From Pseudomonadota bacterium (GTDB lineage: Bacteria > Desulfobacterota > Desulfobulbia > Desulfobulbales > Desulfocapsaceae): a stretch of 64,000 bases of DNA. The notes under the pieces were generated by a model. That model saw nothing but the letters and a program-made list of their open reading frames with translations, did not search any database and was not told the DNA's origin. The position numbers and the translations under genes are program-made. Location of the stretch: the NCBI GenBank assembly GCA_018820855.1, contig JAHJNL010000022.1, forward strand, positions 62,001-126,000. Reading direction: 5' to 3'. Positions within the stretch are counted from its first letter, which is position 1. Each line of letters begins with the position of its first letter. Of this stretch, positions 1 to 64,000 are shown piece after piece.

Positions 1-377
1 TTGACCTTCTCTACCAGGCTACCTGAGAGAAGATCCTGTATAAGGTTTGCAATATCCGGCACCCCTTCCGTCCCCACAAACAGATCCACCTCAGGAAGCT
101 CAAGTGCCAACTTGTCGCCATACCGCTGGACTAAACAACCTGTAACAACAAGATATTTCCGGGGGTCGTGTTCTTTGATCTTGGCCAACTCAAGAATTTC
201 ATCCACAGCCTCTTCCACTGCCGCCTGAATAAAACCACAGGTATTGACGAGCAGAACAGTGGCATCATTCGGATCTTCAGTAAGCTGCCAACCAGCCTCT
301 TGCAGAAACCCGAGCATGACCTCTGAATCCACAAGATTTTTGGGGCAACCAAGACTAACAAGATGGAAGGTGGCCAT
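1..377 (-). CDS. rimO: Ribosomal protein S12 methylthiotransferase RimO (5' part only)
   Basis: A radical-SAM enzyme that methylthiolates an aspartate of ribosomal protein S12. The window holds only the N-terminal ~125 codons, read on the minus strand, and the gene runs off the left edge. Visible are the UPF0004 domain opening with SLGCPKNLVDSE, typical of RimO rather than MiaB, and the three cysteines expected to bind the auxiliary [4Fe-4S] cluster: C11, C47 (NTCGF) and C81 (TGCLVQRYG). The radical-SAM and TRAM domains lie outside. The ATG at 375-377 has a GAGGAG ribosome site just upstream and starts 2 bp after the stop of the nucleoside phosphorylase-like gene, so the two are probably co-transcribed. 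The identification is firm; completeness cannot be judged. Confidence 0.93.
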   Translation of the reverse strand, partial: MATFHLVSLGCPKNLVDSEVMLGFLQEAGWQLTEDPNDATVLLVNTCGFIQAAVEEAVDEILELAKIKEHDPRKYLVVTGCLVQRYGDKLALELPEVDLFVGTEGVPDIANLIQDLLSGSLVEKV

Positions 378-379
378 CC

Positions 380-1120
380 TCATTTCTCCTCTTCGTCGAC
401 AGATGTTTGCACATACTCGATAAGCATGTGCACCTGTGCCTTACTTTTTTGTTTAAATGTCTTTCCTGAAAAACCGGCTTGCCAGTCTCTGTTCCACAGT
501 TCATCAGAAACAAGGAATATGGCGGAAAAATCAACCCCTCTAAAAGCTGCAACCGCACAGAGAGCCGAATATTCCATATCCACACCGCCAATATTGTGCA
601 CCTCAGCCAGAGCATCCAGCATTTTTCTCGATTCCCGATACGGCGCATCCGTTGACCAGATCGAAAAAGGAAATATATCCCCCATGGCATTCTGCAGATT
701 CTGCAAAAGAACAGGAGATGGCTGACTGATCGTTTCAGTGGTGTAATACCTTGAAGTCCCTTCACCACAATGGGCAACGCCCCCAAGAAGGGTGTCGCCC
801 ACTTTCAGATTTTTCTGCAGGGCTCCGCACCAACCGGCCATTATTACAGTAGTGGCTCCCAGGGCAATCAATTTTTCCAGAGTCATCACTGCCATGGGAG
901 CGCCCACAGCCGGGCCCGCAATGAAGAAATCATTCCCGGGGCTGATTACCAGGCCGCAATGAAACAAAAACCTTCGTTCTCCGCCCATACCCAGAAGTTG
1001 TTCAAGGGCCATCCGCGCCTCTTGCGGATTAACGAACAAAAGCCCCAAAGGAGGTATCGCCTTCTCCTTCCGCCCGCGAACAGGGTGGATCACTATATCA
1101 TCTTCAAGTCCATCCTTCAT
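380..1120 (-). CDS. Nucleoside phosphorylase / MTA-SAH nucleosidase-like protein
   Basis: A 246-residue member of the purine/uridine phosphorylase superfamily (PNP_UDP_1 fold). It should cleave the glycosidic bond of a nucleoside; the substrate cannot be told. Seen: the phosphate/ribose region with AGPAVGAPMAV near residues 68-78, the core strand TTVIMAGWCGAL, and near the C-terminus GGVDMEYSALCAVA, whose Met-Glu is the ribose-binding pair of the family, followed by FLVSDE. The length fits cytosolic uridine phosphorylase or MTA/SAH nucleosidase relatives, and there is no signal peptide. It lies directly upstream of rimO. A bidirectional terminator at 1196-1230 separates it from atpE, so it probably starts its own transcript. 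No strong ribosome site precedes the ATG. Confidence 0.75.
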   Translation of the reverse strand: MKDGLEDDIVIHPVRGRKEKAIPPLGLLFVNPQEARMALEQLLGMGGERRFLFHCGLVISPGNDFFIAGPAVGAPMAVMTLEKLIALGATTVIMAGWCGALQKNLKVGDTLLGGVAHCGEGTSRYYTTETISQPSPVLLQNLQNAMGDIFPFSIWSTDAPYRESRKMLDALAEVHNIGGVDMEYSALCAVAAFRGVDFSAIFLVSDELWNRDWQAGFSGKTFKQKSKAQVHMLIEYVQTSVDEEEK

Positions 1121-1195
1121 CCTGTTTAATCCGTTGGTATTAGCCTGGTGTTGTGTCCATATTCTTTTCAGGATATTTCTCTATCCTGAAAACGC

Positions 1196-1230
1196 AAAAA
1201 AGGCTGCAGAAAAAATCTGCAGCCTTTTTT
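1196..1230 (-). terminator. Rho-independent terminator after atpE
   Basis: Perfect 9-bp stem GGCTGCAGA (1202-1210) / TCTGCAGCC (1216-1224) with loop AAAAA, flanked by six A on the left and six T on the right. Read on the minus strand it ends the Fo operon 60 bp after atpE. The symmetry would also allow function in the other direction, but no plus-strand gene ends here. Confidence 0.88.
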
Positions 1231-1290
1231 ACAATCCTTAGACCTGTCCCTTGCGCAAAGCAAGGAACAGACCTGACTGATTATTCTAAC

Positions 1291-1545
1291 TTAGCCAATC
1301 AAAGGATTAGCATAGAGAAGAATCAGAGCAACAACCAGTCCGTAAATAGCACAGGACTCGGCAAGAGCCATACCGAGGATCATGAATACCATCAGTTTAG
1401 GCTGTACTTCGGGATTACGAGCAAGTCCCATGGTGGCACCCTGTCCAACATTACCGATACCGATACCGGCACCAAGACCAGCAAGTCCGATTGAAAGTCC
1501 AGCGCCGATACAAACGAGTCCGAGCATTAATGCATTTGATTCCAT
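1291..1545 (-). CDS. atpE: ATP synthase Fo subunit c
   Basis: The 84-residue proteolipid of the membrane rotor: a helical hairpin with helix 1 at about 5-30 (GAGLSIGLAGLGAGIGIG), the polar loop A-R-N-P-E at 42-46, and helix 2 carrying the ion-binding carboxylate E63 in ALAESCAIYG. S64 and Y68 match positions that help bind Na+ in sodium-type c rings, but the helix-1 position that is Gln in those rings is Ile30 here, so ion type is open (see findings). It is the last gene of atpZ-atpI-atpB-atpE; no F1 genes follow, so these must be elsewhere. A terminator lies just downstream. GGAG upstream of the ATG gives a good ribosome site, as expected for the most abundant Fo subunit. Confidence 0.97.
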   Translation of the reverse strand: MESNALMLGLVCIGAGLSIGLAGLGAGIGIGNVGQGATMGLARNPEVQPKLMVFMILGMALAESCAIYGLVVALILLYANPLIG

Positions 1546-1635
1546 TGTGTTTCTCCTTGTGATGTTTGGTTGTTTGGCCTTCTTCCTACTATATTAAAAA
1601 AAATTATTTCTTCAGTCTGTAATGCTCTGCGCAGA

Positions 1636-2358
1636 TCAGTGCGCGTGTTCGTTAGCCTGACCGAAATAAACAACAGTCAGCAGAACAAAAACCATGGCCT
1701 GAACCACGGATACCAGAACGCCCAGCAACATGATTGGCAGCGGTGCGAAATAGGCACCGGCCAGCATAAAGAGGATACCGAGCAGGGTCTCTTTTGCCAT
1801 GATGTTACCAAAAAGTCGAATGGAGAGTGAGAGCAGACGAGCAATGTTACTGATCAGCTCAATTGGGAACATCAGCGGGATCAAAATCGGGATGGGTCCG
1901 AGGAAATGCTTAATGTAGCCAACACCATGGGCACGAAAGCCAATGATGTGATGGGTCACCCAGACAATGACGGTCAGTGCCAGAGTTGTATTAATAGAAG
2001 AGGTGGGAGACATGAAGCCGGGAATCAAACCAATGAGATTGGCTACTGCAATATAGAGGGCAAAAGTGGCTATCATCGGAAAAAGCTTATCGGTCAGCTC
2101 CTTTCCCATATTGTCATTAAAGAAATCATTCATTCCACCAATGACCAATTCCCAAAAATTCTGTCCCTTGCCGGGAATCATCTCCACGTTGCTGAGGGTA
2201 AGCTTTCCTACCACTACCAGAAAAATCATGACAAACCAGGTATAGGTCATATACGGTTCACACAGCTTCTCCAGAAAGGTATTACCGACAGGACCGTGCG
2301 GAATCGGCAGTCCCAACTTTTCAAGAATGATTGATATAAATAGTATCGGATGTTCCAT
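1636..2358 (-). CDS. atpB: ATP synthase Fo subunit a
   Basis: The 240-residue stator channel subunit of F-type ATP synthase, with five to six membrane helices. The family signature NIARLLSLSIRLFGNIMAKE near residues 170-190 contains the essential arginine that faces the c-ring carboxylate. The C-terminal helix VLLTVVYFGQANEHAH matches the usual end of bacterial subunit a. The N-terminus opens with HPILF, as is common in the family. It lies between atpI (11-bp gap) and atpE (90-bp gap), matching a deltaproteobacterial Fo operon. Length and motifs are normal. Confidence 0.97.
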   Translation of the reverse strand: MEHPILFISIILEKLGLPIPHGPVGNTFLEKLCEPYMTYTWFVMIFLVVVGKLTLSNVEMIPGKGQNFWELVIGGMNDFFNDNMGKELTDKLFPMIATFALYIAVANLIGLIPGFMSPTSSINTTLALTVIVWVTHHIIGFRAHGVGYIKHFLGPIPILIPLMFPIELISNIARLLSLSIRLFGNIMAKETLLGILFMLAGAYFAPLPIMLLGVLVSVVQAMVFVLLTVVYFGQANEHAH

Positions 2359-2369
2359 ATCTCCCCCTG

Positions 2370-2783
2370 TTACCTTCTCCTGCTTAAAAAGTAGCGCCCG
2401 GCCACATTCAATGTTGTCAGAATGATGGCGAAAACTACAGTAGATAGCCCCAGAAGCAGCCCGATCACATTAGCCTGACCACTCTTAATAAAGAACAGCA
2501 GGACAACAGCAATCAAAACCAACCGAAGCCAAAATTTAACAATATAACGAGACTTCCCAAAACTCTTCTTTTTTTCTTCCTTTTCCTCCGCAGGAGGTTC
2601 AAAGGTCTTCAGAAAAGAAGAAATATCTCTATGGCCCGAAAAAAAACTGGCCATGGAGATCACACCACCCACAAGCACCGACTGGGCAAAAGACCATGAC
2701 ATAAGCAGCCATGATCCGCCGGTCAAGACCAGCAGGATCCCAAAGCTCAATGCCTGTACCTGTTTCAGAGAAATATCAAGCAC
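2370..2783 (-). CDS. atpI: ATP synthase subunit I (AtpI-like assembly protein)
   Basis: A 137-residue membrane protein with two N-terminal helices (about 10-50), a charged middle stretch rich in Glu/Lys near 60-75, and two further helices (about 83-130) ending in a basic tail. This is the pattern of ATP synthase I chain proteins, thought to help c-ring assembly or Mg2+ uptake. Sequence conservation is low in the family, so the call rests largely on topology and on its place between atpZ and atpB. It starts 6 bp after the atpZ stop. Confidence 0.8.
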   Translation of the reverse strand: MLDISLKQVQALSFGILLVLTGGSWLLMSWSFAQSVLVGGVISMASFFSGHRDISSFLKTFEPPAEEKEEKKKSFGKSRYIVKFWLRLVLIAVVLLFFIKSGQANVIGLLLGLSTVVFAIILTTLNVAGRYFLSRRR

Positions 2784-2788
2784 AGTTA

Positions 2789-3040
2789 TTAACCTTCAGT
2801 ATCCTTATCATCTGACTTGGCCGCCGGAGTTCGAAGGATGTCGAACAAACTCTTAAATCCAGCAGCTATACCAAAAGCCAGACCGATAAATGTAAACCAG
2901 GGTGAGGTCCTTCCATCAAAGACTTTTTCGTCCAGATAGATACCACCTCCCAACCCTACAAAAATTGCGGCCACAAAGGTAAATCCGATATGCCCGTAAT
3001 TCCCGAGCAGGTTAACCAGCTCGGTACTGAGTTTAGCCAT
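2789..3040 (-). CDS. atpZ: AtpZ/AtpI family protein
   Basis: An 83-residue protein with two membrane helices. The first has a glycine-rich run (AAIFVGLGGGIYLD) followed by the Asp-Lys loop and a PWFTFIGLAFGIAAGF helix, the normal layout of AtpZ (F0F1-ATPase subunit family). In other bacteria the gene sits before atpI-atpB-atpE, as here, and its product is linked to Fo assembly or divalent-ion transport. It is the first Fo gene, 87 bp after hemL, with no terminator visible in that gap, so hemL and the Fo genes may share a transcript. Confidence 0.82.
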   Translation of the reverse strand: MAKLSTELVNLLGNYGHIGFTFVAAIFVGLGGGIYLDEKVFDGRTSPWFTFIGLAFGIAAGFKSLFDILRTPAAKSDDKDTEG

Positions 3041-3127
3041 TGTTATTACCGCCTCATGGAATCAGTAAACTCTTTGGCAAACGCTCAAATTTGTTAGCAC
3101 GCTTACCCACCAAAGTCAACGGTTTTT

Positions 3128-4420
3128 TTAATTTTCCGCCAATTTTTTGAATGACCATTCAGTCATTTCTATACCCTTTTTCAGCTCTTCCATGCTATGA
3201 GCAGCTGAAATAAAAGCAACTTCGAATTGAGAAGGGGCAAGGTATATTCCTTTGCTCAGCATCTGACGATAATGACGGCCGTAGCGATCAGCATCTGATT
3301 TCATGGCTGACTCAAAATCCGTAACCGCATCCTTTGTAAAGAATCCGGTCATGAGGGATCCTACCCGATTGAGAACAACCGGGATACCTGCCTTCTCAGC
3401 TGCCGTTACAAGGCCATCAGCAAAAAACTCAGCCTTCTCATTTAATTCTTTATAAAAATCAGGTCGCTGTAAGAGTTTCAAATTAGCAATACCTGCAGCC
3501 ATGGCCAGTGGATTTCCGGAAAGTGTGCCGGCCTGATAGACCGGACCGTCCGGGGCAATCTGATCCATGATTTCCGCCTTGCCGCCATAGGCACCAACCG
3601 GCAATCCGCCACCAATGATCTTGCCGAGACAAGTCAGGTCCGGCATGATCCCGAAATGCTCCTGAGCCCCGCCATATGACAGGCGAAAGCCAGTAATAAC
3701 TTCATCGAAAATAAGAACAATCCCCAACTCAGTTGTAAGATCCCGCAGCTTCTGAAGGAAGGTCGGACCCGGAGGAACACAGCCCATATTGCCTGCAACA
3801 GGCTCCACAATAACACAGGCAATAGTATGGGCCTTCTCCCGGAGTGTCTTTTCCAGCACCTCCTCATTATTGTAGGGAATAGAGATAGTATTTTTAACAA
3901 TATCTGCAGGCACCCCTGGACTGCCTGGGATCCCCAGGGTAATCACACCGGAACCGGCCTTGATCAGAAAAGAATCGGCATGCCCATGATAACAGCCATC
4001 GAACTTAACGATGACATCTTTCCCTGTAAAACCTCTGGCCAGCCGAACTGCGCTCATGGTGGCCTCAGTGCCGGAATTAACAAAGCGCACTTTTTCCAGG
4101 GACGGAACTGCCTCCACTACCATTGAAGCCAATGCCATTTCCTTGGTGGTAGGGGCTCCGAAGGAAGTACCGTCCTTTGCCGCATCAGCAATGGCTTCTA
4201 GGATCTCAGGCTTGGCATGTCCGTGAATCATCGGCCCCCAGGAGCTAACAAAGTCCACGTACTCATTCCCATCAACATCATACACCGTTGCCCCTTTGGC
4301 CCTCTGAATAAAAACCGGGGAGCAGCCAACAGAGCGGCAGGCCCTAACCGGACTGTTCACTCCACCGGGAATCACCTTTTTTGCCATTTCAAACATCTTT
4401 CCAGAAATACTTGTATTCAT
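3128..4420 (-). CDS. hemL: Glutamate-1-semialdehyde 2,1-aminomutase
   Basis: A PLP enzyme making 5-aminolevulinate from glutamate-1-semialdehyde in the C5 tetrapyrrole pathway. Seen: the N-terminal VIPGGVNSPVRA block, the FVNSGTEA cofactor segment, the IFDEVITGFR block, and the active-site lysine in TCLGKIIGGGLPVGAYGG. At about 430 residues it has full family length. I start at ATG 4418-4420 because an AGGGAG site lies just upstream; the longer open frame to 4474 has no such site. Tetrapyrrole supply fits an organism with c-type cytochromes such as the split-Soret protein in this window. The upstream spacer is shared with the divergent trxA operon. Confidence 0.97.
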   Translation of the reverse strand: MNTSISGKMFEMAKKVIPGGVNSPVRACRSVGCSPVFIQRAKGATVYDVDGNEYVDFVSSWGPMIHGHAKPEILEAIADAAKDGTSFGAPTTKEMALASMVVEAVPSLEKVRFVNSGTEATMSAVRLARGFTGKDVIVKFDGCYHGHADSFLIKAGSGVITLGIPGSPGVPADIVKNTISIPYNNEEVLEKTLREKAHTIACVIVEPVAGNMGCVPPGPTFLQKLRDLTTELGIVLIFDEVITGFRLSYGGAQEHFGIMPDLTCLGKIIGGGLPVGAYGGKAEIMDQIAPDGPVYQAGTLSGNPLAMAAGIANLKLLQRPDFYKELNEKAEFFADGLVTAAEKAGIPVVLNRVGSLMTGFFTKDAVTDFESAMKSDADRYGRHYRQMLSKGIYLAPSQFEVAFISAAHSMEELKKGIEMTEWSFKKLAEN

Positions 4421-5068
4421 TCTGACTCCCTTAAATATCTTGGTAATTGCATATCTTTTCGTCCACCATATCACAATGAACTTACGAGATCACTTTCGAT
4501 CTCAAGACGCCACCAATATTTTTGGATTCTACCAAAAGAGCTGAATATAGCATGAGATGCAAAAAACTGTCAAACAGCTTCCATCCCTTGACCTTTTTCT
4601 CATCTATGCACACTATGTTCAAATCGGTTTCTTATGTGGCTTCCACCTGCTCACATCTTGTCAGCTCATCAGGGTGCTGTTGATTTCAACACCCCATGGC
4701 GCTGTTAAGAACTTGGCAGCGCTACAGATCTGTTTGATCGTTCCGGTGAATCTATGACCTGTTGCATAAGCCGGGCCGATCGAGCGCGCTGATTTTTTTT
4801 TGTGACATTTTGTTACCTGTGATGAAGGGGACCTCTGCCCTCACATTTTGCTTGTCATGAAAACTGGCAACGGGTACACTATAGTAGGATTTATGATGAT
4901 TTTCTTGCTTCATGGAAGAGGCAGCAGCAGCAGCAAGCCCTAAGGGATTAGCCCTTTAACGGTCACCATCAACATGACGAACTAATTAACCTTTTTGGTT
5001 TTTACTGTCAAACGAGCCAGACAATGACTCCTGAGACGCTAAGACCTCAATCAGATTGGAGAAGAACA
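4421..5068. other. Divergent intergenic region hemL / trxA
   Basis: About 650 bp without a convincing gene. It holds a dyad GAGATC-N6-GATCTC at 4486-4503 on the hemL side, a GCA-repeat stretch near 4922-4938 and a short CCCTAAGGG palindrome near 4940. The trxA promoter at 4852-4880 lies inside it. Open frames here are short and have no protein-like composition. Confidence 0.6.
4852..4880 (+). promoter_or_regulatory. Sigma70-type promoter for trxA-trxB-bamD
   Basis: TTGTCA (4852-4857), a 17-bp spacer and TACACT (4875-4880) match five and four of six consensus bases. Transcription would start near 4887, leaving a 5' untranslated region of about 180 bases before trxA. Confidence 0.55.
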
Positions 5069-5395
5069 ATGGCCAGTGACAAAGTGCAATCGGTAAACGA
5101 TGCCGATTTTGATTCAGTAATCGCTTCAGACACCCCCTGTCTCATTGACTTCTGGGCCCCCTGGTGTGGACCCTGCAAGGCTATTGGCCCGGTTGTCGAG
5201 GCCTTGGCAGATGAATATAAAGGACGTGCAACAATCTACAAGATGAATGTAGATGATAATCCTGCCACCCCTGGTAAATTCGGTATCCGTGCCATCCCCA
5301 CTCTGATCCTTTTCAAAAGTGGTGAAAAAGTAGACCAGATTACTGGTGCTGTCGGCAAGGCCCAACTGATAGATCTCATCGAGAAAGCCCTCTAA
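5069..5395 (+). CDS. trxA: Thioredoxin
   Basis: A 108-residue classical thioredoxin: a cytosolic dithiol reductant reduced by the thioredoxin reductase encoded next to it. The active site is FWAPWCGPCKAI, the cis-proline loop is IRAIPTL, and the C-terminal helix is normal. I start at the ATG at 5069 (MASDKVQ), preceded by GGAGAAG; an upstream in-frame ATG at 5024 would add 15 residues with no family match. It is the first gene of trxA-trxB-bamD. Confidence 0.95.
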   Translation: MASDKVQSVNDADFDSVIASDTPCLIDFWAPWCGPCKAIGPVVEALADEYKGRATIYKMNVDDNPATPGKFGIRAIPTLILFKSGEKVDQITGAVGKAQLIDLIEKAL

Positions 5396-5401
5396 TCATC
5401 A

Positions 5402-5447
5402 GTCAAGAGCCCCCCCTTCTCCTTAAAAAAGGAGGGGGCTTCTTGAC
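5402..5447 (+). other. Stem-loop between trxA and trxB
   Basis: An imperfect long hairpin: GTCAAGAGCCCCC on the left pairs with GGGGGCTTCTTGAC on the right around a CTTCTCC/GGAG inner pairing. There is no T run after it, so it is not a standard terminator. It may partly attenuate or stabilise the trxA message relative to trxB. Confidence 0.5.
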
Positions 5448-5476
5448 TGCGACACACCTCATCACCATCTTTCGTT

Positions 5477-6406
5477 ATGGCAACAATGCATCACACACTC
5501 ATTATAGTTGGTGGCGGCCCTGCCGGGTTGACAGCTGGACTGTATGCAGCCAGGGCCAGGATGGATCATCTGTTGATAGAAAAAGGTGCTGAAGGCGGAC
5601 AAGTCCTGCTCACCGACTGGATTGACAATTACCCCGGTTTTCCGGAAGGCATATCAGGTTTTGAACTTGCTGAAAGGATGACCGCCCAAGCCAAACGGTT
5701 TGAACTGAACTCCATGTTCGGCAACGTCGTCTCCATGGATCTTTCTGCTCCGCTCAAACGTCTTGAGCTGGACAACGGCGACAGCTTGAGTTGTAATGCC
5801 TTGATCATTTGCACCGGAGCACGGCCTCGTGCGCTTGGTGTTCCCGGAGAAAAAGAGTTTGTCGGCAAAGGTGTTTCCTACTGCGCAACCTGTGACGCCC
5901 CCTTTTACCGCAACCTTCACGTTGCCGTTGTGGGAGGAGGAAACACAGCAGTTCAGGAAGCTGGACATCTTACCAAATTCGCCGACAAGGTCACCGTCAT
6001 TCATCGTCGAGACGAATTACGGGCCACAAAAATCGTTCAGGAAAAGGCCTTCGCCAATAAAAAAATCGACTTTATCTGGAACAGCACGGTCACAGGCATT
6101 GAAGGAAAAGACGGGGTTGAACAACTCCGTCTCCTCGATACCAGTGGAAAAGAGTCCACGCTGAATGTCGAGGGTATCTTTGTCCTCATTGGGGTCCTCC
6201 CCAACAATGAAATGCTGCCCCTTACCGACCTTAAGGCCGACGAGGGAGGATTCATCCCCACCGACTGTGAAACCAGGACAGCTATTCCCGGTGTCATGGC
6301 TGCAGGTGATATCCGCAGCAAAGAGGTCCGCCAGGTGGTCAATGCCGCAGGTGAAGGAGCCACTGCCGTTCTGGCCGCCGAAAACTATCTCACCAACCTC
6401 AGCTGA
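5477..6406 (+). CDS. trxB: Thioredoxin-disulfide reductase
   Basis: A 309-residue low-molecular-weight flavoprotein that moves electrons from NADPH to thioredoxin. Seen in order: the FAD-binding IIVGGGPAGLTAG at the N-terminus, the redox-active CATCDAPFY, the NADPH-binding VVGGGNTAVQEA, and the C-terminal FAD block PGVMAAGDIRSKEVRQV. Length is normal. It lies 81 bp after trxA and 12 bp before bamD, giving the cell a complete thioredoxin couple in one operon. No clear ribosome site precedes either ATG (5477 or the in-frame one at 5486), so the exact start is unsure by three residues. Confidence 0.96.
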   Translation: MATMHHTLIIVGGGPAGLTAGLYAARARMDHLLIEKGAEGGQVLLTDWIDNYPGFPEGISGFELAERMTAQAKRFELNSMFGNVVSMDLSAPLKRLELDNGDSLSCNALIICTGARPRALGVPGEKEFVGKGVSYCATCDAPFYRNLHVAVVGGGNTAVQEAGHLTKFADKVTVIHRRDELRATKIVQEKAFANKKIDFIWNSTVTGIEGKDGVEQLRLLDTSGKESTLNVEGIFVLIGVLPNNEMLPLTDLKADEGGFIPTDCETRTAIPGVMAAGDIRSKEVRQVVNAAGEGATAVLAAENYLTNLS

Positions 6407-6418
6407 GTATATATCACC

Positions 6419-7234
6419 ATGCCTCTTCTTTTTTCTCGTATAATCAAGCAATCCTCTTCCAGAGAACAGCTTCTGAAACCGATAACTATCCTCCTGCTCC
6501 TCTTCTCTTTGAGTGGATGTGCCACTGTTGACTCCTGGTTTAGCAGCGGAGAGGAAGTTCGACTTTCGGCCCCGACCCTGGCCGGCAAGGGAATGAATGA
6601 GTTTTCCCAAGGCAATTATTATAAGGCACGGAAATATTTCGATGAGATCCTGGACTATTATCCATTCAGCCCAGAGGCCATGCTGGCAGAACTAAAGGGT
6701 GCCGACAGTAATTATTTTATGGAGAACTACCAGGAAGCCCTCGTACTCTATCACGAGTTTGAAGAGCGCCATCCTACCAATGAAGCAATCCCTTACGTCA
6801 TGTACCAGATTGCCATGTGTCATTACCAGCAGATAGACCGAGTCGACCGCGACACCACCGGGGCAGAGATGGCAATCAAGGAATTCTCCAAACTCCTTCG
6901 AGCCTTTCCAGGCTCACCCTACACCACCGAGGCCAAGGCCAGAATTCGGGCAGCCAATGAGTTCATGGTCAACCATGAATATTTTGTGGTGGAGTTTTAC
7001 TTACGAACCGAAAAATACAGTGAAGCCCAGACACGCCTCCAGTACCTCCTGAGTACCTATCCGGATGCCACCATTGTCCCCAAGGCAAAAGAATTACTAG
7101 AACGCCTGGAGGCTGGAGAACCGCCAAGCTTTCACCTCTCCTCCTGGTTCAAGAAAACCCTGTTACCCGACTGGACGCTTTTCACCTCCGACGACGAAGG
7201 CCGTACACCTGAGCCGCCCCCGGAAACAAACTGA
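6419..7234 (+). CDS. bamD: Outer-membrane assembly lipoprotein BamD
   Basis: A 271-residue lipoprotein of the BAM complex that inserts beta-barrel proteins into the outer membrane. It has a signal peptide with lipobox LSGC (Cys34), then TPR-type repeats starting with KGMNEFSQGNYYKARKYF, DSNYFMENYQEALVLYHEF and a conserved RHPTNEAIPYVMYQIAMCHY-like stretch, then the FPGSPYTTEAKARI block, matching the five-TPR BamD/YfiO layout. Length is normal. It sits 12 bp after trxB, so it is probably co-transcribed. It is direct evidence of a Gram-negative envelope. Confidence 0.93.
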   Translation: MPLLFSRIIKQSSSREQLLKPITILLLLFSLSGCATVDSWFSSGEEVRLSAPTLAGKGMNEFSQGNYYKARKYFDEILDYYPFSPEAMLAELKGADSNYFMENYQEALVLYHEFEERHPTNEAIPYVMYQIAMCHYQQIDRVDRDTTGAEMAIKEFSKLLRAFPGSPYTTEAKARIRAANEFMVNHEYFVVEFYLRTEKYSEAQTRLQYLLSTYPDATIVPKAKELLERLEAGEPPSFHLSSWFKKTLLPDWTLFTSDDEGRTPEPPPETN

Positions 7235-7282
7235 TTTCACGAGACAAGTAGAAAAGTACTTGCCTTTGAGATCCAGCTTCCC

Positions 7283-7323
7283 ACGGATGTAAAACAGAGC
7301 GTTCAGCTCTGTTTTACATCCGT
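7283..7323. repeat. Perfect 18-bp inverted repeat after bamD
   Basis: ACGGATGTAAAACAGAGC (7283-7300), loop GTTCA, and its exact complement (7306-7323). It sits 49 bp after the bamD stop. There is no T tract on the plus side. It may be an unusual terminator, a 3'-end stabiliser or a small mobile-repeat remnant. Confidence 0.85.
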
Positions 7324-7381
7324 CATCAATTTGCCTCTGTTTTCCGAAACCTCAGGTTCTGCCGTAGGAGTTGCAGCTGTG

Positions 7382-7689
7382 ATGTTCCCCTTCCTCTACT
7401 CCCCATTCGTTTACTGATCTCTACAAACCAAACTTGCTGTGAAAAGAGGTCCATCCTGGCCGGAGGACAAACTACAATTAGACTTCTTTATTACTCAGCG
7501 TGAAAGAATGTTTGAAAATACGCACTCCAATCACCAGAGCCTCTTTACCCTGCCCTGATTTACCCTCATACCGTTGCAGTAGTAGCCAACCGCGAGTTCA
7601 TCCACCAAAAGACAGAGGGGTATGTGGGGTTCTTGAAAAGAATATACGGAGAGGGCTGGGAGAAGCACTACCAGGAATCAAGGACGTGA
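7382..7689 (+). pseudogene. Broken gene remnant of unknown function
   Basis: Protein-like coding sequence is spread over two frames. In the frame of ATG 7382 it reads MFPFLYSPFVY, then an in-frame TGA at 7415, then about 46 codons including RGPSWPEDKLQLDFFITQR and MFENTHSNHQSLFTLP, ending at TGA 7556-7558. A -1 shift near 7545-7558 continues with YPHTVAVVANREFIHQKTEG and YVGFLKRIYGEGWEKHYQES, ending at TGA 7687-7689. The frame is also open upstream to about 7325. The amphipathic, charged composition looks like a once-real protein of more than 100 residues. I do not recognise the family. Sequencing error is the main alternative for the shift, but would not remove the TGA at 7415. Confidence 0.4.
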
Positions 7690-7716
7690 GACATTCACGT
7701 GTACACTCATGCTTGA

Positions 7717-8382
7717 TTAAAAAGAAGCCCCTATTGCCAGCATGCCGGATGTGAGAATATAGTAGCCAAAACCTATGAGAAGCAATCCGCTTACCAGGCG
7801 TACCGCCGTGGGATGCTCATTTACAAAACGAACTTTGTTTCGAAACGATTGCGAAGCATAACCTGCCAGCAGCATGGGTATAGAAAACCCCAGAGAATAA
7901 AAAGCGAGGAGAATCAGGCCCGAGGTAAGCTGTCCTTGTGTTGCCACCATCGCCAATACTCCGGAGAGCATGGGTCCGACACATGGAATCCAGATAATAC
8001 CGAGTGTAATGCCCAGAATCAGCCCTGACCATTTCCCCTTACTTTCAAATCGCTGGGCCTTGTAAAAAAAAGTAAACTTTTTAAAAACATTGATACCCAT
8101 CAACATAGAAAGGCCAAAAGCAATGACCACAACACCGACCACTTTTTCCACTGCAGGCATGACGCCCGCAACAACTCCGGCAAAAAGAGAGGTGAGCACT
8201 CCCATCATGATAAAACTGAAACTCAGGCCGGCAACGATGAGCAGTGGACGATACTTATGATCGTCATTGGTCCCGGTAACGATAATCGGCACCATTGGCA
8301 GGACACAGGGAGATGCTATGGAGGCAACCCCTGCAAAAGTCACCATAAGAAGAGTGGTTATATTGAGTTCTAAGGGTAGCAT
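7717..8382 (-). CDS. ccdA: Cytochrome c biogenesis protein CcdA / DsbD-type transmembrane protein
   Basis: A 221-residue polytopic protein of the CcdA/DsbD transmembrane family, which carries reducing equivalents from cytoplasmic thioredoxin across the membrane. About six helices are visible. The two redox cysteines are in the paired motifs IASPCVLPMVP (near residue 25) and IWIPCVGPMLSG (near residue 132), each next to prolines as in the family. It starts 5 bp after the stop of a thioredoxin-like lipoprotein, its likely periplasmic partner. The cytoplasmic end could be fed by the trxA/trxB couple nearby. It probably serves cytochrome c maturation or periplasmic thiol reduction. Confidence 0.92.
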   Translation of the reverse strand: MLPLELNITTLLMVTFAGVASIASPCVLPMVPIIVTGTNDDHKYRPLLIVAGLSFSFIMMGVLTSLFAGVVAGVMPAVEKVVGVVVIAFGLSMLMGINVFKKFTFFYKAQRFESKGKWSGLILGITLGIIWIPCVGPMLSGVLAMVATQGQLTSGLILLAFYSLGFSIPMLLAGYASQSFRNKVRFVNEHPTAVRLVSGLLLIGFGYYILTSGMLAIGASF

Positions 8383-8387
8383 TGCTG

Positions 8388-8819
8388 TTATGATTGTGGA
8401 ATGGATTGAATCAAGAGACGGATATCGTCAACGCCTTTTACCCCAGGAGACATGCGTTTGATTTCCTTACCGCTTGCATCTGCCAGGAGGAGTGTAGGTA
8501 ACCCTCGAATACCATAGTGATAAAAAAGATCCCGATCATCAGGGACAGTGGTCTGCACATACTGGATGTCTACTTTTTCTTTAAGTTCATTTGACATGTC
8601 ATTCAGAATAGCATTCTGCATGCGACAGGGGTCTCCATTAGGGTTCAAAAAGAAAACAAGTTTAAAGCCGGCAGGTTGCAGAATTGCTTCCGGAACGGCC
8701 AGTGAATCACTTTTTTGCCCCCCCATCTCAACGGAGTTGGCAGGAGTGCCTGCCTGCTCATCACTGGAGCAGGCAATAAGGAGAAAAAGCAGAAAGGGAA
8801 AGAGGATATATTTAAACAT
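8388..8819 (-). CDS. Thioredoxin-like lipoprotein with a single active-site cysteine
   Basis: A 143-residue exported thioredoxin-fold protein. The N-terminus (MFKYILFPFLLFLLIACSS) is a lipoprotein signal with the lipidated cysteine at position 17. The fold is recognisable from LVFFLNPNGDPCRMQN and the cis-proline segment IRGLPTLLLAD. The usual WCGPC is NGDPC here, so only the second cysteine remains. I start at ATG 8817-8819, preceded by AAGG; the longer frame to 8900 lacks a signal peptide at its start. It overlaps functionally with ccdA, 5 bp downstream, which probably reduces it. A monothiol periplasmic reductase or a cysteine-linked chaperone are both possible. Confidence 0.8.
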   Translation of the reverse strand: MFKYILFPFLLFLLIACSSDEQAGTPANSVEMGGQKSDSLAVPEAILQPAGFKLVFFLNPNGDPCRMQNAILNDMSNELKEKVDIQYVQTTVPDDRDLFYHYGIRGLPTLLLADASGKEIKRMSPGVKGVDDIRLLIQSIPQS

Positions 8820-9206
8820 AGTTGACCTTGGAATGGAGTTATTATCTGTTAAAGTATTGCCGATCGATTTAACTGATTGTTTTTTCAGGTTACCCATCAA
8901 GAATAGAATAACGACAATATAAACTCAGCCGACAAGCTGTCAAGCAAATAACCAAACCATTTCATACCGTAGATCTTACTATAGTATTTCAGACTTGAAC
9001 TGATAAAACAGACCATTTTATAGCAGGATTTTATTTAACAAGCTGCCCAGACAGTTAGATACGATTCCCTCCCCTCTCTTCACGAACCTTCCATTTCTAC
9101 CTACGATATCGGCAAAAAACAAGCCTCCCGCTTACCGTTATCTGTAAACCAAATGTCTCTGACTACGCCTTCATTCGGCAGTGATCCAAACTCCACTGCA
9201 TGCTTT
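8820..9206. other. Intergenic region with no gene seen
   Basis: About 390 AT-rich bases between the start of the thioredoxin-like lipoprotein gene and the end of the acetolactate decarboxylase gene, both on the minus strand. I saw only short frames and no hairpin with a T tract. It should contain the promoter of the lipoprotein-ccdA pair. Confidence 0.5.
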
Positions 9207-9989
9207 CTATTGTTTCTCCACTTTTTCCAGTTCGCTGCCCTGATCTCTTGCCAGTTCCAGCGAGGCAAAGGCCTGGGAATGGGGCAGGCTCATCATGATC
9301 TCGCTGACTTCGTCTATCTCAATTGTCCCTGCCCCTGTATGCAAAGCCAGAACATGACCGCCGCGAGTCCGATCCTTGTTTAGAAAATGAAAGTGATAAC
9401 CCGGCACATTCAAGCCGGTCATATAATCGGGGGTATAAAACCCCACCAGGGTTCCTTCCACATCTTCGTACTGGAACATGGCCTGTTCCTTGACCACCTC
9501 GGCAAGAGGCCGGTAGGGAGGACTCTGAGCCGGGACTGAACGGACCGTCAGCCTGGCAAAACGGCCTTGAATACGAAAGGCATAAAAGTGATTGCGATTG
9601 GAGGTGAGCCGAGTCAACTCCTGCTGCAGAGCTGGATATTCCAGATCACCCGGCAGGAGTGCACCCTGATCAACATCGAAATGAGTGACAACTGCAAACG
9701 GTGTTTTCTCAGCCATGTCCACCGGATAAGCTGAACCATCCATTTTGACCTGGTAAAACATGCCGTCCAGAGCGACCATTTCCCCATCCAGATGATTAAA
9801 GGTTCCCAAGCCCAAATCACCGTTGGCCGACAGGGTAGCAAATGTCAGATCTCCGTCATAGAACCCGTTAAGCAATCCGTTGATCGTCGAATATTGAAAC
9901 AGATTGTCGGCCTGTTCCGACTCTGCAGCTGTTACAGAGACAACAGAGAAAAATAACAAAATTACAACCCAGCAGAGTAGCTTTTTCAT
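9207..9989 (-). CDS. Alpha-acetolactate decarboxylase with a signal peptide
   Basis: A 260-residue member of the AlsD/BudA family, which turns acetolactate into acetoin. Seen: LFQYSTINGLLNGFYDGDL at the mature N-terminus, the GLGTFNHLDGEMVALDG block, the FYTPDYMTGLNVPGYHFHFL segment with the HxH zinc ligands, and GGHVLAL with a third likely histidine. The start at ATG 9987-9989 (AGAGG upstream) gives MKKLLCWVVILLFFSVVSVTA, a clear Sec signal with cleavage near AAES, so the enzyme is probably periplasmic. No acetolactate synthase or acetoin dehydrogenase gene is adjacent. It is a single-gene unit. Confidence 0.88.
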   Translation of the reverse strand: MKKLLCWVVILLFFSVVSVTAAESEQADNLFQYSTINGLLNGFYDGDLTFATLSANGDLGLGTFNHLDGEMVALDGMFYQVKMDGSAYPVDMAEKTPFAVVTHFDVDQGALLPGDLEYPALQQELTRLTSNRNHFYAFRIQGRFARLTVRSVPAQSPPYRPLAEVVKEQAMFQYEDVEGTLVGFYTPDYMTGLNVPGYHFHFLNKDRTRGGHVLALHTGAGTIEIDEVSEIMMSLPHSQAFASLELARDQGSELEKVEKQ

Positions 9990-10445
9990 AATACCTCTAG
10001 AATTCAAGTGATTGTCTAACATATGTGCAGCGAGATCGTGACTACCACTTTCATTGGTTGCCCTTCCCCTCATTCTTGAAGAGAGTTCAATTTAATGCTT
10101 CAGATTATCCGAAAACTGCCAAAGTAAAATCTCTACTCAAGCTTATCCAAACAGACCACTAAAGGCAATTACGGATAGAAAAAATTGTGTTTTATTGCAA
10201 AGGGATCTGCTAAGTTTATATTTTTGTTCATCTACGGGCTGCAGGGAGGCGGGGAGCGATAAGGTGTAACAATGTTTCCGCAAGATGGGAAGGGAGGACG
10301 AGGCTATGCCAACAATAATCTCCTTTTCTCAAGTGGTTGGACGCTGCTTGTAACTCATATTCATCAAAATCGGCAATACTCCAGATTCTGGCGGTACCAG
10401 CCTCAACCAGTTCCAAAATTTGAATCTCTTACAAAAGGTAAGCTT
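9990..10445. other. Intergenic region with a doubtful reading frame
   Basis: About 455 bp. On the minus strand, codons 10428 to 10228 are open and read ARIWSIADFDEYELQAAS followed by KGDYCWHSLVLPSHLAET and ending in PAARR. The composition is protein-like but there is no start codon with a ribosome site and nothing I recognise, so it is either a gene remnant or chance. The rest holds the promoters of the flanking divergent genes. Confidence 0.35.
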
Positions 10446-10766
10446 ATGAAAAACGAGAAACAATCAGAAAATCAGGCACCAATTATCCAGGCCATGGTCT
10501 GGTACAAAGAAGAAGACTGGGAAAAACTCATTGAGATGTTCACCGACGGCCATCTGCTCCCTAAAAGCTATGCTGACTGGCTTAAGAAAGCTGACAAGAT
10601 GGTCGAGCAGTTAGAAGCGGCAGGGGATGTGGTGATAAAGGTCTTCATTGATCCCGTAACCTTCCCGGCCTGGTGCAAAAAAAAGGGAAGAAAAATGGAT
10701 ATGAAGGCCAGAACGGATCTGGCCATTGAGGTGGCCACCAAGCAGAGCTTCGGCCCAAAGGTCTGA
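10446..10766 (+). CDS. Small protein of unknown function (106 aa)
   Basis: I do not recognise this family. The ATG at 10446 has AAAGG 8 bp upstream. The product is a soluble, charged protein of 106 residues with no signal peptide, opening MKNEKQSENQAPIIQAMVWY. It has helical stretches around EDWEKLIEMFTDGHLLPKS and DWLKKADKMVEQLEAAGDVV, then VKVFIDPVTFPAWCKKKGR with a single cysteine, then an Ala/Glu-rich end. The pattern of conserved aromatic and charged residues and the good ribosome site suggest a real cytoplasmic protein. It is followed after 4 bp by a GC-rich hairpin and stands alone between opposing genes. Confidence 0.7.
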   Translation: MKNEKQSENQAPIIQAMVWYKEEDWEKLIEMFTDGHLLPKSYADWLKKADKMVEQLEAAGDVVIKVFIDPVTFPAWCKKKGRKMDMKARTDLAIEVATKQSFGPKV

Positions 10767-10770
10767 GCAC

Positions 10771-10800
10771 GGCAGGGGTGATTTTGCCAATACCCCTGCC
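10771..10800 (+). terminator. GC-rich hairpin after the 106-aa gene
   Basis: GGCAGGGGT (10771-10779) pairs perfectly with ACCCCTGCC (10792-10800) around a 12-base loop, 4 bp after the stop codon. There is no T tract, so it is a weak or Rho-assisted terminator candidate for this convergent gene pair. Confidence 0.5.
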
Positions 10801-10824
10801 AGCCCTGTTCACCACGACCTGTCT

Positions 10825-12291
10825 TTAGAACTTCTCTTGATCAGCAAGGAGTTTGTATACTATATAATACTTATAAATATTACTCACATACTGAACTGTT
10901 TCCCGGCCAATGCGTTTTGCAGCCACTACCTCCACATTGCGGAACCAGATATCCGGGTCCAGGCCCATCTTCACGGCCTCCTTGCGTAATTGTGCAACCT
11001 TGGCCGGCCCTGCATTGTAAGAAGCAAAGGCAAAGAGCATTTTATTCACCTTATTGATAGAGCCGTCGACAAAATAACGATCTACCATAAAGCGCAGATA
11101 CTTGGTACCTGCATGGATATTGGCCTCGACCTCATGAATATTGTGAATACCGACATTCTTATCTCGGGCAGTGGACGGCAAGATCTGCATAACGCCTACG
11201 GCCCCGACATGGCTTTTTGCCTTCTGATCCAGACGTGACTCCTGATAAGCAAGGGCTGCGAGCATGAGATAGTCAAAATCATATTTCTTCCCGTAGGTTT
11301 TAAAGTATTCCACCGTCTCCAGAAAACGCTTCCGGTCGTCTGCCTGCTTTGCATTTGTTACATACTTCGTCTCTTTCAGATATCGGTTAAAGGCTATGTT
11401 GCCGTGCTGGGTTCCTTTTTTGTTCTTTTTGACAAATGCGTTGACAACTTTCATGAGCTCCGGACTGTTCTTCCTCAATGCCCAAGCTATCTCCCCCCCG
11501 GAGTTGACCTTAATCTCAGTATGAACCTTGATATTGTCAAAACCCCCCCCCCAGAATTCTGCCTTGTGCTTATCCACAATCAGCATGGACAGCAGACCGG
11601 CATTCAACATCTCCAGCAGATCCTCGTCCTCCAGATTCTCATCTGCAAAAACTATTTTTACCGGTGTCTTCCCCGTGGATATCAGCGTCTTGTTGAGCCG
11701 AGTCAGACTTTCATAGTAACTGCTTGATTTCCTGACATAGATCTCCTTCCCTGCCAGAGCAAAAACATTTTTCAGCAATGGTCCGTTCTTTTCTGTCACG
11801 ACTACTTCATCAACATCTGTAAGGAAAGGGTCTGAAAAATCAACCAGCTTCCTTCTCTCATCTGTGATGGTCAGATTTCCTATGGCAATATCCCCCAGGC
11901 CCTTATCAAGATCCGACAACAACTTTTCACGCGGTGTAGGAATGATCACCACATGAATTTTCAAGTACTTGGTTTTTTGCAGAGCATTGACATAGTTCTC
12001 AAACTCCTTTGCCCCTTCATAACTCAACCCTCTCTGCCTGACTCCATCAAGAAAATAAAAGGTCTTACTGTAAGGAATCAGAAACCGGATGACCCTGTCC
12101 TGCACCATCTGTTCATAATCCCCGGTCCACTGTCGGTTTAGAATCTCACCATCTTTCGTCATCTCCCCCCTGCTGCTTACCGCACCGGATGACGAAACCC
12201 CCAGTCCTGAAAGAAGAAGGCAGAACAACAGGAGCATCGCCATTCTGCCGCCGACAAACATCTTCCCGCACACTTCATCTGATTCCTTCAT
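10825..12291 (-). CDS. MltF-like membrane-bound lytic transglycosylase
   Basis: A 488-residue exported enzyme with two modules. The first (about 60-290) is a family-3 solute-binding fold, with DFSDPFLTDVDEVVV and YVRKSSSYYESL typical of it. The second (about 330-470) is an SLT lysozyme-like domain: ALAYQESRLDQKAKS with the catalytic glutamate, then GAVGVMQILPSTA, AGTKYLRFM and FASYNAGPAKV. This order defines MltF, which cuts peptidoglycan glycan strands to 1,6-anhydro ends. The hydrophobic run MAMLLLFCLLLSGLGV is the export signal; with no lipobox cysteine in the usual place it may stay membrane-anchored. I start at ATG 12289-12291, with GAGGTGG upstream, rather than at the GTG five codons earlier. 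Confidence 0.9.
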   Translation of the reverse strand: MKESDEVCGKMFVGGRMAMLLLFCLLLSGLGVSSSGAVSSRGEMTKDGEILNRQWTGDYEQMVQDRVIRFLIPYSKTFYFLDGVRQRGLSYEGAKEFENYVNALQKTKYLKIHVVIIPTPREKLLSDLDKGLGDIAIGNLTITDERRKLVDFSDPFLTDVDEVVVTEKNGPLLKNVFALAGKEIYVRKSSSYYESLTRLNKTLISTGKTPVKIVFADENLEDEDLLEMLNAGLLSMLIVDKHKAEFWGGGFDNIKVHTEIKVNSGGEIAWALRKNSPELMKVVNAFVKKNKKGTQHGNIAFNRYLKETKYVTNAKQADDRKRFLETVEYFKTYGKKYDFDYLMLAALAYQESRLDQKAKSHVGAVGVMQILPSTARDKNVGIHNIHEVEANIHAGTKYLRFMVDRYFVDGSINKVNKMLFAFASYNAGPAKVAQLRKEAVKMGLDPDIWFRNVEVVAAKRIGRETVQYVSNIYKYYIVYKLLADQEKF

Positions 12292-12410
12292 GACACACCA
12301 CCTCACTGAGACACTTAAGAAGAGTCAACTACAGATAAGTTCCTTACAGCCAAACAGCCAATACCCGACCGTTTAACCGGTCAGGCATTGTAAAAACGTT
12401 ACATGTATCA

Positions 12411-12854
12411 TCAGGCCAGCTGCGCCTTACGCCACCCCGCTTCCTTTAACCGTTTGATTCGTTCTACGGCCCAGGAATTGATGGCTGTCAAATACTCTTT
12501 GGGATTACTGTCCTTCATGGCAATGATCTTATCCCTCTCATCAACAATGTCCGCAGTTTCCCCGGGGTACATTTCACGCCATGTTGCATAGCCTTGATCA
12601 AAAATAAACTCAGGAGTTACATGAGCGGGATTCATGGTCAATTTGGTAATGGCAAACATCCTGGCTATATCCATATCATACTCAATAACCCAACCGTTAT
12701 CGTTCACCATTGTTTCCTGATCAAGAACCTGTTCGCTTGAGCAAGAGGGACAAAAGAGGCGGTCGACCACCTCCTGCCCCATGACATTATCCCGAAGATG
12801 AAATGTTGCATCCTTTTGCCCACAACTGCATGTTCTTCTCACTTCCTGGCACAT
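12411..12854 (-). CDS. Zinc-ribbon-like protein of unknown function (147 aa)
   Basis: I cannot name the family. The N-terminal 40 residues contain a four-cysteine knuckle pattern, RTCSCGQ then LFCPSCSSEQ, likely binding zinc. The rest is acidic, with MDIARMFAITKLTMNPAH and GYATWREMYPGETADIVD, and a C-terminal helix rich in Lys/Arg/Ala. There is no signal peptide. A strong GGAGG ribosome site precedes the ATG. It stands alone between the lytic transglycosylase and the hybrid kinase, all on the minus strand, with an AT-rich promoter-like stretch upstream. Cysteine-rich small proteins of this sort are often metal- or redox-related, but nothing here proves that. Confidence 0.75.
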   Translation of the reverse strand: MCQEVRRTCSCGQKDATFHLRDNVMGQEVVDRLFCPSCSSEQVLDQETMVNDNGWVIEYDMDIARMFAITKLTMNPAHVTPEFIFDQGYATWREMYPGETADIVDERDKIIAMKDSNPKEYLTAINSWAVERIKRLKEAGWRKAQLA

Positions 12855-12971
12855 AGTTCTCCTCCACTTTCTTGACTGATTCTGTTTACAATAACTCTAA
12901 TCAATTTTTATAGACTATACTATGCTCCTTTTTATACACTTTGTAAACACAATAATGATTACTACTATCGA

Positions 12972-15900
12972 CTAAATATATTTCTTCATAACTGCAAATA
13001 ACTCTTCCACATCCAGAGGTTTAGCGAGGAAATCATCCATCCCGGCGAGGAGACATTGGTTACGATGTTCTTCCATAGCATGTGCTGTCAGAGCAATAAC
13101 GGGGAGATGCTGTCCACTCTCTTTTTCAGTCTCTCGAATATGCCGGATTGCCTGGATTCCATCCATCTCAGGCATCTGGATATCCATGAGAACGATATCA
13201 AACTGATCATTCTCCAGAACATCAAGCACCCCCTGACCATTTTCTACTGAAACCACTCGGCACTGCCTGGCCTTCAACAGTTCCTCAACAAAAATACGGT
13301 TTATCTCGTCATCTTCGGCAAGAAGAACCGAAGTGGAAGGAACAAAATTCCCTATCAGTACTCCATCAGTAACGGTTTTCATGCTTGAAGTCAAAGAGAG
13401 GGGTTTGCTCATGGTGACAGTAAAATGGAACGTTGAACCGGGCGATACTTCTGACTGGCTGTCTCCCGACCGCCTTGTCGGCACTGTGTTGCTTTTCACC
13501 CATATTCTCCCTCCCATGAGTGCTACCAGTTTACCAGAAATGGCAAGCCCCAGACCTGTTCCACCATATTTCCTGGTATGCGACCCATCTGCCTGGGCAA
13601 ATTTCTCGAAGATCACCTCCTGTTTTTCAGGAAGAATGCCAATACCACTATCCATGACCGTGAAATAGAGGTTGACCTGTTCCTGGTCCTGACTCTGTAA
13701 ATGAACAGCAACCTCCACCTCTCCCTTGTCGGTAAATTTAATTCCGTTCCCCACGAGATTGGTCAGGATTTGCCCAAGACGACCAGAGTCTCCCAACAAA
13801 CGATTCGGCACATCTTCATCAACCTGCCACTGGAGCTTCAGCCCCTTGTCTCTGGCCTGAACCCAGAAAACAGACAGGACTTCATCCAGAAAATTACGAA
13901 AATCGAAATCTCGGTATTCAAGGTCCAGACGACCCGCTTCAATCTTGGAAAAATCTAGGATATCATTTATTAAACGAAGCAGTCTGTCTGTTGAAAGTTT
14001 GATCATAGTCAAAAACTCTCGGGGCTGCTCTTCGAGTTCCATATCCATGAGAATATCGGTAAAACCGATTATGCCGTTCATGGGAGTGCGAATCTCATGG
14101 CTCATGTTTGCCAGAAATTCTGACTTGGCGACACTGGCCTGCCGGGCTGCAATCAGGGCCTTATCCAGCTCTTTATTGGCTGTCTCCAGTTCAACGGCAT
14201 ACACTTCTGTGCTCTCAAGAGAAGACTCTGCTGCCTGTTTCGCCCTGCGCAGAGCACCTTCCATCTGCTTGATATCCGAGATATCAACAAATGCTTCCAG
14301 GAGGTACTCTGTTCCTTCCAGGGTCACCGGCACAACGGTCTTGATGATGGGGATTTCATAACCAAGGGCGGTAAGCAGGACACGTTCCGTATCTTCCATC
14401 TGATTACCCAGATCGATGATGGGGCATTTCCCTCTTTCGGCAGGACAGATAAAGTGATGACAGGCCTTTCCCACGATCTGTCCTGCCGAAGCACCGATCA
14501 TGGAAGCGGCATAAGGATTCACCCGGCTGATGATATGACTTGAGATATCGATCAGTACCATACCCACTGGCAGCTTATCGAGGATGGTCCTGAGCAGTTT
14601 CTCGTTGGCCTCAAGCTTCTCCTTATCTTTATGGTGTTCTGTGGCATTGACAATGGTGAGAATCACCTGGAACTCACTATCCAGTTTTATGGATTCAGCA
14701 TTAACCACCAGCCAGAAAGAACGTCTGCCGGAACCGCTTTCCTGCACAAAGCTTCCCTCCCGGCCATGCACGGCCTGACCAGTACGAATCACTTCATCCA
14801 GTGTCAAGCGAATCATGCATTGCTCACAGAGCTCGCTGTCACCACAACCATACCCCGTGCCGAAAAGTGACGCACATTGCAACACTTCGCCGGGAAGCCT
14901 GTTCCTGGCCATATTTGCACGATAGCCGACAAGAGAGGCAGCCTCGCGGTTGATCTTCATCACCCGAAGGTCAGAATTAAAGAGAGCCATACCCACCGGG
15001 GCTCTTTCAAATATGACAGAAAGATTGTGCTGCTGCCGTAACAACTCCCCTTCGGTTTCCTTTCTGCTGGCAAGCATGGCTCGAAAATCTTCGGCCAGTT
15101 CCCCGATTTCATCTTTTCCGAAAATGGGAATCTCCTGATCCAGATTTCCCTTGGCAACACGCCTTGTAATCTCCGAAAGCTTACGGATGGGATCAGCAAT
15201 CTGTGAGGCCCCATAGACAATGGTCAGCATACCAAGAAGAATAAGAGCGACGCCGATGGTGACCAGGTCCTTGACCAGTTTATCCGCTACCTGCAGAAGC
15301 AAGCTGTTTGGGATTCGCATGCCCAGTGACCAGGGAGTATCCATTTCAGTGAGTGGAACCGGTGCCCGATAGCCTATAAAACCACTTCCCTCCAGCTTAA
15401 CCTGTTTGCCCGCCTGGAGATCAATCAGGCTGAGAGTACAGTAAGGGCGAAGGATGTCCATCCCCTCTCCACGCATATCAGGCATACCTGCCGAGGCAGC
15501 GACAGTACCATACCAGGAAAGAAGGGAAAGCTTGGCATCCTGATTGACAAGGGAACTGTGAACATCATCAAGAATCAACTGAAGAGTATCGGCAGCAAAA
15601 AGCAGACCGATCAACCCTCTCAGTACCTCACCTTCTCGCAGGGGGATCAAGACCCCGAAAACCATCTGTTCCGTCTCGCCCAGGGAAAATTGAAAGATAT
15701 CAGTGACCACCACTTTTTGCTGTTGCAGGCTTTCCAGCCACCACTGCTCTTTGAGAAATTTTGTTGGAGGCAGAGAGCGAGTATGGATTCCCAATGCAGA
15801 TTCCCGAAGCCAGAGCGAACAGCTTCCTGTCTGACTTTTTCCCTCTTCCATTCCATTTTCAGGAAAACAATGCTGTCGATCAGAGATAAAGGTAGCAACA

Positions 15901-16205
15901 ATTGAGCGATTCTCCCGCATGGCATTTTCCAGAGTAACATTCACTGCACCGGTTGTCTCCTGGAGCGGGGAACCAGTAATAATGCCGGAAATCGCACTGG
16001 CAAGAATCTTTGCGGAAATGACCCCTTGGTCGAGAACAGCCTTACAACGCCAGGCAGTATTGCGAACTGTCTGCTGGATATGGGAATGGGCACTGTCAAT
16101 GGCCTGGTTACGCAACTTAAATGCGGTAAAGGCAACAACAATGCCAAGGATAAGTATCATGCAGGCCCCAAATATCAGGACCAGTCTGGAGCGAATTGAA
16201 CGCAT
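12972..16205 (-). CDS. Hybrid sensor histidine kinase with sensor, HAMP, two PAS and receiver domains
   Basis: A 1077-residue membrane signalling protein. In order: TM1 (about 9-30), a large extracytoplasmic Cache-like sensor (about 35-310), TM2 (about 313-335), HAMP (DPIRKLSEITRRVAKGNLD), two PAS domains (about 395-520 and 535-650), a coiled linker, HisKA with the phospho-acceptor in EFLANMSHEIRTPMNGI, HATPase with NLVGNGIKFT, DSGIGI and GGTGLGLAIS, and a C-terminal receiver (DIVLMDIQMPEMDG with the phospho-acceptor Asp, then LTAHAM and LAKPLD). Both PAS domains are rich in cysteine (GYGCGDSELCEQC; KACHHFICPAERGKCP). No cognate regulator is adjacent, so phosphate may pass to a distant one. 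No clear ribosome site precedes the ATG. Confidence 0.93.
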   Translation of the reverse strand: MRSIRSRLVLIFGACMILILGIVVAFTAFKLRNQAIDSAHSHIQQTVRNTAWRCKAVLDQGVISAKILASAISGIITGSPLQETTGAVNVTLENAMRENRSIVATFISDRQHCFPENGMEEGKSQTGSCSLWLRESALGIHTRSLPPTKFLKEQWWLESLQQQKVVVTDIFQFSLGETEQMVFGVLIPLREGEVLRGLIGLLFAADTLQLILDDVHSSLVNQDAKLSLLSWYGTVAASAGMPDMRGEGMDILRPYCTLSLIDLQAGKQVKLEGSGFIGYRAPVPLTEMDTPWSLGMRIPNSLLLQVADKLVKDLVTIGVALILLGMLTIVYGASQIADPIRKLSEITRRVAKGNLDQEIPIFGKDEIGELAEDFRAMLASRKETEGELLRQQHNLSVIFERAPVGMALFNSDLRVMKINREAASLVGYRANMARNRLPGEVLQCASLFGTGYGCGDSELCEQCMIRLTLDEVIRTGQAVHGREGSFVQESGSGRRSFWLVVNAESIKLDSEFQVILTIVNATEHHKDKEKLEANEKLLRTILDKLPVGMVLIDISSHIISRVNPYAASMIGASAGQIVGKACHHFICPAERGKCPIIDLGNQMEDTERVLLTALGYEIPIIKTVVPVTLEGTEYLLEAFVDISDIKQMEGALRRAKQAAESSLESTEVYAVELETANKELDKALIAARQASVAKSEFLANMSHEIRTPMNGIIGFTDILMDMELEEQPREFLTMIKLSTDRLLRLINDILDFSKIEAGRLDLEYRDFDFRNFLDEVLSVFWVQARDKGLKLQWQVDEDVPNRLLGDSGRLGQILTNLVGNGIKFTDKGEVEVAVHLQSQDQEQVNLYFTVMDSGIGILPEKQEVIFEKFAQADGSHTRKYGGTGLGLAISGKLVALMGGRIWVKSNTVPTRRSGDSQSEVSPGSTFHFTVTMSKPLSLTSSMKTVTDGVLIGNFVPSTSVLLAEDDEINRIFVEELLKARQCRVVSVENGQGVLDVLENDQFDIVLMDIQMPEMDGIQAIRHIRETEKESGQHLPVIALTAHAMEEHRNQCLLAGMDDFLAKPLDVEELFAVMKKYI

Positions 16206-16364
16206 GTCAGATTTTAACGTATGCTACTGAACAGAACCGCTTGTTTCGACACCACGGGATACAAAAAAGAATACCATTTCAATCTCCTTCAAGAGTATAG
16301 GTCGCCCCCAATAAAAGCCACCAGCCCTTCTTCTTTATTTTGCTTTTTCTCATAGCCTCCTTAA

Positions 16365-17894
16365 TCAGGAAAAATCATGGAGGTCAGCTTGATCGAGAAT
16401 GGACTCGGGAATCGTTTTCTTGACCTTGATCCCAAGCCTGGGAAAACGCTCCACCTGGGAAAGCAGATTTCCTCGCCCCTGTGTCAAACGTACCATGGCA
16501 GTATCATAACTGCTCTGCAGCGCATGCATCTGTTTCCCCATGCGCTCCATGTCTTCGGCAAAAGAACAGAATTTATCATAGAGCGCTGCCGCCCGATCTG
16601 CGATTTCTCTGGTGTTCCGGCTCTGCTGCTCATAACGCCAGATACTCTCAATGGTCTTGAGAGTTGCCAGAAGAGTGGTGGGACTGACCAGGATAATCTT
16701 TTTGGCAACAGCCTCCCCGAACAGTCGGTCATCGGCCTGAAAAGCACTGACAAAGGCTGCTTCCACCGGCATGAACATGAGAACGAAATCCAGGGTACGC
16801 ACTCCGTTCAGAGAACCGTAATCCTTTTCCCCCAAAAGTTTGACATGTTCCCGTACTGCCCCCACATGAGACCGGAGGAACTCGGCCTTTTTGATTTCAT
16901 CATCACAGTTCACATACCGTTCCCAGGCAGAAAGAGAGACCTTGGAGTCAACAATGATGTCACGCCCCTCAGGCAGATGGATGATCACATCAGGGCGCTG
17001 CAGACGATTTTCCCGATCGCGGAGAACAATTTGGGTTTCAAATTCAATCCCCTTGCGCAGGGCCGACTGCTCCAGGACCCGTTCCAAAACCAGCTCCCCC
17101 CAGCTGCCCTGCACCCGTCTGTCTCCTTTCAGGGCCCTGGTCAGATTGATCGCTTCTTTATTAATCTGCTGATTCAGTGTCCGTAACGACTCTATTTCCT
17201 GTTGCAGGGCTGCCCGATCCTTGGTCTCACTGAGATGGATAGTATCCACCTTTTTCTGAAAAGAAGATAACTGTTCATGAAGGGGGGCAAGTAAATTTCC
17301 GACTTTTTCCTGACTATGCCTGCTGAAATGGAGGCTTTTTTCCTCAAGAATGTTTTGCGCAAGTTCTGCAAACTGCAGGCGCAGTTGCTCCCTGGCCTGC
17401 CCTAGCAGGGTCAGTTGTTCTTCTGAACGCAGTTTTTCCTGTTCTATCCGAGTCTGCAGACGGGCATTGGCACTTCTCTGCTCAGCATCCAGTTCCTGGA
17501 GCTCGCGGATCTGCTTTCTCTGCTCCTCACCTTCATTGCGAAGATGACTCATCTGTTCCAGACGTCCCTGGGCAGAACTGAGCTCCTTAAAAAGAGTACG
17601 GTTTTCTTCGACAAGAATCGCTTTTTCAGCGGCCAGTTGCTCATACTGCTGCCGAAGATCACCGCGCAGCAGAACGCCTGCCGTAATACGCTCTTCCAGC
17701 CCCTTTTTTTCAAGATCACCGATGGCAACCAGTCGCTCCAAAGCACTGTTTATTCTCATCCGAAAAAAGAGCCATAACAAGAAACCTGCAAAAATCGCTC
17801 CGCAGGCAAAGGCCGACAGTCCTGTAAACAGGAACTGAGCGGAATGCGGCTGAGAATTGAACCAGGAGAAAAATCGGTCAGCCAGGAGAGTCAA
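16365..17894 (-). CDS. rmuC: DNA recombination protein RmuC
   Basis: A 509-residue protein with one N-terminal membrane helix (about 20-44), a long coiled coil (about 50-230, heptads rich in Glu/Gln/Leu) and the RmuC nuclease-like domain: QGSWGELVLERVLEQSALR, then RPDVIIHLPEGRDIIVDSKV with the PD-(D/E)XK-type Asp and Asp-Ser-Lys, then MFMPVEAAFVSA and LVSPTTLLATLKTI. All are family hallmarks. RmuC limits inversions between short repeats. Length is normal. It lies between an ExeA-type ATPase gene and the hybrid kinase, all on the minus strand, with no sign of tight coupling. Confidence 0.95.
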   Translation of the reverse strand: MTLLADRFFSWFNSQPHSAQFLFTGLSAFACGAIFAGFLLWLFFRMRINSALERLVAIGDLEKKGLEERITAGVLLRGDLRQQYEQLAAEKAILVEENRTLFKELSSAQGRLEQMSHLRNEGEEQRKQIRELQELDAEQRSANARLQTRIEQEKLRSEEQLTLLGQAREQLRLQFAELAQNILEEKSLHFSRHSQEKVGNLLAPLHEQLSSFQKKVDTIHLSETKDRAALQQEIESLRTLNQQINKEAINLTRALKGDRRVQGSWGELVLERVLEQSALRKGIEFETQIVLRDRENRLQRPDVIIHLPEGRDIIVDSKVSLSAWERYVNCDDEIKKAEFLRSHVGAVREHVKLLGEKDYGSLNGVRTLDFVLMFMPVEAAFVSAFQADDRLFGEAVAKKIILVSPTTLLATLKTIESIWRYEQQSRNTREIADRAAALYDKFCSFAEDMERMGKQMHALQSSYDTAMVRLTQGRGNLLSQVERFPRLGIKVKKTIPESILDQADLHDFS

Positions 17895-18069
17895 AACAGC
17901 TTCACCGCCAGCACAAAGGTCTGGTCCCCCGACAGCGCACAGCCTGTCGACCTCACTGCGAGAGGTTTACAAACTGGTCTTGAAAAAAGAGATATGAGGT
18001 GCCTGCCCGGAAAATCAGGCATCCTGCCCGGGCCCGGTAACGGTTCACAGGTATCAAACATTTTCATTA

Positions 18070-19239
18070 TTATTCACTGATCTCCAGTGGAATTATCCGT
18101 ATCGTCGCACCGCTTCGCTCTTCAGGATCAGGTTGTGTTTCCACGGCTGGTGCGTCTTCTGACTGGCGGATCTTTTGATCACTCTCCGCTTCCTCTTCCT
18201 TTTCCTGGAGATCTAAGACAATGGAGAGAGAAGATAACAGAAAAAGAGCAGGCACGGGTATGGACTCAAGTTCCATAGTTTCTGCATGCTCAGCCCCTGA
18301 CGGAATAATCGATGGCAAGGGAAGCGGTCTGAAAAAAAAGTATCCGCCAGCTCCGACTCCAACCACAACAAGAAGAAGAAAAGTCAGTACAATAGAAGAG
18401 GACAGCCAACTTTTTCCTTTCCTCTCTCCCACATCTCCAAATACTTTTCTGGCCGCCTGCTCAACAATCGCGCCATTCACCAGATACTTTTTTTCCTCAT
18501 AGGCACCGAGTAGCGCGCGATCACAAAGGAGATTGATCAGACGGGGAACACCTTGGCTTAACACATTAACCCTGGAAAGAGCAGCTTCAGAAAATATTTT
18601 TCCTTTTTCTCCGGCCACTTGCAGACGATGACGGATATAAGCAAAGACATCCGCACGTTCCAATGGCAACAGGTGATAACGGGAGCTGATGCGATCACTG
18701 ATATGATCGACCCCGTTTTTTTCCAGGATCTTTCTCAATTCAGCCTGTCCCACAAGGAGGATCTTCAACAGTTTTCTTCCATCCATCTCCAAGTTAGTCA
18801 GCAGGCTGAGCTGTTTCAGAAGGTCAAGACTCAGATTCTGCGCCTCATCAATGAGCAGAACCGTATTCCTGCCTCTGGCATGGGCGTCCTGGAGATAGTG
18901 ATTTAGGCTGTCCATATAGAAAGTCAGCCCTCGCTCCTCTTCAGCCAATGGAATCTCCAGCCCCTCACAAATGGTTTTCAGGAGCTCAAGGACCGTAAGG
19001 CGAGGATTGACAACCATGGCAACATCGGTGCTGTCCGGGACCTGTTCCAAAAGACAGCGGCAAAGCATGGACTTGCCAGTGCCGACATCCCCGGTCAAAA
19101 GGATGAAACAACCATCACTGGAGATCCCGTAAAGGAGATGGGCCAGAGCCTCCCTGTGCAACTCACTCATATAGAGATAGCGGGGGTCCGGGGCAATGGA
19201 AAAAGGTTTTTCCTTAAGTCCGAAATATGTTGTGTACAT
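18070..19239 (-). CDS. ExeA/GspA-type AAA ATPase with a membrane anchor
   Basis: A 389-residue ATPase of the ExeA/MshM family. The N-terminus MYTTYFGLKEKPFSIAPDP is the family opening. Walker A is GDVGTGKS, Walker B is VLLIDEAQNL, followed by LLKILLVGQAELR and the arginine region ISSRYHLLPL. A single membrane helix (about 280-303) leads to a Pro/Glu-rich tail of about 85 residues; the peptidoglycan-binding domain of full-size ExeA is missing. In known systems such ATPases help type II secretion or MSHA pilus assembly across peptidoglycan. No secretion genes are adjacent, so its partner is unknown. It is the first gene of a minus-strand run, divergent from the phosphatase gene. Confidence 0.85.
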   Translation of the reverse strand: MYTTYFGLKEKPFSIAPDPRYLYMSELHREALAHLLYGISSDGCFILLTGDVGTGKSMLCRCLLEQVPDSTDVAMVVNPRLTVLELLKTICEGLEIPLAEEERGLTFYMDSLNHYLQDAHARGRNTVLLIDEAQNLSLDLLKQLSLLTNLEMDGRKLLKILLVGQAELRKILEKNGVDHISDRISSRYHLLPLERADVFAYIRHRLQVAGEKGKIFSEAALSRVNVLSQGVPRLINLLCDRALLGAYEEKKYLVNGAIVEQAARKVFGDVGERKGKSWLSSSIVLTFLLLVVVGVGAGGYFFFRPLPLPSIIPSGAEHAETMELESIPVPALFLLSSLSIVLDLQEKEEEAESDQKIRQSEDAPAVETQPDPEERSGATIRIIPLEISE

Positions 19240-19584
19240 TGCTGTCGCAGGAGAAGAGTCAACAGAAAATGAGATGACTTGGGCGTAACCTGTCAGGGAA
19301 TCGCTGAGAAACGACTTCTAAGCAGCAGGCAAGTTGACAGGCATCTCTCTTATTTCCTGTTTCATATTGATATTATTTACAGTATTACTACCATAGAAAC
19401 AAAATGAACAAGCTTTTTTCATTTTTTTTGTCAAAAAGCACAGAATATGATGAGATACGAAGACAAGGCCCTGAACCAAACTAAAGGTCCTGCAAAAAAT
19501 GCCGGCTAAGGAGAGCGAACACTTGCCCGCAGCAAACTGAAAGCAAGTGTTAACTACTCACTTAGTTTACCCATACGAGAGGAC
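19240..19584. other. Divergent intergenic region
   Basis: About 345 bp between the ExeA-type gene (minus) and the PP2C phosphatase gene (plus). A possible plus-strand promoter is TTGATA (19367-19372), 16 bp, TACCAT (19389-19394). I see no gene or strong hairpin. Confidence 0.4.
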
Positions 19585-21342
19585 ATGAGCAAGAAAGAGA
19601 AGGGGAGAAAACAGAGCTTTTGGAGCAGACTCCTCTGTAAGGGTATCAAATCCGACGAGATCCATGCCGGCATCAGCAAACAACTTGCCACGCTCCCGGG
19701 CTCTGACATCTCCCTGATCCAAGGCACTCTACTGGTCCTCGCTTTTTTCTTTGTCTTCCTGCCTAGTCCGGGACAGACCGCAGTACCTCTTGTTATCGGT
19801 TACAGTGAAAACCCACCCCTAGTCTTTACCGGCAAGAATGGTCAACCTTCCGGATTCTATATCGACATTATCCAGTACATCGGCAAAAAAGAGGGTTGGC
19901 AGCTCCAATTTCGCACTGATCAATGGAATGAAAACCTCAAGAAACTTGAAGAAAACAAAATTGACCTCCTTCTCGACATCGGCTTTTCCGAAGCCAGGAG
20001 CCGCATCTTTCACTTTAACCGGGAAACCCTGCTTGAAGATTGGGCTCAGATCTATCTGATTCCGGCTTCTCCGATTAACACCATCTTGGATCTTGATGAA
20101 AAAAAGATCGGCATGGTCAAAAACGATATCCACAGCATTGCCTTTATTCAAGTAGCCAGTTCAGTGGGAATCCAACCTGAGACCATAGAAACCAAAAGTT
20201 ATCGGGAAAATGAGATGCTGCTGGATGCAGGCAAGGTTGACGCCATTATCCTGCCCCGCATCTACGGGCAGGCCAGCGGCGATGACAGAAGACTTCGCAA
20301 GAGTCCCCTGATGTTTAACCCGATTGAACTCCGTATTGCAGCACCTCGCAGCACAGACACTGCTGTACTTGACAGGATAGACCACCACCTCAGAGAGCTT
20401 AAAAGCAACTCATCTTCCCTCTATTATCGAGCCCTGGATCGTCGGCTCGAAGGGATACAGAAGATTGTCCTGCCGCAATGGCTGAGCCCGACCTGGGTTG
20501 TTGCCGGAGTCTTCGGGCTCATCACCATAACTTTTGCCTTCACCCTTCTTCTCAAAAGACAGCTTCGTATCCAGGCCTTGGCCCTGGAAAAATCCATTGC
20601 TGCCAGACAGAAACAGGAAAGCGAGCTTCAGGTGGCCCGCTCTATCCAACAAGGTCTGTTGCCTGCTGAACCGCTGGATCTTCAGGACTACCATATTCGT
20701 GCTCTGCTGCAGCCGGCCAAAGCTGTGGGTGGTGATTTTTACGATTATTTCACACTGCCGGGCAACAAACTCTGCCTTCTCATTGCCGATGTCGCTGACA
20801 AAGGGATCCCGGCCGCCCTGTTCATGGCAGCGGTAAAGACCTTTCTCTCTATCAAGGCAAAAGATTTAAAAGAACTAAGGCAGATCCTGACAGCCGTAAA
20901 TAAAGAGGTGATTGACAATAACGACAGCTGTATGTTTGTCACACTCTTCTGTGGTATTCTGGATCTGCAGACAAACACAATGGAATACAGCCTGGCAGGC
21001 CATGAGCCCCCTATGCTTCTCCGTAACAACAACACACTGGAACGTCTGGACCAGGCCCACTGCCCTGCCCTTGGCCTTGACGAAGAAAGTGACTACACCA
21101 GTGCCACGACCACTCTCTCTGCCGGAGATGCCCTCCTCCTCTTTACCGATGGAGTGACAGAAGCCATGAACAATGCAGAAGAGCTCTTTGGAGAAGAACG
21201 CCTGCAGGAAACACTTTTGCGATGCCTGCAAAGAACTCCCGCAGGACTCCTGAATTCTGTAGAAAATGGACTGGCAGCCTTCACAGGGTCGAATCCGCAG
21301 CACGACGATATCACCATGCTCTGCCTTATTCGGGAAAAATAA
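19585..21342 (+). CDS. Solute-binding sensor fused to a PP2C (RsbU/SpoIIE-like) phosphatase
   Basis: A 585-residue membrane protein. After an N-terminal cytoplasmic stretch, a helix at about 44-64 exports a family-3 periplasmic-binding domain (about 66-290; VIGYSENPPLVFTGKNGQP is its opening). A second helix (WVVAGVFGLITITFAFTLLL, about 303-322) leads to a short coiled coil and a PP2C/SpoIIE phosphatase (about 345-585) with VARSIQQGLLPAEP, AKAVGGDFYDYF, LCLLIADVADKGIPAALFM, LAGHEPPML, LLLFTDGVTEAMN and QHDDITML. The metal-binding aspartates are all present. It should sense a small molecule outside and dephosphorylate the STAS protein two genes downstream. A GAGAGG site precedes the ATG, and the stop overlaps the next start (TAATG). 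Confidence 0.92.
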   Translation: MSKKEKGRKQSFWSRLLCKGIKSDEIHAGISKQLATLPGSDISLIQGTLLVLAFFFVFLPSPGQTAVPLVIGYSENPPLVFTGKNGQPSGFYIDIIQYIGKKEGWQLQFRTDQWNENLKKLEENKIDLLLDIGFSEARSRIFHFNRETLLEDWAQIYLIPASPINTILDLDEKKIGMVKNDIHSIAFIQVASSVGIQPETIETKSYRENEMLLDAGKVDAIILPRIYGQASGDDRRLRKSPLMFNPIELRIAAPRSTDTAVLDRIDHHLRELKSNSSSLYYRALDRRLEGIQKIVLPQWLSPTWVVAGVFGLITITFAFTLLLKRQLRIQALALEKSIAARQKQESELQVARSIQQGLLPAEPLDLQDYHIRALLQPAKAVGGDFYDYFTLPGNKLCLLIADVADKGIPAALFMAAVKTFLSIKAKDLKELRQILTAVNKEVIDNNDSCMFVTLFCGILDLQTNTMEYSLAGHEPPMLLRNNNTLERLDQAHCPALGLDEESDYTSATTTLSAGDALLLFTDGVTEAMNNAEELFGEERLQETLLRCLQRTPAGLLNSVENGLAAFTGSNPQHDDITMLCLIREK

Positions 21343-21752
21343 TGGAAACCCACCTTCACCTCTCCAGCAAAATGGACGCCCTTGCCAGACTCATCAGCGA
21401 ACTCCATGAGTTCTGTCAGGGTAACGGCCTCGACACTGAGTTCAGCCTGGAAATACAGCTGGTGCTTGAGGAGCTTGTGGTCAACATCATCCATCACGGG
21501 ACTGCAGAGAATGAAGAGGTACCTATTGACATTTCCCTCGCTGTCACCGATCATGTATTGCATATAAAAGTGGAGGATGGAGGACGCCCCTTTGACCCCC
21601 TGACACATCAAGTTCAGGCCCTCGACATTCCTTTTGAAGAAAGAGAAATCGGCGGATTAGGGATACTGCTTGTCAGAGAGCTGATGGATTCCGTCAGTTA
21701 CTGTTACAGCCACGGGAAAAATATTGTCACCCTGACAAAGAAGATACATTAA
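21342..21752 (+). CDS. RsbW-like anti-sigma/serine kinase (HATPase_c_2)
   Basis: A 136-residue GHKL ATPase of the RsbW/SpoIIAB type, which phosphorylates a STAS-domain antagonist on serine. The N box is LVLEELVVNIIHHG, the G1 box is VEDGGRPFDPL and the G2 region is EIGGLGILLVRELMDSVSY. The small size and lack of a HisKA domain set it apart from two-component kinases. The ATG shares its first base with the TAA stop of the phosphatase gene (21340-21344), implying translational coupling. The downstream STAS gene is its probable substrate. No sigma factor gene is adjacent, so the final target is unknown. Confidence 0.9.
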   Translation: METHLHLSSKMDALARLISELHEFCQGNGLDTEFSLEIQLVLEELVVNIIHHGTAENEEVPIDISLAVTDHVLHIKVEDGGRPFDPLTHQVQALDIPFEEREIGGLGILLVRELMDSVSYCYSHGKNIVTLTKKIH

Positions 21753-21788
21753 CAACAGAGCATTTCCATTCACACTCAAGGAGAAATA

Positions 21789-22178
21789 ATGTCTTTGCAG
21801 ATACACTATCAACAAAAAGCTGCCGACGTGGTCACGGTTTTTCTTTCCGGCTCGCTGGACAGTAACACTCATGCCCTGTTTGAGACGGAGCTGCAAACCA
21901 TCCTGACCGAATATCCGACCCTCAAGCTTCTCGTTCTAGATTTTGACTCTCTTGACTATATCAGCAGCGCTGGCATCAGGGTCACCCTGAGTGCAAAAAA
22001 GAAACTGAAAGCCCTGGGCGGCCAACTCGGCCTGCTCAATCTCCAGCCGCAGATCCAGAAGGTCTTCGACATCATCAAGGCCCTGCCCTCCTTCCAGATT
22101 TTCGATTCCACAGCAGAACTGGACCGCTATCTGACTGCCATCCAGAAAAAAGTACTGGAAGAAAAGCGGGAATTATAA
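21789..22178 (+). CDS. STAS-domain anti-sigma factor antagonist
   Basis: A 129-residue RsbV/SpoIIAA-like protein. The STAS core shows VFLSGSLDSNTHALFE, LLVLDFDSLDYISSAGIRVT and LGLLNLQPQIQKVFDII. The phosphorylated serine is expected in YISSAGI. With the kinase and phosphatase upstream it completes a partner switch: the kinase inactivates it, the membrane phosphatase reactivates it in response to an external ligand. The ATG has AGGAG 7 bp upstream. It has a longer C-terminal helix than minimal STAS proteins. It ends 25 bp before the convergent antiporter gene. Confidence 0.93.
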   Translation: MSLQIHYQQKAADVVTVFLSGSLDSNTHALFETELQTILTEYPTLKLLVLDFDSLDYISSAGIRVTLSAKKKLKALGGQLGLLNLQPQIQKVFDIIKALPSFQIFDSTAELDRYLTAIQKKVLEEKREL

Positions 22179-22203
22179 CAGGGTAACATATATAGCCTCT
22201 GCT

Positions 22204-24315
22204 TTATACCTTGTCCGGCATGTAAACGATGAGCATGGTTTTCTGCAGCTTTTTAGACACGGTATCGGCAAGAGAGCCGAAGAAAAACTTTTTGATCACC
22301 TGGGTCCTGGTGGCACCCATGACTACCAGGTCATATTCTTCCGCTTCCTCCAGAATAGCCTGAACTCTCGAATCGGTAACCACCACCTTAACAGACAAAT
22401 CGACCTTCTTCTCCCTTGCGGCCAGCCACTGGTTGACCTCTGCTTCCTTGGCCTGCAAAAGACTGTCGGCCTCACCGGAATGAAGAAGATAAATCAGTTG
22501 CAAATGGTGTTCTCCGATAAGATCCAAGGCCATCACCACCGGGTATACCTCTTCCAGGTCTTCAAGACTCACCACCGGCACCAGAATCCGTTCCGTATGC
22601 AGTACTCCAAAAAAACGAACCACCACCACCGGACAACTCACATTAGCGGCAACGGTTTCCAGGACCTCATGAAAACTGCTCACTGTCCCATGCAGAGGAT
22701 AGCCCAGCACCACCATCTTCGCCGCATTATACTCCACACCTGCCACAAGGCCCGAGGCAACAGAAGAATCCGGTATCAATTCAGTAGCCAGGGGATAGCC
22801 CATGCTCGCCACTTCTTCCAGTTCCTTTTGAAAAAGTTTGGTCGGGACAGCCGTCCCCGGTTGTACAACCCGTACCGCCATGGGCAGGCACCTGTAAAAA
22901 TTGGCAAAAATAGTTGCAAACCGAGCAAGACCACTGACAATGGTATGATGCGCCGCTCCGAACACGACTACACCTTGCGAAGGTATCTGGGGACTCAATT
23001 TTACCCAGGTCCAGGGCAGAATTTCAACTCCCTGGGCCGAACGCAGGTGGATGTCATTCTGTAAGGGCGAAAGTCCGTTCTCCTCTCTGAGCTTTTCCTC
23101 ATTCAAACCATGAGCCTCCCCTGCCCTGCTCACGGCAAAACGGACGGCAAGAGGACCAATCAACTCGGAGAACAAGACACCGGTCAAAACCACAGGCGTA
23201 ATGATGGAAGCATACTCGGTCAAAACCAGATCACTGGAGATAAGAAAGATAAGACCGATGGCTACCCCAGCCTGGGGAACCAAGCCAAAACCGAGATAAC
23301 GCAGAACAGCCTGAGGGGCCTGACCGATGCGGGCTCCAAGAGCCACCCCGTTAATCTTTCCGACAATACGGGCGAGAAAATAGATGGTCCCGAGGATACC
23401 TGCCGCTCCCAGGGCCTTGATATCGAGGTGCGTCCCGGCCAGGGTAAAAAAGAGGACATAAATTGGCGGTTCAAAACTGTTCAGGGCCCTGAACATACGA
23501 ACATCCCGCTCGGCCCTGTTCACCAGAATAACGCCGGCAGCCATCCCGGCAAGCAGGGAAGACAGTTCGAGATAGCGGGCAAGTTCACTGCAGAGCAGGA
23601 GCAGAGCCAGGCCTCCGGTCATCATCTCTCCCTGGCTCTTCAGTCTGCGCAGGACCACATCAAGGAGGATTCCGGTGAATACACCCAGGATCAAAGATTG
23701 ACCGATATCAATAAATCCTTTGACAATAACCAGGTAAAAGGGATCCCCCAATTGCCCCATGATATGATGGGCAATGGAGATGGCAAAGCCGAAGATCATG
23801 ATAGCCAGACCATTATCTATGGCAACAATAGCCAGGAGGGTGGCAGTAAACGATCCTGAGGCCTTTACCTCACGTATAACCAGCAGAGTCGCAGCAGGTG
23901 CAGTGGCCAGCCCCACGGCACCGAGGAGGAGGGAAATAGCAAGATGATCGCGCAGCTGCCAGCCGTCTATGTCCACTCCTGTAAAATGAACGGTCACAAA
24001 AACAGCAACAGAGACAAAGACAAAGGCACAAAACGCTTCGCAGATACCGATCCAGGCCACACTCCGCACATGTTCGCGCAGCTTCTTCAGCTCTACATGC
24101 TCTCCGATGCCAAAAGAGATAAGCATGAGAGCGATATGGGTAAAATGATCGAGATCGGAACCGATGGACTGTCTGTTTATGAGATCAAATCCACTGGGAC
24201 CGAGGAGCATGCCGGCAAGGATATAGCCGGTGACCGAAGGCAGGTGGAAACGCTGACAAATTTTTGCCACCAGCAGTCCAGCGGCAAGCAGCAGAGCAAC
24301 ACCCAGTGTAACCAT
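22204..24315 (-). CDS. CPA2-type cation:proton antiporter with two universal-stress domains
   Basis: A 703-residue protein. Residues 1-400 form a 12-13-helix Na+/H+ exchanger domain of the KefB/CPA2 type (HLPSVTGYILAGMLLGPSG; ILVNRAERDVRMF). Instead of the usual TrkA-N domain, the soluble half has two UspA-like repeats: about 425-555 (VVFGAAHHTIVSGLARFA to CPVVVVRFFG) and about 560-700 (ILVPVVSLEDLEEVYPV to YDLVVMGATRTQVIKKFFFG, ending MLIVYMPD). The second carries the G-x-T/S-type nucleotide loop (MGATRTQ). It likely moves Na+ or K+ against protons under adenine-nucleotide control. It is convergent with the partner-switching genes and appears to be a single-gene unit. Confidence 0.9.
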   Translation of the reverse strand: MVTLGVALLLAAGLLVAKICQRFHLPSVTGYILAGMLLGPSGFDLINRQSIGSDLDHFTHIALMLISFGIGEHVELKKLREHVRSVAWIGICEAFCAFVFVSVAVFVTVHFTGVDIDGWQLRDHLAISLLLGAVGLATAPAATLLVIREVKASGSFTATLLAIVAIDNGLAIMIFGFAISIAHHIMGQLGDPFYLVIVKGFIDIGQSLILGVFTGILLDVVLRRLKSQGEMMTGGLALLLLCSELARYLELSSLLAGMAAGVILVNRAERDVRMFRALNSFEPPIYVLFFTLAGTHLDIKALGAAGILGTIYFLARIVGKINGVALGARIGQAPQAVLRYLGFGLVPQAGVAIGLIFLISSDLVLTEYASIITPVVLTGVLFSELIGPLAVRFAVSRAGEAHGLNEEKLREENGLSPLQNDIHLRSAQGVEILPWTWVKLSPQIPSQGVVVFGAAHHTIVSGLARFATIFANFYRCLPMAVRVVQPGTAVPTKLFQKELEEVASMGYPLATELIPDSSVASGLVAGVEYNAAKMVVLGYPLHGTVSSFHEVLETVAANVSCPVVVVRFFGVLHTERILVPVVSLEDLEEVYPVVMALDLIGEHHLQLIYLLHSGEADSLLQAKEAEVNQWLAAREKKVDLSVKVVVTDSRVQAILEEAEEYDLVVMGATRTQVIKKFFFGSLADTVSKKLQKTMLIVYMPDKV

Positions 24316-24339
24316 GAGAATATAACTCGATAGGGGTTT

Positions 24340-24366
24340 AGGCTGAAGGCTGAAGACTGAAGGAGC
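24340..24366. repeat. Short direct repeat of GGCTGAA type
   Basis: Three adjoining copies of a 7-8 base unit (GGCTGAA, GGCTGAAG, ACTGAAGG) lie upstream of the antiporter gene. The same word recurs as an inverted pair at 32821-32885 and, in diverged form, at the 3' end of the gene at 24545. It looks like a small dispersed intergenic repeat. Confidence 0.4.
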
Positions 24367-24544
24367 TACAGTCTCTGGAATTCATTACCATATTAGCTGA
24401 TTCCAGACTCATTTTTAAGGGTCAGCTAAAAAATAAGAGAAAATTCATAAGAGAACAACGAAATTCGACCAGGTAGTCTCGAATTATCCACTTTCCCGGT
24501 TTGACATCCTACAACTCGTATAAAGAATCGTAGTGTCCTGGCCT

Positions 24545-24925
24545 TCATCCTTCGGCCTTTCGTCCTTCTGTCGCCCAAGCCACCTGCTTCAGGAGCAGCT
24601 CTTTAAAATGGTGATCCGGAGCCAGGGACAAGAGCTCATCCAAGCCCTTTTTGAAGAATGCCTCTGCCGAAATCCCCTCCCCTTCTGCCTGCTCCATAAG
24701 AATAATCCCCTTGACCACCTCAAACAAATCAGGATCATGAAGCAACAGGATCGCCCACATCAGATGTCTGGTATCAGGATTGCGCTTGGGGTCTTTTTCC
24801 CAGTAAGCAGGAGGAAGGCGGATCAAAGCAAGTTTCTTGGTCACGGCAGCGTGGCATCTTCCGCGCAACAAACCTGTATCGGGGAAAATACCACGCTCAA
24901 TATCACGAACCATCTCCGAAAACAT
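24545..24925 (-). CDS. Protein of unknown function downstream of clpA (126 aa)
   Basis: I do not recognise the family. It is a soluble 126-residue protein: an N-terminal basic part (MFSEMVRDIERGIFPDTG; LRGRCHAAVTKKLALIRLP), a conserved-looking AYWEKDPKRNPDTRHLMWAI, then alternating helices around DLFEVVKGIILMEQAEG and FFKKGLDELLSLAPDHHF. There is no signal peptide or metal motif. It begins 9 bp after the clpA stop, so it is very likely co-translated with clpA and may be a ClpAP accessory or adaptor; that link rests on position alone. Its last codons contain a GAAGG-type repeat resembling the intergenic repeats nearby, so the true C-terminus may have been extended by repeat DNA. Confidence 0.65.
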   Translation of the reverse strand: MFSEMVRDIERGIFPDTGLLRGRCHAAVTKKLALIRLPPAYWEKDPKRNPDTRHLMWAILLLHDPDLFEVVKGIILMEQAEGEGISAEAFFKKGLDELLSLAPDHHFKELLLKQVAWATEGRKAEG

Positions 24926-24934
24926 GGGATGGTA

Positions 24935-27190
24935 TCAGTGTTTATAGGTAAAACTCAGCTGTCCATCGCGCAGACCAACAGTCACCTTCCCCCCGGAAAC
25001 CAGTTGACCGAAAAGGATCTCATCGGTGAGCACATCGCCAATCTCCTTCATGATCAGCCTGCGCAGAGGCCTGGCACCGAAAGCAGGATCATACCCTTTT
25101 TGGGCCAGCCACGAACGGGCCTTGGCAGTGAGAGAGACTGAGACCTTTTTCTCAGCAAGCTGTGCCTGCAATTCTACTATCAGTTTCTCAACCACCTGCT
25201 CCACCGCACTTGGCTCAAGGGATGTGAACGAGATGATTGCATCCAGGCGATTACGGAACTCCGGCGAAAAGAGATTTTTCACCGCCTTCTGCTCCCGTCC
25301 CTTTTTCTCTGCTACAAAGCCGATGGGCGCACTGGACATCTCACGGGCACCGGCATTGGTGGTCATTATGATGATCACGTTGCGGAAATCTGCCTTCCTG
25401 CCGGAGTTATCGGTCAGAGTGGAATGATCCATGACCTGAAGAAGTATGGAAAAGATATCGGGATGGGCTTTTTCAATCTCATCAAGGAGAAGGACGCAGT
25501 AGGGATGCTTGCGAACGGCCTCAGTGAGCAGGCCACCCTGTTCAAAACCAATATAGCCGGGAGGAGCACCGATGAGACGGGCCACCGCATGTTTTTCCAT
25601 GTATTCACTCATATCAAAACGTTCGAAGTGAACGGAAAGCTTGCTTGCCAGCTGCCTGGCCACCTCGGTTTTGCCCACCCCGGTGGGTCCGGCAAAGAGG
25701 AAACTACCGGTGGGAGAATCAGGATTGCCGAGGCCTGCCCGCGATCGTTTCACAGCCGTGACCACTGCCTCAATGGCAGGATCCTGGCCAAAGATCACCT
25801 GCTTCATCAGAGTCGAAAGTTCTTTCAGGGAAACAAGATCCGCACGGGAACCGCTCTTGGCAGGAACCCTGGCCATGCGCGAAACCACATTCTCCACGTC
25901 TCGCACCTTGACGACCCTGTCAAGCTTACCAGTCATACGAAAGGCAGAACCCACTTCATCCATGACATCAATGGCCTTATCCGGGAGAAACCGATCATTG
26001 ATATAGCGTTCTGCAAGCTCAGCTGTTGCCCGGATAGCAGGCGCGGAATAGGTAACCCGATGATGATCTTCATAACGGGACTGTAAACCCTGAAGGATTC
26101 GCCTGGTATCTTCCACAGAAGGTTCTTCTACATCGATCTTCTGGAACCTGCGGGCCAGAGCCCGGTCTTTCTCAATATGGTTTTTATACTCTTCATAGGT
26201 AGTGGCACCGATACATCGCAGGGTTCCGGCTTGCAAGGCCGGTTTAAGCAGGTTGGAGGCATCCATGGAACCGCCACTGGTAGCACCTGCACCTACGATG
26301 GTATGCATTTCGTCGATAAAAAGGATAGCATTACCCTTACGTTCAACAGCTGCAATTACAGCCTTGAGCCGCTTCTCAAAATCACCTCGATACTTGGTTC
26401 CGGCGACCAGGGTGCCCATATCCAGAAGCAAAATCTCCTCGTCCTGGAGCAGGTCCGGGACCAGTGATTTTCCTTCTGCGGCCCGGGACTCCTTGTCGGC
26501 ATGAATCAGCAGAGCCAACCCCTCGACAATGGCGGTCTTGCCCACACCAGGTTCACCGACCAGCAAGGGATTATTCTTTTTCCGCCGACAGAGCACCTGC
26601 ATCATCCGATGCACTTCATTCTTCCGGCCAATCAACGGATCGAGATTGCCATCAGCGGCGCTTTTCGCATAGTTGACACAAAATTCATGAAGAATTTTTG
26701 CATCTTTGTCCGCATCCTTGTCCCCAGCAGGTCCGGCCGGCATATAGGGCAGCGGCTCCTTCTGTAAATCATCGGGCAGAGAGTGGGAGACAAACTCCAC
26801 CACTGACATACGCCCCAGCCCTTCAGATCCCAGAAAATAAACGGCATGGGACTCGGCCTCGGAAAAGATAGAAACCAGCACATCACCGCTGTCCACCTCT
26901 TTCTTGCCACAGCTTTGGACATGGGCTACAGCCCGCTGCAGGACACGGTTAAAGCCAACGGTCTGAGCAGGGTCTCCGGAAGGAATAGTCGGCAGTTCCC
27001 CGGCAAAAAAAGATTCCAGCCGCTTTTTCAAATTTTCGGCGGACCCTCCGCATTCCTTAATAATATACTCTGTCAGCTCGTCATGGAGCAGGCCGTAGAG
27101 CATATGCTCCACAGTCACATACTCATGATGATAGCTCTTTGCTTCTCGAATGGCCCTGACAAGGGCTATTTCCAATGATTTACTCAACAT
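24935..27190 (-). CDS. clpA: ATP-dependent Clp protease ATP-binding subunit ClpA
   Basis: A 751-residue Hsp100 unfoldase that feeds substrates to ClpP. The N-domain (about 1-150) carries the ClpS-docking fold ([17 protein letters not shown]). AAA1 has Walker A GEPGVGKT and the [20 protein letters not shown] motif. AAA2 has [28 protein letters not shown] and the C-terminal [12 protein letters not shown] block. The short middle region without a long coiled coil separates it from ClpB. ClpS is encoded 98 bp upstream, the usual arrangement; clpP is not in the window. The gap before it contains a GTTAATATTAAC palindrome. Confidence 0.97.
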
Positions 27191-27287
27191 ATCAGCGACA
27201 CCCGTTAAGGGTTAATATTAACATTCAGACCTGTTCCGATGGATAGAAAAAAACTTTTCGTGCCCTCATTATGTAACTGCCCGGCCG

Positions 27288-27590
27288 TTATACCTGTTCA
27301 ATGGAACAACGCAGAGGATACTCACTCTGCCGTGCGAGTTCGTGAACAATGGCAACCTTTGTCTCACAGATCTCCCGGGTATAAATTCCGGCCACTCCGA
27401 CTCCCTCCTGATGCACGTTCATCATTATCTTACTCGCATCAGAGGTGTTCTTGCCAAAAACATTTTCCAGAATAGCAATTACAAATTCCATGGATGTATA
27501 ATCATCGTTATGCAGCAACACTTTGTACAGAGAAGGCTCTCGAACCTGAGTCCTGTCTCTGGTTGCCACCGATCCTTTTTTGTCACTCAT
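27288..27590 (-). CDS. clpS: ATP-dependent Clp protease adaptor ClpS
   Basis: A 100-residue N-recognin that binds the ClpA N-domain and delivers N-end-rule substrates. Signature: YKVLLHNDDYTSMEFVIAIL, where the Asn-Asp-Asp lines the pocket for the substrate N-terminus, then the conserved histidine in MMNVHQEGVGVAGIYTREI and ETKVAIVHELARQ. The N-terminal extension of about 15 residues is normal. It is directly upstream of clpA and downstream of holA on the same strand. Confidence 0.97.
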   Translation of the reverse strand: MSDKKGSVATRDRTQVREPSLYKVLLHNDDYTSMEFVIAILENVFGKNTSDASKIMMNVHQEGVGVAGIYTREICETKVAIVHELARQSEYPLRCSIEQV

Positions 27591-27731
27591 AACCCATACA
27601 ATCCATTTTTTTCACGTTCATCACACTTCGCCGGCTTTGCCACCAGGGAACACCTGTCTTTGGCCATTTCTCTTTCCATATTATAATAAGGATGATTTTA
27701 CTTTTTTTCAATGTCCCTGTCATTTCGGGTT

Positions 27732-29096
27732 CTACACTTTGTTCCTTTTATCTGTCGCAAGCATGGTCAACAAAAGCTCTTCCAGTACCAGTTGCTGGGG
27801 CAGAGGAGCTCCCTTCAGGCGATATTCGGCCTGAAGCAGCAGTCCCAGCCACTTTTTCAACAGAGAGCAGGAGAAGCCCTGGGCCTTACTGAAACTCATG
27901 AACAGGGCGTAAGGATGGCCCGTCAGTAACTCTTTCCAGTCTCCGCGTTCTTTCAATGCTGGAAGGTAGCTGTCCTGGAACTGTTTGGCACTCATTCCCG
28001 GCTGCCAGTGGGGTTGCGGCTGAAGCTGCAGGGAACGGAAGATAAGCAGTCTGCGCAGATAGTTTCTCAGGGTTGCCAGGATGGCCAGACCATGAATACC
28101 GTTTTCCAGGAGCCGGTGCAAAAGGACCAACGTTCGCCCGGTCTGCTGTTTGCCGAAGGCATCGGTCAATTCAAACAACGCATCCTCCCGGGTTCTTCCC
28201 ACCATGGCATCAAGATCTTCCACGGTAATGAGTTCCCTGTCACCCACGGCCAATGCCAGCTTTTCCGTCTCCATAACCACTGCAACGGGATGGAAGCCCA
28301 CGCGCTCAAAGAGGAGGTCCAGTACCCGTGGTGCCATTTTTTTGCCGAATCTGCTCAGACTCTTCGTCACCAACTCCTGCAGGACGGCATTCTGTCCTTT
28401 CTGGGCGGCAGCTCCGGCTCCGGTGTCTATGGAACAGTCCACCACAACTCCCTCTTTTTTGATAAAGGCGAAGAACTGTTTCCGCTTATCAACGGCCTCG
28501 GCAGTGAGCAGCAGGATATTATGGGGAGGAACGCCTTTAGTAAAGGCATCCCTGTAGCGACCGGTTATGTCTCCAGCAGATAACACCTTTGGGGAGCCAG
28601 CAGCAGCCAGCAGTTCATCGGCCCAGGCCAGACTCTCTTTTGGCCGGGCAAAGCCGAAAATATTCTGCCACTGCCCCCCCTCCATTTCCTCAAGACCATC
28701 ATCCACGGGAATTCCGGCAAGAGCGACAAAGGCCAGCAGATGTCTGCGACACTGCGCCTCCTTCTTTTCCCCACGGGCCAGTTCCACCTTGTTCCAAAGG
28801 GCTGATGCTGTATTTTTTGAATGAAAGAGCCTGCTGTCTGTGACCCGATGGATCTGCAGGCCGGGCAGAAGGCTGAAATTCATGAGCTGCCCCAGGGTCT
28901 TGCTGCTGTCTTCCCTGTCTCCGTCTATGGAATTGACCGAACCGCCGGCAGGCAGTGCGAGCAAGGCCTTCTGCAGACTGTCAGCTGCCTCTCGGCAGAG
29001 ATAACGCTCTCCAAAAAAGAGGTACAGTTGACAACATTTTCCCTGCCCCACCTCCCGGAGAAGAGCAGGCAATTCTGAACGCTTAATCAAAGGCAT
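27732..29096 (-). CDS. holA: DNA polymerase III subunit delta
   Basis: A 454-residue clamp-loader subunit that opens the beta clamp. The N-terminal part shows the family LYLFFGERYLCREAADSL, LMNFSLLPGLQIHRVTDSR and ILLLTAEAVDKRKQFFAFI. The middle has VLDLLFERVGFHPVAVVMETEKLAL. The C-terminal collar has FELTDAFGKQQTGRTLVLLHRLLENG and ILATLRNYLRRLLI. At 454 residues it is longer than the E. coli protein (343) because of an insertion of about 60-100 residues around 80-170. I start at ATG 29094-29096 (MPLIKRSELPALLREVG); the longer frame to 29213 reads as the antisense-free tail of the upstream gene. The start overlaps that gene's end by 14 bp, suggesting coupling. Confidence 0.88.
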   Translation of the reverse strand: MPLIKRSELPALLREVGQGKCCQLYLFFGERYLCREAADSLQKALLALPAGGSVNSIDGDREDSSKTLGQLMNFSLLPGLQIHRVTDSRLFHSKNTASALWNKVELARGEKKEAQCRRHLLAFVALAGIPVDDGLEEMEGGQWQNIFGFARPKESLAWADELLAAAGSPKVLSAGDITGRYRDAFTKGVPPHNILLLTAEAVDKRKQFFAFIKKEGVVVDCSIDTGAGAAAQKGQNAVLQELVTKSLSRFGKKMAPRVLDLLFERVGFHPVAVVMETEKLALAVGDRELITVEDLDAMVGRTREDALFELTDAFGKQQTGRTLVLLHRLLENGIHGLAILATLRNYLRRLLIFRSLQLQPQPHWQPGMSAKQFQDSYLPALKERGDWKELLTGHPYALFMSFSKAQGFSCSLLKKWLGLLLQAEYRLKGAPLPQQLVLEELLLTMLATDKRNKV

Positions 29097-31524
29097 GATC
29101 GATTGTTTTCTGATCCATGATCTTGTGAAGAATCGCAGGCAGTGAGCCTGGCTGCAAATAATCCTCACCAAGTCCCTGCGTAAAAATTTGGGCAGAACGA
29201 CTGGCCACATCATCCCATGTCAGATCGCCCTTGGCTTCGGCCACAGCTTCAAAAAGGAACTCGTTATAGGGGTTATTGATGACGGCCTTTCCCGTGCCCA
29301 CGGTGGCCAGGATATCCACATTATTTTTAAAAGTAGTGGCCAGCTCGGAATAGGCTCGGATACCGCCGCAGGAGCCAAGGCTCATGAAGCGCTGTTTAGC
29401 AAGGAGATCCTGTTCGGTGACTGCACCGCTTTCCACAAGCTTGGAGATGGGCTCTATCAACTGTTCCTTACGCCAGTAGGAATGTCCGCGCTGGGCAAAC
29501 ATCTCATGCCCCCCTTTGAGAAACTGTTTCAACAGTTCCATCTGTACCGCTTCCCCCTGGAAGATAAAAACGGAATGGGAAATCTCAACACCATTGACGC
29601 TTTTCACCCAGTCAATAATCACCGGTTTTCTGCTCTGCAGGACAAATAAAGACCTCATGGTATTGCTCGGGGAGGTTGGAAAGTTACGGAGCAGGCTTGC
29701 AGCCTCTGCAGTGGCAGCCGAGTTGGCATGCAGATCAAAGCCGCGCGACAATCGCGGCTGGTATCCCTGCTTAACCAGAAAGGCGCAGTTGGAGAGGAAG
29801 GACTCCTTGCCGTCATCATCATTATGAAAGACAGAAAGGCTGGAAAGACGGCCATCTGCCTTCCACTCCGTAAAGGCGGTACGGGTATACAATTCCAGAG
29901 GTATGGCCCCGTAATCGAACATCATCAAATTAATCCGGGACTTATCCACGTCACCGACAAAGTCGGAATAATACTGTTGATAATACTGGAGAATAACCCG
30001 CAGCTGAGTGGTAAAGACAGTGTTCTCATCACGGATGGCTGTGAGCATCTTGCCAATGAGATAACTGCGGGTCTCCGGCTCGATATTCTCCAGCAATTTC
30101 ATAAAGGTGGCGGAAAAGAGAATCAGACTGTTTTCATCCTGAAAGGCGGAGGTCGTCACCAGGTCCAGAACCCTTTTCTGCTCCTCAGAATCTTCGGGAA
30201 AAAAGATTGACAGTTTTCCCCGCTGGGCCAGACTGATAATAAAATCAGAGACGTGATTATTCTCCGGATCAACGGCCAGAAGAAACTGGAGAAGATTGGA
30301 GTTAAAACGATCGTTAATGCGACTTTGCAGCACAGGTACTAAAACATCGCGGAAAGAAGAGTCGTAGAGTTCACTCCCCTTGGAGAGCAGAATATAGATA
30401 TTGGCACTGGTGGTATCATGGGCGGCCTGGACACGGGCCCGTCCTGTGGCCTCCCGCAGAGTTGCAATGGCTGCCCCTTTCTTTCCACTGTGCAGGGCCT
30501 GATAAAAAGACTTTCCGTATTGCTCCCGGACCTTCCCATCCAGGCGTTTCCAGATTCGATCCAGAAAGGAAGTCGAGTAGCTGCTGAGCACCCCGGAAGA
30601 GATTTCCTGCCCCCGAAGATCAGTAACTGAATGCAGATCATTGATCTTCCAGGTCAAATAATCGGAGGCTGCAGCAAAACCCTTGAGGAGAATGGCCTTG
30701 TCTGCCGCAGAAAACCTAAAAAACAGTTCCTCCTGCCCCTGTTGGGGCAAACTAAAATAATCTCTGAGCCAGGCAAGAGCGACCTCAGGAGCGACATCCT
30801 GCTTGAACAGTCCCCGTGCGTTCCACGCATCAGTATTCGGCAACCTGCGTATAAAAGCCATATTTTCTAAGGCATTATACGCGTTCATTTCAGGAACCTG
30901 GCAACACTGTTCCGTGGCCCACTGCTGCTTTTCACTCATTGCTTCCAGCATATCCATACCTTGGGCCACCCTCTCCTTACTCTGTCCGGGGAGTACGAGA
31001 AAGGCCTTCAGAGCCCAACCAGCCGGTTCGTCCATCCCTTCAATACGATCAACATAGTCCAGAAGATCGCGGGCAGTTATTACGTCGACGAACTCAAAGG
31101 CCGTCATCACCCTGCTCGCGCTATAGGTCAAGTTCTCCAGTTTTCCCAGGAACTGCCAGCTCATTTCGACATCAGCCCCCTCCAAGGTAACAAAATGCTC
31201 GAGGAGGAGTTGGTTAGTAAAGCTTATCTTCGCCGTGACCAATCTCTTTAGAGTATCAACTATCTCTTGGGCTGAAATGCACTCCAGCTGGACAAAGGAA
31301 CGCAAGGCACGCATATTGGTATAATTCAGGACCCTGATCAGATCTTTATTATAATTGAAGAGCTCTTCGTCTTGACACGCCACCTGACGAAAGGCCTCCA
31401 GGGTTTTATAATACCCTTTGTCAGAAGTTCCAGCTGTTGCGACAGGGGAGAAGATCCAGTACAGGAGGGGAACAAGGAAAAAAACACTAACTTTTTGAAG
31501 CAACAAACGGGTATCTCGTTTCAT
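29083..31524 (-). CDS. Large exported protein of unknown function with a possible His/Cys protease-like C-terminus
   Basis: An 813-residue protein I cannot name. The start at ATG 31522-31524 (GGAAAA upstream) gives a Sec signal, LLLQKVSVFFLVPLLYWIF followed by an ATAG cleavage region. The body (about 40-560) is helical and repeat-like, with many Leu-rich pairs such as LLEHFVTLEGADVEMSWQFL and no metal or nucleotide motif. The last ~190 residues form an alpha/beta-looking region: LFVLQSRKPVIIDWVKS, ISHSVFIFQGEAVQ, then FAQRGHSYWRKEQ with H681, and after 38 residues RFMSLGSCGGIRAYSEL with C719, then ILATVGTGKAVINNPYNEFLF. A small-residue-flanked histidine then a beta strand ending in a cysteine resembles clan CD peptidases. 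Translationally coupled to holA. Function is inference only. Confidence 0.75.
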   Translation of the reverse strand: MKRDTRLLLQKVSVFFLVPLLYWIFSPVATAGTSDKGYYKTLEAFRQVACQDEELFNYNKDLIRVLNYTNMRALRSFVQLECISAQEIVDTLKRLVTAKISFTNQLLLEHFVTLEGADVEMSWQFLGKLENLTYSASRVMTAFEFVDVITARDLLDYVDRIEGMDEPAGWALKAFLVLPGQSKERVAQGMDMLEAMSEKQQWATEQCCQVPEMNAYNALENMAFIRRLPNTDAWNARGLFKQDVAPEVALAWLRDYFSLPQQGQEELFFRFSAADKAILLKGFAAASDYLTWKINDLHSVTDLRGQEISSGVLSSYSTSFLDRIWKRLDGKVREQYGKSFYQALHSGKKGAAIATLREATGRARVQAAHDTTSANIYILLSKGSELYDSSFRDVLVPVLQSRINDRFNSNLLQFLLAVDPENNHVSDFIISLAQRGKLSIFFPEDSEEQKRVLDLVTTSAFQDENSLILFSATFMKLLENIEPETRSYLIGKMLTAIRDENTVFTTQLRVILQYYQQYYSDFVGDVDKSRINLMMFDYGAIPLELYTRTAFTEWKADGRLSSLSVFHNDDDGKESFLSNCAFLVKQGYQPRLSRGFDLHANSAATAEAASLLRNFPTSPSNTMRSLFVLQSRKPVIIDWVKSVNGVEISHSVFIFQGEAVQMELLKQFLKGGHEMFAQRGHSYWRKEQLIEPISKLVESGAVTEQDLLAKQRFMSLGSCGGIRAYSELATTFKNNVDILATVGTGKAVINNPYNEFLFEAVAEAKGDLTWDDVASRSAQIFTQGLGEDYLQPGSLPAILHKIMDQKTIDHAFD

Positions 31525-31830
31525 TTCTATTTTCCAGCCAGTTTCATAGCTGGTGTACCATATCAAAGAAAGATTTCCCACAGGGGGAACTTTCTTGACT
31601 CTCTCAAAGAAAAGTTTATGTTAACCGTCTTTTATTGAGTACCTTATTAAAATATTACTGCGTTTTCACAGCAGACAGTAATTTTCAAGGTACTTTCACC
31701 CCTCAAAGGGCTACCAAAAAAAGTCCAGATCTTCTTAATTCCATTTTATCCAGACTCAGATCCTAAAAAGCAATCAACTCAGAATTTCATTTACTAATAA
31801 GCATTTTCACAAAAACGTCAAAGCCTTTCC
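31525..31830. other. Divergent AT-rich intergenic region
   Basis: About 305 AT-rich bases between the large exported protein gene (minus) and the EamA transporter gene (plus). No gene or strong hairpin seen; promoters for both sides are expected here, but no match is good enough to place. Confidence 0.4.
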
Positions 31831-32739
31831 ATGAAAGAACACCACTCCCAATTTCTCCCAGCTCTCTGTCTGGTGCTGGCCATGTTTCTCTGGGCGAGTT
31901 CCTTCATTGCTCTCAAGGTGGCCTTCCTCGATTACCATCCCATGGTGGTAATATTCGGCAGGATGGCAGTGGCATCTCTTGCCTTTCTCTTTTTCCTGCC
32001 CCGATTCCGCAACATCCGTATCCGCAGACGAGACTGGAAGTTGCTTGGCCTTATGGCTCTCAGTGAACCCTGTTTATACTTCATTTTCGAGGCCCATGCC
32101 CTGAAAAACACCTCGGCCTCGCAGGCCTCGGTAATCACCACCATGCTTCCCCTTTTGATTTCCGTGGCCTCAGCTCTCTTTCTCGCCGAAAAATTTTCTC
32201 TCCAGAACCTGCTCGGTCTCTTTCTGGCCATGGCAGGCGGTATTACACTCAGTCTGGGCGGAACAGCCACAGAACATTCCCCGGCCCCCCTTCTTGGAAA
32301 TTTTTACGAATTCCTGGCCATGGTCTGCGCCACTGTCTATACAATCTCGGTCAAGCGCTTGACATCCCGCTACCCGGCACTCTTTCTTACCGCAGTACAG
32401 GCCTGGGTGGGAGCCGTTTTTTTCGGTCCCTTTCTGTTCTTTCCCCAGGTACCCCTGCCCGAATCCCTGCTCCTCCTCCCCACCACCGCCATCATCTATC
32501 TGGGCCTGGCCGTCACCATTTTGGCATACGGATCCTACAACTTTGCCCTCTCCTCCATGGATGCAGGCAAGGCATCCATCTATGTCAACCTTATCCCCCT
32601 CTTTACCATGTTACTCGGATGGCTGATCTTCCGGGAATCCTTTACCCCATTTCAATACCTTGCCGGACTGCTGATCTTCTTCGGTGTGGGACTGAGTCAG
32701 AGCTTCTGGGGATTGGGATCAAAAAAGATGCAAGGATGA
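31831..32739 (+). CDS. EamA/DMT-family transporter
   Basis: A 302-residue inner-membrane protein with ten hydrophobic helices in two EamA repeats: ALCLVLAMFLWASSFIALKV opens the first, and NFYEFLAMVCATVYTISVKR opens the second. Conserved features include SEPCLYFIFEAHALKNTSAS at the end of the first repeat and FALSSMDAGKASIYVNLIPL near the end of the second. Such carriers export amino acids or other metabolites; the substrate cannot be read from sequence. It stands alone, in front of a rubrerythrin-like gene. No good ribosome site precedes the ATG. Confidence 0.9.
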   Translation: MKEHHSQFLPALCLVLAMFLWASSFIALKVAFLDYHPMVVIFGRMAVASLAFLFFLPRFRNIRIRRRDWKLLGLMALSEPCLYFIFEAHALKNTSASQASVITTMLPLLISVASALFLAEKFSLQNLLGLFLAMAGGITLSLGGTATEHSPAPLLGNFYEFLAMVCATVYTISVKRLTSRYPALFLTAVQAWVGAVFFGPFLFFPQVPLPESLLLLPTTAIIYLGLAVTILAYGSYNFALSSMDAGKASIYVNLIPLFTMLLGWLIFRESFTPFQYLAGLLIFFGVGLSQSFWGLGSKKMQG

Positions 32740-32820
32740 GTTTTACGTGTTATTTTTTAAGTCTCGATTAAATCAAAGGGCTTATTCACCACTTAACATA
32801 ACTGACCAGATTAAAAGGCA

Positions 32821-32885
32821 GAAGGCTGAAGGGATAGACTAAAGATCTACACGCCTGGACCTTAAAATCCTCTCCTTCAGCCTTC
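32821..32885. repeat. 12-bp inverted repeat between the EamA and rubrerythrin-like genes
   Basis: GAAGGCTGAAGG (32821-32832) and its exact complement CCTTCAGCCTTC (32874-32885), 41 bases apart. The word matches the GGCTGAAG repeat at 24340-24366. There is no T tract, so a dispersed repeat is more likely than a terminator. Confidence 0.5.
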
Positions 32886-32921
32886 AACTAAACAGTTACC
32901 ACCTAACACCGAGCAAAAGCA

Positions 32922-33413
32922 ATGGATACCAAGACCCGTCAGCATATAGAAGAGATCTTTCTCCAAGTTTCCCGCGCCGCCATCCGCAAAAAACTTTATG
33001 GGCTGCGGGCAGAACAGGATGGTGATATCCAGCTGGCCAGACTTTTCCGGGCAATCGCTGTCTCTGAAGAGGCCCAGGCACGCCGTCTCCTCCTCCAGCT
33101 GCGAGGCAGAACCGGAAAAAATGCAGAGAACTGCCAGACTGCCTTTGCAGAAGAGATCCCTGATCTCATCAGCCGCTACGAACAGGCGGCAGAAACGGCG
33201 GAAAGTGGTGGTGAAAAAGCCATGCACTTCGCCTTTTCCCAATCAGCCAGGGTCCAACGTAAACATCTCAGCCTGAAAAAGAAACTTGAGAAAAACAGAG
33301 ACATGGAAAGCACGTATCATGTCTGTGGCTTTTGCGGCTTTGTCATGGAGGGGAATGCCCCGGATAACTGCCCCATCTGTTCGGCTCCGGCCAGCCGCTT
33401 TCAGAAGGTTTGA
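32922..33413 (+). CDS. Rubrerythrin-like protein with rubredoxin domain and degenerate diiron site
   Basis: A 163-residue protein. Residues 1-130 align by eye with a rubrerythrin four-helix bundle (LYGLRAEQDGDIQLARLFRA; EEIPDLISRYEQAAETAESG), but several diiron ligands are replaced: the first helix has no Gly-Glu, the usual E-x-x-H is EEAQ, and the last is ARVQRKH. The C-terminal 30 residues form an intact rubredoxin-like domain with CGFCGF and CPICSAPAS as iron ligands. True rubrerythrins reduce H2O2 in anaerobes; this one probably cannot do so in the standard way and may only transfer electrons. It is close to an ACT-domain gene on the other strand (convergent, 13 bp). Confidence 0.8.
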   Translation: MDTKTRQHIEEIFLQVSRAAIRKKLYGLRAEQDGDIQLARLFRAIAVSEEAQARRLLLQLRGRTGKNAENCQTAFAEEIPDLISRYEQAAETAESGGEKAMHFAFSQSARVQRKHLSLKKKLEKNRDMESTYHVCGFCGFVMEGNAPDNCPICSAPASRFQKV

Positions 33414-33426
33414 AACAGAGGAAAAG

Positions 33427-33828
33427 TTATACCTTCCCCATTCCTGTCAAGACCTGCATGGCCAAATCCCCATGCCCTGCCGGAACAAAGAGATGATCGT
33501 GATAAAACCCGGCAATCACGTTTGCACTGATACCCTGTTCAGCCAATTTCTGAGAAACCGTAGCGGTCAACCCTACAGCGTTCAGGGAAGAATGGACCTC
33601 AAGGGTGATACAACAAAAGGAAGTTTCACAAGAGTAACCATGCTGCAATGCCATTGAACACGGAACAACAAGAGTCAAGCCCTCTCTCTCCTGCATGCAG
33701 GCAATGGGATTGAGAAAAGACAAATCCCCATAGCCTGCTTCGGCCAAACTCATAAAGCAATACTCTCCATCATGCAGCCTTGGAGACATCTCCTGCAGGA
33801 GAGTCTCGAGTTCCCTAATTCCAGCCAT
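33427..33828 (-). CDS. ACT-domain protein (DUF2241-type)
   Basis: A 133-residue cytosolic protein with two ACT-like halves: MAGIRELETLLQEMSPRLHD and YCFMSLAEAGYGDL in the first, CITLEVHSSLNAVGLTATVS and GISANVIAGFYHDHLFVPAG in the second. The last segment, with its conserved His-Asp-His, is typical of the small ACT family that binds amino acids or acts as a regulator. The start at ATG 33826-33828 has AGGAGAAGG upstream; the longer frame to 33855 has none. It ends 13 bp from the convergent rubrerythrin-like gene and lies 41 bp downstream of the CDF gene, so the two may share a transcript. Confidence 0.8.
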   Translation of the reverse strand: MAGIRELETLLQEMSPRLHDGEYCFMSLAEAGYGDLSFLNPIACMQEREGLTLVVPCSMALQHGYSCETSFCCITLEVHSSLNAVGLTATVSQKLAEQGISANVIAGFYHDHLFVPAGHGDLAMQVLTGMGKV

Positions 33829-33868
33829 GTGCCTTCTCCTCTCACCCAGAATCAAAAGGAATAATTTT

Positions 33869-34786
33869 TTACTCAGGGGTTTTCACCGGATGATAATGAA
33901 CATAGACCCGGCGCATGAATTCAATCTCTTGCAGCAAAAGTTCTTCGACCCGGGTGGCGATCATGTCCCCCTGTCTCACGGTAAGTGCGCCATCAACCCC
34001 AATGATGACATTGACCACCAGATAGGGACCAAAGCGGTGGGCATGGACCTCTTCTATGGCCTCTATCCCGTCCACCGACGCCAGTAAGTCGCGGATCGTT
34101 CTGCCCAGCTGTTTTCCGGGCAGAGTATCCATAAGATCTGCTGTGGAGGTACGCAGGATCTCAACCCCGGTATAAAGGATAATCAAGGAGACCACGGCTC
34201 CTGCCAGTGGGTCCACCCAAGGGAATCCCATACGTCCGAAAAATATACCAAGTGCGGCAGCCAGGGCCGAAAAAATATCGTTGCGGTGATCATGGGCCAG
34301 GGCCTCCACCGCACTGTTTTTCGTCTGTTTCCCTATCCTGCGGGTCCATAAGGTCAACCAGACCTTGAGACCGGCCGCGCCCAGAGCCACCCAAAGGGCG
34401 ATCTGGGAAGCCCCGGCAAAATCGCCTGTCCCTGAGATAATTTCATAGACGCCATTGACAGAGTTCCAAAAAATGGCGATGGCGGTAGTAACAACAAAGG
34501 CCCCGACCACCACAGCGGCAATACTCTCCATCTGATCATGGCCGTAAGGATGTTCATGATCTGCGGGCTTGCCAGAGAGTCTCATGAAGATGGCCATCAC
34601 CACCCCATAGGCCACATCCGAGGTGGAGTTAATGCCATCGGCAAGGAGAGCCGGACTATGACCGACAACTCCAATGGTTGCCTTTGCCGCAGCCAGCAAG
34701 GCATTTGCGACAAGTCCCACATGAATGGCCAGCAACCCCTTTCGACTCCGTTCATTGGCCGCCAAATTACTCTCTGTTTCTTTCAT
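33869..34786 (-). CDS. Cation diffusion facilitator family transporter
   Basis: A 305-residue CDF metal/proton antiporter with six membrane helices and a C-terminal cytoplasmic metal-binding domain (about 215-300; VDGIEAIEEVHAHRFGPY; VEELLLQEIEFMRRVYVHYHP). The helix-2 metal site reads N-S-T-S-D (LLADGINSTSDV) and helix 5 D-H-R-N-D (ALAHDHRNDIF), giving an N-D-D-D site rather than the H-D-H-D of common zinc exporters. The DHEHPYGHDQMES loop between helices 2 and 3 is typical of the family. Substrate could be Mn, Fe, Co or Zn. First gene of a pair with the ACT gene. Confidence 0.92.
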   Translation of the reverse strand: MKETESNLAANERSRKGLLAIHVGLVANALLAAAKATIGVVGHSPALLADGINSTSDVAYGVVMAIFMRLSGKPADHEHPYGHDQMESIAAVVVGAFVVTTAIAIFWNSVNGVYEIISGTGDFAGASQIALWVALGAAGLKVWLTLWTRRIGKQTKNSAVEALAHDHRNDIFSALAAALGIFFGRMGFPWVDPLAGAVVSLIILYTGVEILRTSTADLMDTLPGKQLGRTIRDLLASVDGIEAIEEVHAHRFGPYLVVNVIIGVDGALTVRQGDMIATRVEELLLQEIEFMRRVYVHYHPVKTPE

Positions 34787-35360
34787 CCTGCCAACCTACC
34801 GAGGCATAATCCTGCCAAATGCCAGCTTGTATACTGAAAAAGCAAAACTCTGCCCCTCAAAAAAAAGATTTCTTCATGGTGTCGCAGCAACTTACCGCTA
34901 TTGTGGACGTATCGTTATAATTATTTTACTTAAGAACCGTATCAAGCCAGTCAAACACACCTTGGCTCACGACGCTACGGTTTTCCGTGATGCAGCGGTT
35001 GAATGCCACACCCCTGGCTGCTACAATAACAAACTTCTTTTGAAAGGAGACAAGCTTTTTTTATAGCCTCATCCTGTTGCCACCTCTGCACCTCTTCACG
35101 GCGATGCTCACCTTCGTCGACAAGAATCATCAGCAGCGGCGGTGGCTGCCGGCCTATTGGCAAAAAGACCCCGGGCAGTCCTTAGTCTTTTCATTCTCAT
35201 AAAGTTGTGACAATACGTATCCTCTCCAAGTTTTTCAAGCTGTTTCAAGATGTACACCTCCTGTCCTGCATCCCGCAAACAGCGCCATGTCATTATCCAG
35301 ACATAGCGATTTGCCCTGATGGCATTACGCCCCTTCCTCCTGAACTCCTTAGATAATAAA
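34787..35360. other. Gene-poor region with overlapping short reading frames
   Basis: About 570 bp. On the minus strand two overlapping frames are open: one ends at 35108 and contains a 46-codon frame with a perfect ribosome site (listed separately); the other (35163 to 34975) reads MILVDEGEHRREEVQRWQQD and continues to a cysteine-containing end. Together they may be a gene split by a frameshift near 35150. Upstream of the CDF gene there is an AT-rich stretch near 34900-34930. Confidence 0.35.
35108..35248 (-). CDS. Possible small protein (46 aa) of unknown function
   Basis: TTG 35246-35248 lies 8 bp after a perfect AGGAGG. The frame reads MKQLEKLGEDTYCHNFMRMK and then a basic, Ala-rich end. 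It is not a family I know. The strong ribosome site is the only support; lack of a conserved domain, a low-information C-terminus and an overlapping second frame make it doubtful. Confidence 0.3.
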   Translation of the reverse strand: MKQLEKLGEDTYCHNFMRMKRLRTARGLFANRPAATAAADDSCRRR

Positions 35361-35405
35361 TAAAAAAGGGTTGAAACCTGGCGCTTTCGCGTCCGATTTC
35401 AACCC
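35361..35405 (-). terminator. Rho-independent terminator after the split-Soret cytochrome gene
   Basis: Outer stem GGGTTGAAA (35368-35376) / TTTCAACCC (35397-35405), with an inner CGCGAAAGCG-like hairpin, followed on the minus strand by six T (complement of 35362-35367). It is 115 bp after the cytochrome stop. Confidence 0.85.
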
Positions 35406-35519
35406 TTCAGGAGAAGACTCTTACTCTTCCCGCCCCGCTAGCAATATCTGTCAAAAAAAACAGACAACCACTGAACGAAACCGGAAGGCCCTAAAAGAGT
35501 CTGGTTATGAGGAACCGTC

Positions 35520-36320
35520 TCAGGATTTTTCCGACGGCATGGGAGGGCTTGGTACGTCATTGTGACATTCACCACAGTTGTATTGACCGGTAATGCCATG
35601 CTCTTTGACCGCCGAGAAAGTCGCAGTCGGTTCATACTTACCGTCCTTCCAGTCATTGAGCAACTCCACCACCCGGTAAGCGGTGCTTGCCGCAACCCTG
35701 GCACAACGGTCCTTTCTTTCAGCACTCTTCAAAGGGTGACCTGAGGCCTCCATCCACTTCCCGACGGACACATGGCAGAGGGGAGAGTCACTGGTGGTGG
35801 TGACAATCTTGTCGATGGCAATGCGTGGTTTTGCCGGCTTGAAGATAGGCATCTTGGCCTCAGAATACCACTGCATGATGTCATTGGCGATTTGATGCCC
35901 CTCAGGAGAACCTGCGATTCGAGGACCGATAATCAGATTGGCAACAATATTCGCGCCGGCTGGCGAACCACAGACTGTACCCCAGCCAACCATGCCGCCT
36001 TCCAGAAAGACAAAGGCATCGGACGGGAATGAAGTATAAGGCTCTCCGACTTTTTCTCCCAACTGACTGAAGACGGAGTTGATTACCGCACAACCGCAAA
36101 ATACCCTGTACCACTCCTCGTAACAGATCTCAGCGGTCTTCACCGGGTCGAGTTTTTCATAGGGCCATGGCCACTTTTCGTTCGTCGAACCTTTGGCCTG
36201 AGCAGACTTCAACATCCCCCCCAACTGCGTCAGGGCAGTACCTGCGGCAAGAACTCCTGCGGTACCAATCATCATCTGACGGCGGGACAGGCTATGACAG
36301 ATTTTGTCCGGTTTCTCCAT
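35520..36320 (-). CDS. Split-Soret cytochrome c, Tat-exported
   Basis: A 266-residue periplasmic cytochrome. The N-terminus has a twin-arginine signal (SRRQMMIGTAGVLAAG). The mature part begins with a C_GCAxxI_C_C-type cysteine domain: FCGCAVINSVFSQLGE and GWGTVCGSPAGANIVAN. The C-terminal part has one canonical heme site, YNCGECHND (CxxCH), and a second SDSPLCHVSVGKWM with only the Cys-His half, as in the split-Soret family described from Desulfovibrio desulfuricans. The start at ATG 36318-36320 has a perfect GGAGGAAAG. It is transcribed away from the RegB-like kinase gene (258-bp spacer) and ends in a strong terminator. Its redox role is unknown; nitrate/nitrite or oxygen stress functions have been suggested for the family. 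Confidence 0.88.
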   Translation of the reverse strand: MEKPDKICHSLSRRQMMIGTAGVLAAGTALTQLGGMLKSAQAKGSTNEKWPWPYEKLDPVKTAEICYEEWYRVFCGCAVINSVFSQLGEKVGEPYTSFPSDAFVFLEGGMVGWGTVCGSPAGANIVANLIIGPRIAGSPEGHQIANDIMQWYSEAKMPIFKPAKPRIAIDKIVTTTSDSPLCHVSVGKWMEASGHPLKSAERKDRCARVAASTAYRVVELLNDWKDGKYEPTATFSAVKEHGITGQYNCGECHNDVPSPPMPSEKS

Positions 36321-36577
36321 AATGTCTTTCCTCCACATGCTGGTTTTACGATTATTGGCCGATACCAACTCATTGGGCTCAGCCGGCTGCAAGAACACCT
36401 CGTTAACAAATAAAAGCTAACCGAAAGAAACAAACACCACAATGTGGCATATTGTCGCATCTCCTGAAAAATATTGTGAAAAATACTTATTCCCTCTCAC
36501 GGCAAAACGATAAGACGTAGATTTTCTTTTACTTTCCTGATAAGAAAGCCTAAAGTGTACGTCATTATGATACAGTA

Positions 36578-38038
36578 ATGAGAGATGCGGACTGCCGCTC
36601 CCATCTGCAAAGAGCGGTGACAGTCTTGCCCGGTTTTTCACGGCCTCCAGGCCTCCTGCCCCTGGTCAAGGGCTACTTCTGGTGCCCCATGCTTTTTCCC
36701 AATTTCACATGCTTCATCCGCAGCCCTCAAAAAGAACAGGTCGACGTGACCCTTCCCTGGCTGCTGGCCCTGCGCTGGGGCGAGGTGTTCTGTCAGATCA
36801 TTCTCATTGTCGCGGTGTGGCTGGTGATGGATATCGAAATCCCCCTCCTGCCGGTCTCCGCTATTATCCTCTTTGAGGGAGCCAGCAACGTCTACCTGCA
36901 TATTCGGCACGAACTCAACGCCCCTGTCTCCAACCGGATGATTTTAATCATCCTCCTGATGGATAGCGTTTTCCTCACCGGGCTTCTCTATATCACCGGT
37001 GCTGCCATGAACCCCTTTGTCTTTCTTTACCTGATCCATATTGTCACCGGAGCTATCATCCTTCCGGAGAAGTGTTCCTGGCTGATCACCGCCACCACCC
37101 TGGCCTGCTACAGCCTGCTCTTCTACTTTCCGCCATCTTTCATTTCCGCTCTTTCCGAACCGCATTTCCCGAAAGATGCGACAGACCTGCAGCTGATCGA
37201 CAATCTCACCGATTCCATCCAACTGCACCTGAAGGGAATGGGCGGAGCCTTTTTCGTCACTTCAGTGTTCATAGTTTTTTTTGTCAGCAAAACCCAGAAA
37301 GCCCTCACCCAACATCGACTCAAAGTCCAGTCCCTGGAAAAAGAACGGGAACGCCACGAACGCTTGGCCTCCTTGGCCACCTTTGCTGCAGGAGCGGCCC
37401 ACGAACTTTCCACCCCTCTCAGCACAGTTGCCGTGGTCTCCTGCGAGATGATCCACGTCCTGAAAGAGCATGGCGAGAGCGGGGAACTCCTCGACGATGC
37501 CCGTCTGATCAGAAGACAGGTGGCAGACTGCAAAGAAATCCTCTACCAGATGGCTGCAGGGGCGGGCGAACATCTGGGCGAAGAGATCAGAGATTTTTCT
37601 ATCCAGCAGGCGGTGAACCAGATCCTTGAAGAGATCAAGGAGGAGGATCGCAGACGGCTCCGGGTAACCATAGAACCGAAAGACTTACAAATCACCATGC
37701 CGTTTCGTTCACTATGCCGGACAATCAAGGGACTGGTTAAAAACGGGCTTGAGGCCTCCTCGCCTCCCGAGCAAGTGACCATGCGCTGGTTTACGACACC
37801 TGAACATCTTGGGGTTGAGATACGAGATCCGGGAACAGGCATTGATGAAGAAATGGAGAGCCAGGTAACTGAACCATTTTTCACCACTAAGGATTCAGGA
37901 CTTGGCCTTGGCCTCTTTCTTGCAAAAAGTATGGCCGAGCAGTTTGGCGGCGGCCTCTCCATAGAACTGCAATCGGATCAGGGTACACGGGTAACGCTGA
38001 CCCTCGCCCTTGAGACAATCAGGAAAAAACTGCAATAA
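36578..38038 (+). CDS. RegB/PrrB-type redox sensor histidine kinase
   Basis: A 486-residue kinase (start uncertain). Six membrane helices span about 65-235 (ALRWGEVFCQIILIVAVWLV; MILIILLMDSVFLTGLLY; MNPFVFLYLIHIVTGAIIL). The phospho-acceptor box is AGAAHELSTPLSTVAVVS, the RegB form of HisKA. Just after it, RRQVADCKEILYQM carries a cysteine in the place of the redox-active cysteine of RegB. HATPase motifs are LVKNGLEASS, EIRDPGTGID and DSGLGLGLFLAKSMAEQFGG. It is followed 24 bp later by its RegA-like partner. Start: ATG 36578 lies only 6 bp after a TATGAT that looks like a -10 box, and has no ribosome site, so ATG 36689 (MLFPNFTCF) is a real alternative. Confidence 0.9.
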   Translation: MRDADCRSHLQRAVTVLPGFSRPPGLLPLVKGYFWCPMLFPNFTCFIRSPQKEQVDVTLPWLLALRWGEVFCQIILIVAVWLVMDIEIPLLPVSAIILFEGASNVYLHIRHELNAPVSNRMILIILLMDSVFLTGLLYITGAAMNPFVFLYLIHIVTGAIILPEKCSWLITATTLACYSLLFYFPPSFISALSEPHFPKDATDLQLIDNLTDSIQLHLKGMGGAFFVTSVFIVFFVSKTQKALTQHRLKVQSLEKERERHERLASLATFAAGAAHELSTPLSTVAVVSCEMIHVLKEHGESGELLDDARLIRRQVADCKEILYQMAAGAGEHLGEEIRDFSIQQAVNQILEEIKEEDRRRLRVTIEPKDLQITMPFRSLCRTIKGLVKNGLEASSPPEQVTMRWFTTPEHLGVEIRDPGTGIDEEMESQVTEPFFTTKDSGLGLGLFLAKSMAEQFGGGLSIELQSDQGTRVTLTLALETIRKKLQ

Positions 38039-38062
38039 CAGAAAAGACAGCGGAGGAAGTTG

Positions 38063-38593
38063 ATGGAAAAGATATTATTGGTTGATGACGAGGATTTCTT
38101 CAGGGAGCGCCTGAACCGAGCCTTTGTCCGTAGAGGCTTCGCCACAAGCACCGCCTCCTGCTACGACGAAGCCATGGTCATCACCCATAAAGAACAGCCG
38201 ACCATGGCTGTGGTCGACCTGAAGATGCCGGGAAAAAGCGGCCTGCTTCTGGTCAAGGATGCCCTGTCTATAGTTCCGGAAATGAGGATCGTCGTACTGA
38301 CCGGCTACGGCTCCATTGCCACGGCCACAGAGGCCATCCGGCTCGGAGCAATTTCCTATCTGGCCAAGCCCGCCGATATCGACGAAATCCTCAAGGCCTT
38401 TTCCAGCGACAGCAACCTGGAACTGGAAGGTCTCAGCGAGGAAATCCTCCCTCCGTCGCTGGCCAGGGTAGAATGGGAACATATCCAACGAGTTCTCGCC
38501 GACTGCGATGACAACATAAGCTGTGCCGCTAAGAAATTAGGCATCCACAGAAGGACACTGCAAAGGAAGCTGTACAAATACGCCCCCAAATAA
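38063..38593 (+). CDS. RegA/PrrA-type response regulator
   Basis: A 176-residue two-domain regulator. The receiver has ILLVDDEDFF, the phospho-acceptor Asp52 in VVDLKMPGKSGL, the conserved LTGYGSIATATEAI and the lysine in YLAKPAD. The C-terminal Fis-type helix-turn-helix reads SCAAKKLGIHRRTLQRKLYK, the RegA/ActR/PrrA signature. In proteobacteria this pair controls energy-metabolism genes in response to redox state. It directly follows the RegB-like kinase. I use ATG 38063 with GGAGGAAG upstream rather than the preceding TTG. It ends near a convergent gene at 38624. Confidence 0.93.
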   Translation: MEKILLVDDEDFFRERLNRAFVRRGFATSTASCYDEAMVITHKEQPTMAVVDLKMPGKSGLLLVKDALSIVPEMRIVVLTGYGSIATATEAIRLGAISYLAKPADIDEILKAFSSDSNLELEGLSEEILPPSLARVEWEHIQRVLADCDDNISCAAKKLGIHRRTLQRKLYKYAPK

Positions 38594-38623
38594 AACCCTG
38601 AACAGAGCTGCACCCAGCAGAAA

Positions 38624-40855
38624 TCACTTATCAGCTCTGCCATCAAGAAGGTCGGCCAAGGCCACCCTCGTATTCACCGGCATCTTACAACTGAAGTCCT
38701 CGCAGACATAGGCCGTGGCACGGTCCTCCATTTTCGTTACCGTCTTTAAAAAGGGGAGCATTTTTTCCAGGAAGGCCTGGTTTTCCATACCATCGGCCAA
38801 CAAGAGTATGGTGTTCGGCAGGTAACGGGAATAGATTTCCCGAAGCAGTTCCTTGGTATCCTCTCCTCCTGCTTCTCCGGCTATGACTATCTGCCTGGGC
38901 TTATCCAGCTGGAAATCCATGGCAGTAAGCATCAAGGGCATAGCCGGTGCATAAGCCTCCAGGGTTTTGGCAAAGGACTCAATGGTCTTTTTACCAAGCT
39001 CTCGCCATTGCTTCTTCCCGGTCAGGCTTCCCAGACGCAGAAGGTTGAGGGCAGCTACAGAATTACCTGAAGGCTCGGCACCATCATAGGCTGCCTGCAT
39101 CCGAGCAAGTAAATTTGCGGATTGCGGGGTGTCATAAAAGCCGCCCTGTTCATCGCTGAAGAGTGCAATCTGCTGTTCTGTCAGGTCCATGGCCTGCACC
39201 AGGCGGGACGGAACATGACTGGCCCGGTAGAGGTCGAGCAGCCCCTGCACCAGAAAACTGTAATCATCCAACCCGGCAGGATGACGAGCCTCTCCTTCTC
39301 GCCATCGTCGTTTCAGCTCTCCATTGATGACAAGATGCTCCAGAAGAAAATCTGCAGCCCGCTCGGCAGCCAGCAGATAACGATCCTCCTCCAGGATCAC
39401 TGCTGCCCGGGCAAGAGCTGAGATCATCAGGCCATTCCAGGCAGTGATGATCTTGTCGTCCAGATGAGGCGCTATTCTCTTTTTTCGCTGGATGAGCAGT
39501 TTGGCTCGTGCCCCGCGCAGATATTCCTCCAGTTTCTGCTCACTGACCTGTCCCTCTCTGGCCACTTGCACCGAATCTTTAGCCTGATAGAGAATATTGC
39601 GGCCGCCGAACTCCTCCTGCGGATCATGGAGGGCATTGCCATTTCGTTCCACCCCATAATAGGCCTTGAACAAGGCGGCCTCCTGGTCGTTCAGCAGGCA
39701 ATTGATCTCATCTTCAGTCCAAAGATAATAGGCCCCTTCTCCATGCTCAGAGGGATCATAAGGATTAACTGAGTCAGCATCCTCTGCTGAATACAGGCCG
39801 CCGCCGGGATCCTGCATATCCCGCAACACATAATCCAGGATTTCACCGGCTGTTTTTCTATACCGAATATCAGCAGTTACCTGAAAAGCAGAAAGATATA
39901 TTGAGGCCAATTGGCCCTGATCGTAGAGCATCTTTTCAAAATGGGGGACACGCCACTGGTCATCCACCGAATAGCGATGAAATCCCCCTCCCACATGGTC
40001 ATACATCCCTCCGGCCGCCATGTTGTCCAGGGTGGTGAGGGCCATATCCCGCGCCTCTTTTTGACCACTGGACGCATAATAATGGAAAAGGAAATCCATG
40101 ACCACAGGCCGTGGAAACTTAGGAGCCTGACCGAAACCGCCATATCTGGGCTCATAATTATCTCTTATCTGAGCAAACCCCTTCTCCAGCCAGGACCTGG
40201 CCAGAGAGTGACTGCTGTCCGGCTTTCTTTCTTTAATGTAAGCTGTCACCTTTTCGGCAGACTGGGTCAGGCTTTTTCGATCTCTCAGCCAGGCCGTATG
40301 GATAAGCTGCAAGAGTTCCAGGAATCCTGGCCGACCGTAGTCGCTTTGCAGAGGAAAATAGGTGCCGGCATAAAAAGGTCTGGTATCCGGAAAGAGAAAG
40401 AGCGACATGGGCCAGCCCCCACTGCCGGTCATGGCCTGGGTGGCCGCCATATAAATCTGGTCGATACCGGGAAGTTCTTCACGATCGACCTTGATCGAGA
40501 TAAAGTGTTGATTGAGAAAATCGGCAACATTCCGGTTCTCAAAAGACTCGTGCGCCATAACATGACACCAGTGACAGGTAGAATAGCCGATGGACAGGAA
40601 GATCGGTTTGTCCTCTGCCCTTGCTCTGGCCAGGGCCTCTTCTCCCCAGGGATACCAATCAACCGGATTGTTGGCATGTTGCTGCAGATAGGGACTCTTT
40701 TCATGAATCAGATGATTACCCTCTTCCCTGCCAAACTTCACACTGCTCTCGTCTTCTTGTTTCATCATATCTCTCTGCTCCTTGCCCTCAATCCTGCCCA
40801 CCACAGAAAAAAAAGTGATCAGCAAGACCAAGATGATTCTCCCCGTGGATAGCAT
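38624..40855 (-). CDS. Exported YyaL/DUF255 thioredoxin-domain protein
   Basis: A 743-residue member of the YyaL/spermatogenesis-associated protein 20 family. After the Sec signal ([18 protein letters not shown]) comes the DUF255 thioredoxin-like domain: [40 protein letters not shown] with the CHWC pair, [19 protein letters not shown] and [14 protein letters not shown]. The remaining ~500 residues form the (alpha/alpha)6 barrel ([53 protein letters not shown]). Family members act on unknown sugars or thiols. Most are described without a signal peptide, so export is unusual. It ends 30 bp from the convergent regA-like gene and follows 88 bp downstream of nothing on its own strand; cls is upstream in position but transcribed the same way. 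Confidence 0.9.
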
Positions 40856-40943
40856 ACTCCTCAGGTGATAATAGGTTACTCAAACATCAATCCAACAGAT
40901 AGGAAAGATAATCACTTTCGGAATATTGCCAAGAGAGAATACT

Positions 40944-42440
40944 CTAATACAGAGGAGACACAAGACGGGCTACCCCCATCTTCAAGCGCTGCATGAAGCC
41001 CGAAAAAGAGGCAGTGGTGCGCTGTGAGTTGTCAATCAGATCTACCAGACAATGCTCAAGCTGTAAAAGGCTGGTCGATTCATAAAGAACAGTGGTAATT
41101 TCAAAATTGAGTCGAAAACTGCGCTGATCCATATTGGCAGAACCAACCAACCCCCAGAGTTGATCAATCACCCCCACCTTGGAATGGAGAAAGGCCGGCC
41201 CCATCTCATAGATTTCCACACCACTCTCTGTCAGCTCCCGGTAATAACTGCGCCCGGCCCAAAGGGCCAGACTGTGATCTGACTTTTCCGGCAGCAGGAG
41301 CCTGACCCTCACCCCCCGCAAGGCAGCAGCTTCAAGAGTCAATACCATGGCCCAATCCGGCACAAAGTAAGGCGTGGCAAGCACAACAGAATAATCTGCC
41401 GCCGAGATGGCTGCCAGCAACAGATGGTGCATAATCCCGGCATCGGAGTCTGGACCGGAGGGAATTACCTGGACAATCTGCCCTGAAGAATTCTCTGCGA
41501 CGTCCAGGGAAGGAAAAAAATCTTCTGCAAAAATATCATCCGCAGTGGCGTAATACCAGTCTTCAATAAATATTTCCTGGAGTTCATAGACGGCGGGACC
41601 GGTGAGGCGCAGGTGTGTGTCGATCCAGGGCCCGGAAGGGGTATCGGCACGAAAATACTCATCGGCTATATTCTGGCTGCCGGTAAAGGCGATCTGCCCG
41701 TCAACAACTACAATTTTCCGATGATTACGAAAGTTAAAATGGAAACGCCAGTTGGGTCCTCTCCACGGGAGTACCGGCATGAACCAGGCGACCTTGACTC
41801 CTGAACTACGGAGACGCTCCACAAATGACAAGGGCAGATCCCAGGAACCGAGATGGTCCAGCAAAAGACGACAAGACACACCGTTTTTCGCCTTTTCTAT
41901 CAGGAGGCTGGCCAGCGCTTCCCCACTGCTGTCGGCCCGAAAAATAAAATACTCAAGATGAACATGGTGAGCGGCAGATGCCACAGCATCCAGCAGGGCC
42001 TGCCAGGAATCAGCACCGCGATTGTGATAAATTTCCACCCTGTTGGCCCCAGTGGGGGGCTGCCGGTCATTGATTCGTGTCGCCAGTTTAACAAATTTAC
42101 GCAGGGAAGGGGGAAAGCTATTTTCTTCCATTTCGGGAGCATGGATTCGCCGAAAGGTACCGAGGGTCTTCCGTAACTCCGGATTTAACCCCCTTCGCTT
42201 TCTGATAAAACGGCGTCGGGCACGATTTCGCTTCGGTTCACTGAGAAGAAAAAAAAGGCCAACTCCCAGGATGGGGAGAAGCAGAAAGGTCAATATCCAA
42301 GCCAGCATGCTCCTCGGTTCCCGAGGATGGATCAGAATATAAAAAACCCCAAACAGCACTACAAGAATATCAAGGATTGCCCACAACGAAACGAATGGCA
42401 CAGAATATATTTCAGCAAACAGGAACAAGATGAACACCAA
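40944..42440 (-). CDS. cls: Cardiolipin synthase
   Basis: A phospholipase-D-type enzyme of up to 498 residues that joins two phosphatidylglycerols. Two N-terminal membrane helices (about 15-68: LWAILDILVVLFGVFYILI; MLAWILTFLLLPILGVGLFF) are followed by two HKD catalytic motifs: HRKIVVVDGQIAFTGSQN and HSKVGVIDQLWGLVGSANMD. The WFMPVLP...NFRNHRK segment is typical of the family. The annotated start is a TTG without a ribosome site; a GTG one codon later or shortly downstream would also keep both membrane helices, so the first 15 residues are uncertain. It lies upstream of the YyaL gene on the same strand (88-bp gap). Confidence 0.93.
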   Translation of the reverse strand: MVFILFLFAEIYSVPFVSLWAILDILVVLFGVFYILIHPREPRSMLAWILTFLLLPILGVGLFFLLSEPKRNRARRRFIRKRRGLNPELRKTLGTFRRIHAPEMEENSFPPSLRKFVKLATRINDRQPPTGANRVEIYHNRGADSWQALLDAVASAAHHVHLEYFIFRADSSGEALASLLIEKAKNGVSCRLLLDHLGSWDLPLSFVERLRSSGVKVAWFMPVLPWRGPNWRFHFNFRNHRKIVVVDGQIAFTGSQNIADEYFRADTPSGPWIDTHLRLTGPAVYELQEIFIEDWYYATADDIFAEDFFPSLDVAENSSGQIVQVIPSGPDSDAGIMHHLLLAAISAADYSVVLATPYFVPDWAMVLTLEAAALRGVRVRLLLPEKSDHSLALWAGRSYYRELTESGVEIYEMGPAFLHSKVGVIDQLWGLVGSANMDQRSFRLNFEITTVLYESTSLLQLEHCLVDLIDNSQRTTASFSGFMQRLKMGVARLVSPLY

Positions 42441-42566
42441 TTTTTATAATTACGAGTAGAAACGACGCCCCCTGCCCTTACAAGCCAGCAAAGCAACTCA
42501 TTGTGCCTGCTCTCTTCCTGCAGGAGGTCCACAACAGCTTTATTCCTCGAATACACCTTCGTCGCC

Positions 42567-42586
42567 TATAGGTATATTTACCTATA
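42567..42586. promoter_or_regulatory. 20-bp perfect dyad between cls and the PilZ gene
   Basis: TATAGGTA (42567-42574), TATT, TACCTATA (42579-42586), followed by a partial third copy (AATAGGTAG at 42591-42599). It sits 127 bp upstream of cls and 114 bp upstream of the PilZ gene and has the shape of an operator. Confidence 0.35.
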
Positions 42587-42699
42587 CAGAAATAGGTAGT
42601 TACAACAATTGATTCTTTCACATAACATGATATCCTTAAAAGAATGAGAAGTTCTCTCAGCAGAGAGACGCCGCCCCCCACCACTCATACGGAGAAGAT

Positions 42700-43035
42700 A
42701 TGGAACAGCGGAAATACATGCGCAGCAGTATGATCGGTATGACAGTGGACATCTCGGATCGGGCAGGTTTTTGCACCGGAACCATTAGAGATGTTTCACG
42801 ATTTGGTATTTGCATCACAGACATCCCAAGAAAACTGCATGCAAAAAACGGTATATTCAGCGTGGTCATATCAGGCCATGGGCAGAGTTTCAAACTGAAA
42901 GCCGAGGAAAAGTGGGAGACAAAGGACGGTCTGACAACGATAGTGGGTGCATTCATTGACAATGTCCCCTGGGATTGGACAGAAATGGTCATGCAGCACG
43001 AACCCGAGGATGATGACATATGGGGGAGCCACTGA
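42700..43035 (+). CDS. PilZ-domain protein (probable cyclic-di-GMP receptor)
   Basis: A 111-residue stand-alone PilZ domain. The N-terminal RKYMR matches the RxxxR ligand motif and TIRDVSRFGICI holds the D-x-S-x-x-G partner. These are the cyclic-di-GMP contacts of the family. The rest (FSVVISGHGQSFKLKAEEKW; TTIVGAFIDN) fits the beta-barrel. AGGAG-like GGAGAAG precedes the ATG. It is a single-gene unit divergent from cls. It may tune motility or the PilT-family system further along; no enzyme making or breaking cyclic-di-GMP is in the window. Confidence 0.82.
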   Translation: MEQRKYMRSSMIGMTVDISDRAGFCTGTIRDVSRFGICITDIPRKLHAKNGIFSVVISGHGQSFKLKAEEKWETKDGLTTIVGAFIDNVPWDWTEMVMQHEPEDDDIWGSH

Positions 43036-43380
43036 TAAGACCACAGAAAAGAGAGTGGCAGCATTGCAAAAACGTCCGCCTCTTCTGGCCCAAGCAGGTT
43101 GAGCCAGACCTTGGGACTTCGCGGAAACTCTTCCTGCACAAGCCCTTCAACAGTTTCTCGACCTTTTCTCTCTCAATAACGAAAATCTTCCCGGGTAAAG
43201 CCACGCTCCACGACCTGAAAAGTTTCCCCTGCGGCGGATCACGCACACGGCCCGATTTTTTTTATAAGGTTGGAGTGACAAGGTTTGAGTAACACGCCTT
43301 CGCCTTCCTTTAAGCGAGGAAGGCGTGCCAGTATCGTATGTAACAATCTGCCCTTATCCACCTGCATAGTTGCCAGCCCC
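43036..43380. other. Convergent intergenic region with a hairpin
   Basis: About 345 bp between the PilZ gene and the 3' end of the MscS-family gene. CGCCTTCCT (43301-43309) pairs with AGGAAGGCG (43317-43325) around a 7-base loop; a wider CACGCCTTC/GAAGGCGTG pairing competes with it. No T tract follows in either direction. A T-rich run near 43258-43264 is the only other feature. No gene is seen. Confidence 0.5.
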
Positions 43381-45762
43381 CTACATCCCGGGCATCCCCG
43401 GTTTCTCCTCCTTTTTATCGTTTGCCTTTTCCTCGTCCGCACTGACTGCAGCCATGGCTGCAGCACCCACCGCCTCCAACACCTGTTTTCGCTGCTCATG
43501 TTCTGCATCCGCCTGTCCCGCTCCGGCCTCTTTGGACCGATTCAAAATCTCCGGCGGTATCTCGACAATCACCTTCTTGTGGGCATAATGGATACCCTTG
43601 GCCGCCAATGCCTCAGTAATAAGGCGATAAGCCTCGCGCTGAATCACAAATTGCCCACCCGGACGGGCTGTAAATTTTGCTCGAATGGTCATGACCGAAT
43701 TAGTGATCCCTCTTACTCCCTGCGATTTTAAGGGAAGGATAAAATCTTTGCCGTATTCCTCGTCCTCGAGCATGGCCTGACCAACCTTCTTGATAATCTT
43801 ACGCACCTGATCAATATCCGTGTCATAGGGAAAATCGAGGTTAAATTTGACCACAATCCCGCCGCGCATATAGTTAGTTATGGCCCCAAGCTCACTATGG
43901 GGAACAATCTGCAACATACCACGATGATGACGCAACATAACATTTCTCAAGGTAATCGATTCCACCATCCCGGAGACACTACCGGAGGTCAAATATTCTC
44001 CGACCCGAAAAGCATCATCCATGAGATAGAAAAAGCCGGAGAAGATATCACTGACCATTTTCTGCGCCCCAAAACCGATGGCAAGACCGATCACACCGGC
44101 ACCGGCAAGCAAGGGACCGATATCCACACCCATGGAAGAAAAAACAATGAGTGTCACCATCACAAGCAGAATCGATCCAATAAATTTACGAGCCATGGGA
44201 AGAAGAGTATAGGAACGTCCATATGCGGTAGCACTTCCCCACTCATCATCTTCACCACTGCTCTCATCTGTTTCCGGCAGACTTTCCTTGATCTTTCGTT
44301 CGATATAGTTGGAAATAAACTTCCAGAAAAAAAGGGCAAAGGTTAACACAATGAGAATATCAAATACTGCGCCGGCAAGCCGCGAGACAAAAGGAATCTG
44401 GATCCCCCAGAGAGAAGCCAACCAGATTGAGATAGCAAGAAAAAGTCCTAGACGAACCACTCTCCCTACTTTTTGAGTCAAAAGCTGTTCCCTGGCCCTC
44501 TCCTCACGCACTTTTTCATCCAGCCCTTCATCCTCCTCCACAGAATCCGCACGAGAAAAACCCAACGTTCGCATACCATTGCCGACCACCCACTGAGCCA
44601 GCTTGTCCATAACCATAAAAATAGGGACAATAAAAAATGAATAAAGGAAGGCGCCATTCCCCTGTTTCGTGGGATCCGTAATATCCCTCAGAAGAAAACC
44701 CCAAAGAACAAAGAGATAAAGAAGGGCAAGGATATGCCATACAGAAGCAAACCGAGCCTGAGTCCAACTCTGTCCGTTGTCACTATCCGAGGAGCGTAGC
44801 AAGTAAGCTGCGACCTTTTTTCTGCTGAGAAGCACTCCAATTGCCGTCATCAGGAGCAAGCCCGTGGCACTCATCAATAGCAGGCAAAAGATGCTGTCCC
44901 GGCTTACCTGCATTTTCGTCAGGAAAACCACCGACATCAGGGTAAAAACAATGTAGGTAGCAACTCCAAGCATTATTCTGTGCAGGGTCTGAGCGGCCCT
45001 ATCAGAGAGGGGCAGCAGTCGAAAAGTCTTAATTCGCGGCGAACAAAAAAGCAGAGAAAATAAGGAAATTGATCGAACAAGGGCCAGTCCAATTAGACAG
45101 GAGAAAAAAAGAAGCCGGAGCTGGTCATCAGCATTTCCCAGAATCAGGAAAAACGCAACAAAGCCGGAGCAGAAAAAAATAACAAGACCAATTACTCTGG
45201 GCAAGATATTTGCTATTGCTGACCAGAATTTAGCAAGGCCTGCCTGATCGGGTAAGAAGGTGAGATCTGCTTGAAATTGTTTTGGACAAAAGAATCTGCG
45301 AGAAACCAACTCAACACCATAGCTGACAAGTAGAATGGCCAAAAGAACACCTTCCCCAAGCCATCCTCCAGTGCCAAAAATCGGTATCAGGACTTTCTTG
45401 AGTTCCGGAACTACCTGAGGAATATGCCTCCAAAGACTGAGCAGTCTCGCAACTGCCCCATCGGTTTCAGAATCCACAACACCCAAAAAACTACCAAGAA
45501 AGGCCACCGGCCCATGTCCTGTTGGCGCAGACAATTCTGCAATTTTCGCCTCTTTCTTCAATTCTTCTATAAAAAGCTGACGTACCTGTTCATCAGAGAG
45601 GCCCGCCAGCAGGGCATCCACATTTGATGCCGTGACAGGTTCAGTTAGCGCCACCTTCTTTTCCGAAGCAGAAAAGGAAAAATCCGTCCATCCCACCTGT
45701 ACGGCCAACACCAGTATGACCACCAGAATCAAACGATCAAACAACCGGCCATGCACTCTCAT
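43381..45762 (-). CDS. MscS-family mechanosensitive channel (large, MscK-like)
   Basis: A 793-residue channel. A signal peptide (LFDRLILVVILVLAVQVGWT) is followed by a periplasmic helical part, about nine further membrane helices and the C-terminal MscS core: pore helix LLAGAGVIGLAIGFGAQKMV, then SDIFSGFFYLMDDAFRVGEY, GMVESITLRNVMLRHHRGML and IVPHSELGAITNYMRG. These open under membrane tension to release solutes after osmotic downshock. The start at ATG 45760-45762 has GGGGGAG upstream; the longer frame to 45825 has no signal peptide. The tail is rich in Glu/Lys with GMPGM at the end. Single-gene unit. Confidence 0.92.
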   Translation of the reverse strand: MRVHGRLFDRLILVVILVLAVQVGWTDFSFSASEKKVALTEPVTASNVDALLAGLSDEQVRQLFIEELKKEAKIAELSAPTGHGPVAFLGSFLGVVDSETDGAVARLLSLWRHIPQVVPELKKVLIPIFGTGGWLGEGVLLAILLVSYGVELVSRRFFCPKQFQADLTFLPDQAGLAKFWSAIANILPRVIGLVIFFCSGFVAFFLILGNADDQLRLLFFSCLIGLALVRSISLFSLLFCSPRIKTFRLLPLSDRAAQTLHRIMLGVATYIVFTLMSVVFLTKMQVSRDSIFCLLLMSATGLLLMTAIGVLLSRKKVAAYLLRSSDSDNGQSWTQARFASVWHILALLYLFVLWGFLLRDITDPTKQGNGAFLYSFFIVPIFMVMDKLAQWVVGNGMRTLGFSRADSVEEDEGLDEKVREERAREQLLTQKVGRVVRLGLFLAISIWLASLWGIQIPFVSRLAGAVFDILIVLTFALFFWKFISNYIERKIKESLPETDESSGEDDEWGSATAYGRSYTLLPMARKFIGSILLVMVTLIVFSSMGVDIGPLLAGAGVIGLAIGFGAQKMVSDIFSGFFYLMDDAFRVGEYLTSGSVSGMVESITLRNVMLRHHRGMLQIVPHSELGAITNYMRGGIVVKFNLDFPYDTDIDQVRKIIKKVGQAMLEDEEYGKDFILPLKSQGVRGITNSVMTIRAKFTARPGGQFVIQREAYRLITEALAAKGIHYAHKKVIVEIPPEILNRSKEAGAGQADAEHEQRKQVLEAVGAAAMAAVSADEEKANDKKEEKPGMPGM

Positions 45763-45850
45763 TACTCCCCCCCAGTTCCAGAAACCATATCCTGCTCCGC
45801 TTCCATCTCTCTTTTTTCCTTGCACATGAAAAAAGTTATTTCCTGTACAC

Positions 45851-45870
45851 GATACGATACGATACGATAC
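45851..45870. repeat. Four tandem copies of the pentamer GATAC
   Basis: (GATAC)4 followed directly by AATTC, so that TACAAT at 45868-45873 resembles a -10 box for the plus-strand kinase gene; TGTACA at 45844-45849 would be its -35 with an 18-bp spacer. The repeat fills that spacer. Confidence 0.7.
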
Positions 45871-45983
45871 AATTCATAGAGAGGCAAGCAGGAACTCCAG
45901 CCATTCCTTCTCTCTTGCATTAACAAGACGTTGTGTTATCAAGGAAAACACCTCCCGCTACTTCAGAAGGCAGCAGCGACTCT

Positions 45984-47612
45984 ATGACCTCTCAGCACCT
46001 CGTCTCCATTCTTCTTGTTCTTGCCGGTGCCGCCTTCATGTTCGTCTCCATAGCTCACGCCCGGAAGATAGCACCGAGCCTGCCCGGTATCTTCCAAAAA
46101 CGGTGGCGCACCCTCACTGTTTTTATGATTTTCTTTTTCTGCGGCTATCTTTTTTTTGTCGCTATCCAGGTCAGTCACCTTCCTATACCTGTCGAACTGG
46201 TCACAGGTATAGTTTTCCTTGGAGGAGCTGTTTTTGTTTTCCTTACCATTCTCCTGAGTCGACAGACAGTAATCAGCCTGCTGGAAAAGGATCGACTTCT
46301 GCAAGAGGCAAACAGGCATCTGGAAAAACGAGTGCAGGAGAGAACCAGGGCACTGGAAACAGAATCACAGGCCAAAAAAGAGACCGCGAAAAAACTAGAT
46401 CTCCTCAATACTGAATTGTCCCACATCCTTGACACGACCACCACCGGAATCCGGGTAATCGACACCGAATTCAATGTACTCCGGGTCAACAAGAGCTTTT
46501 GCACAATGATCGGAAAAAGTGAGGAAGAGCTGATCGGACACCACTGTTACAAAAATTTTTCTGACCCATCCTGCAAGGCTGGCTGCGGCCTGCAATACAT
46601 TCGAGATGGCAAGGATAAACATGAGTTCCTCACAGAAAAGGTACTGATGGACGGAAGGACAATGCACTTCCACATCACAGCAGTTCCCTTTCGCGACAGT
46701 CACGGGACACTCCTTGGAGTGGTCGAAGATTTCCAAGATATAACCGAGCTTGTCCAGGAGCAGAAGGCCAGGGAACAGATGCAGGTCAAGCTCCTGCACA
46801 CCTCAAAACTTGAGTCCGTGGGACAGCTGTCTGCCGGAATTGCTCACGAAATCAACACACCTATCCAGTTCATCGGCACAAATATCGATTTCATACGGGA
46901 CAGTTTTAAAGATATTTCGCATATTGTCAGTCAGGTCAAACGGCTTCTGGACTTGCCGGACCCAGAAGGGATCTCGCAGCAACAGCTGGAATCCCTTGCA
47001 ACGGCCCTGGAGAAAGCAGATTGGGACTATCTCTGCCAGGAAATCCCCATAGCCCTGGAGCAGACAAGCGAAGGTATCATCCGGGTGAGTTCTATTGTCC
47101 TGGCCATGAAAGAATTTTCACATCCTGGCAGCAAAGAAAAAGTTCTGGCCGACCTGAACTCCATTTTAAAAAATACATTGACCATCTCTCACAACGAATG
47201 GAAATATGTGGCCGACCTGAAGACAGATCTGGATGACAACCTCCCGAAGGTCCCTTGCATGATTGCAGAACTGGGACAGGTCTTTCTCAATATCCTGATG
47301 AATGCCGGCCATGCCATTGCTGAAAAACAAAAAGAAAGCCTGGATAACAGTAAAGGTCTCATTACCGTCTCCACAAGACAGGCGGATGGCTTTGCCGAAA
47401 TACGTTTTGACGACACAGGCTCCGGAATTCCTGCAGATGTTATCCCAAAAATATTCGACCCCTTCTTCACCACCAAGGAAGTGGGACAGGGGAGCGGCCA
47501 AGGCCTGGCCATCAGCTATGATGTGATCAGTAAACATGGCGGTACCATTACCGCTGACTCAACACCTGGATCTGGGACCTCCTTCATCCTCCGCCTTCCC
47601 CTGTCTTTGTAA
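45984..47612 (+). CDS. PAS-domain sensor histidine kinase
   Basis: A 542-residue membrane kinase. Three membrane helices (about 5-27, 44-65 and 73-95: HLVSILLVLAGAAFMFVSIA; LTVFMIFFFCGYLFFVAIQV) are followed by a coiled coil, a PAS domain (about 140-265) with a cysteine cluster NFSDPSCKAGCGLQYI, HisKA (VGQLSAGIAHEINTPIQFIG with the phospho-His) and HATPase (FLNILMNAGHAI; FDDTGSGIPADVIPKIFDPF; GQGSGQGLAISYDVI). No receiver domain or adjacent regulator. I start at ATG 45984; a GTG at 45933 is also in frame and neither has a good ribosome site. A (GATAC)4 repeat lies in its likely promoter. Confidence 0.88.
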   Translation: MTSQHLVSILLVLAGAAFMFVSIAHARKIAPSLPGIFQKRWRTLTVFMIFFFCGYLFFVAIQVSHLPIPVELVTGIVFLGGAVFVFLTILLSRQTVISLLEKDRLLQEANRHLEKRVQERTRALETESQAKKETAKKLDLLNTELSHILDTTTTGIRVIDTEFNVLRVNKSFCTMIGKSEEELIGHHCYKNFSDPSCKAGCGLQYIRDGKDKHEFLTEKVLMDGRTMHFHITAVPFRDSHGTLLGVVEDFQDITELVQEQKAREQMQVKLLHTSKLESVGQLSAGIAHEINTPIQFIGTNIDFIRDSFKDISHIVSQVKRLLDLPDPEGISQQQLESLATALEKADWDYLCQEIPIALEQTSEGIIRVSSIVLAMKEFSHPGSKEKVLADLNSILKNTLTISHNEWKYVADLKTDLDDNLPKVPCMIAELGQVFLNILMNAGHAIAEKQKESLDNSKGLITVSTRQADGFAEIRFDDTGSGIPADVIPKIFDPFFTTKEVGQGSGQGLAISYDVISKHGGTITADSTPGSGTSFILRLPLSL

Positions 47613-47616
47613 AAAA

Positions 47617-47655
47617 ATAACATCAATAAGAACAGACTGTTCTTATTGATGTTAT
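47617..47655. repeat. Perfect 18-bp inverted repeat after the PAS kinase gene
   Basis: ATAACATCAATAAGAACA (47617-47634), loop GAC, and its exact complement (47638-47655). Seven A precede it, so it resembles a terminator for minus-strand transcripts, but no minus-strand gene is present; on the plus side there is no T tract. It begins only 4 bp after the kinase stop. Confidence 0.85.
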
Positions 47656-47753
47656 CATACCCATCTGTTCATTTACCACGATACATCAAACTCCCAATCG
47701 CTTTTAAATTCCTCTTTTCTGAATGGTTTTTTTTTGCAAAAGGCGGAAAAATT

Positions 47754-47781
47754 TTGTTTCCCGCAACTTATACGATACAAT
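47754..47781 (+). promoter_or_regulatory. Possible promoter for nifM
   Basis: TTGTTT (47754-47759), 16 bp, TACAAT (47776-47781): a good -10 with a weak -35. The CGATACAAT sequence also occurs before the upstream kinase gene. Low-to-moderate support. Confidence 0.35.
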
Positions 47782-47833
47782 AAAATAGAATGAGGATGCA
47801 GATTGTTGCCAGAATTCCACCATTGTGACGTTT

Positions 47834-48694
47834 ATGTTGCCGGAAAAAAAACAAAAAAGGATCGATCCGACACTCTCTTTTCACCTCATGAAGTTCGCCA
47901 TTCTGGATTACCAGAAAAGCTCAAGCGAGCTTACCGAGAACGAATATCGTCGCACCTACCAGCTGGCCTGTGAAGAAATGCTCCTCCACCAGCTCATCCT
48001 CTCTTCCGAAGAAGCCTGTTGCGTGGTTGTTCCCGACCCCGTCCTGCAGCGGGCGCTACTGACAATTATTTCCGAATATCCTGATGAAATGGATTTTCGC
48101 ACCTCACTCCAGGAAAACGGCCTCCGTTTTACAGAGTATCTCACGGCCCTGTGCAATGACCTCAGGGTAGAAGCAGTGCTTACGCAAGTGGCATCCACGG
48201 TACAGTCTGTTGACCCTTTTGAAATACTTCACTACTTTCGCAGTCATCAAGAGAGTTTTATGCACCCGGAACAGCGCAGTGCTGATCATATCCTGATTTT
48301 TTCCGACCCCTCCTCGGAGACCCTGACCAATCAAGCCATGGAGCAGGCCACTGCCATCCGCCGTAGTCTTTGCCGGAATCCCGAAGTCTTCAGCTCTGTA
48401 GCCAAACGCTATTCCCGCTGCAGCAGTGGAACAAACGGCGGCGATCTCGGCACAATCAAGGCAGGAGAACTGTGCGAGGAACTGGACAGGGTCCTTTTCA
48501 CCCTGAATGCCGGAGAAATCAGTCCTGTCATCGAAAGCTCTGCTGGATTTCATCTCCTTTATTGCCGAAAAATCCACCACGCAAAGCGTATGAGCTTTTC
48601 TGAGGCATCCTCTCGAATATTTTCCATTCTCCTCAAGAAAAAACAACTGGCTGCCTGCCGAGCCTGGTTGCAAGCCCTTGTACAACCTATATAA
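47834..48694 (+). CDS. nifM: NifM-like parvulin peptidyl-prolyl isomerase
   Basis: A 286-residue cytosolic protein. The N-terminal half has the NifM pattern: QLILSSEEACCVVVPDPVLQ, IISEYPDEMDFRTSLQENGL and LCNDLRVEAVLTQVAS. The C-terminal half is a parvulin domain: SADHILIFSDPS, VFSSVAKRYSRCSSGTNGGD, LGTIKAGELCEELDRVLFTL and ESSAGFHLLYCRKI. NifM assists folding of the nitrogenase Fe protein NifH. No other nif gene is in the window. It is followed 12 bp later by a FapA/DUF342 gene, so it may instead serve other clients. GTG 47825 in frame is the alternative start; neither start has a clear ribosome site. Confidence 0.8.
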   Translation: MLPEKKQKRIDPTLSFHLMKFAILDYQKSSSELTENEYRRTYQLACEEMLLHQLILSSEEACCVVVPDPVLQRALLTIISEYPDEMDFRTSLQENGLRFTEYLTALCNDLRVEAVLTQVASTVQSVDPFEILHYFRSHQESFMHPEQRSADHILIFSDPSSETLTNQAMEQATAIRRSLCRNPEVFSSVAKRYSRCSSGTNGGDLGTIKAGELCEELDRVLFTLNAGEISPVIESSAGFHLLYCRKIHHAKRMSFSEASSRIFSILLKKKQLAACRAWLQALVQPI

Positions 48695-48706
48695 AATGAG
48701 CAATTC

Positions 48707-50377
48707 GTGACAGATTCCCGCCCCATTTTCAACCCTCAGTGCCTTTTCCCGGACATCCTGTTCCGCACCGAGATCATCACCAAGGAGGAAAAGGAAAGCC
48801 CTTCTTTTGAAACAGTCGAACTGGTACGAAAGAATTCTCCTCTGGTTCGCCTGATAGAGGCAAAGAAAGAGTACTCTCCCCCAACACCCATCAGCCTCCT
48901 GGCCGCAACGCATACAGTGCTCTCGGAAAACAAAGACAGTCTCCTGGCCGATGTTGACGGTTATCCCTTCCTCTCCAGACAAAAAGTGGCGGACGGAGAA
49001 ACACTCTCAGTGTCAGTGATTCCTCTTGTCTCCATTGCAGATGACAAGATGGAGGCAAACATTACCCTCTATCCATCTGTCGTCGGGTGCAATGAACTGA
49101 CCGGGGAGCAACTTTTTGAAATCCTGAAAGATAATCAGATACAATTCGGTCTTGATTTGGCACAACTCAAAGGACTCATCCAGCAATGCAATCAGGAACA
49201 GGCAATTCTCTCTGCCAAGACCGTGGCCAGGGGATTCCTGCCTCTGCCCGGCAAAGACAGCTTCCTCCGCTTTGACATTGAAGTTGGGCCGCTTCCCGGG
49301 AAAATCCTGGGAAACGGAAAAATTGATTTCCGTGAGCGTAAGATGTTCGTTGGTGTCAAAAAAGGGCAGCTTATTGCCACGCGAATTCCGGCCACTGCCG
49401 GTACTCCTGGAATCAATGTCCTGGGAAAAGAGGTCCCTCAGCAGAAGGGAAAGGACATTGCCGTTATTGTCTCTGATGATGCCGAATACGATGAAGAGAG
49501 TGGTGAAATCCGCGCCCTGCGCTCCGGCATTCTCTCCATGGTCAATGAAAACAGTATTAAGGTCTGCGCCAAACAGATCATATCCGGCGATATTGACTTC
49601 AGTACCGGCAATATTGAATCAAAAGATGCTGTGGAAATCAGCGGTTCTCTGCTCCCCGGTTTCGAGGTCCGTACTCATGGAGACCTGCTGATTGGTGGCA
49701 GCGTCAGATCCGCCTTTATCCATTGCCGAGGCAATCTTGTCATCAAAGAAGGGATTATCGGCGACCACGGAGAGATCCGAGTCCGGGGAGATGCCGATTT
49801 TAATTTCATCGAGCAGGGACGCATTAAGAGCGGAGGCCGGGTGATTATCCGCAAACAGTCTTATTACTCCAGGATCATGGCCGGCGGAGACATACACTGT
49901 CAGGAAAACAGTCAAGTCATGTCAGGCCTGCTGCTGAGCGGCGGCAGTATCAGCCTGGGTTCGGTTGGATCAGCCAATGCGCCTCCAGCCATTATCGCCG
50001 CAGGGATTGAGCCAGAGCGTTATCTTTATTCCATGGAAATACGTTCCCGGCTACGGAAGGCTGAGGAGGAACTCCACCTTTGGCTGCAGCGCAATGGACA
50101 GCAGGCAAAAGCCTCCCGCCGCCAGTCTCTGGAAGAATCTATCCACAGCCTGAAACAGGACCTTCATGACATCAGCCTGATCCCTGGACTCAGCTCAGCC
50201 ACCCCCGAAGAAACCTTGTACTATCTCCGAGGCATCAGTATCATTGTTCATGAAACTATCTTTTCCGGTACAAAGCTGCAGATCGGCAACATCAGCAGAA
50301 CCACAGAACGGGATTTCAAAGGTCTCCGCTTCCTTCCCGACACGACCGGAAGCACCATCACTGCAATCGATTTATAA
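48707..50377 (+). CDS. FapA family protein (DUF342)
   Basis: A 556-residue cytoplasmic protein of the FapA/DUF342 family. After about 170 variable residues, the core begins with VARGFLPLPGKDSFLRFDIE and continues through KIDFRERKMFVGVKKGQLIA, TAGTPGINVLGKEVPQQKGK, then a right-handed beta-helix of short repeats (SGDIDFSTGNIESKDAVEIS; GSVRSAFIHCRGNLVIKEGI; DADFNFIEQGRIKSGGRVII). A C-terminal coiled coil (about 445-495) follows. Function is not known; some members affect flagella or polar localisation. It follows nifM by 12 bp and precedes a CBS-ACT gene by 13 bp. The start is a GTG with a weak GAG site. Confidence 0.85.
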   Translation: MTDSRPIFNPQCLFPDILFRTEIITKEEKESPSFETVELVRKNSPLVRLIEAKKEYSPPTPISLLAATHTVLSENKDSLLADVDGYPFLSRQKVADGETLSVSVIPLVSIADDKMEANITLYPSVVGCNELTGEQLFEILKDNQIQFGLDLAQLKGLIQQCNQEQAILSAKTVARGFLPLPGKDSFLRFDIEVGPLPGKILGNGKIDFRERKMFVGVKKGQLIATRIPATAGTPGINVLGKEVPQQKGKDIAVIVSDDAEYDEESGEIRALRSGILSMVNENSIKVCAKQIISGDIDFSTGNIESKDAVEISGSLLPGFEVRTHGDLLIGGSVRSAFIHCRGNLVIKEGIIGDHGEIRVRGDADFNFIEQGRIKSGGRVIIRKQSYYSRIMAGGDIHCQENSQVMSGLLLSGGSISLGSVGSANAPPAIIAAGIEPERYLYSMEIRSRLRKAEEELHLWLQRNGQQAKASRRQSLEESIHSLKQDLHDISLIPGLSSATPEETLYYLRGISIIVHETIFSGTKLQIGNISRTTERDFKGLRFLPDTTGSTITAIDL

Positions 50378-50390
50378 GAAAGGAATAAGG

Positions 50391-51044
50391 ATGTTTGTCA
50401 AACTCTGGATGCAGCAGGATTTCATTAGCGTGGACCAGGATAGCTCTCTTGCCGAGGCAGGTGCAATCCTTGATGAACACCATTTTCGCCACCTGCCAGT
50501 GGTGAACGCAGACGAGCTGGTGGGGATTATCACCCAAACGGATATCCAAAAGGCCCTTCCTTCAGCGATTGATTCTTCCCTGAACTCACAGGACAGGATA
50601 CTGGCGTCCCAGGCAAAGGTTTCCTCGTTTATGACAACCACTCCTGTTACTGCCAACCCCATGGATCCCCTGGAAGATATAGCCATTCTCATGCGGAAGT
50701 TCAAGATAGGGGCTGTTCCCGTGATTGAAGATAAAAAAATTGTGGGAATTATCACCGAGTCGGATATTTTCAAGGCCTTTATCGAGATATTAGGTGCTGG
50801 TGAAGAAGGGGCACGGGTTGAAGTACAGGTAGGCCGGGACAGGTCTGCCATCTATACTGTCATCGAGATCTGCAATCAATTCGATATAGAGCTAACAGCC
50901 ATCACTGTCTATAGAAATTTCAGCCCGGATCAGCAGCTCCTCACTCTCCGGGTCAGCGGAGAAAAACTGGAACAGATGGTGGACGCTCTCTGGAAAGCGG
51001 GAGCAAAGGTTAACCGGATTATAATGGATCCTGATGACGAATGA
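50391..51044 (+). CDS. CBS-pair and ACT-like regulatory protein (AcuB-type)
   Basis: A 217-residue cytosolic protein. Two CBS motifs (about 1-60 and 75-130: FISVDQDSSLAEAGAILDEH, ELVGIITQTDIQKAL; VTANPMDPLEDIAILMRKFK, KIVGIITESDIFKAF) should bind an adenine nucleotide. The last ~75 residues (ARVEVQVGRDRSAIYTVIEI; LTLRVSGEKLEQMVDALWKA) look like an ACT domain. This combination is that of AcuB-like proteins, probably energy or amino-acid sensors. A strong GAAAGGAATAAGG site precedes the ATG. It is last in the nifM-FapA-CBS run and nearly touches the convergent iron-sulfur gene. Confidence 0.88.
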   Translation: MFVKLWMQQDFISVDQDSSLAEAGAILDEHHFRHLPVVNADELVGIITQTDIQKALPSAIDSSLNSQDRILASQAKVSSFMTTTPVTANPMDPLEDIAILMRKFKIGAVPVIEDKKIVGIITESDIFKAFIEILGAGEEGARVEVQVGRDRSAIYTVIEICNQFDIELTAITVYRNFSPDQQLLTLRVSGEKLEQMVDALWKAGAKVNRIIMDPDDE

Positions 51045-51051
51045 GTTCCCG

Positions 51052-52185
51052 TCACGACACCGCTTTTTTTCCGGACAACTCCTGCCTGGAACCGCTGACG
51101 CCTCCCTGCAGCTCCTGTTGCAAACGTTTTTTCAAACGGTATCTGTTCCAGTAGGTGACAGGGGCCTTACTCACCTTTGCCTTTCTCTGTTGTGCTAACG
51201 GGCTCAAAAGAAGATCGAGAATATGAGCGGTGGGCACCTTGCGGCCGAGAAAATGGGTACAACCGGCACAGTAACTGACAATCTGATCCGCACCCGCCTC
51301 TTCCACCCGTTTACCAGTCCAGATCTTGGCAAAATCTGGTCGAAGAAAACCTGCTGCCCCCCCTTCTCCACAACAGAATGAACTGCTGCGGGTGTGCCTC
51401 ATCTCCCTTGTTTCCATCCCAAGCTGCCGCAAAAGTTCCCGGACACTATCCTGTACATTCCCGGAAAAACGAACTCCGCAAGGATCGTGGACAGTCACCT
51501 GCCTGGGCACCTGCCTGGAAACTCTCTCCGATTCGGCAAGTTTTTCATAGACCGTCTGCACCTGCAGTCCGTCCCCGTACTCCCGGAAAATACGATAACA
51601 GTTAGGACAGGCGACCAGCACTCTCTGCACCGAGTGCTTACGGAGGATAGTGACCAACGCTCCGAACATTTTTCCAAAATGAGTTACATCGCCAAGGTCA
51701 TGAGAAGGTTTTGTGCAGCAGTCGAGAACCAGACCGATGCCCGGAATCAACTCCTGCAGTACCTGAAAGAGACGGGTAAAGGTTTGCGGACGACTTCCCG
51801 GCAAAGCGCAGCCCGGGAAAAAAATCGTGTTGCAATTATCAGGTAGATAAAACCAGGAAAAGAGAGAAGAGCTCCCCCGTTTTTCATAGGCACGGATATT
51901 CCTGTGCTGGCGGAAGTCCCCTTCTCCTTTGGCTGTAAGCTCTCTGCGCATGGTAAGAAACATGGCTGACGGATCCAGCTCCTTTGGACATACTCCGCGG
52001 CAGAGACCGCAGAGACTGCACTCAAAAGGAAAACGGACTCCTCTTTCTCCGGACAGCCACTGGACGGCAAGGTCTTTTGGGGAACCGTATTCCTGAAGAA
52101 AGGCACACTCCTGGACACAGATCCCGCAATTCACACAATCCTGAGCAATTTCTGCAATCGGAAAAAGAGTGTTGTCTTTACTCAT
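51052..52185 (-). CDS. CCG-domain iron-sulfur protein (HdrD/GlpC-like)
   Basis: A 377-residue cytoplasmic or membrane-associated electron carrier. The N-terminus has two [4Fe-4S] ligand sets, CVNCGICVQEC and CSLCGLCRGVCP. The rest has two cysteine-rich CCG-type domains: FFPGCALPGS, LDCCTKPSHDLGD, VACPNCYRIF; then VHDPCGVRFSG, SFCCGEGGAAGF and SYCAGCTHFL. This is the build of heterodisulfide reductase subunit D and lactate/glycerol-3-phosphate dehydrogenase partners, which move electrons between thiol/disulfide centres and quinone or ferredoxin. It follows yedF by 98 bp on the same strand. Neither the ATG at 52185 nor the upstream TTG has a clear ribosome site. No flavin partner gene is adjacent. 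Confidence 0.88.
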   Translation of the reverse strand: MSKDNTLFPIAEIAQDCVNCGICVQECAFLQEYGSPKDLAVQWLSGERGVRFPFECSLCGLCRGVCPKELDPSAMFLTMRRELTAKGEGDFRQHRNIRAYEKRGSSSLFSWFYLPDNCNTIFFPGCALPGSRPQTFTRLFQVLQELIPGIGLVLDCCTKPSHDLGDVTHFGKMFGALVTILRKHSVQRVLVACPNCYRIFREYGDGLQVQTVYEKLAESERVSRQVPRQVTVHDPCGVRFSGNVQDSVRELLRQLGMETREMRHTRSSSFCCGEGGAAGFLRPDFAKIWTGKRVEEAGADQIVSYCAGCTHFLGRKVPTAHILDLLLSPLAQQRKAKVSKAPVTYWNRYRLKKRLQQELQGGVSGSRQELSGKKAVS

Positions 52186-52283
52186 GGGGGAAGATATCAG
52201 AGATCTCAAGAAGACAACTCATGAGAAGACTGAGCCGACAATAAAAACCACATGCTCACCCTTACCTTGTATGCTGGCCCAAC

Positions 52284-52898
52284 TCAAAAGGGACTGACCA
52301 GCCTGCCTGCTGACGCCATGGTCGACAGGATATCGTACATATTGGTAATACTCCCCACCTTACGTTCCTTTTCAAGCTTGAAAAACTCAAGACAAGTACC
52401 GCAGGACCAGACGATGACACCTTTCTTTTCGAGATTCTGCAAAGCTTCCAGGGCCTTGCCCTCCGCAGTCACAAGCTTAACGCCCCCGTTATAAAGCAAA
52501 ATATGAGAAGGAAGAGGGGTTACCTCGGCAATGGTGGTCACATAGGTCTGCAGTAGAGCCCAGCCCAATTCATCACTCCCTTTGCCCATAGTATCGGAAG
52601 GGATAACATAAACAAGATTCGTACCGCCAGGAAGATCACACCGATAATCCGCCTTATTAAAACTTTCTGCGGTGTTCTGTCCGTCACCGGGAGTTAAGCT
52701 GATGACAAAGCTTCCGTCGTCTCCTGCAACAGCATGCACCTCACAGCCCTGACTCCTGCCGAAACGCAGAACATTTTCTCTGGAAGCCTCATTATCAACA
52801 ACAACAATAAATGGCTCACCTGTCCTCTGATCAAGAAAGGCCTTAGCCCGCAATACAGGCTCCGGACAGTTGAGTCCCTTGCAATCGAGTGTTTTCAT
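52284..52898 (-). CDS. yedF: Sulfurtransferase-like selenium metabolism protein YedF
   Basis: A 204-residue protein with two domains. The N-terminal TusA/SirA-like domain has the thiol cysteine in LDCKGLNCPEPVLRAK. The C-terminal DsrE-like domain has MGKGSDELGWALLQTYV and WSCGTCLEFFKL, with a Cys-x-x-Cys near the end. This fusion is the YedF family, found with selenium metabolism genes. A LysR regulator of the kind seen next to yedF is divergent just upstream. Its exact biochemical step (selenium or sulfur transfer) is not settled. First gene before the CCG iron-sulfur protein. Confidence 0.92.
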   Translation of the reverse strand: MKTLDCKGLNCPEPVLRAKAFLDQRTGEPFIVVVDNEASRENVLRFGRSQGCEVHAVAGDDGSFVISLTPGDGQNTAESFNKADYRCDLPGGTNLVYVIPSDTMGKGSDELGWALLQTYVTTIAEVTPLPSHILLYNGGVKLVTAEGKALEALQNLEKKGVIVWSCGTCLEFFKLEKERKVGSITNMYDILSTMASAGRLVSPF

Positions 52899-52959
52899 CG
52901 CAGATCCTTTTTAGCTTTTTATTTTTTTGTAACTCTTCACTTTGAAAGAGGCTGAAAAC

Positions 52960-53005
52960 ATTGTAAGTTGATACAATCTATCAGTCAAATAGGTAATCAC
53001 TATTT
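52960..53005. promoter_or_regulatory. Candidate LysR operator between yedF and the LysR gene
   Basis: Two dyads: ATTGTA-N6-TACAAT (52960-52977), which contains a T-N11-A LysR-type box, and AAATAG-N7-CTATTT (52987-53005). They are centred about 27 bp apart in the 166-bp spacer between the divergent genes, as expected for an autoregulated LysR site. Confidence 0.5.
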
Positions 53006-53064
53006 AAGGAAAATTCCCATTACTTTTTACCAATGCAGTTCACACCTTCCAGCCGAGGATGCAA

Positions 53065-53946
53065 ATGGATATCCATAAACTGACAGTCTATTGCAAAGTC
53101 ATTGAACAAAAGAGCTTCACCCGAGCCGCTGAGGCACTCCTTCTCTCTCAGCCGACTGTCTCCGAGCATATTCGTTCTCTGGAGGAGGAAACAGGACAGC
53201 TCCTTCTCAATCGACTGGGAAAAGAGATACGCCCCACCGAGGCGGGGACCATTCTCTACTCCTATGGCGTCAAAGCATTGCGCCTGCTGGAGGAGGCGAG
53301 ACAGGCTCTTGATCATTACGCAGGTATGCTGAGCGGGCGCTTACGCCTGGGCGCAGGAACCATTCCCGGAACATATATCCTGCCGAAACAGATCGGGAAA
53401 TTCAAGGAACAACATCCAGATATCAGTATTTCTCTACGCATTGCCAGTTCCAAAACCATTGGTGCGGAAATCCTCTCAGGAGAACTGGAGATGGGCGTGG
53501 TGGGAGCCAGATGGAAAGAGCCTGGACTCTCCTGGCAAAAACTCTTTCAAGATGATCTCATCGTTATCGTCCCTGCAGCACATCCCTGGGCGCAACAAAA
53601 AGAGATTCAACTGGAACAACTCCTTGAAGCCCACTTCATCACCCGTGATCACTCCTCAGGAACCAGGCTGGTGACTGAAGAAATTCTTGAAAAACACGGC
53701 CTGAACCCGGCCAAAAGAGAAATAGTTGCCGAAATGGGAAGCACTGAAGCAGTCCGGGAAGCGGTCAAGGCCGGAATCGGCATTGCGATTCTCTCTTCTC
53801 GCGCCGTTGAGGACGACATCCGCTACGGGACCCTGGCAGCCGTTTCCATTAAAGGAATAAAGATGCAGCGCCCATTTTATCTGATTACCCGCAAAAGACT
53901 CAGCCTCTCCCCGCTCTGTAAGGCATTTATCGAGAGTTTTACATAA
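53065..53946 (+). CDS. LysR-family regulator, selenium-metabolism associated type
   Basis: A 293-residue LysR regulator. The N-terminal winged helix reads MDIHKLTVYCKVIEQKSF, TRAAEALLLSQPTVSEHIRS and LGKEIRPTEAGTILYSYG. The effector domain (about 90-293) has LRLGAGTIPGTYILPKQIG and GTRLVTEEILEKHGL. Being divergent from yedF, it matches the selenium-linked LysR family. It probably controls yedF and itself through the dyads between them. I start at the second ATG (53065), 7 bp after a GAGG; ATG 53059 is also possible. A 54-bp palindromic terminator lies downstream. Confidence 0.92.
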   Translation: MDIHKLTVYCKVIEQKSFTRAAEALLLSQPTVSEHIRSLEEETGQLLLNRLGKEIRPTEAGTILYSYGVKALRLLEEARQALDHYAGMLSGRLRLGAGTIPGTYILPKQIGKFKEQHPDISISLRIASSKTIGAEILSGELEMGVVGARWKEPGLSWQKLFQDDLIVIVPAAHPWAQQKEIQLEQLLEAHFITRDHSSGTRLVTEEILEKHGLNPAKREIVAEMGSTEAVREAVKAGIGIAILSSRAVEDDIRYGTLAAVSIKGIKMQRPFYLITRKRLSLSPLCKAFIESFT

Positions 53947-54041
53947 GCAAATTATATGATTAGGCGGAAGGGAGAAATCTACCCCTCCGGGCACATTATT
54001 GTTGTACAGTTGAGCTTCAACCTTCGGTCTCTTTCTCTTCC

Positions 54042-54095
54042 AAACAAAAAAGGCTGGCCATGCCCCGTACGGGGCATGGCCAGCCTTTTTTGTTT
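54042..54095. terminator. Bidirectional terminator, 54-bp perfect palindrome
   Basis: Two complementary arms of 27 bases (54042-54068 and 54069-54095), GC-rich in the centre (TGCCCCGT/ACGGGGCA) with A-rich and T-rich ends. It lies between the 3' ends of the LysR gene (plus) and the coiled-coil gene (minus) and can stop both. Confidence 0.92.
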
Positions 54096-54114
54096 AGAAC
54101 GGAAAGAAGTGCTA

Positions 54115-54954
54115 TCAGTGATGCGCAGGAGCTTCCTCAGCAGGAGCGGTTTCCTCAACGTGCCCCTTTCCAACCATCACAGCCTCATCAGTGACCTGCG
54201 CACTGAGCTGACGCTCAAGGTCTTCAATGGTCTGAAACTTGGCTGCCAGTTCCTTGGTCAAAGCAACCCGGGTCTCTTCAAGGATAGCCAGAGAGTTGTT
54301 CTGGGCTCCAATCTTGGAGAGCAGAACATTCATATTAAGCTTGGTCCGAGACAGTTCTTCCTGGTTGGCAACCAAAAGCTTAGTCCTCTCCTCCAGGGCC
54401 TTTTCCAAAGAACGAATACGCTGTCCGTATTCTTCAACCTCTGCTGAAAGCTTTTGGCTCTTGGCACTATACACATCAACATTGTTGGCCAGGGTATTCT
54501 TCACCTCTTCCAATCCCGCCAGATTCTCTTCCGCGGCTACAAGGGCTGCAACTTTTCCCTCAAGTTCGGCCTTGATGACAGCGATATGTCCCTTAAGTAC
54601 ATCCAAATCAGCAGCACGCTTATGCAACTGGGCCTGAAGCATCTCTGCCGCCTGCGAACCGCTGACAGCGTCTGCCATCTCTTGCTTCAACTGTGCAATA
54701 TTTGCCTGCTGATCAATAATAGTCTTCTTTAAGATTGCAGCATCTTCCAACAGTGTTTTATTCTGGGACTTAAGCTCCTCGAGATCCGGCTGGCCGGTTG
54801 CTGCCTCGCCAGCCACTGGTGCAGCAACCAGCTGCTCTTTCAAAGCCTCCAGCTCTCGCTCCAAGCCTTGACTTTTTTTGTCCTGAACCGAGCCCCAGAT
54901 CGTCCCCATCAGACAGAGAACAACCAAGGCAATGATAACCTGAGTTTTACTCAT
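54115..54954 (-). CDS. Membrane-anchored coiled-coil protein of unknown function
   Basis: A 279-residue protein: one N-terminal membrane helix or uncleaved signal (QVIIALVVLCLMGTIWGSV), then an almost continuous coiled coil (about 25-255; heptads such as LEELKSQNKTLLEDAAILKK and LEKALEERTKLLVANQEELS), ending in a low-complexity acidic tail with HVEETAPAEEAPAHH. It resembles tether or scaffold proteins rather than an enzyme, and belongs to no family I can name. It has a strong promoter (55032-55060) and GAGGGG ahead of ATG 54952-54954, and a strong terminator, so it is an independent and probably well-expressed unit. Confidence 0.82.
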   Translation of the reverse strand: MSKTQVIIALVVLCLMGTIWGSVQDKKSQGLERELEALKEQLVAAPVAGEAATGQPDLEELKSQNKTLLEDAAILKKTIIDQQANIAQLKQEMADAVSGSQAAEMLQAQLHKRAADLDVLKGHIAVIKAELEGKVAALVAAEENLAGLEEVKNTLANNVDVYSAKSQKLSAEVEEYGQRIRSLEKALEERTKLLVANQEELSRTKLNMNVLLSKIGAQNNSLAILEETRVALTKELAAKFQTIEDLERQLSAQVTDEAVMVGKGHVEETAPAEEAPAHH

Positions 54955-55031
54955 AACATCACCCCTCACAGAAAAAAATATATTAAAAACAAATCCCTCA
55001 GTAGCATAGTTAAGCGAACAACTAAAAAATT

Positions 55032-55060
55032 AATTTACAGAAGATACAGACATGTGTCAA
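55032..55060 (-). promoter_or_regulatory. Sigma70-type promoter of the coiled-coil gene
   Basis: On the minus strand TTGACA (complement of 55055-55060, full consensus), 17 bp, TAAATT (complement of 55032-55037). It lies 78 bp upstream of the ATG. Confidence 0.7.
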
Positions 55061-55114
55061 TATCATTATGAACAAAAAAGGCGCACAGACAAAGAGAAGC
55101 TTGACAAACCCCGG

Positions 55115-56953
55115 TTACTCCTCAGGCAGAACTCTGACAGCTCCCTTGTCAGCTGAAGCAGCCAGCAGGGCATAGGCTTTCAGGGCCTGTGATACCGGAC
55201 GATACCGGCCGACAGGGCAAAAGGCCTGCTTCCCTTTTTCCATTTCTTTCAACCGCCGCTGTTCCAGCACTTCATCGGAGAGCAGGACATTCATCTTCCG
55301 GCCAGGGATATCAATCTCAACCTTATCCCCATCTTCCACCAGACCGATGGCGCCACCTGCCGCCGCTTCCGGTGAGACATGGCCAATTGAAAGACCGGAG
55401 GTTCCGCCGGAAAAACGACCGTCTGTAATCAAAGCGCATTCCTTGCCGAGATGCACCGATTTGAGATATGAAGTGGGATAGAGCATCTCCTGCATCCCAG
55501 GCCCGCCTTTTGGCCCCTCGTAACGGATAATCACGACATCACCCGCCTTGATACTCCCGTCAAGAATGGCATCACAGGCAGATTCCTGGGAAGAGAACAC
55601 CCTGGCTGTCCCGGTAAAATGAAAGACCGAGGGATCAACACCCGCAGTTTTGACAACGCAGCCGTTCCGGGCAATATTGCCATAAAGAACCGCCAGCCCC
55701 CCATCCTTATTGTAGCAATGTTCCACGTCACGAATACAGCCGTGGGTACGGTCCAGATCCGCTTCTTCGTACATGGTCTGCTGCGAGCCCATCACCAGGT
55801 TACGTCCGCTTTGCGCCGGAGCACTGAGATAAAGCCGTCTGGCCTCTTCACTGCAGTCCTCTCCCATCATGTCCCATTTTCCAAGGATTTCCTTTAGACT
55901 TTCCCCTTCCACCCGGCTAACGTCGCTGGCAATCAACCCTGCCCGATCAAGCTCACCGAGAATAGCGAGAATGCCGCCTGCACGATTCACATCTTCCATG
56001 TGGTAATGCGAAGAGGGTGCAACCTTGCACAGGTTAGGAATCTTCCGGGACAGGGCATCAATATCCGCCATGGTGAAATCGACCTCTGCCGCATTGGCTA
56101 TGGCCAGGAGATGCAAGACCGTATTGGTCGATCCGCCCATGGCAATATCAAGGGTCATGGCATTGAGAAAGGCTGCCCTGGTGGCAATCCCTCTGGGCAG
56201 GACAGAGGCGTCACCATGGGTGTACCAGGCATCCGCCATCTCAACAATTCGTTTTGCCGCCCGCTCAAAGAGCTGCAACCGGTTGCCGTGGGTGGCAACA
56301 ATGGTCCCGTTGCCGGGCAGGGCCATTCCCAAGGCCTCGTTCAGGGAATTCATGGAATTGGCAGTGAACATTCCGGAGCAGGAGCCACAGGTAGGACAGG
56401 CACAGCGTTCAACCACCCCAACTTCCTCATCACTGACAGACTGGTCCGCAGCCATGACCATGGCATCCACCAGATCATAGCGTTTTTCGCCGTCAACACC
56501 TGCTTCCATGGGCCCGCCGGAGACAAAAATAGCAGGAATATTGAGACGCATGGCGGCCATAAGCATCCCCGGGGTGATTTTATCACAGTTGCTGATACAA
56601 ATCATGGCGTCCACGGTATGCGCGTTGCACATATACTCTACACTGTCGGCAATAAGCTCTCGGGACGGCAGGGAATAGAGCATCCCTGAATGACCCATGG
56701 CAATGCCGTCATCAATGGCAATGGTATTGAATTCTGCAGCAAAACATCCCAGTTCCGCAATCCGCTTTTTCAGATGCTGACCGATCTCGTGCAGATGAAC
56801 ATGGCCCGGAACAAACTGAGTGAAAGAATTCACAATAGCAATAACCGGTTTGCCGAACTGCTCTTCCGTCATGCCGTTAGCCCGCCAGAGGCTGCGGGCT
56901 CCGGCCATTCTTCGACCCTGAGTGGTGGTGGCACTGCGCAGAGGATTTGTCAT
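55115..56953 (-). CDS. ilvD: Dihydroxy-acid dehydratase
   Basis: A 612-residue iron-sulfur dehydratase of valine, leucine and isoleucine synthesis. Hallmarks: [53 protein letters not shown] with one cluster cysteine, [17 protein letters not shown] with another, then [14 protein letters not shown] and near the C-terminus [20 protein letters not shown]. Length is that of the long IlvD form. GGGTGA precedes the ATG. It is transcribed alone, divergent from the PilT-family gene. The acetolactate decarboxylase far to the left competes for a precursor of the same pathway, but the genes are not linked. Confidence 0.97.
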
Positions 56954-57001
56954 ATACGTTCACCCTATCTATAGTTAATTAATAAAAAAATATTGATTCC
57001 C

Positions 57002-57030
57002 TTGTCACTTTCATGACAATATACTATGAA
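57002..57030 (+). promoter_or_regulatory. Sigma70-type promoter of the PilT-family gene
   Basis: TTGTCA (57002-57007), 17 bp, TATGAA (57025-57030). The -35 is one arm of a dyad TTGTCA-N6-TGACAA (57002-57019), a possible operator. Confidence 0.5.
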
Positions 57031-57068
57031 AATGAAGAGGCGTGTAACATTTTTTCCGGAGGAAATGC

Positions 57069-58238
57069 ATGAAACAGACTGAATTAGACTACTGGATTAC
57101 AGCGATGCTGGCGTCCTATGATGATGTTTCCGATCTGAATATCACTGTTGGGAAAACCCTGCAGGTTGAATCATCAGGTGTCCTGATGCCGGTACATGTC
57201 ACCCCGCCTGTGAAGGAACTGACTCCTTTTCAGGCCGAAGTTTTTGCCCTGAACTTGATCGGCAACAACAAACGGCTGTTACGGGATCTTATTGAAAACG
57301 GCTCATGCGACCTCTCCTACTCTCTGGGTGACAAGGTTCGTTTCAGGGTCAACATCTTTACCCAGAAAGGGTATTTCACCACGGTACTGAGAAAGCTGGA
57401 AACCACCATTCCCACCATCAAAGGTATGAACTTTCCAAAGGCTTTCAATAAGATGGCATCAGAGCTCAACGGCCTTGTCCTCTTTACCGGAGCCACCGGC
57501 AGCGGCAAGACAACTTCCCTGGCGGCACTGCTTCACAAAATCAACATGGACCGCTCTGTACATATTGTTACCCTGGAAGACCCCATTGAGTATGTCCACC
57601 CGCACGCCAAGGCCACTTTTAACCAGCGGGAACTGGGCAACGACTTCAGCACCTTCGCCTCTGGCATGCGGGCAGCTCTGCGTCAGGCACCAAAGGTCAT
57701 TCTGGTTGGCGAGATGCGTGACCGGGAGACCATGGAAATCGGCCTCACTGCCGCAGAAACAGGCCACCTTGTCCTCTCCACCCTGCACACCATCGATGCC
57801 GGACAGACCATCAACCGAATCCTGGGCATGTTTGAACAGGAAGAGCAGCCGCAGATCCGCAATCGACTGGTGGATACCATCCGCTGGGTCGTGGGACAGC
57901 GCCTGCTTCCCAAAATTGGCGGAGGCCGAACGGCAGCCATGGAGATTCTCTGTACCAGTCTGCGGGTCAAGGATCTGATCATCAACGGTGAAACAGAAGA
58001 AAAAACCTTTTACAAGGTTATTCAACAGGGGTCCGCTATGGATATGCGCACCTTTGATCAGCATATCCTGGAACTCTATGAATCAGAAGTTATCACGGAA
58101 GAAACAGCTCTCAACTACTGCTCTTATAAGAATGAGATCTCCCGAGGTCTTGATACCATCAAGGCCACTCGCGGAGAGGCGACTTCCACCCTCAGCGGAC
58201 TTGCCATGGAACCGGAAGAGGATGAAAATCGCTGGTAA
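57069..58238 (+). CDS. PilT/PilU-family type IV pilus retraction ATPase
   Basis: A 389-residue hexameric secretion ATPase. The N-terminal domain has SDLNITVGKTLQVESSG and RFRVNIFTQKGYF. Walker A is FTGATGSGKTTSLAALL, followed by VTLEDPIEYVHPH (Asp box), LRQAPKVILVGEMRDRETME (Walker B region) and ETGHLVLSTLHTIDAGQTIN (His box). The C-terminus (MRTFDQHILELYESEVITEE) is of the PilU kind and lacks the AIRNLIRE motif of classical PilT, so it may be an accessory retraction motor. GGAGGAAA precedes the ATG. It starts a plus-strand run with a zinc-ribbon protein gene; no pilin genes are near. Confidence 0.92.
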   Translation: MKQTELDYWITAMLASYDDVSDLNITVGKTLQVESSGVLMPVHVTPPVKELTPFQAEVFALNLIGNNKRLLRDLIENGSCDLSYSLGDKVRFRVNIFTQKGYFTTVLRKLETTIPTIKGMNFPKAFNKMASELNGLVLFTGATGSGKTTSLAALLHKINMDRSVHIVTLEDPIEYVHPHAKATFNQRELGNDFSTFASGMRAALRQAPKVILVGEMRDRETMEIGLTAAETGHLVLSTLHTIDAGQTINRILGMFEQEEQPQIRNRLVDTIRWVVGQRLLPKIGGGRTAAMEILCTSLRVKDLIINGETEEKTFYKVIQQGSAMDMRTFDQHILELYESEVITEETALNYCSYKNEISRGLDTIKATRGEATSTLSGLAMEPEEDENRW

Positions 58239-58289
58239 TCCGTAAGAAAACATTTTATTTTCAGCACCATACCCACATAGAGGACCGCA

Positions 58290-59006
58290 ATGACCATAAC
58301 CTGTCCCCACTGCACAAAACAGCTGAAGATCAGTGACAAAATCAGATCAAGTGTCCAGCAGCTGCCCCCCAAACAGTCTGTACGCCTCAAATGCCCTCAA
58401 TGCGAAAACACCATTTTTATCAATGCAGACAGCTTAACGACTGCTACGGAACAACCAACTCGGCCCCGGGCAAAGCAACAGAGTGAGGCAAGATCAACTT
58501 CTCCGGTAAAGCCTCCGACACCGCCGGATATCGCCTGGCTCAAAGAGGGCATCTTTGAAGAAACGGAAGTCATCGAAGATATTCCTCAAGCCCTGATCCT
58601 CATCCAGCCCGGCAAAGAACGGGACAAGGTATCAGAAGCTGTGGAAAGCATTGGCTATCAGCCCACCTTTGCCCACTCTGCCGAAGATGCCATGGAAAAA
58701 ATGCAGTTTATCAATTATGCCGGCGTGATCCTTCATTCCCAATTTGAGGGAACAGAACTGGACAACTCCTCCTTCCACAGATTTATGTGCGACATGGGAA
58801 TGCAGAAACGCCGTTTCATCTTTTACATCCTCATCGGACCAAAATTCTTCACCCTTTATGACCTTGAAGCCCTGGCCAACTCTGCCAACCTGGTGGTCAA
58901 TGACCGGGAGGTCCCCCAACTGGTGACTATCCTTCGCAAGGCCATCCCCCAATACGAAGAACTCTTCGGCACCCTGATGGCGGAAATCAACGCCTACAGT
59001 GGCTAA
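58290..59006 (+). CDS. Zinc-ribbon protein with a receiver-like C-terminal domain
   Basis: A 238-residue cytosolic protein not assignable to a named family. Residues 1-50 are an MJ0042-type zinc ribbon (ITCPHCTKQLKIS; RLKCPQCENTIFIN). A Pro/Thr/Ser-rich linker (about 55-90) leads to a domain with the rhythm of a response-regulator receiver (ALILIQPGKERDKVSEAVES; FAHSAEDAMEKMQFINYAGV), but without the acidic pocket and phospho-Asp, so it cannot be a normal phospho-receiver. The end (NLVVNDREVPQLVTILRKAI) continues that fold. It follows the PilT-family gene by 51 bp and precedes the aldolase by 22 bp. Same-strand spacing suggests co-transcription with the pilus ATPase. Confidence 0.75.
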   Translation: MTITCPHCTKQLKISDKIRSSVQQLPPKQSVRLKCPQCENTIFINADSLTTATEQPTRPRAKQQSEARSTSPVKPPTPPDIAWLKEGIFEETEVIEDIPQALILIQPGKERDKVSEAVESIGYQPTFAHSAEDAMEKMQFINYAGVILHSQFEGTELDNSSFHRFMCDMGMQKRRFIFYILIGPKFFTLYDLEALANSANLVVNDREVPQLVTILRKAIPQYEELFGTLMAEINAYSG

Positions 59007-59028
59007 AAATATATTTTATTGACCGACT

Positions 59029-61131
59029 ATGAAAAACAGATATTCCGCAGAAGAAGCCGCTTTATTTTTCCAGACTCTGGAAGGATGCAATACAGATCTT
59101 GCCATGCGTACCTATACATCCCGGCTCATTGGCCAGGAGGAAGATCTGGTCCTGCACGGCGGTGGCAACACCTCAGTCAAATCACAGATAACGACTCTGC
59201 TCGGAGAAGACTGCGATGTCCTTTTCATCAAGGGCAGTGGCTGGGATCTTGGGTCCATCGAGCCCCAGGGTTTCCCGGCACTCGACCTGAACTACCTGCA
59301 GCGGCTTCGCAAGCTGGAGCGATTGAGTGATGAAGAGATGGTCAACCAGTTCAGGACCCACATGCTGGATTCCAGCGCCCCCAACCCCTCCATTGAAACC
59401 CTTGTCCACGCCTTTCTGCCCCATAAATTTATTGACCACACCCACGCCGACGCCATTGTCTCCCTGACCAATATGGATCACCCCGAGGATCGGTTAAGAG
59501 AGGTACTTGGAGATAAGATAGGAATTCTCCCCTGGATCATGCCCGGCTTTCCCCTCTCCAAAAAAGTGGTTGAACTCTACGAGAGGCAACCGGAAATCGA
59601 GGCTATCATCCTCCTCAACCACGGCATTTTCACCTTTGCAGAGAGCGGGGATCTTGCCTACAGCAGGATGATCCACTATGTCACCCTGGCAGAGGAATAC
59701 ATCACATCCCGGCAGCCCTGCTCCCCCTCGCCAATCGCCGTCTACGGTGGCATAACACCACCGACAGAGATATTCCTGCCGCTCCTGCGGGGCGCACTCA
59801 CCATTGAGGCAGCCGGTTCTTTCCTCCCCTTTTACCTTCAGGTTCGGCAGAACAAGGAAATTCTTCACTGCCTGCAGGAAGAAGGTGCGCGATCCCGCTA
59901 TGAAAGCGGTGTTCTCACCCCTGACCATGTTATTCGTACCAAAAATTATCCCCTGTGGCTGGATATGCAGAGCACTGAGGAAGAAGACATAAGCCGCACC
60001 ATCGAATCCGAACTCACGGCCTATGAGACTGCCTACCGGAACTATTTCAAGCAGCAGGTGACAGAGAAGGAAGTTGAACGCATTTGCCTGGACTCAAAAC
60101 CCAGGGTTATCCTGGTCCCCGGGCTTGGCCTTATCACTGCCGGGAGAACCAAAAAAGCGGCCTCTGTTGCTGGAGACATTGCTGAGCATACTCTCCTGGC
60201 TAAACAGCGGGGCAGTTGCATCGGGCCGTACCAGGAATTGGCCCAATCCCATATCTTTGACATGGAATACTGGAGTCTGGAACAAGCAAAACTGGACAAG
60301 ACCTCTTCCCTGCCTCTTGCCGGATGTGTAGCCATGGTCACCGGGGGCGGAGGAGCCATTGCCTGCGGTATCGGCAGAAAACTCCTGGCAGCCGGGGCAC
60401 ACGTCTATCTCACTGATCTGAATGAGGATCGTCTGAATCAGGTCTCCATACTTCTTGCCCAGGAATTCCCTGCCGAGAGAATCAGGACACTGGTTATGGA
60501 TGTCACCGAGCGACAGTCCGTTGTCATCGGGATACAAACCATCGTCAAGGAATGCGGTGGCCTTGACATCCTGGTCCCCAACGCCGGACTTGCTCATGTT
60601 GCCACCCTGGAAGACCTGGACGAACAAAAGTTCAGACAGGTGACAGAGGTCAACACCATGGGTGTTTTCCAGGTCATCCAGGCAGCAATCCCGGTCTTTC
60701 GCAGACAGGCAATGCTTGGCAAAGCCCCGGCGCACATTATCATCAACAGCTCCAAGAACGTCTTTGCCCCGGGGGCCGCTTTTGGTGCCTACTCTTCTTC
60801 CAAGGCAGGTGCTCACCAGCTTGGGAAAATTGCGGCCATGGAGCTTGCCGCCTATAACGTTCGGGTCAATATGATCAACGCCGATGCCATCTTTGATGAC
60901 CACAACATCTCATCCGGACTCTGGGATGTGATCGGTCCCGACAGAATGCGTTCCAGAAATCTTGACCCCGAAGGCCTGAAAGCCTATTACCGGGAAAGAA
61001 ATCTGCTCAAGACCGAGGTCCTTGCCGATCATGTAGGAAACGCTGTTGTCTTTTTCGCGTCCACCCTGACACCGACCACAGGCGCTACCCTCCCGGTTGA
61101 CGGAGGAGTAGCCGCAGCCTTTCCCCGTTGA
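59029..61131 (+). CDS. Bifunctional class II aldolase / short-chain dehydrogenase
   Basis: A 700-residue fusion. The N-terminal part (about 1-400) is a class II aldolase/adducin domain: LVLHGGGNTSVKSQ, FIKGSGWDLGSI, the metal histidines in HTHADAIVSLTN and the ILLNHGIFTF block. The C-terminal part (about 425-700) is a short-chain dehydrogenase: MVTGGGGAIACGIGRKLL (nucleotide loop), VMDVTERQSV, VPNAGLAHV, IINSSKNVFAPG and the catalytic YSSSKAG. Enzymes of this build act on deoxy sugars such as rhamnulose-phosphate or similar aldoses. No sugar kinase or isomerase gene is adjacent, so the substrate is open. Follows the zinc-ribbon gene by 22 bp. Confidence 0.92.
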   Translation: MKNRYSAEEAALFFQTLEGCNTDLAMRTYTSRLIGQEEDLVLHGGGNTSVKSQITTLLGEDCDVLFIKGSGWDLGSIEPQGFPALDLNYLQRLRKLERLSDEEMVNQFRTHMLDSSAPNPSIETLVHAFLPHKFIDHTHADAIVSLTNMDHPEDRLREVLGDKIGILPWIMPGFPLSKKVVELYERQPEIEAIILLNHGIFTFAESGDLAYSRMIHYVTLAEEYITSRQPCSPSPIAVYGGITPPTEIFLPLLRGALTIEAAGSFLPFYLQVRQNKEILHCLQEEGARSRYESGVLTPDHVIRTKNYPLWLDMQSTEEEDISRTIESELTAYETAYRNYFKQQVTEKEVERICLDSKPRVILVPGLGLITAGRTKKAASVAGDIAEHTLLAKQRGSCIGPYQELAQSHIFDMEYWSLEQAKLDKTSSLPLAGCVAMVTGGGGAIACGIGRKLLAAGAHVYLTDLNEDRLNQVSILLAQEFPAERIRTLVMDVTERQSVVIGIQTIVKECGGLDILVPNAGLAHVATLEDLDEQKFRQVTEVNTMGVFQVIQAAIPVFRRQAMLGKAPAHIIINSSKNVFAPGAAFGAYSSSKAGAHQLGKIAAMELAAYNVRVNMINADAIFDDHNISSGLWDVIGPDRMRSRNLDPEGLKAYYRERNLLKTEVLADHVGNAVVFFASTLTPTTGATLPVDGGVAAAFPR

Positions 61132-61172
61132 CAGGCAAAGCCCCCCTCTTCTCTTTTTTCACATTCAAGGTT

Positions 61173-61201
61173 TTGAGATTAGCCGAAGAATGTGATATGA
61201 T
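61173..61201 (+). promoter_or_regulatory. Sigma70-type promoter of the CBS gene
   Basis: TTGAGA (61173-61178), 17 bp, TATGAT (61196-61201): five of six consensus bases in each box. It lies 69 bp upstream of the ATG. Confidence 0.65.
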
Positions 61202-61270
61202 TTCGTTATGGAGACTGGGTATTTTTCCAACAGGCTCCAGCTACAATTGCCCACTTGAAAAGGAGAACAC

Positions 61271-61720
61271 ATGCTCAAAGCTCGAGACATCATGAGTCGA
61301 AACGTTATTACCATTCACTGCCAGGCATCGGTAAAGGAGTTGGCAAAACTCCTGACCGATCATAATATCAGTGGCACCCCGGTAGTGGACGACGCCGGAA
61401 AAGTAATTGCAGTAGTTACGGAAAGCGATCTTATCGATCAGTCCAAAAAACTTCACATCCCCACGGTAATCACCATTCTCGATTCAGTTTTCTATCTGGA
61501 AAATCCGGAAAAAATGGAATCGGAAATGAAAAAAATTGCCGGGACCAAGGTGGGAGATATCTGCAGCGGTCCCCCGAAAAACGTTACCATAGATACTCCG
61601 CTGGACGAAATAGCCACGATCATGGCTGAGGAGAACATTCATACCCTTCCGGTTATGGATCAGGAAAAACTTGTAGGGATCATAGGAAAATCGGATATCA
61701 TCAAAACGTTAATCAGCTAA
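61271..61720 (+). CDS. CBS-domain pair protein
   Basis: A 149-residue stand-alone Bateman module. First CBS: MSRNVITIHCQASVKELAKL, ISGTPVVDDAGKVIAVVTES. Second CBS: ICSGPPKNVTIDTPLDEIAT, IHTLPVMDQEKLVGIIGKSD. It should bind an adenine nucleotide and report energy state; no attached effector domain tells its target. AAGGAG precedes the ATG and a good promoter lies upstream. A small unknown gene follows 75 bp later. Confidence 0.92.
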   Translation: MLKARDIMSRNVITIHCQASVKELAKLLTDHNISGTPVVDDAGKVIAVVTESDLIDQSKKLHIPTVITILDSVFYLENPEKMESEMKKIAGTKVGDICSGPPKNVTIDTPLDEIATIMAEENIHTLPVMDQEKLVGIIGKSDIIKTLIS

Positions 61721-61795
61721 CGGGACGCTTGCACAGCGATATTCATCAAAAAAACAGTTTTCATAAGTGGCCCACTATTATCCAGGAGGAGTTAC

Positions 61796-62047
61796 ATGAA
61801 ACAAGAATCGTCTTCGATATGTGTACATTCCGCAAAAGATTTCATAAAACAGGGAAAAGCTATTACCAAACTGGCAAAGAAACAAGGCCTCGTCGCCATC
61901 ACCAACCGGCTGTCTCTCTTTATTGACGGCAAACCATGCCGCAGGTGGTGGTTTGCTGACAAAAAAACCAACCTCTTGCTTTCCGTAGAATATGGGTTGA
62001 TCGACAAAGAGGCCATCCACTTTCTCACCAACGAAATTCGGGAATAA
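61796..62047 (+). CDS. Small protein of unknown function (83 aa)
   Basis: A soluble, basic 83-residue protein with no signal peptide that I do not recognise. It opens MKQESSSICVHSAKDFIKQG and contains ITNRLSLFIDGKPCRRWWFA and a helix near LIDKEAIHFLTNEI. A strong AGGAGGAG precedes the ATG and a terminator follows, so it is almost surely a real gene. The RRWWF segment looks like a nucleic-acid or lipid contact, but this is a guess. Probably co-transcribed with the CBS gene. Confidence 0.75.
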   Translation: MKQESSSICVHSAKDFIKQGKAITKLAKKQGLVAITNRLSLFIDGKPCRRWWFADKKTNLLLSVEYGLIDKEAIHFLTNEIRE

Positions 62048-62063
62048 ATCATAACAATTTTCC

Positions 62064-62099
62064 AGAGCACGGCTCCTCTGTGAGCTGTGCTCTTTTTTT
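62064..62099 (+). terminator. Rho-independent terminator after the 83-aa gene
   Basis: AGAGCACGGCTC (62064-62075) pairs with GAGCTGTGCTCT (62082-62093) with one mismatch and a 6-base loop, followed by a run of seven T (62093-62099). Confidence 0.88.
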
Positions 62100-62120
62100 C
62101 CTGTCTCTCAAAAGAAGTTC

Positions 62121-62149
62121 TTGTCTTTCCATTTTTCTTTTGTTATAAA
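62121..62149 (+). promoter_or_regulatory. Sigma70-type promoter of the rpsA unit
   Basis: TTGTCT (62121-62126), 17 bp, TATAAA (62144-62149). Transcription would begin near 62156, leaving about 22 bases before the GTG of the leader reading frame. Confidence 0.65.
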
Positions 62150-62177
62150 ATAGGATTTTTATCAGAAGGAGGTTGCA

Positions 62178-62306
62178 GTGTCGGACTGTAGCCTCTCTTT
62201 TTTTTATAGGTCGATGAATGAGCCTGTTGACTCACCAACAACACCATCGATAAACCTTAAACCTCAACACCTGGCTTTCGGGCCGCAAGAAGAGCAAACC
62301 CCATGA
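62178..62306 (+). CDS. Leader reading frame coupled to rpsA (42 aa)
   Basis: A GTG at 62178-62180 lies 5 bp after a strong AAGGAGG. The frame reads MSDCSLSFFYRSMNEPVDSP and then a low-complexity stretch rich in Pro, Gln and Thr, ending at TGA 62304-62306. This stop overlaps the rpsA start codon as ATGA (62303-62306). rpsA itself has only a weak GAAGAG ahead of its ATG, so ribosomes leaving this frame could supply it. No known family. The alternative is chance: the strong site might be an artefact and the frame not translated. Confidence 0.5.
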   Translation: MSDCSLSFFYRSMNEPVDSPTTPSINLKPQHLAFGPQEEQTP

Positions 62307-64000
62307 CAGAGGAACTTAAACAAACAACCCAGAACGACAGCAGCGAAGAGATGAGTTTTGCAGAACTCTTTGAAATGGAAGAAAACAACAAAGTGGTCAA
62401 AGTCGGAGACGTGACCATGGGTACCGTTATCGGTACTGTGGACGATTATGTCCTTGTTGATGTTGGTGATAAAGCGGAAAGCTACATTGCCAAGTCCCAA
62501 TTCCTGCTGGAAGAAGGCGCCGAAATCAAAATCGGCGACACATTTGAAGTATTTGTAGAACGCCGCAAAGACGAGGGCGGACTCCTACTGTCACGGGAAC
62601 AGGCAATTGCCATCAAAGTATGGGAAGACATTGCCAAGATTCAGGAAGAAGACGGCACCATTGAAGGTAAAGTGGAAAGCCGCGTCAAAGGCGGTATGTC
62701 TGTTAATATCGGCGTCCCAGCCTTCCTTCCTTACTCTCAGATCGACCTGCGCCCGGTCAAAGATCTCGATGCCCTTATTGGGGAATCCTTCGATTTCAAG
62801 ATCCTCAAGTTCAACCGCAAGCGCAACAACGTTGTTATTTCCCGTCGAGCCATCCTTGAGGATGCCCGCGCCGAACTTCGCGAGAAAATGCGCTCCATCC
62901 TTGAAGAAGGACAGATCATCAAGGGAGCCATTACCAATATTACCGATTACGGCCTTTTCATCGACATGGGCGGCATGGACGGCCTCTGTCATATCACCGA
63001 CCTCTCCTGGGGACGAGTTTCCCATCCGGCCAAGCTCTATAAAGTTGGCCAGGAGCTTGAGGTCAAGGTCCTTAAATACGATAAAGAACACGACAGGGTA
63101 TCCCTGGGTGTAAAACAGCTGAAGGCTGATCCATGGGCCACTGTTGCTGACCGCTATCCCGTTGGCGAGAAAACCACCGGTAAGGTTGTCTCTATTACTG
63201 ACTACGGTGTTTTCGTAGAACTGGAAGAGGGTGTTGAAGGATTGATCCATGTCTCTGAAATGACCTGGTCCAAGAAACCCCGCCACCCATCCAAAATGGT
63301 TACCGTGGGCGACGAGTTGGAAATCATGGTACTCAACATTGAGCCGGAAACCAAACGCATCTCACTGGGTATGAAACAACTGCTTCCCAACCCATGGGAT
63401 CTGGTCACCGAAAACTACCCCGTCGGCTCCGTTATTGAAGGCAAGGTCAAAAACATCACAGACTTCGGTATCTTTATCGGGATTGAAGAGGGCATCGATG
63501 GACTCATTCATGTCTCCGACCTTTCCTGGACTGAACGGATCAAGCATCCCTCCGAGAAATACTCCAAGGGAGAGACCATCCAGGCAGTTGTCCTGAAGAT
63601 CGACAAGGCAAACGAACGCTTCTCTCTGGGAATTAAACAGCTTGAGCCCGACCCATGGCAGGCAGCCTACAACAACTATCCTTCCGGTACCATCATTGAA
63701 GGACAGATCACCAATGTCACCGACTTTGGCGTATTTGTTCAGCTGGAAGAGGGAATTGAAGGCCTCGTGCACGTCTCTGAAATCTCCAAAGACAAGATCA
63801 AAACACCTGTCGGCATGTACCAGGTAGGCGACACCTTGAAGGCCATCGTCATCAACGTATCAGCCAAGGACAGAAAGATCGGTCTCTCCATCAAGACTCT
63901 TGAGGAAGACGGAGAAGAAGGTGCCGCAGAGAACTACGCCAAAAAGAAGAAAGAGGCAGAAGCTGCCGCTCCTTCGACCTTTGGCGATCTCCTCAAAGCC
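62303..64000 (+). CDS. rpsA: 30S ribosomal protein S1 (3' end beyond the window)
   Basis: The largest ribosomal protein, which holds mRNA on the 30S subunit. Its 566 visible codons contain six S1/OB repeats; the first two are diverged, and repeats 3-6 share the GxVxxITDYGLFIDM-type core followed by GLCHITDLSW, GLIHVSEMTW, GLIHVSDLSW and GLVHVSEIS. The visible end, STFGDLLKA, is typical of the last residues of S1 proteins, so only a few codons are missing. The N-terminus is acidic (SSEEMSFAELFEMEENNK). It has a weak ribosome site and overlaps a leader frame by ATGA. Confidence 0.97.
   Translation, partial: MTEELKQTTQNDSSEEMSFAELFEMEENNKVVKVGDVTMGTVIGTVDDYVLVDVGDKAESYIAKSQFLLEEGAEIKIGDTFEVFVERRKDEGGLLLSREQAIAIKVWEDIAKIQEEDGTIEGKVESRVKGGMSVNIGVPAFLPYSQIDLRPVKDLDALIGESFDFKILKFNRKRNNVVISRRAILEDARAELREKMRSILEEGQIIKGAITNITDYGLFIDMGGMDGLCHITDLSWGRVSHPAKLYKVGQELEVKVLKYDKEHDRVSLGVKQLKADPWATVADRYPVGEKTTGKVVSITDYGVFVELEEGVEGLIHVSEMTWSKKPRHPSKMVTVGDELEIMVLNIEPETKRISLGMKQLLPNPWDLVTENYPVGSVIEGKVKNITDFGIFIGIEEGIDGLIHVSDLSWTERIKHPSEKYSKGETIQAVVLKIDKANERFSLGIKQLEPDPWQAAYNNYPSGTIIEGQITNVTDFGVFVQLEEGIEGLVHVSEISKDKIKTPVGMYQVGDTLKAIVINVSAKDRKIGLSIKTLEEDGEEGAAENYAKKKKEAEAAAPSTFGDLLKA

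Follow-up and report, generated by a model that had tools for sequence, protein, structure and literature searches.

A large protein family of the Desulfobulbales with a predicted export signal and an invariant His/Cys pair: likeness to and differences from clan CD peptidases

Is the large, putatively exported protein encoded at positions 29083 to 31524 (reverse strand) of the window, by which we mean the whole stretch of 64,000 nucleotides analyzed here, a cysteine peptidase of the clan CD kind? The original prediction had proposed this, on the strength of a histidine and a cysteine block near its C terminus. Translation bore out the layout claimed: the frame is free of stops over 813 codons plus a stop, and the 813-residue product carries H681 (codon 29482-29484) and C719 (codon 29368-29370) 38 residues apart. 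A signal peptide (residues about 1 to 32, positions 31429 to 31524, from a hydrophobic stretch, with the cleavage site placed by eye) is followed by a helical, solenoid-like region (residues about 38 to 538, positions 29911 to 31413, from the full-length AF2 model and conservation) and then, at the C terminus, by an alpha/beta domain (residues about 559 to 808, positions 29101 to 29850, from the AF2 models and conservation), all on the reverse strand.

The export signal proved to be general among relatives. By a crude test (mean hydropathy above 1.8 across 12 residues), 53 of 54 homologues have a signal-peptide-like hydrophobic stretch ahead of the mature part, with the remaining one scoring 1.77; a lipobox-like pattern is present in 2/54. 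The long helical region claimed for the protein was also recovered, since the full-length AF2 model predicts residues about 38 to 538 to be almost all helix except for two isolated bridge residues, with pLDDT values (in 10-residue blocks) of 76 to 96 until about residue 289 and lower, uneven values after that. Eighteen invariant positions fall within residues 281 to 520 and none within residues 41 to 280; the invariant H298 sits in this helical part.

Conservation of the two proposed catalytic residues, whose loss in homologues the original prediction had named as grounds for giving it up, goes beyond chance. Both H681 and C719 are unchanged in all 125 distinct C-terminal domains, and across all 185 alignment rows both are present in 180, with gaps there in the other 5. 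Among the 54 full-length homologues, C719 is the sole invariant cysteine, which makes a conserved disulfide unlikely, and the invariant histidines are H681 and H298. All six residues of the RGHSYW block around H681 (residues 679 to 684, positions 29473 to 29490) are found in 125/125 domains. In the SxGSCGG block (residues 715 to 721, positions 29362 to 29382), S715, G717, C719, and G720 are each present in 125/125, S718 in 117 (Ala in 8), and G721 in 123 (Ala in 2). DDDG (residues 569 to 572, positions 29809 to 29820), which lies between strand 1 and helix 1, keeps D569 and D571 in 125/125 and D570 and G572 in 124/125 each; GxGxxxxNxxY (residues 743 to 753, positions 29266 to 29298) keeps G743, G745, and N750 in 125/125 and Y753 in 124 (Phe in 1); and the C-terminal block DYLQPG (residues 788 to 793, positions 29146 to 29163) keeps Y789 in 125, P792 in 124, and G793 in 123 of the 125. 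S575, E674, and Y725 are invariant as well.

Two AF2 models, for which 14 and 13 sequences from a single genus were used and which reach a pLDDT of only about 50 around both proposed active-site residues, predict the order b1-a-b2-a-a-hairpin-a-bHis-a-bCys-a-b for the C-terminal domain, with the beta-hairpin at residues 637 to 654 (positions 29563 to 29616), after strand 2 and ahead of the His strand. As an order of elements along the chain in weak models, this is compatible with the caspase-haemoglobinase fold of clan CD, in which the core sheet has the order 2-1-3-4 with parallel strands throughout and helices 1 to 3. The claim that a strand precedes each catalytic candidate agrees with predicted strands at 674 to 677, ending four residues ahead of H681, and at 712 to 716, ending three residues ahead of C719, both at a pLDDT of about 50. 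The segment GTGKAVINNPYNEF, taken originally for the next strand, is modeled instead as a loop and the beginning of the next helix, after a predicted strand at 736 to 740. Coevolution was scored with our own pseudolikelihood script, with improvised regularization, on an alignment of 125 sequences whose effective number is 69.5; under these settings the top-3 score was equalled or exceeded by <5% of random segments for 5 of 21 strand pairs. The pair of strand 1 and the His strand (0.022) and that of strands 2 and 3 (0.025) would fit a C11-like sheet, whereas those of strands 2 and 4 (0.037), strands 2 and 7 (0.039), and the His strand with strand 7 (0.029) would not, and the pair of His strand and Cys strand was not raised (0.262).

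Searches with Foldseek and VIA-align, using these models that are weak at the active site, returned no match with a Z of at least 8 (highest Z, 7.8), and no clan CD peptidase by name was among the best 50 matches of each search. For the alpha/beta part, most of the best matches were small GTPases (Z of at most 6.4 in one search and 7.1 in another; 126 to 162 aligned residues). GPCR-G protein complexes, a designed protein, and proteins with helical repeats were the other top matches listed, along with 2p62, a hypothetical protein of Pyrococcus (Z of 7.2 over 122 residues). We also compared sequence profiles (hhalign with shuffled controls) with those of C14, C25, CHAT, C11, GATase, and Arf. The hhalign probability was <1 against C14, C25, and CHAT and 0.2 against C11, and the observed score was equalled or exceeded by 6/25 shuffles for C14, 17/25 for C25, 15/25 for CHAT, and 16/25 for C11. 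The positive controls found one another (C14-CHAT, 97.1; C25-CHAT, 94.6; C14-C25, 82.1), although C14, C25, and CHAT do not find C11 either (3.9, 0.2, and 0.2). The clan CD likeness first proposed has partial support: the invariance of His and Cys and the order of elements speak for it, and profile scores at the level of shuffled sequences and the sequence Gly-His-Ser speak against it.

The protein was rightly called uncharacterized, with no usable match for the family in Pfam, NCBIfam, PHROGs, PADLOC, or the PDB sequences. Thirteen Pfam families each matched one or two of 37 members; these mutually unrelated matches were taken as chance. Of 257 Desulfobulbales genomes, 135 have a member of the family, and in a phylum sample of 395 genomes, with at most six candidates scored per genome, all 12 genomes with a match belonged to that order. 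A plasmid search gave no family match, three stretches of viral contigs matched a pattern with a relative encoded in none, and no paper on the family was found, judging by titles and the beginnings of abstracts. Many relatives of Desulfocapsa have in common, as far as sequences tell, a large uncharacterized protein with a putative export signal and without a family name.

The family gene overlaps the start of a holA-like gene (DNA polymerase III delta; positions 27732 to 29096, reverse strand; Pfam PF21694, E = 1.2e-9) by 14 bases if 29096, chosen by eye, is taken as the holA start, in keeping with the coupling proposed originally. On the same strand lie clpS (positions 27288 to 27590; PF02617, E = 1.1e-34) and a clpA-like gene (positions 24935 to 27190; AAA_2, E = 2.9e-63; ClpB_D2-small; Clp_N), and an EamA transporter gene (positions 31831 to 32739, forward strand; PF00892, E = 5e-47) is divergent, as an EamA match is in 18 of 58 genomes. 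Neighbors vary with clade: holA-clpS-clpA is found in most genomes examined, and holA is the next downstream gene in 39/58, with other neighbors in 19/58. Clp works in the cytoplasm. The suggested tie to Clp proteolysis was rejected as functional evidence in view of those 19 genomes and is weakened further because the family protein has an export signal, so that the adjacency of clpS-clpA here gives no reason for making it.

Other settings hint at a role in the cell envelope. In 3/3 genomes examined of one genus (G110, G156, and G154), the elongasome genes mreC-mreD-PBP2-rodA lie directly upstream of the family gene and share its strand. One family (f3) has a YkuD (L,D-transpeptidase) gene adjoining the family gene in 9 of the 10 genomes that were examined, and one genus (g55) has a GH3 gene in such a place in 3 of 6. 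The YkuD and GH3 genes are convergent to the family gene and therefore do not share one transcript with it, and each envelope setting is confined to one clade and thus reflects few independent events.

The explanation to which we give an even chance is an exported enzyme with a His/Cys dyad acting in the manner of clan CD, a candidate rather than an established member, whose helical solenoid would bind a partner or substrate. The N-terminal signal would take the protein to the periplasm or outside the cell, the solenoid would hold the partner or substrate, and in the C-terminal domain H681 would activate C719 as the nucleophile of a dyad. DDDG after strand 1 may form an acidic pocket of the S1 type, whose acids would suit a basic P1 residue, and a loop of the L5 type with N750 and Y753 may help to shape the substrate pocket. 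To judge by the neighbors in some clades, namely elongasome and L,D-transpeptidase genes, the substrate would be a cell-envelope protein or peptide. A further step, to a new clan CD family with a separase-like plan that is exported for envelope growth or repair in the Desulfobulbales, is doubtful; the growth and repair part is suggested by the place behind mreC-mreD-PBP2-rodA in one genus.

The same neighbors (elongasome, YkuD, and GH3 genes), together with the lack of a sequence link to clan CD in the profile comparisons, could be read as marks of a cell-wall cysteine enzyme outside clan CD (an amidase, a transpeptidase, or an enzyme of cross-link editing) that uses the same nucleophile on a different Rossmann-like fold, with peptidoglycan as its substrate; we consider this unlikely, given that holA follows in 39/58 genomes and that the YkuD and GH3 genes are convergent, with each setting representing one clade. 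It is likewise improbable that the protein is a noncatalytic exported binding protein in which Asp, His, and Cys hold a metal or ligand: DDDG, H681, C719, and N750 could make a metal site, and H650 is also kept (117/125 domains), but the invariance extends over RGHSYW, SxGSCGG, and GxGxxxxNxxY, blocks that resemble those of a catalytic pocket. An enzyme of the alpha/beta-hydrolase or class I amidotransferase type would have G-x-C719-x-G as its nucleophile elbow and its His downstream, and LGSCGG does read G-x-C-x-G between a predicted strand and helix; this is very unlikely, because no His after C719 is invariant (the best kept, H800, is present in 49/54, and each other in fewer than half of the 54) and the GATase profile score falls inside the shuffled controls (12/25 equal or exceed it). 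A GTPase-like or HAD-like domain with an incidental Cys/His pair, which the small GTPases among the top fold rows (Z up to 7.1) and a DxDG after strand 1, resembling HAD motif I, might suggest, is hardly credible for a protein that carries an export signal (and GTP would not be expected beyond the cytoplasm), that is most strongly conserved in its His and Cys blocks, that lacks the P-loop GxxxxGK[ST], with no lysine kept at position 573 (Arg in most rows of alignment A3; elsewhere Lys, Ser, Tyr, Glu, or His), and whose Arf profile score is equalled or exceeded by 7/25 shuffles.

The family protein makes a good target, given its export signal, its presence in half of an order, its unchanged His and Cys, and the failure of Pfam, NCBIfam, and the PDB sequences to provide a usable match. 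If it belongs to clan CD, the clan would gain one more family, marked by GHS as a new His motif. Its neighbors among the elongasome and L,D-transpeptidase genes point to a place of action that can be tested.

How close the family comes to known systems depends on the system. With clan CD as a whole it appears to share the order of His and then Cys, both invariant (125/125), each just after a predicted strand, acidic residues after strand 1, and a Gly two residues after the Cys (123/125). Section 17 of PMC4357240 describes a glycine adjoining the catalytic His as a structural constant of every clan CD family, and a Gly before it is given for clan CD members in an excerpt of PMC12445089; the family has G680 before the His in 125/125. 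It differs in having Gly-His-Ser in place of the usual His-Gly, with Ser after H681 in 125/125, and in the absence of detectable profile similarity to C14, C25, or CHAT; the score against C11 is low as well, but C11 also goes unfound by those three families. YabG, a His-Cys protease (His161, Asp162, and Cys207 in Clostridioides difficile), was put in clan CD by reviewers although it lacks sequence homology to other members, according to an excerpt of PMC12445089; by its numbering no Gly directly follows the His, and another sentence of that excerpt words the Gly differently. YabG differs in being a sporulation protease of spore formers.

With C11 the family would share the order of elements and an additional hairpin that comes after strand 2 and ahead of the His strand. 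This predicted hairpin fits both C11 and C80, the sheet topology of PmC11 being identical to that of a C80 domain according to its authors (PMC4357240 and PMC4850288). Clostripain is described as secreted, and the family protein has an export signal. The His-Cys distance is 38 residues as opposed to 46 in the description of PmC11 (His133/Cys179). The C11 motif His-Gly-(X)n-Ala-Cys is not reproduced, with His-Ser in 125/125 and Ser-Cys in 117 but Ala-Cys in 8; PmC11 has Asp177 two residues before its Cys, whereas the family has G717 (125/125). The helical region of the family is N-terminal and about 500 residues long, while that of C11 is a C-terminal bundle.

The overall plan, in which a His/Cys domain at the C terminus comes after a large repeat region, is shared with separase (C50) and TPR-CHAT (Csx29) as these proteins are described in abstracts. 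Their repeat regions are helical. Both act intracellularly, whereas the family protein carries an export signal.

The gene at 29083-31524 (minus strand) of the window translates without interruption into 813 residues, with the codons of H681 and C719 lying where the original prediction had placed them, and its product matched itself alone (1 match) in its own genome. Its 3′ end shares 14 bases with the start of a holA-like gene, assuming that holA starts at 29096. Pfam identified clpS and then a clpA-like gene after the holA-like gene, and a divergent EamA transporter gene upstream of the family gene. By eye, we also noted in the window an open frame that encodes several cysteines and a twin-arginine-like N-terminus (35520-36398, minus strand) and, divergent from it, a sensor kinase-like frame (36578-38038, plus strand).

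Next, we looked into conservation across homologues. Among 54 full-length proteins, C719 was the sole invariant Cys, and H298 and H681 were the only invariant His residues; invariant positions numbered 28 in residues 661-800, 18 in 281-520 and 0 in 41-280. We then tallied 30 positions in 125 distinct C-terminal domains, derived from 185 rows by removing 60 that were identical or of low coverage. Whether H681 and C719 are invariant had been raised with the original prediction: both were kept in 125/125 domains; of all 185 rows, 180 retain them and the other 5 have gaps there. Equally conserved (125/125) were D569, D571, S575, E674, R679, G680, S682, Y683, W684, S715, G717, G720, Y725, G743, G745, N750 and Y789. 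Because of this pattern and a signal-like hydrophobic stretch in 53/54 full-length proteins, we read the family protein as a probable exported enzyme whose active site is fixed and whose front part varies more. Judged from sequence, the family is real and conserved, with a predicted export signal, and it is undescribed as far as the databases and literature searched show.

Counting the window's own genome throughout, the family was present in 24/36 genomes in an initial set of relatives, in 93/193 sampled genomes of the order and, using a C-terminal-domain profile, in 135/257 genomes and 29/69 genera of the order. All 12 positive genomes in a phylum-wide sample of 395 came from the same order as the window genome. 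We take this order to be Desulfobulbales, as the family occurs in Desulfocapsa, which is classified there (family Desulfocapsaceae). In a tree of the 54 full-length proteins, families f3 (5 rows) and f12 (12 rows) each stayed together and, jointly, were separated from the 37 rows of family f1 (support, 0.995), a topology that fits vertical descent with losses. Searches of plasmids gave no match to the family, and a viral search found no relative. Two family matches, L042 (G129:C67) and G624:C219, carry one in-frame stop each (TAG, TGA) and are perhaps pseudogenes or assembly errors. In a close relative, a single 708-residue open frame (G001:C215:587-2653, loci L022/L026) aligned to residues 12-503 and 649-812, the stretch in between being unmatched.

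We compared neighborhoods in 59 loci from 58 genomes (one genome, G106, contributed two). The holA gene lay directly downstream in 40/59 loci and 39/58 genomes, followed by clpS and clpA in all 40 except one, at a contig end; it was also next in 7/7 additional Desulfocapsa-type loci. In the other 19 genomes, neighbors sorted by clade. In genus g54 (3/3 genomes), mreC-mreD-PBP2-rodA immediately preceded the family gene on its own strand, with mreB as well in G154, in whose locus L109 Pfam identified MreB, PBP and RodA. Genus g55 had an upstream outer-membrane beta-barrel gene in 6/6 genomes and a convergent GH3 gene in 3/6 (6 of 8 positive genomes were examined), and family f3 had a convergent YkuD gene in 9/10 (10 of 13 examined; Pfam for L101 and L102). 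MreC, MreD, PilZ, Dus and MFS were assigned by eye. The predicted adjacency to clpS-clpA thus stood for the window and most genomes but gave way to other neighbors in 19/58; the holA-clpS-clpA linkage is common to two families of the order, yet dispensable, because those 19 genomes have clade-specific neighbors. Envelope genes occur in 3/4 neighborhood settings, which is suggestive only, since every setting represents a single clade and two of the settings include convergent genes. In G154, the family gene has downstream of it a Trypsin_2 peptidase-domain gene (L109:4199-6241, minus strand; E = 1.7e-16) whose start, by eye, resembles an export signal.

The mechanism we consider most likely, at roughly an even chance, is a His681/Cys719 enzyme working like clan CD peptidases. 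Foldseek and VIA-align gave middling matches only, and small GTPases made up most of those to the alpha/beta part, with Z reaching 6.4 in one search and 7.1 in another; apart from these, 2p62 scored 7.2. From genomes of the same phylum we built clan CD alignments (C14, 23 rows; C25, 7; CHAT, 22; C11, 10) and controls (Arf, 19 rows; GATase, 18). The C14, C25 and CHAT profiles recognized each other, and none of these or C11 recognized the family profile; any kinship with C14, C25 and CHAT is therefore remote, and the absent C11 match says little because those three also miss C11. Against the clan CD families, between 6 and 17 of 25 block-shuffled family profiles matched the score of the real one; 7/25 did so against Arf and 12/25 against GATase. 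The main rivals, a cell-wall enzyme on another fold and a non-catalytic binding domain, are each rather improbable. We do not assign the family to C11, since it, unlike C11, has neither His-Gly nor Asp-x-Cys. The window genome also has matches to recognized clan CD families: C25 (G000:C84:35001-36605, L147; a 1487-residue frame, in two pieces), CHAT (G000:C101:18888-19817, L171) and C11 (G000:C13:70331-71041, L189; no HG within the 297 residues read).

To return to the proposed clan CD-like enzyme, we built two structure models from one genus, using 14 sequences for the first (mean pLDDT, 65.3) and 13 for the second (76.3), with confidence of ~50 at both the His and Cys blocks. The front part is predicted to be helical almost throughout. 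The C-terminal part is predicted to have strand 559-566 followed by DDDG, a helix and strand 589-592. Two helices then lead to a hairpin (637-643 and 646-654) and, past another helix, to strand 674-677 and RGHSYW; after further helices come strand 712-716, SCGG, a helix and strand 736-740. According to the review PMC4357240, the clan CD core comprises strands 2-1-3-4 and helices 1-3. The His lies where strand 3 ends and the Cys where strand 4 ends, every family has a glycine next to the His, and substrate preference depends on residues of helix 1 (or loop 1), loop 4 and loop 5, the last of which bears a conserved aromatic. PmC11 has two extra strands, placed after strand 2 and ahead of the His strand, a topology that its authors call identical to that of C80. 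The family's predicted order would place a hairpin where PmC11 has these strands and, as in clan CD, Gly beside His. Acids would stand at the start of predicted helix 1, and the would-be loop 5 would carry N750 and Y753. These likenesses are correspondences in the order of predicted elements, as distinct from superposed structures.
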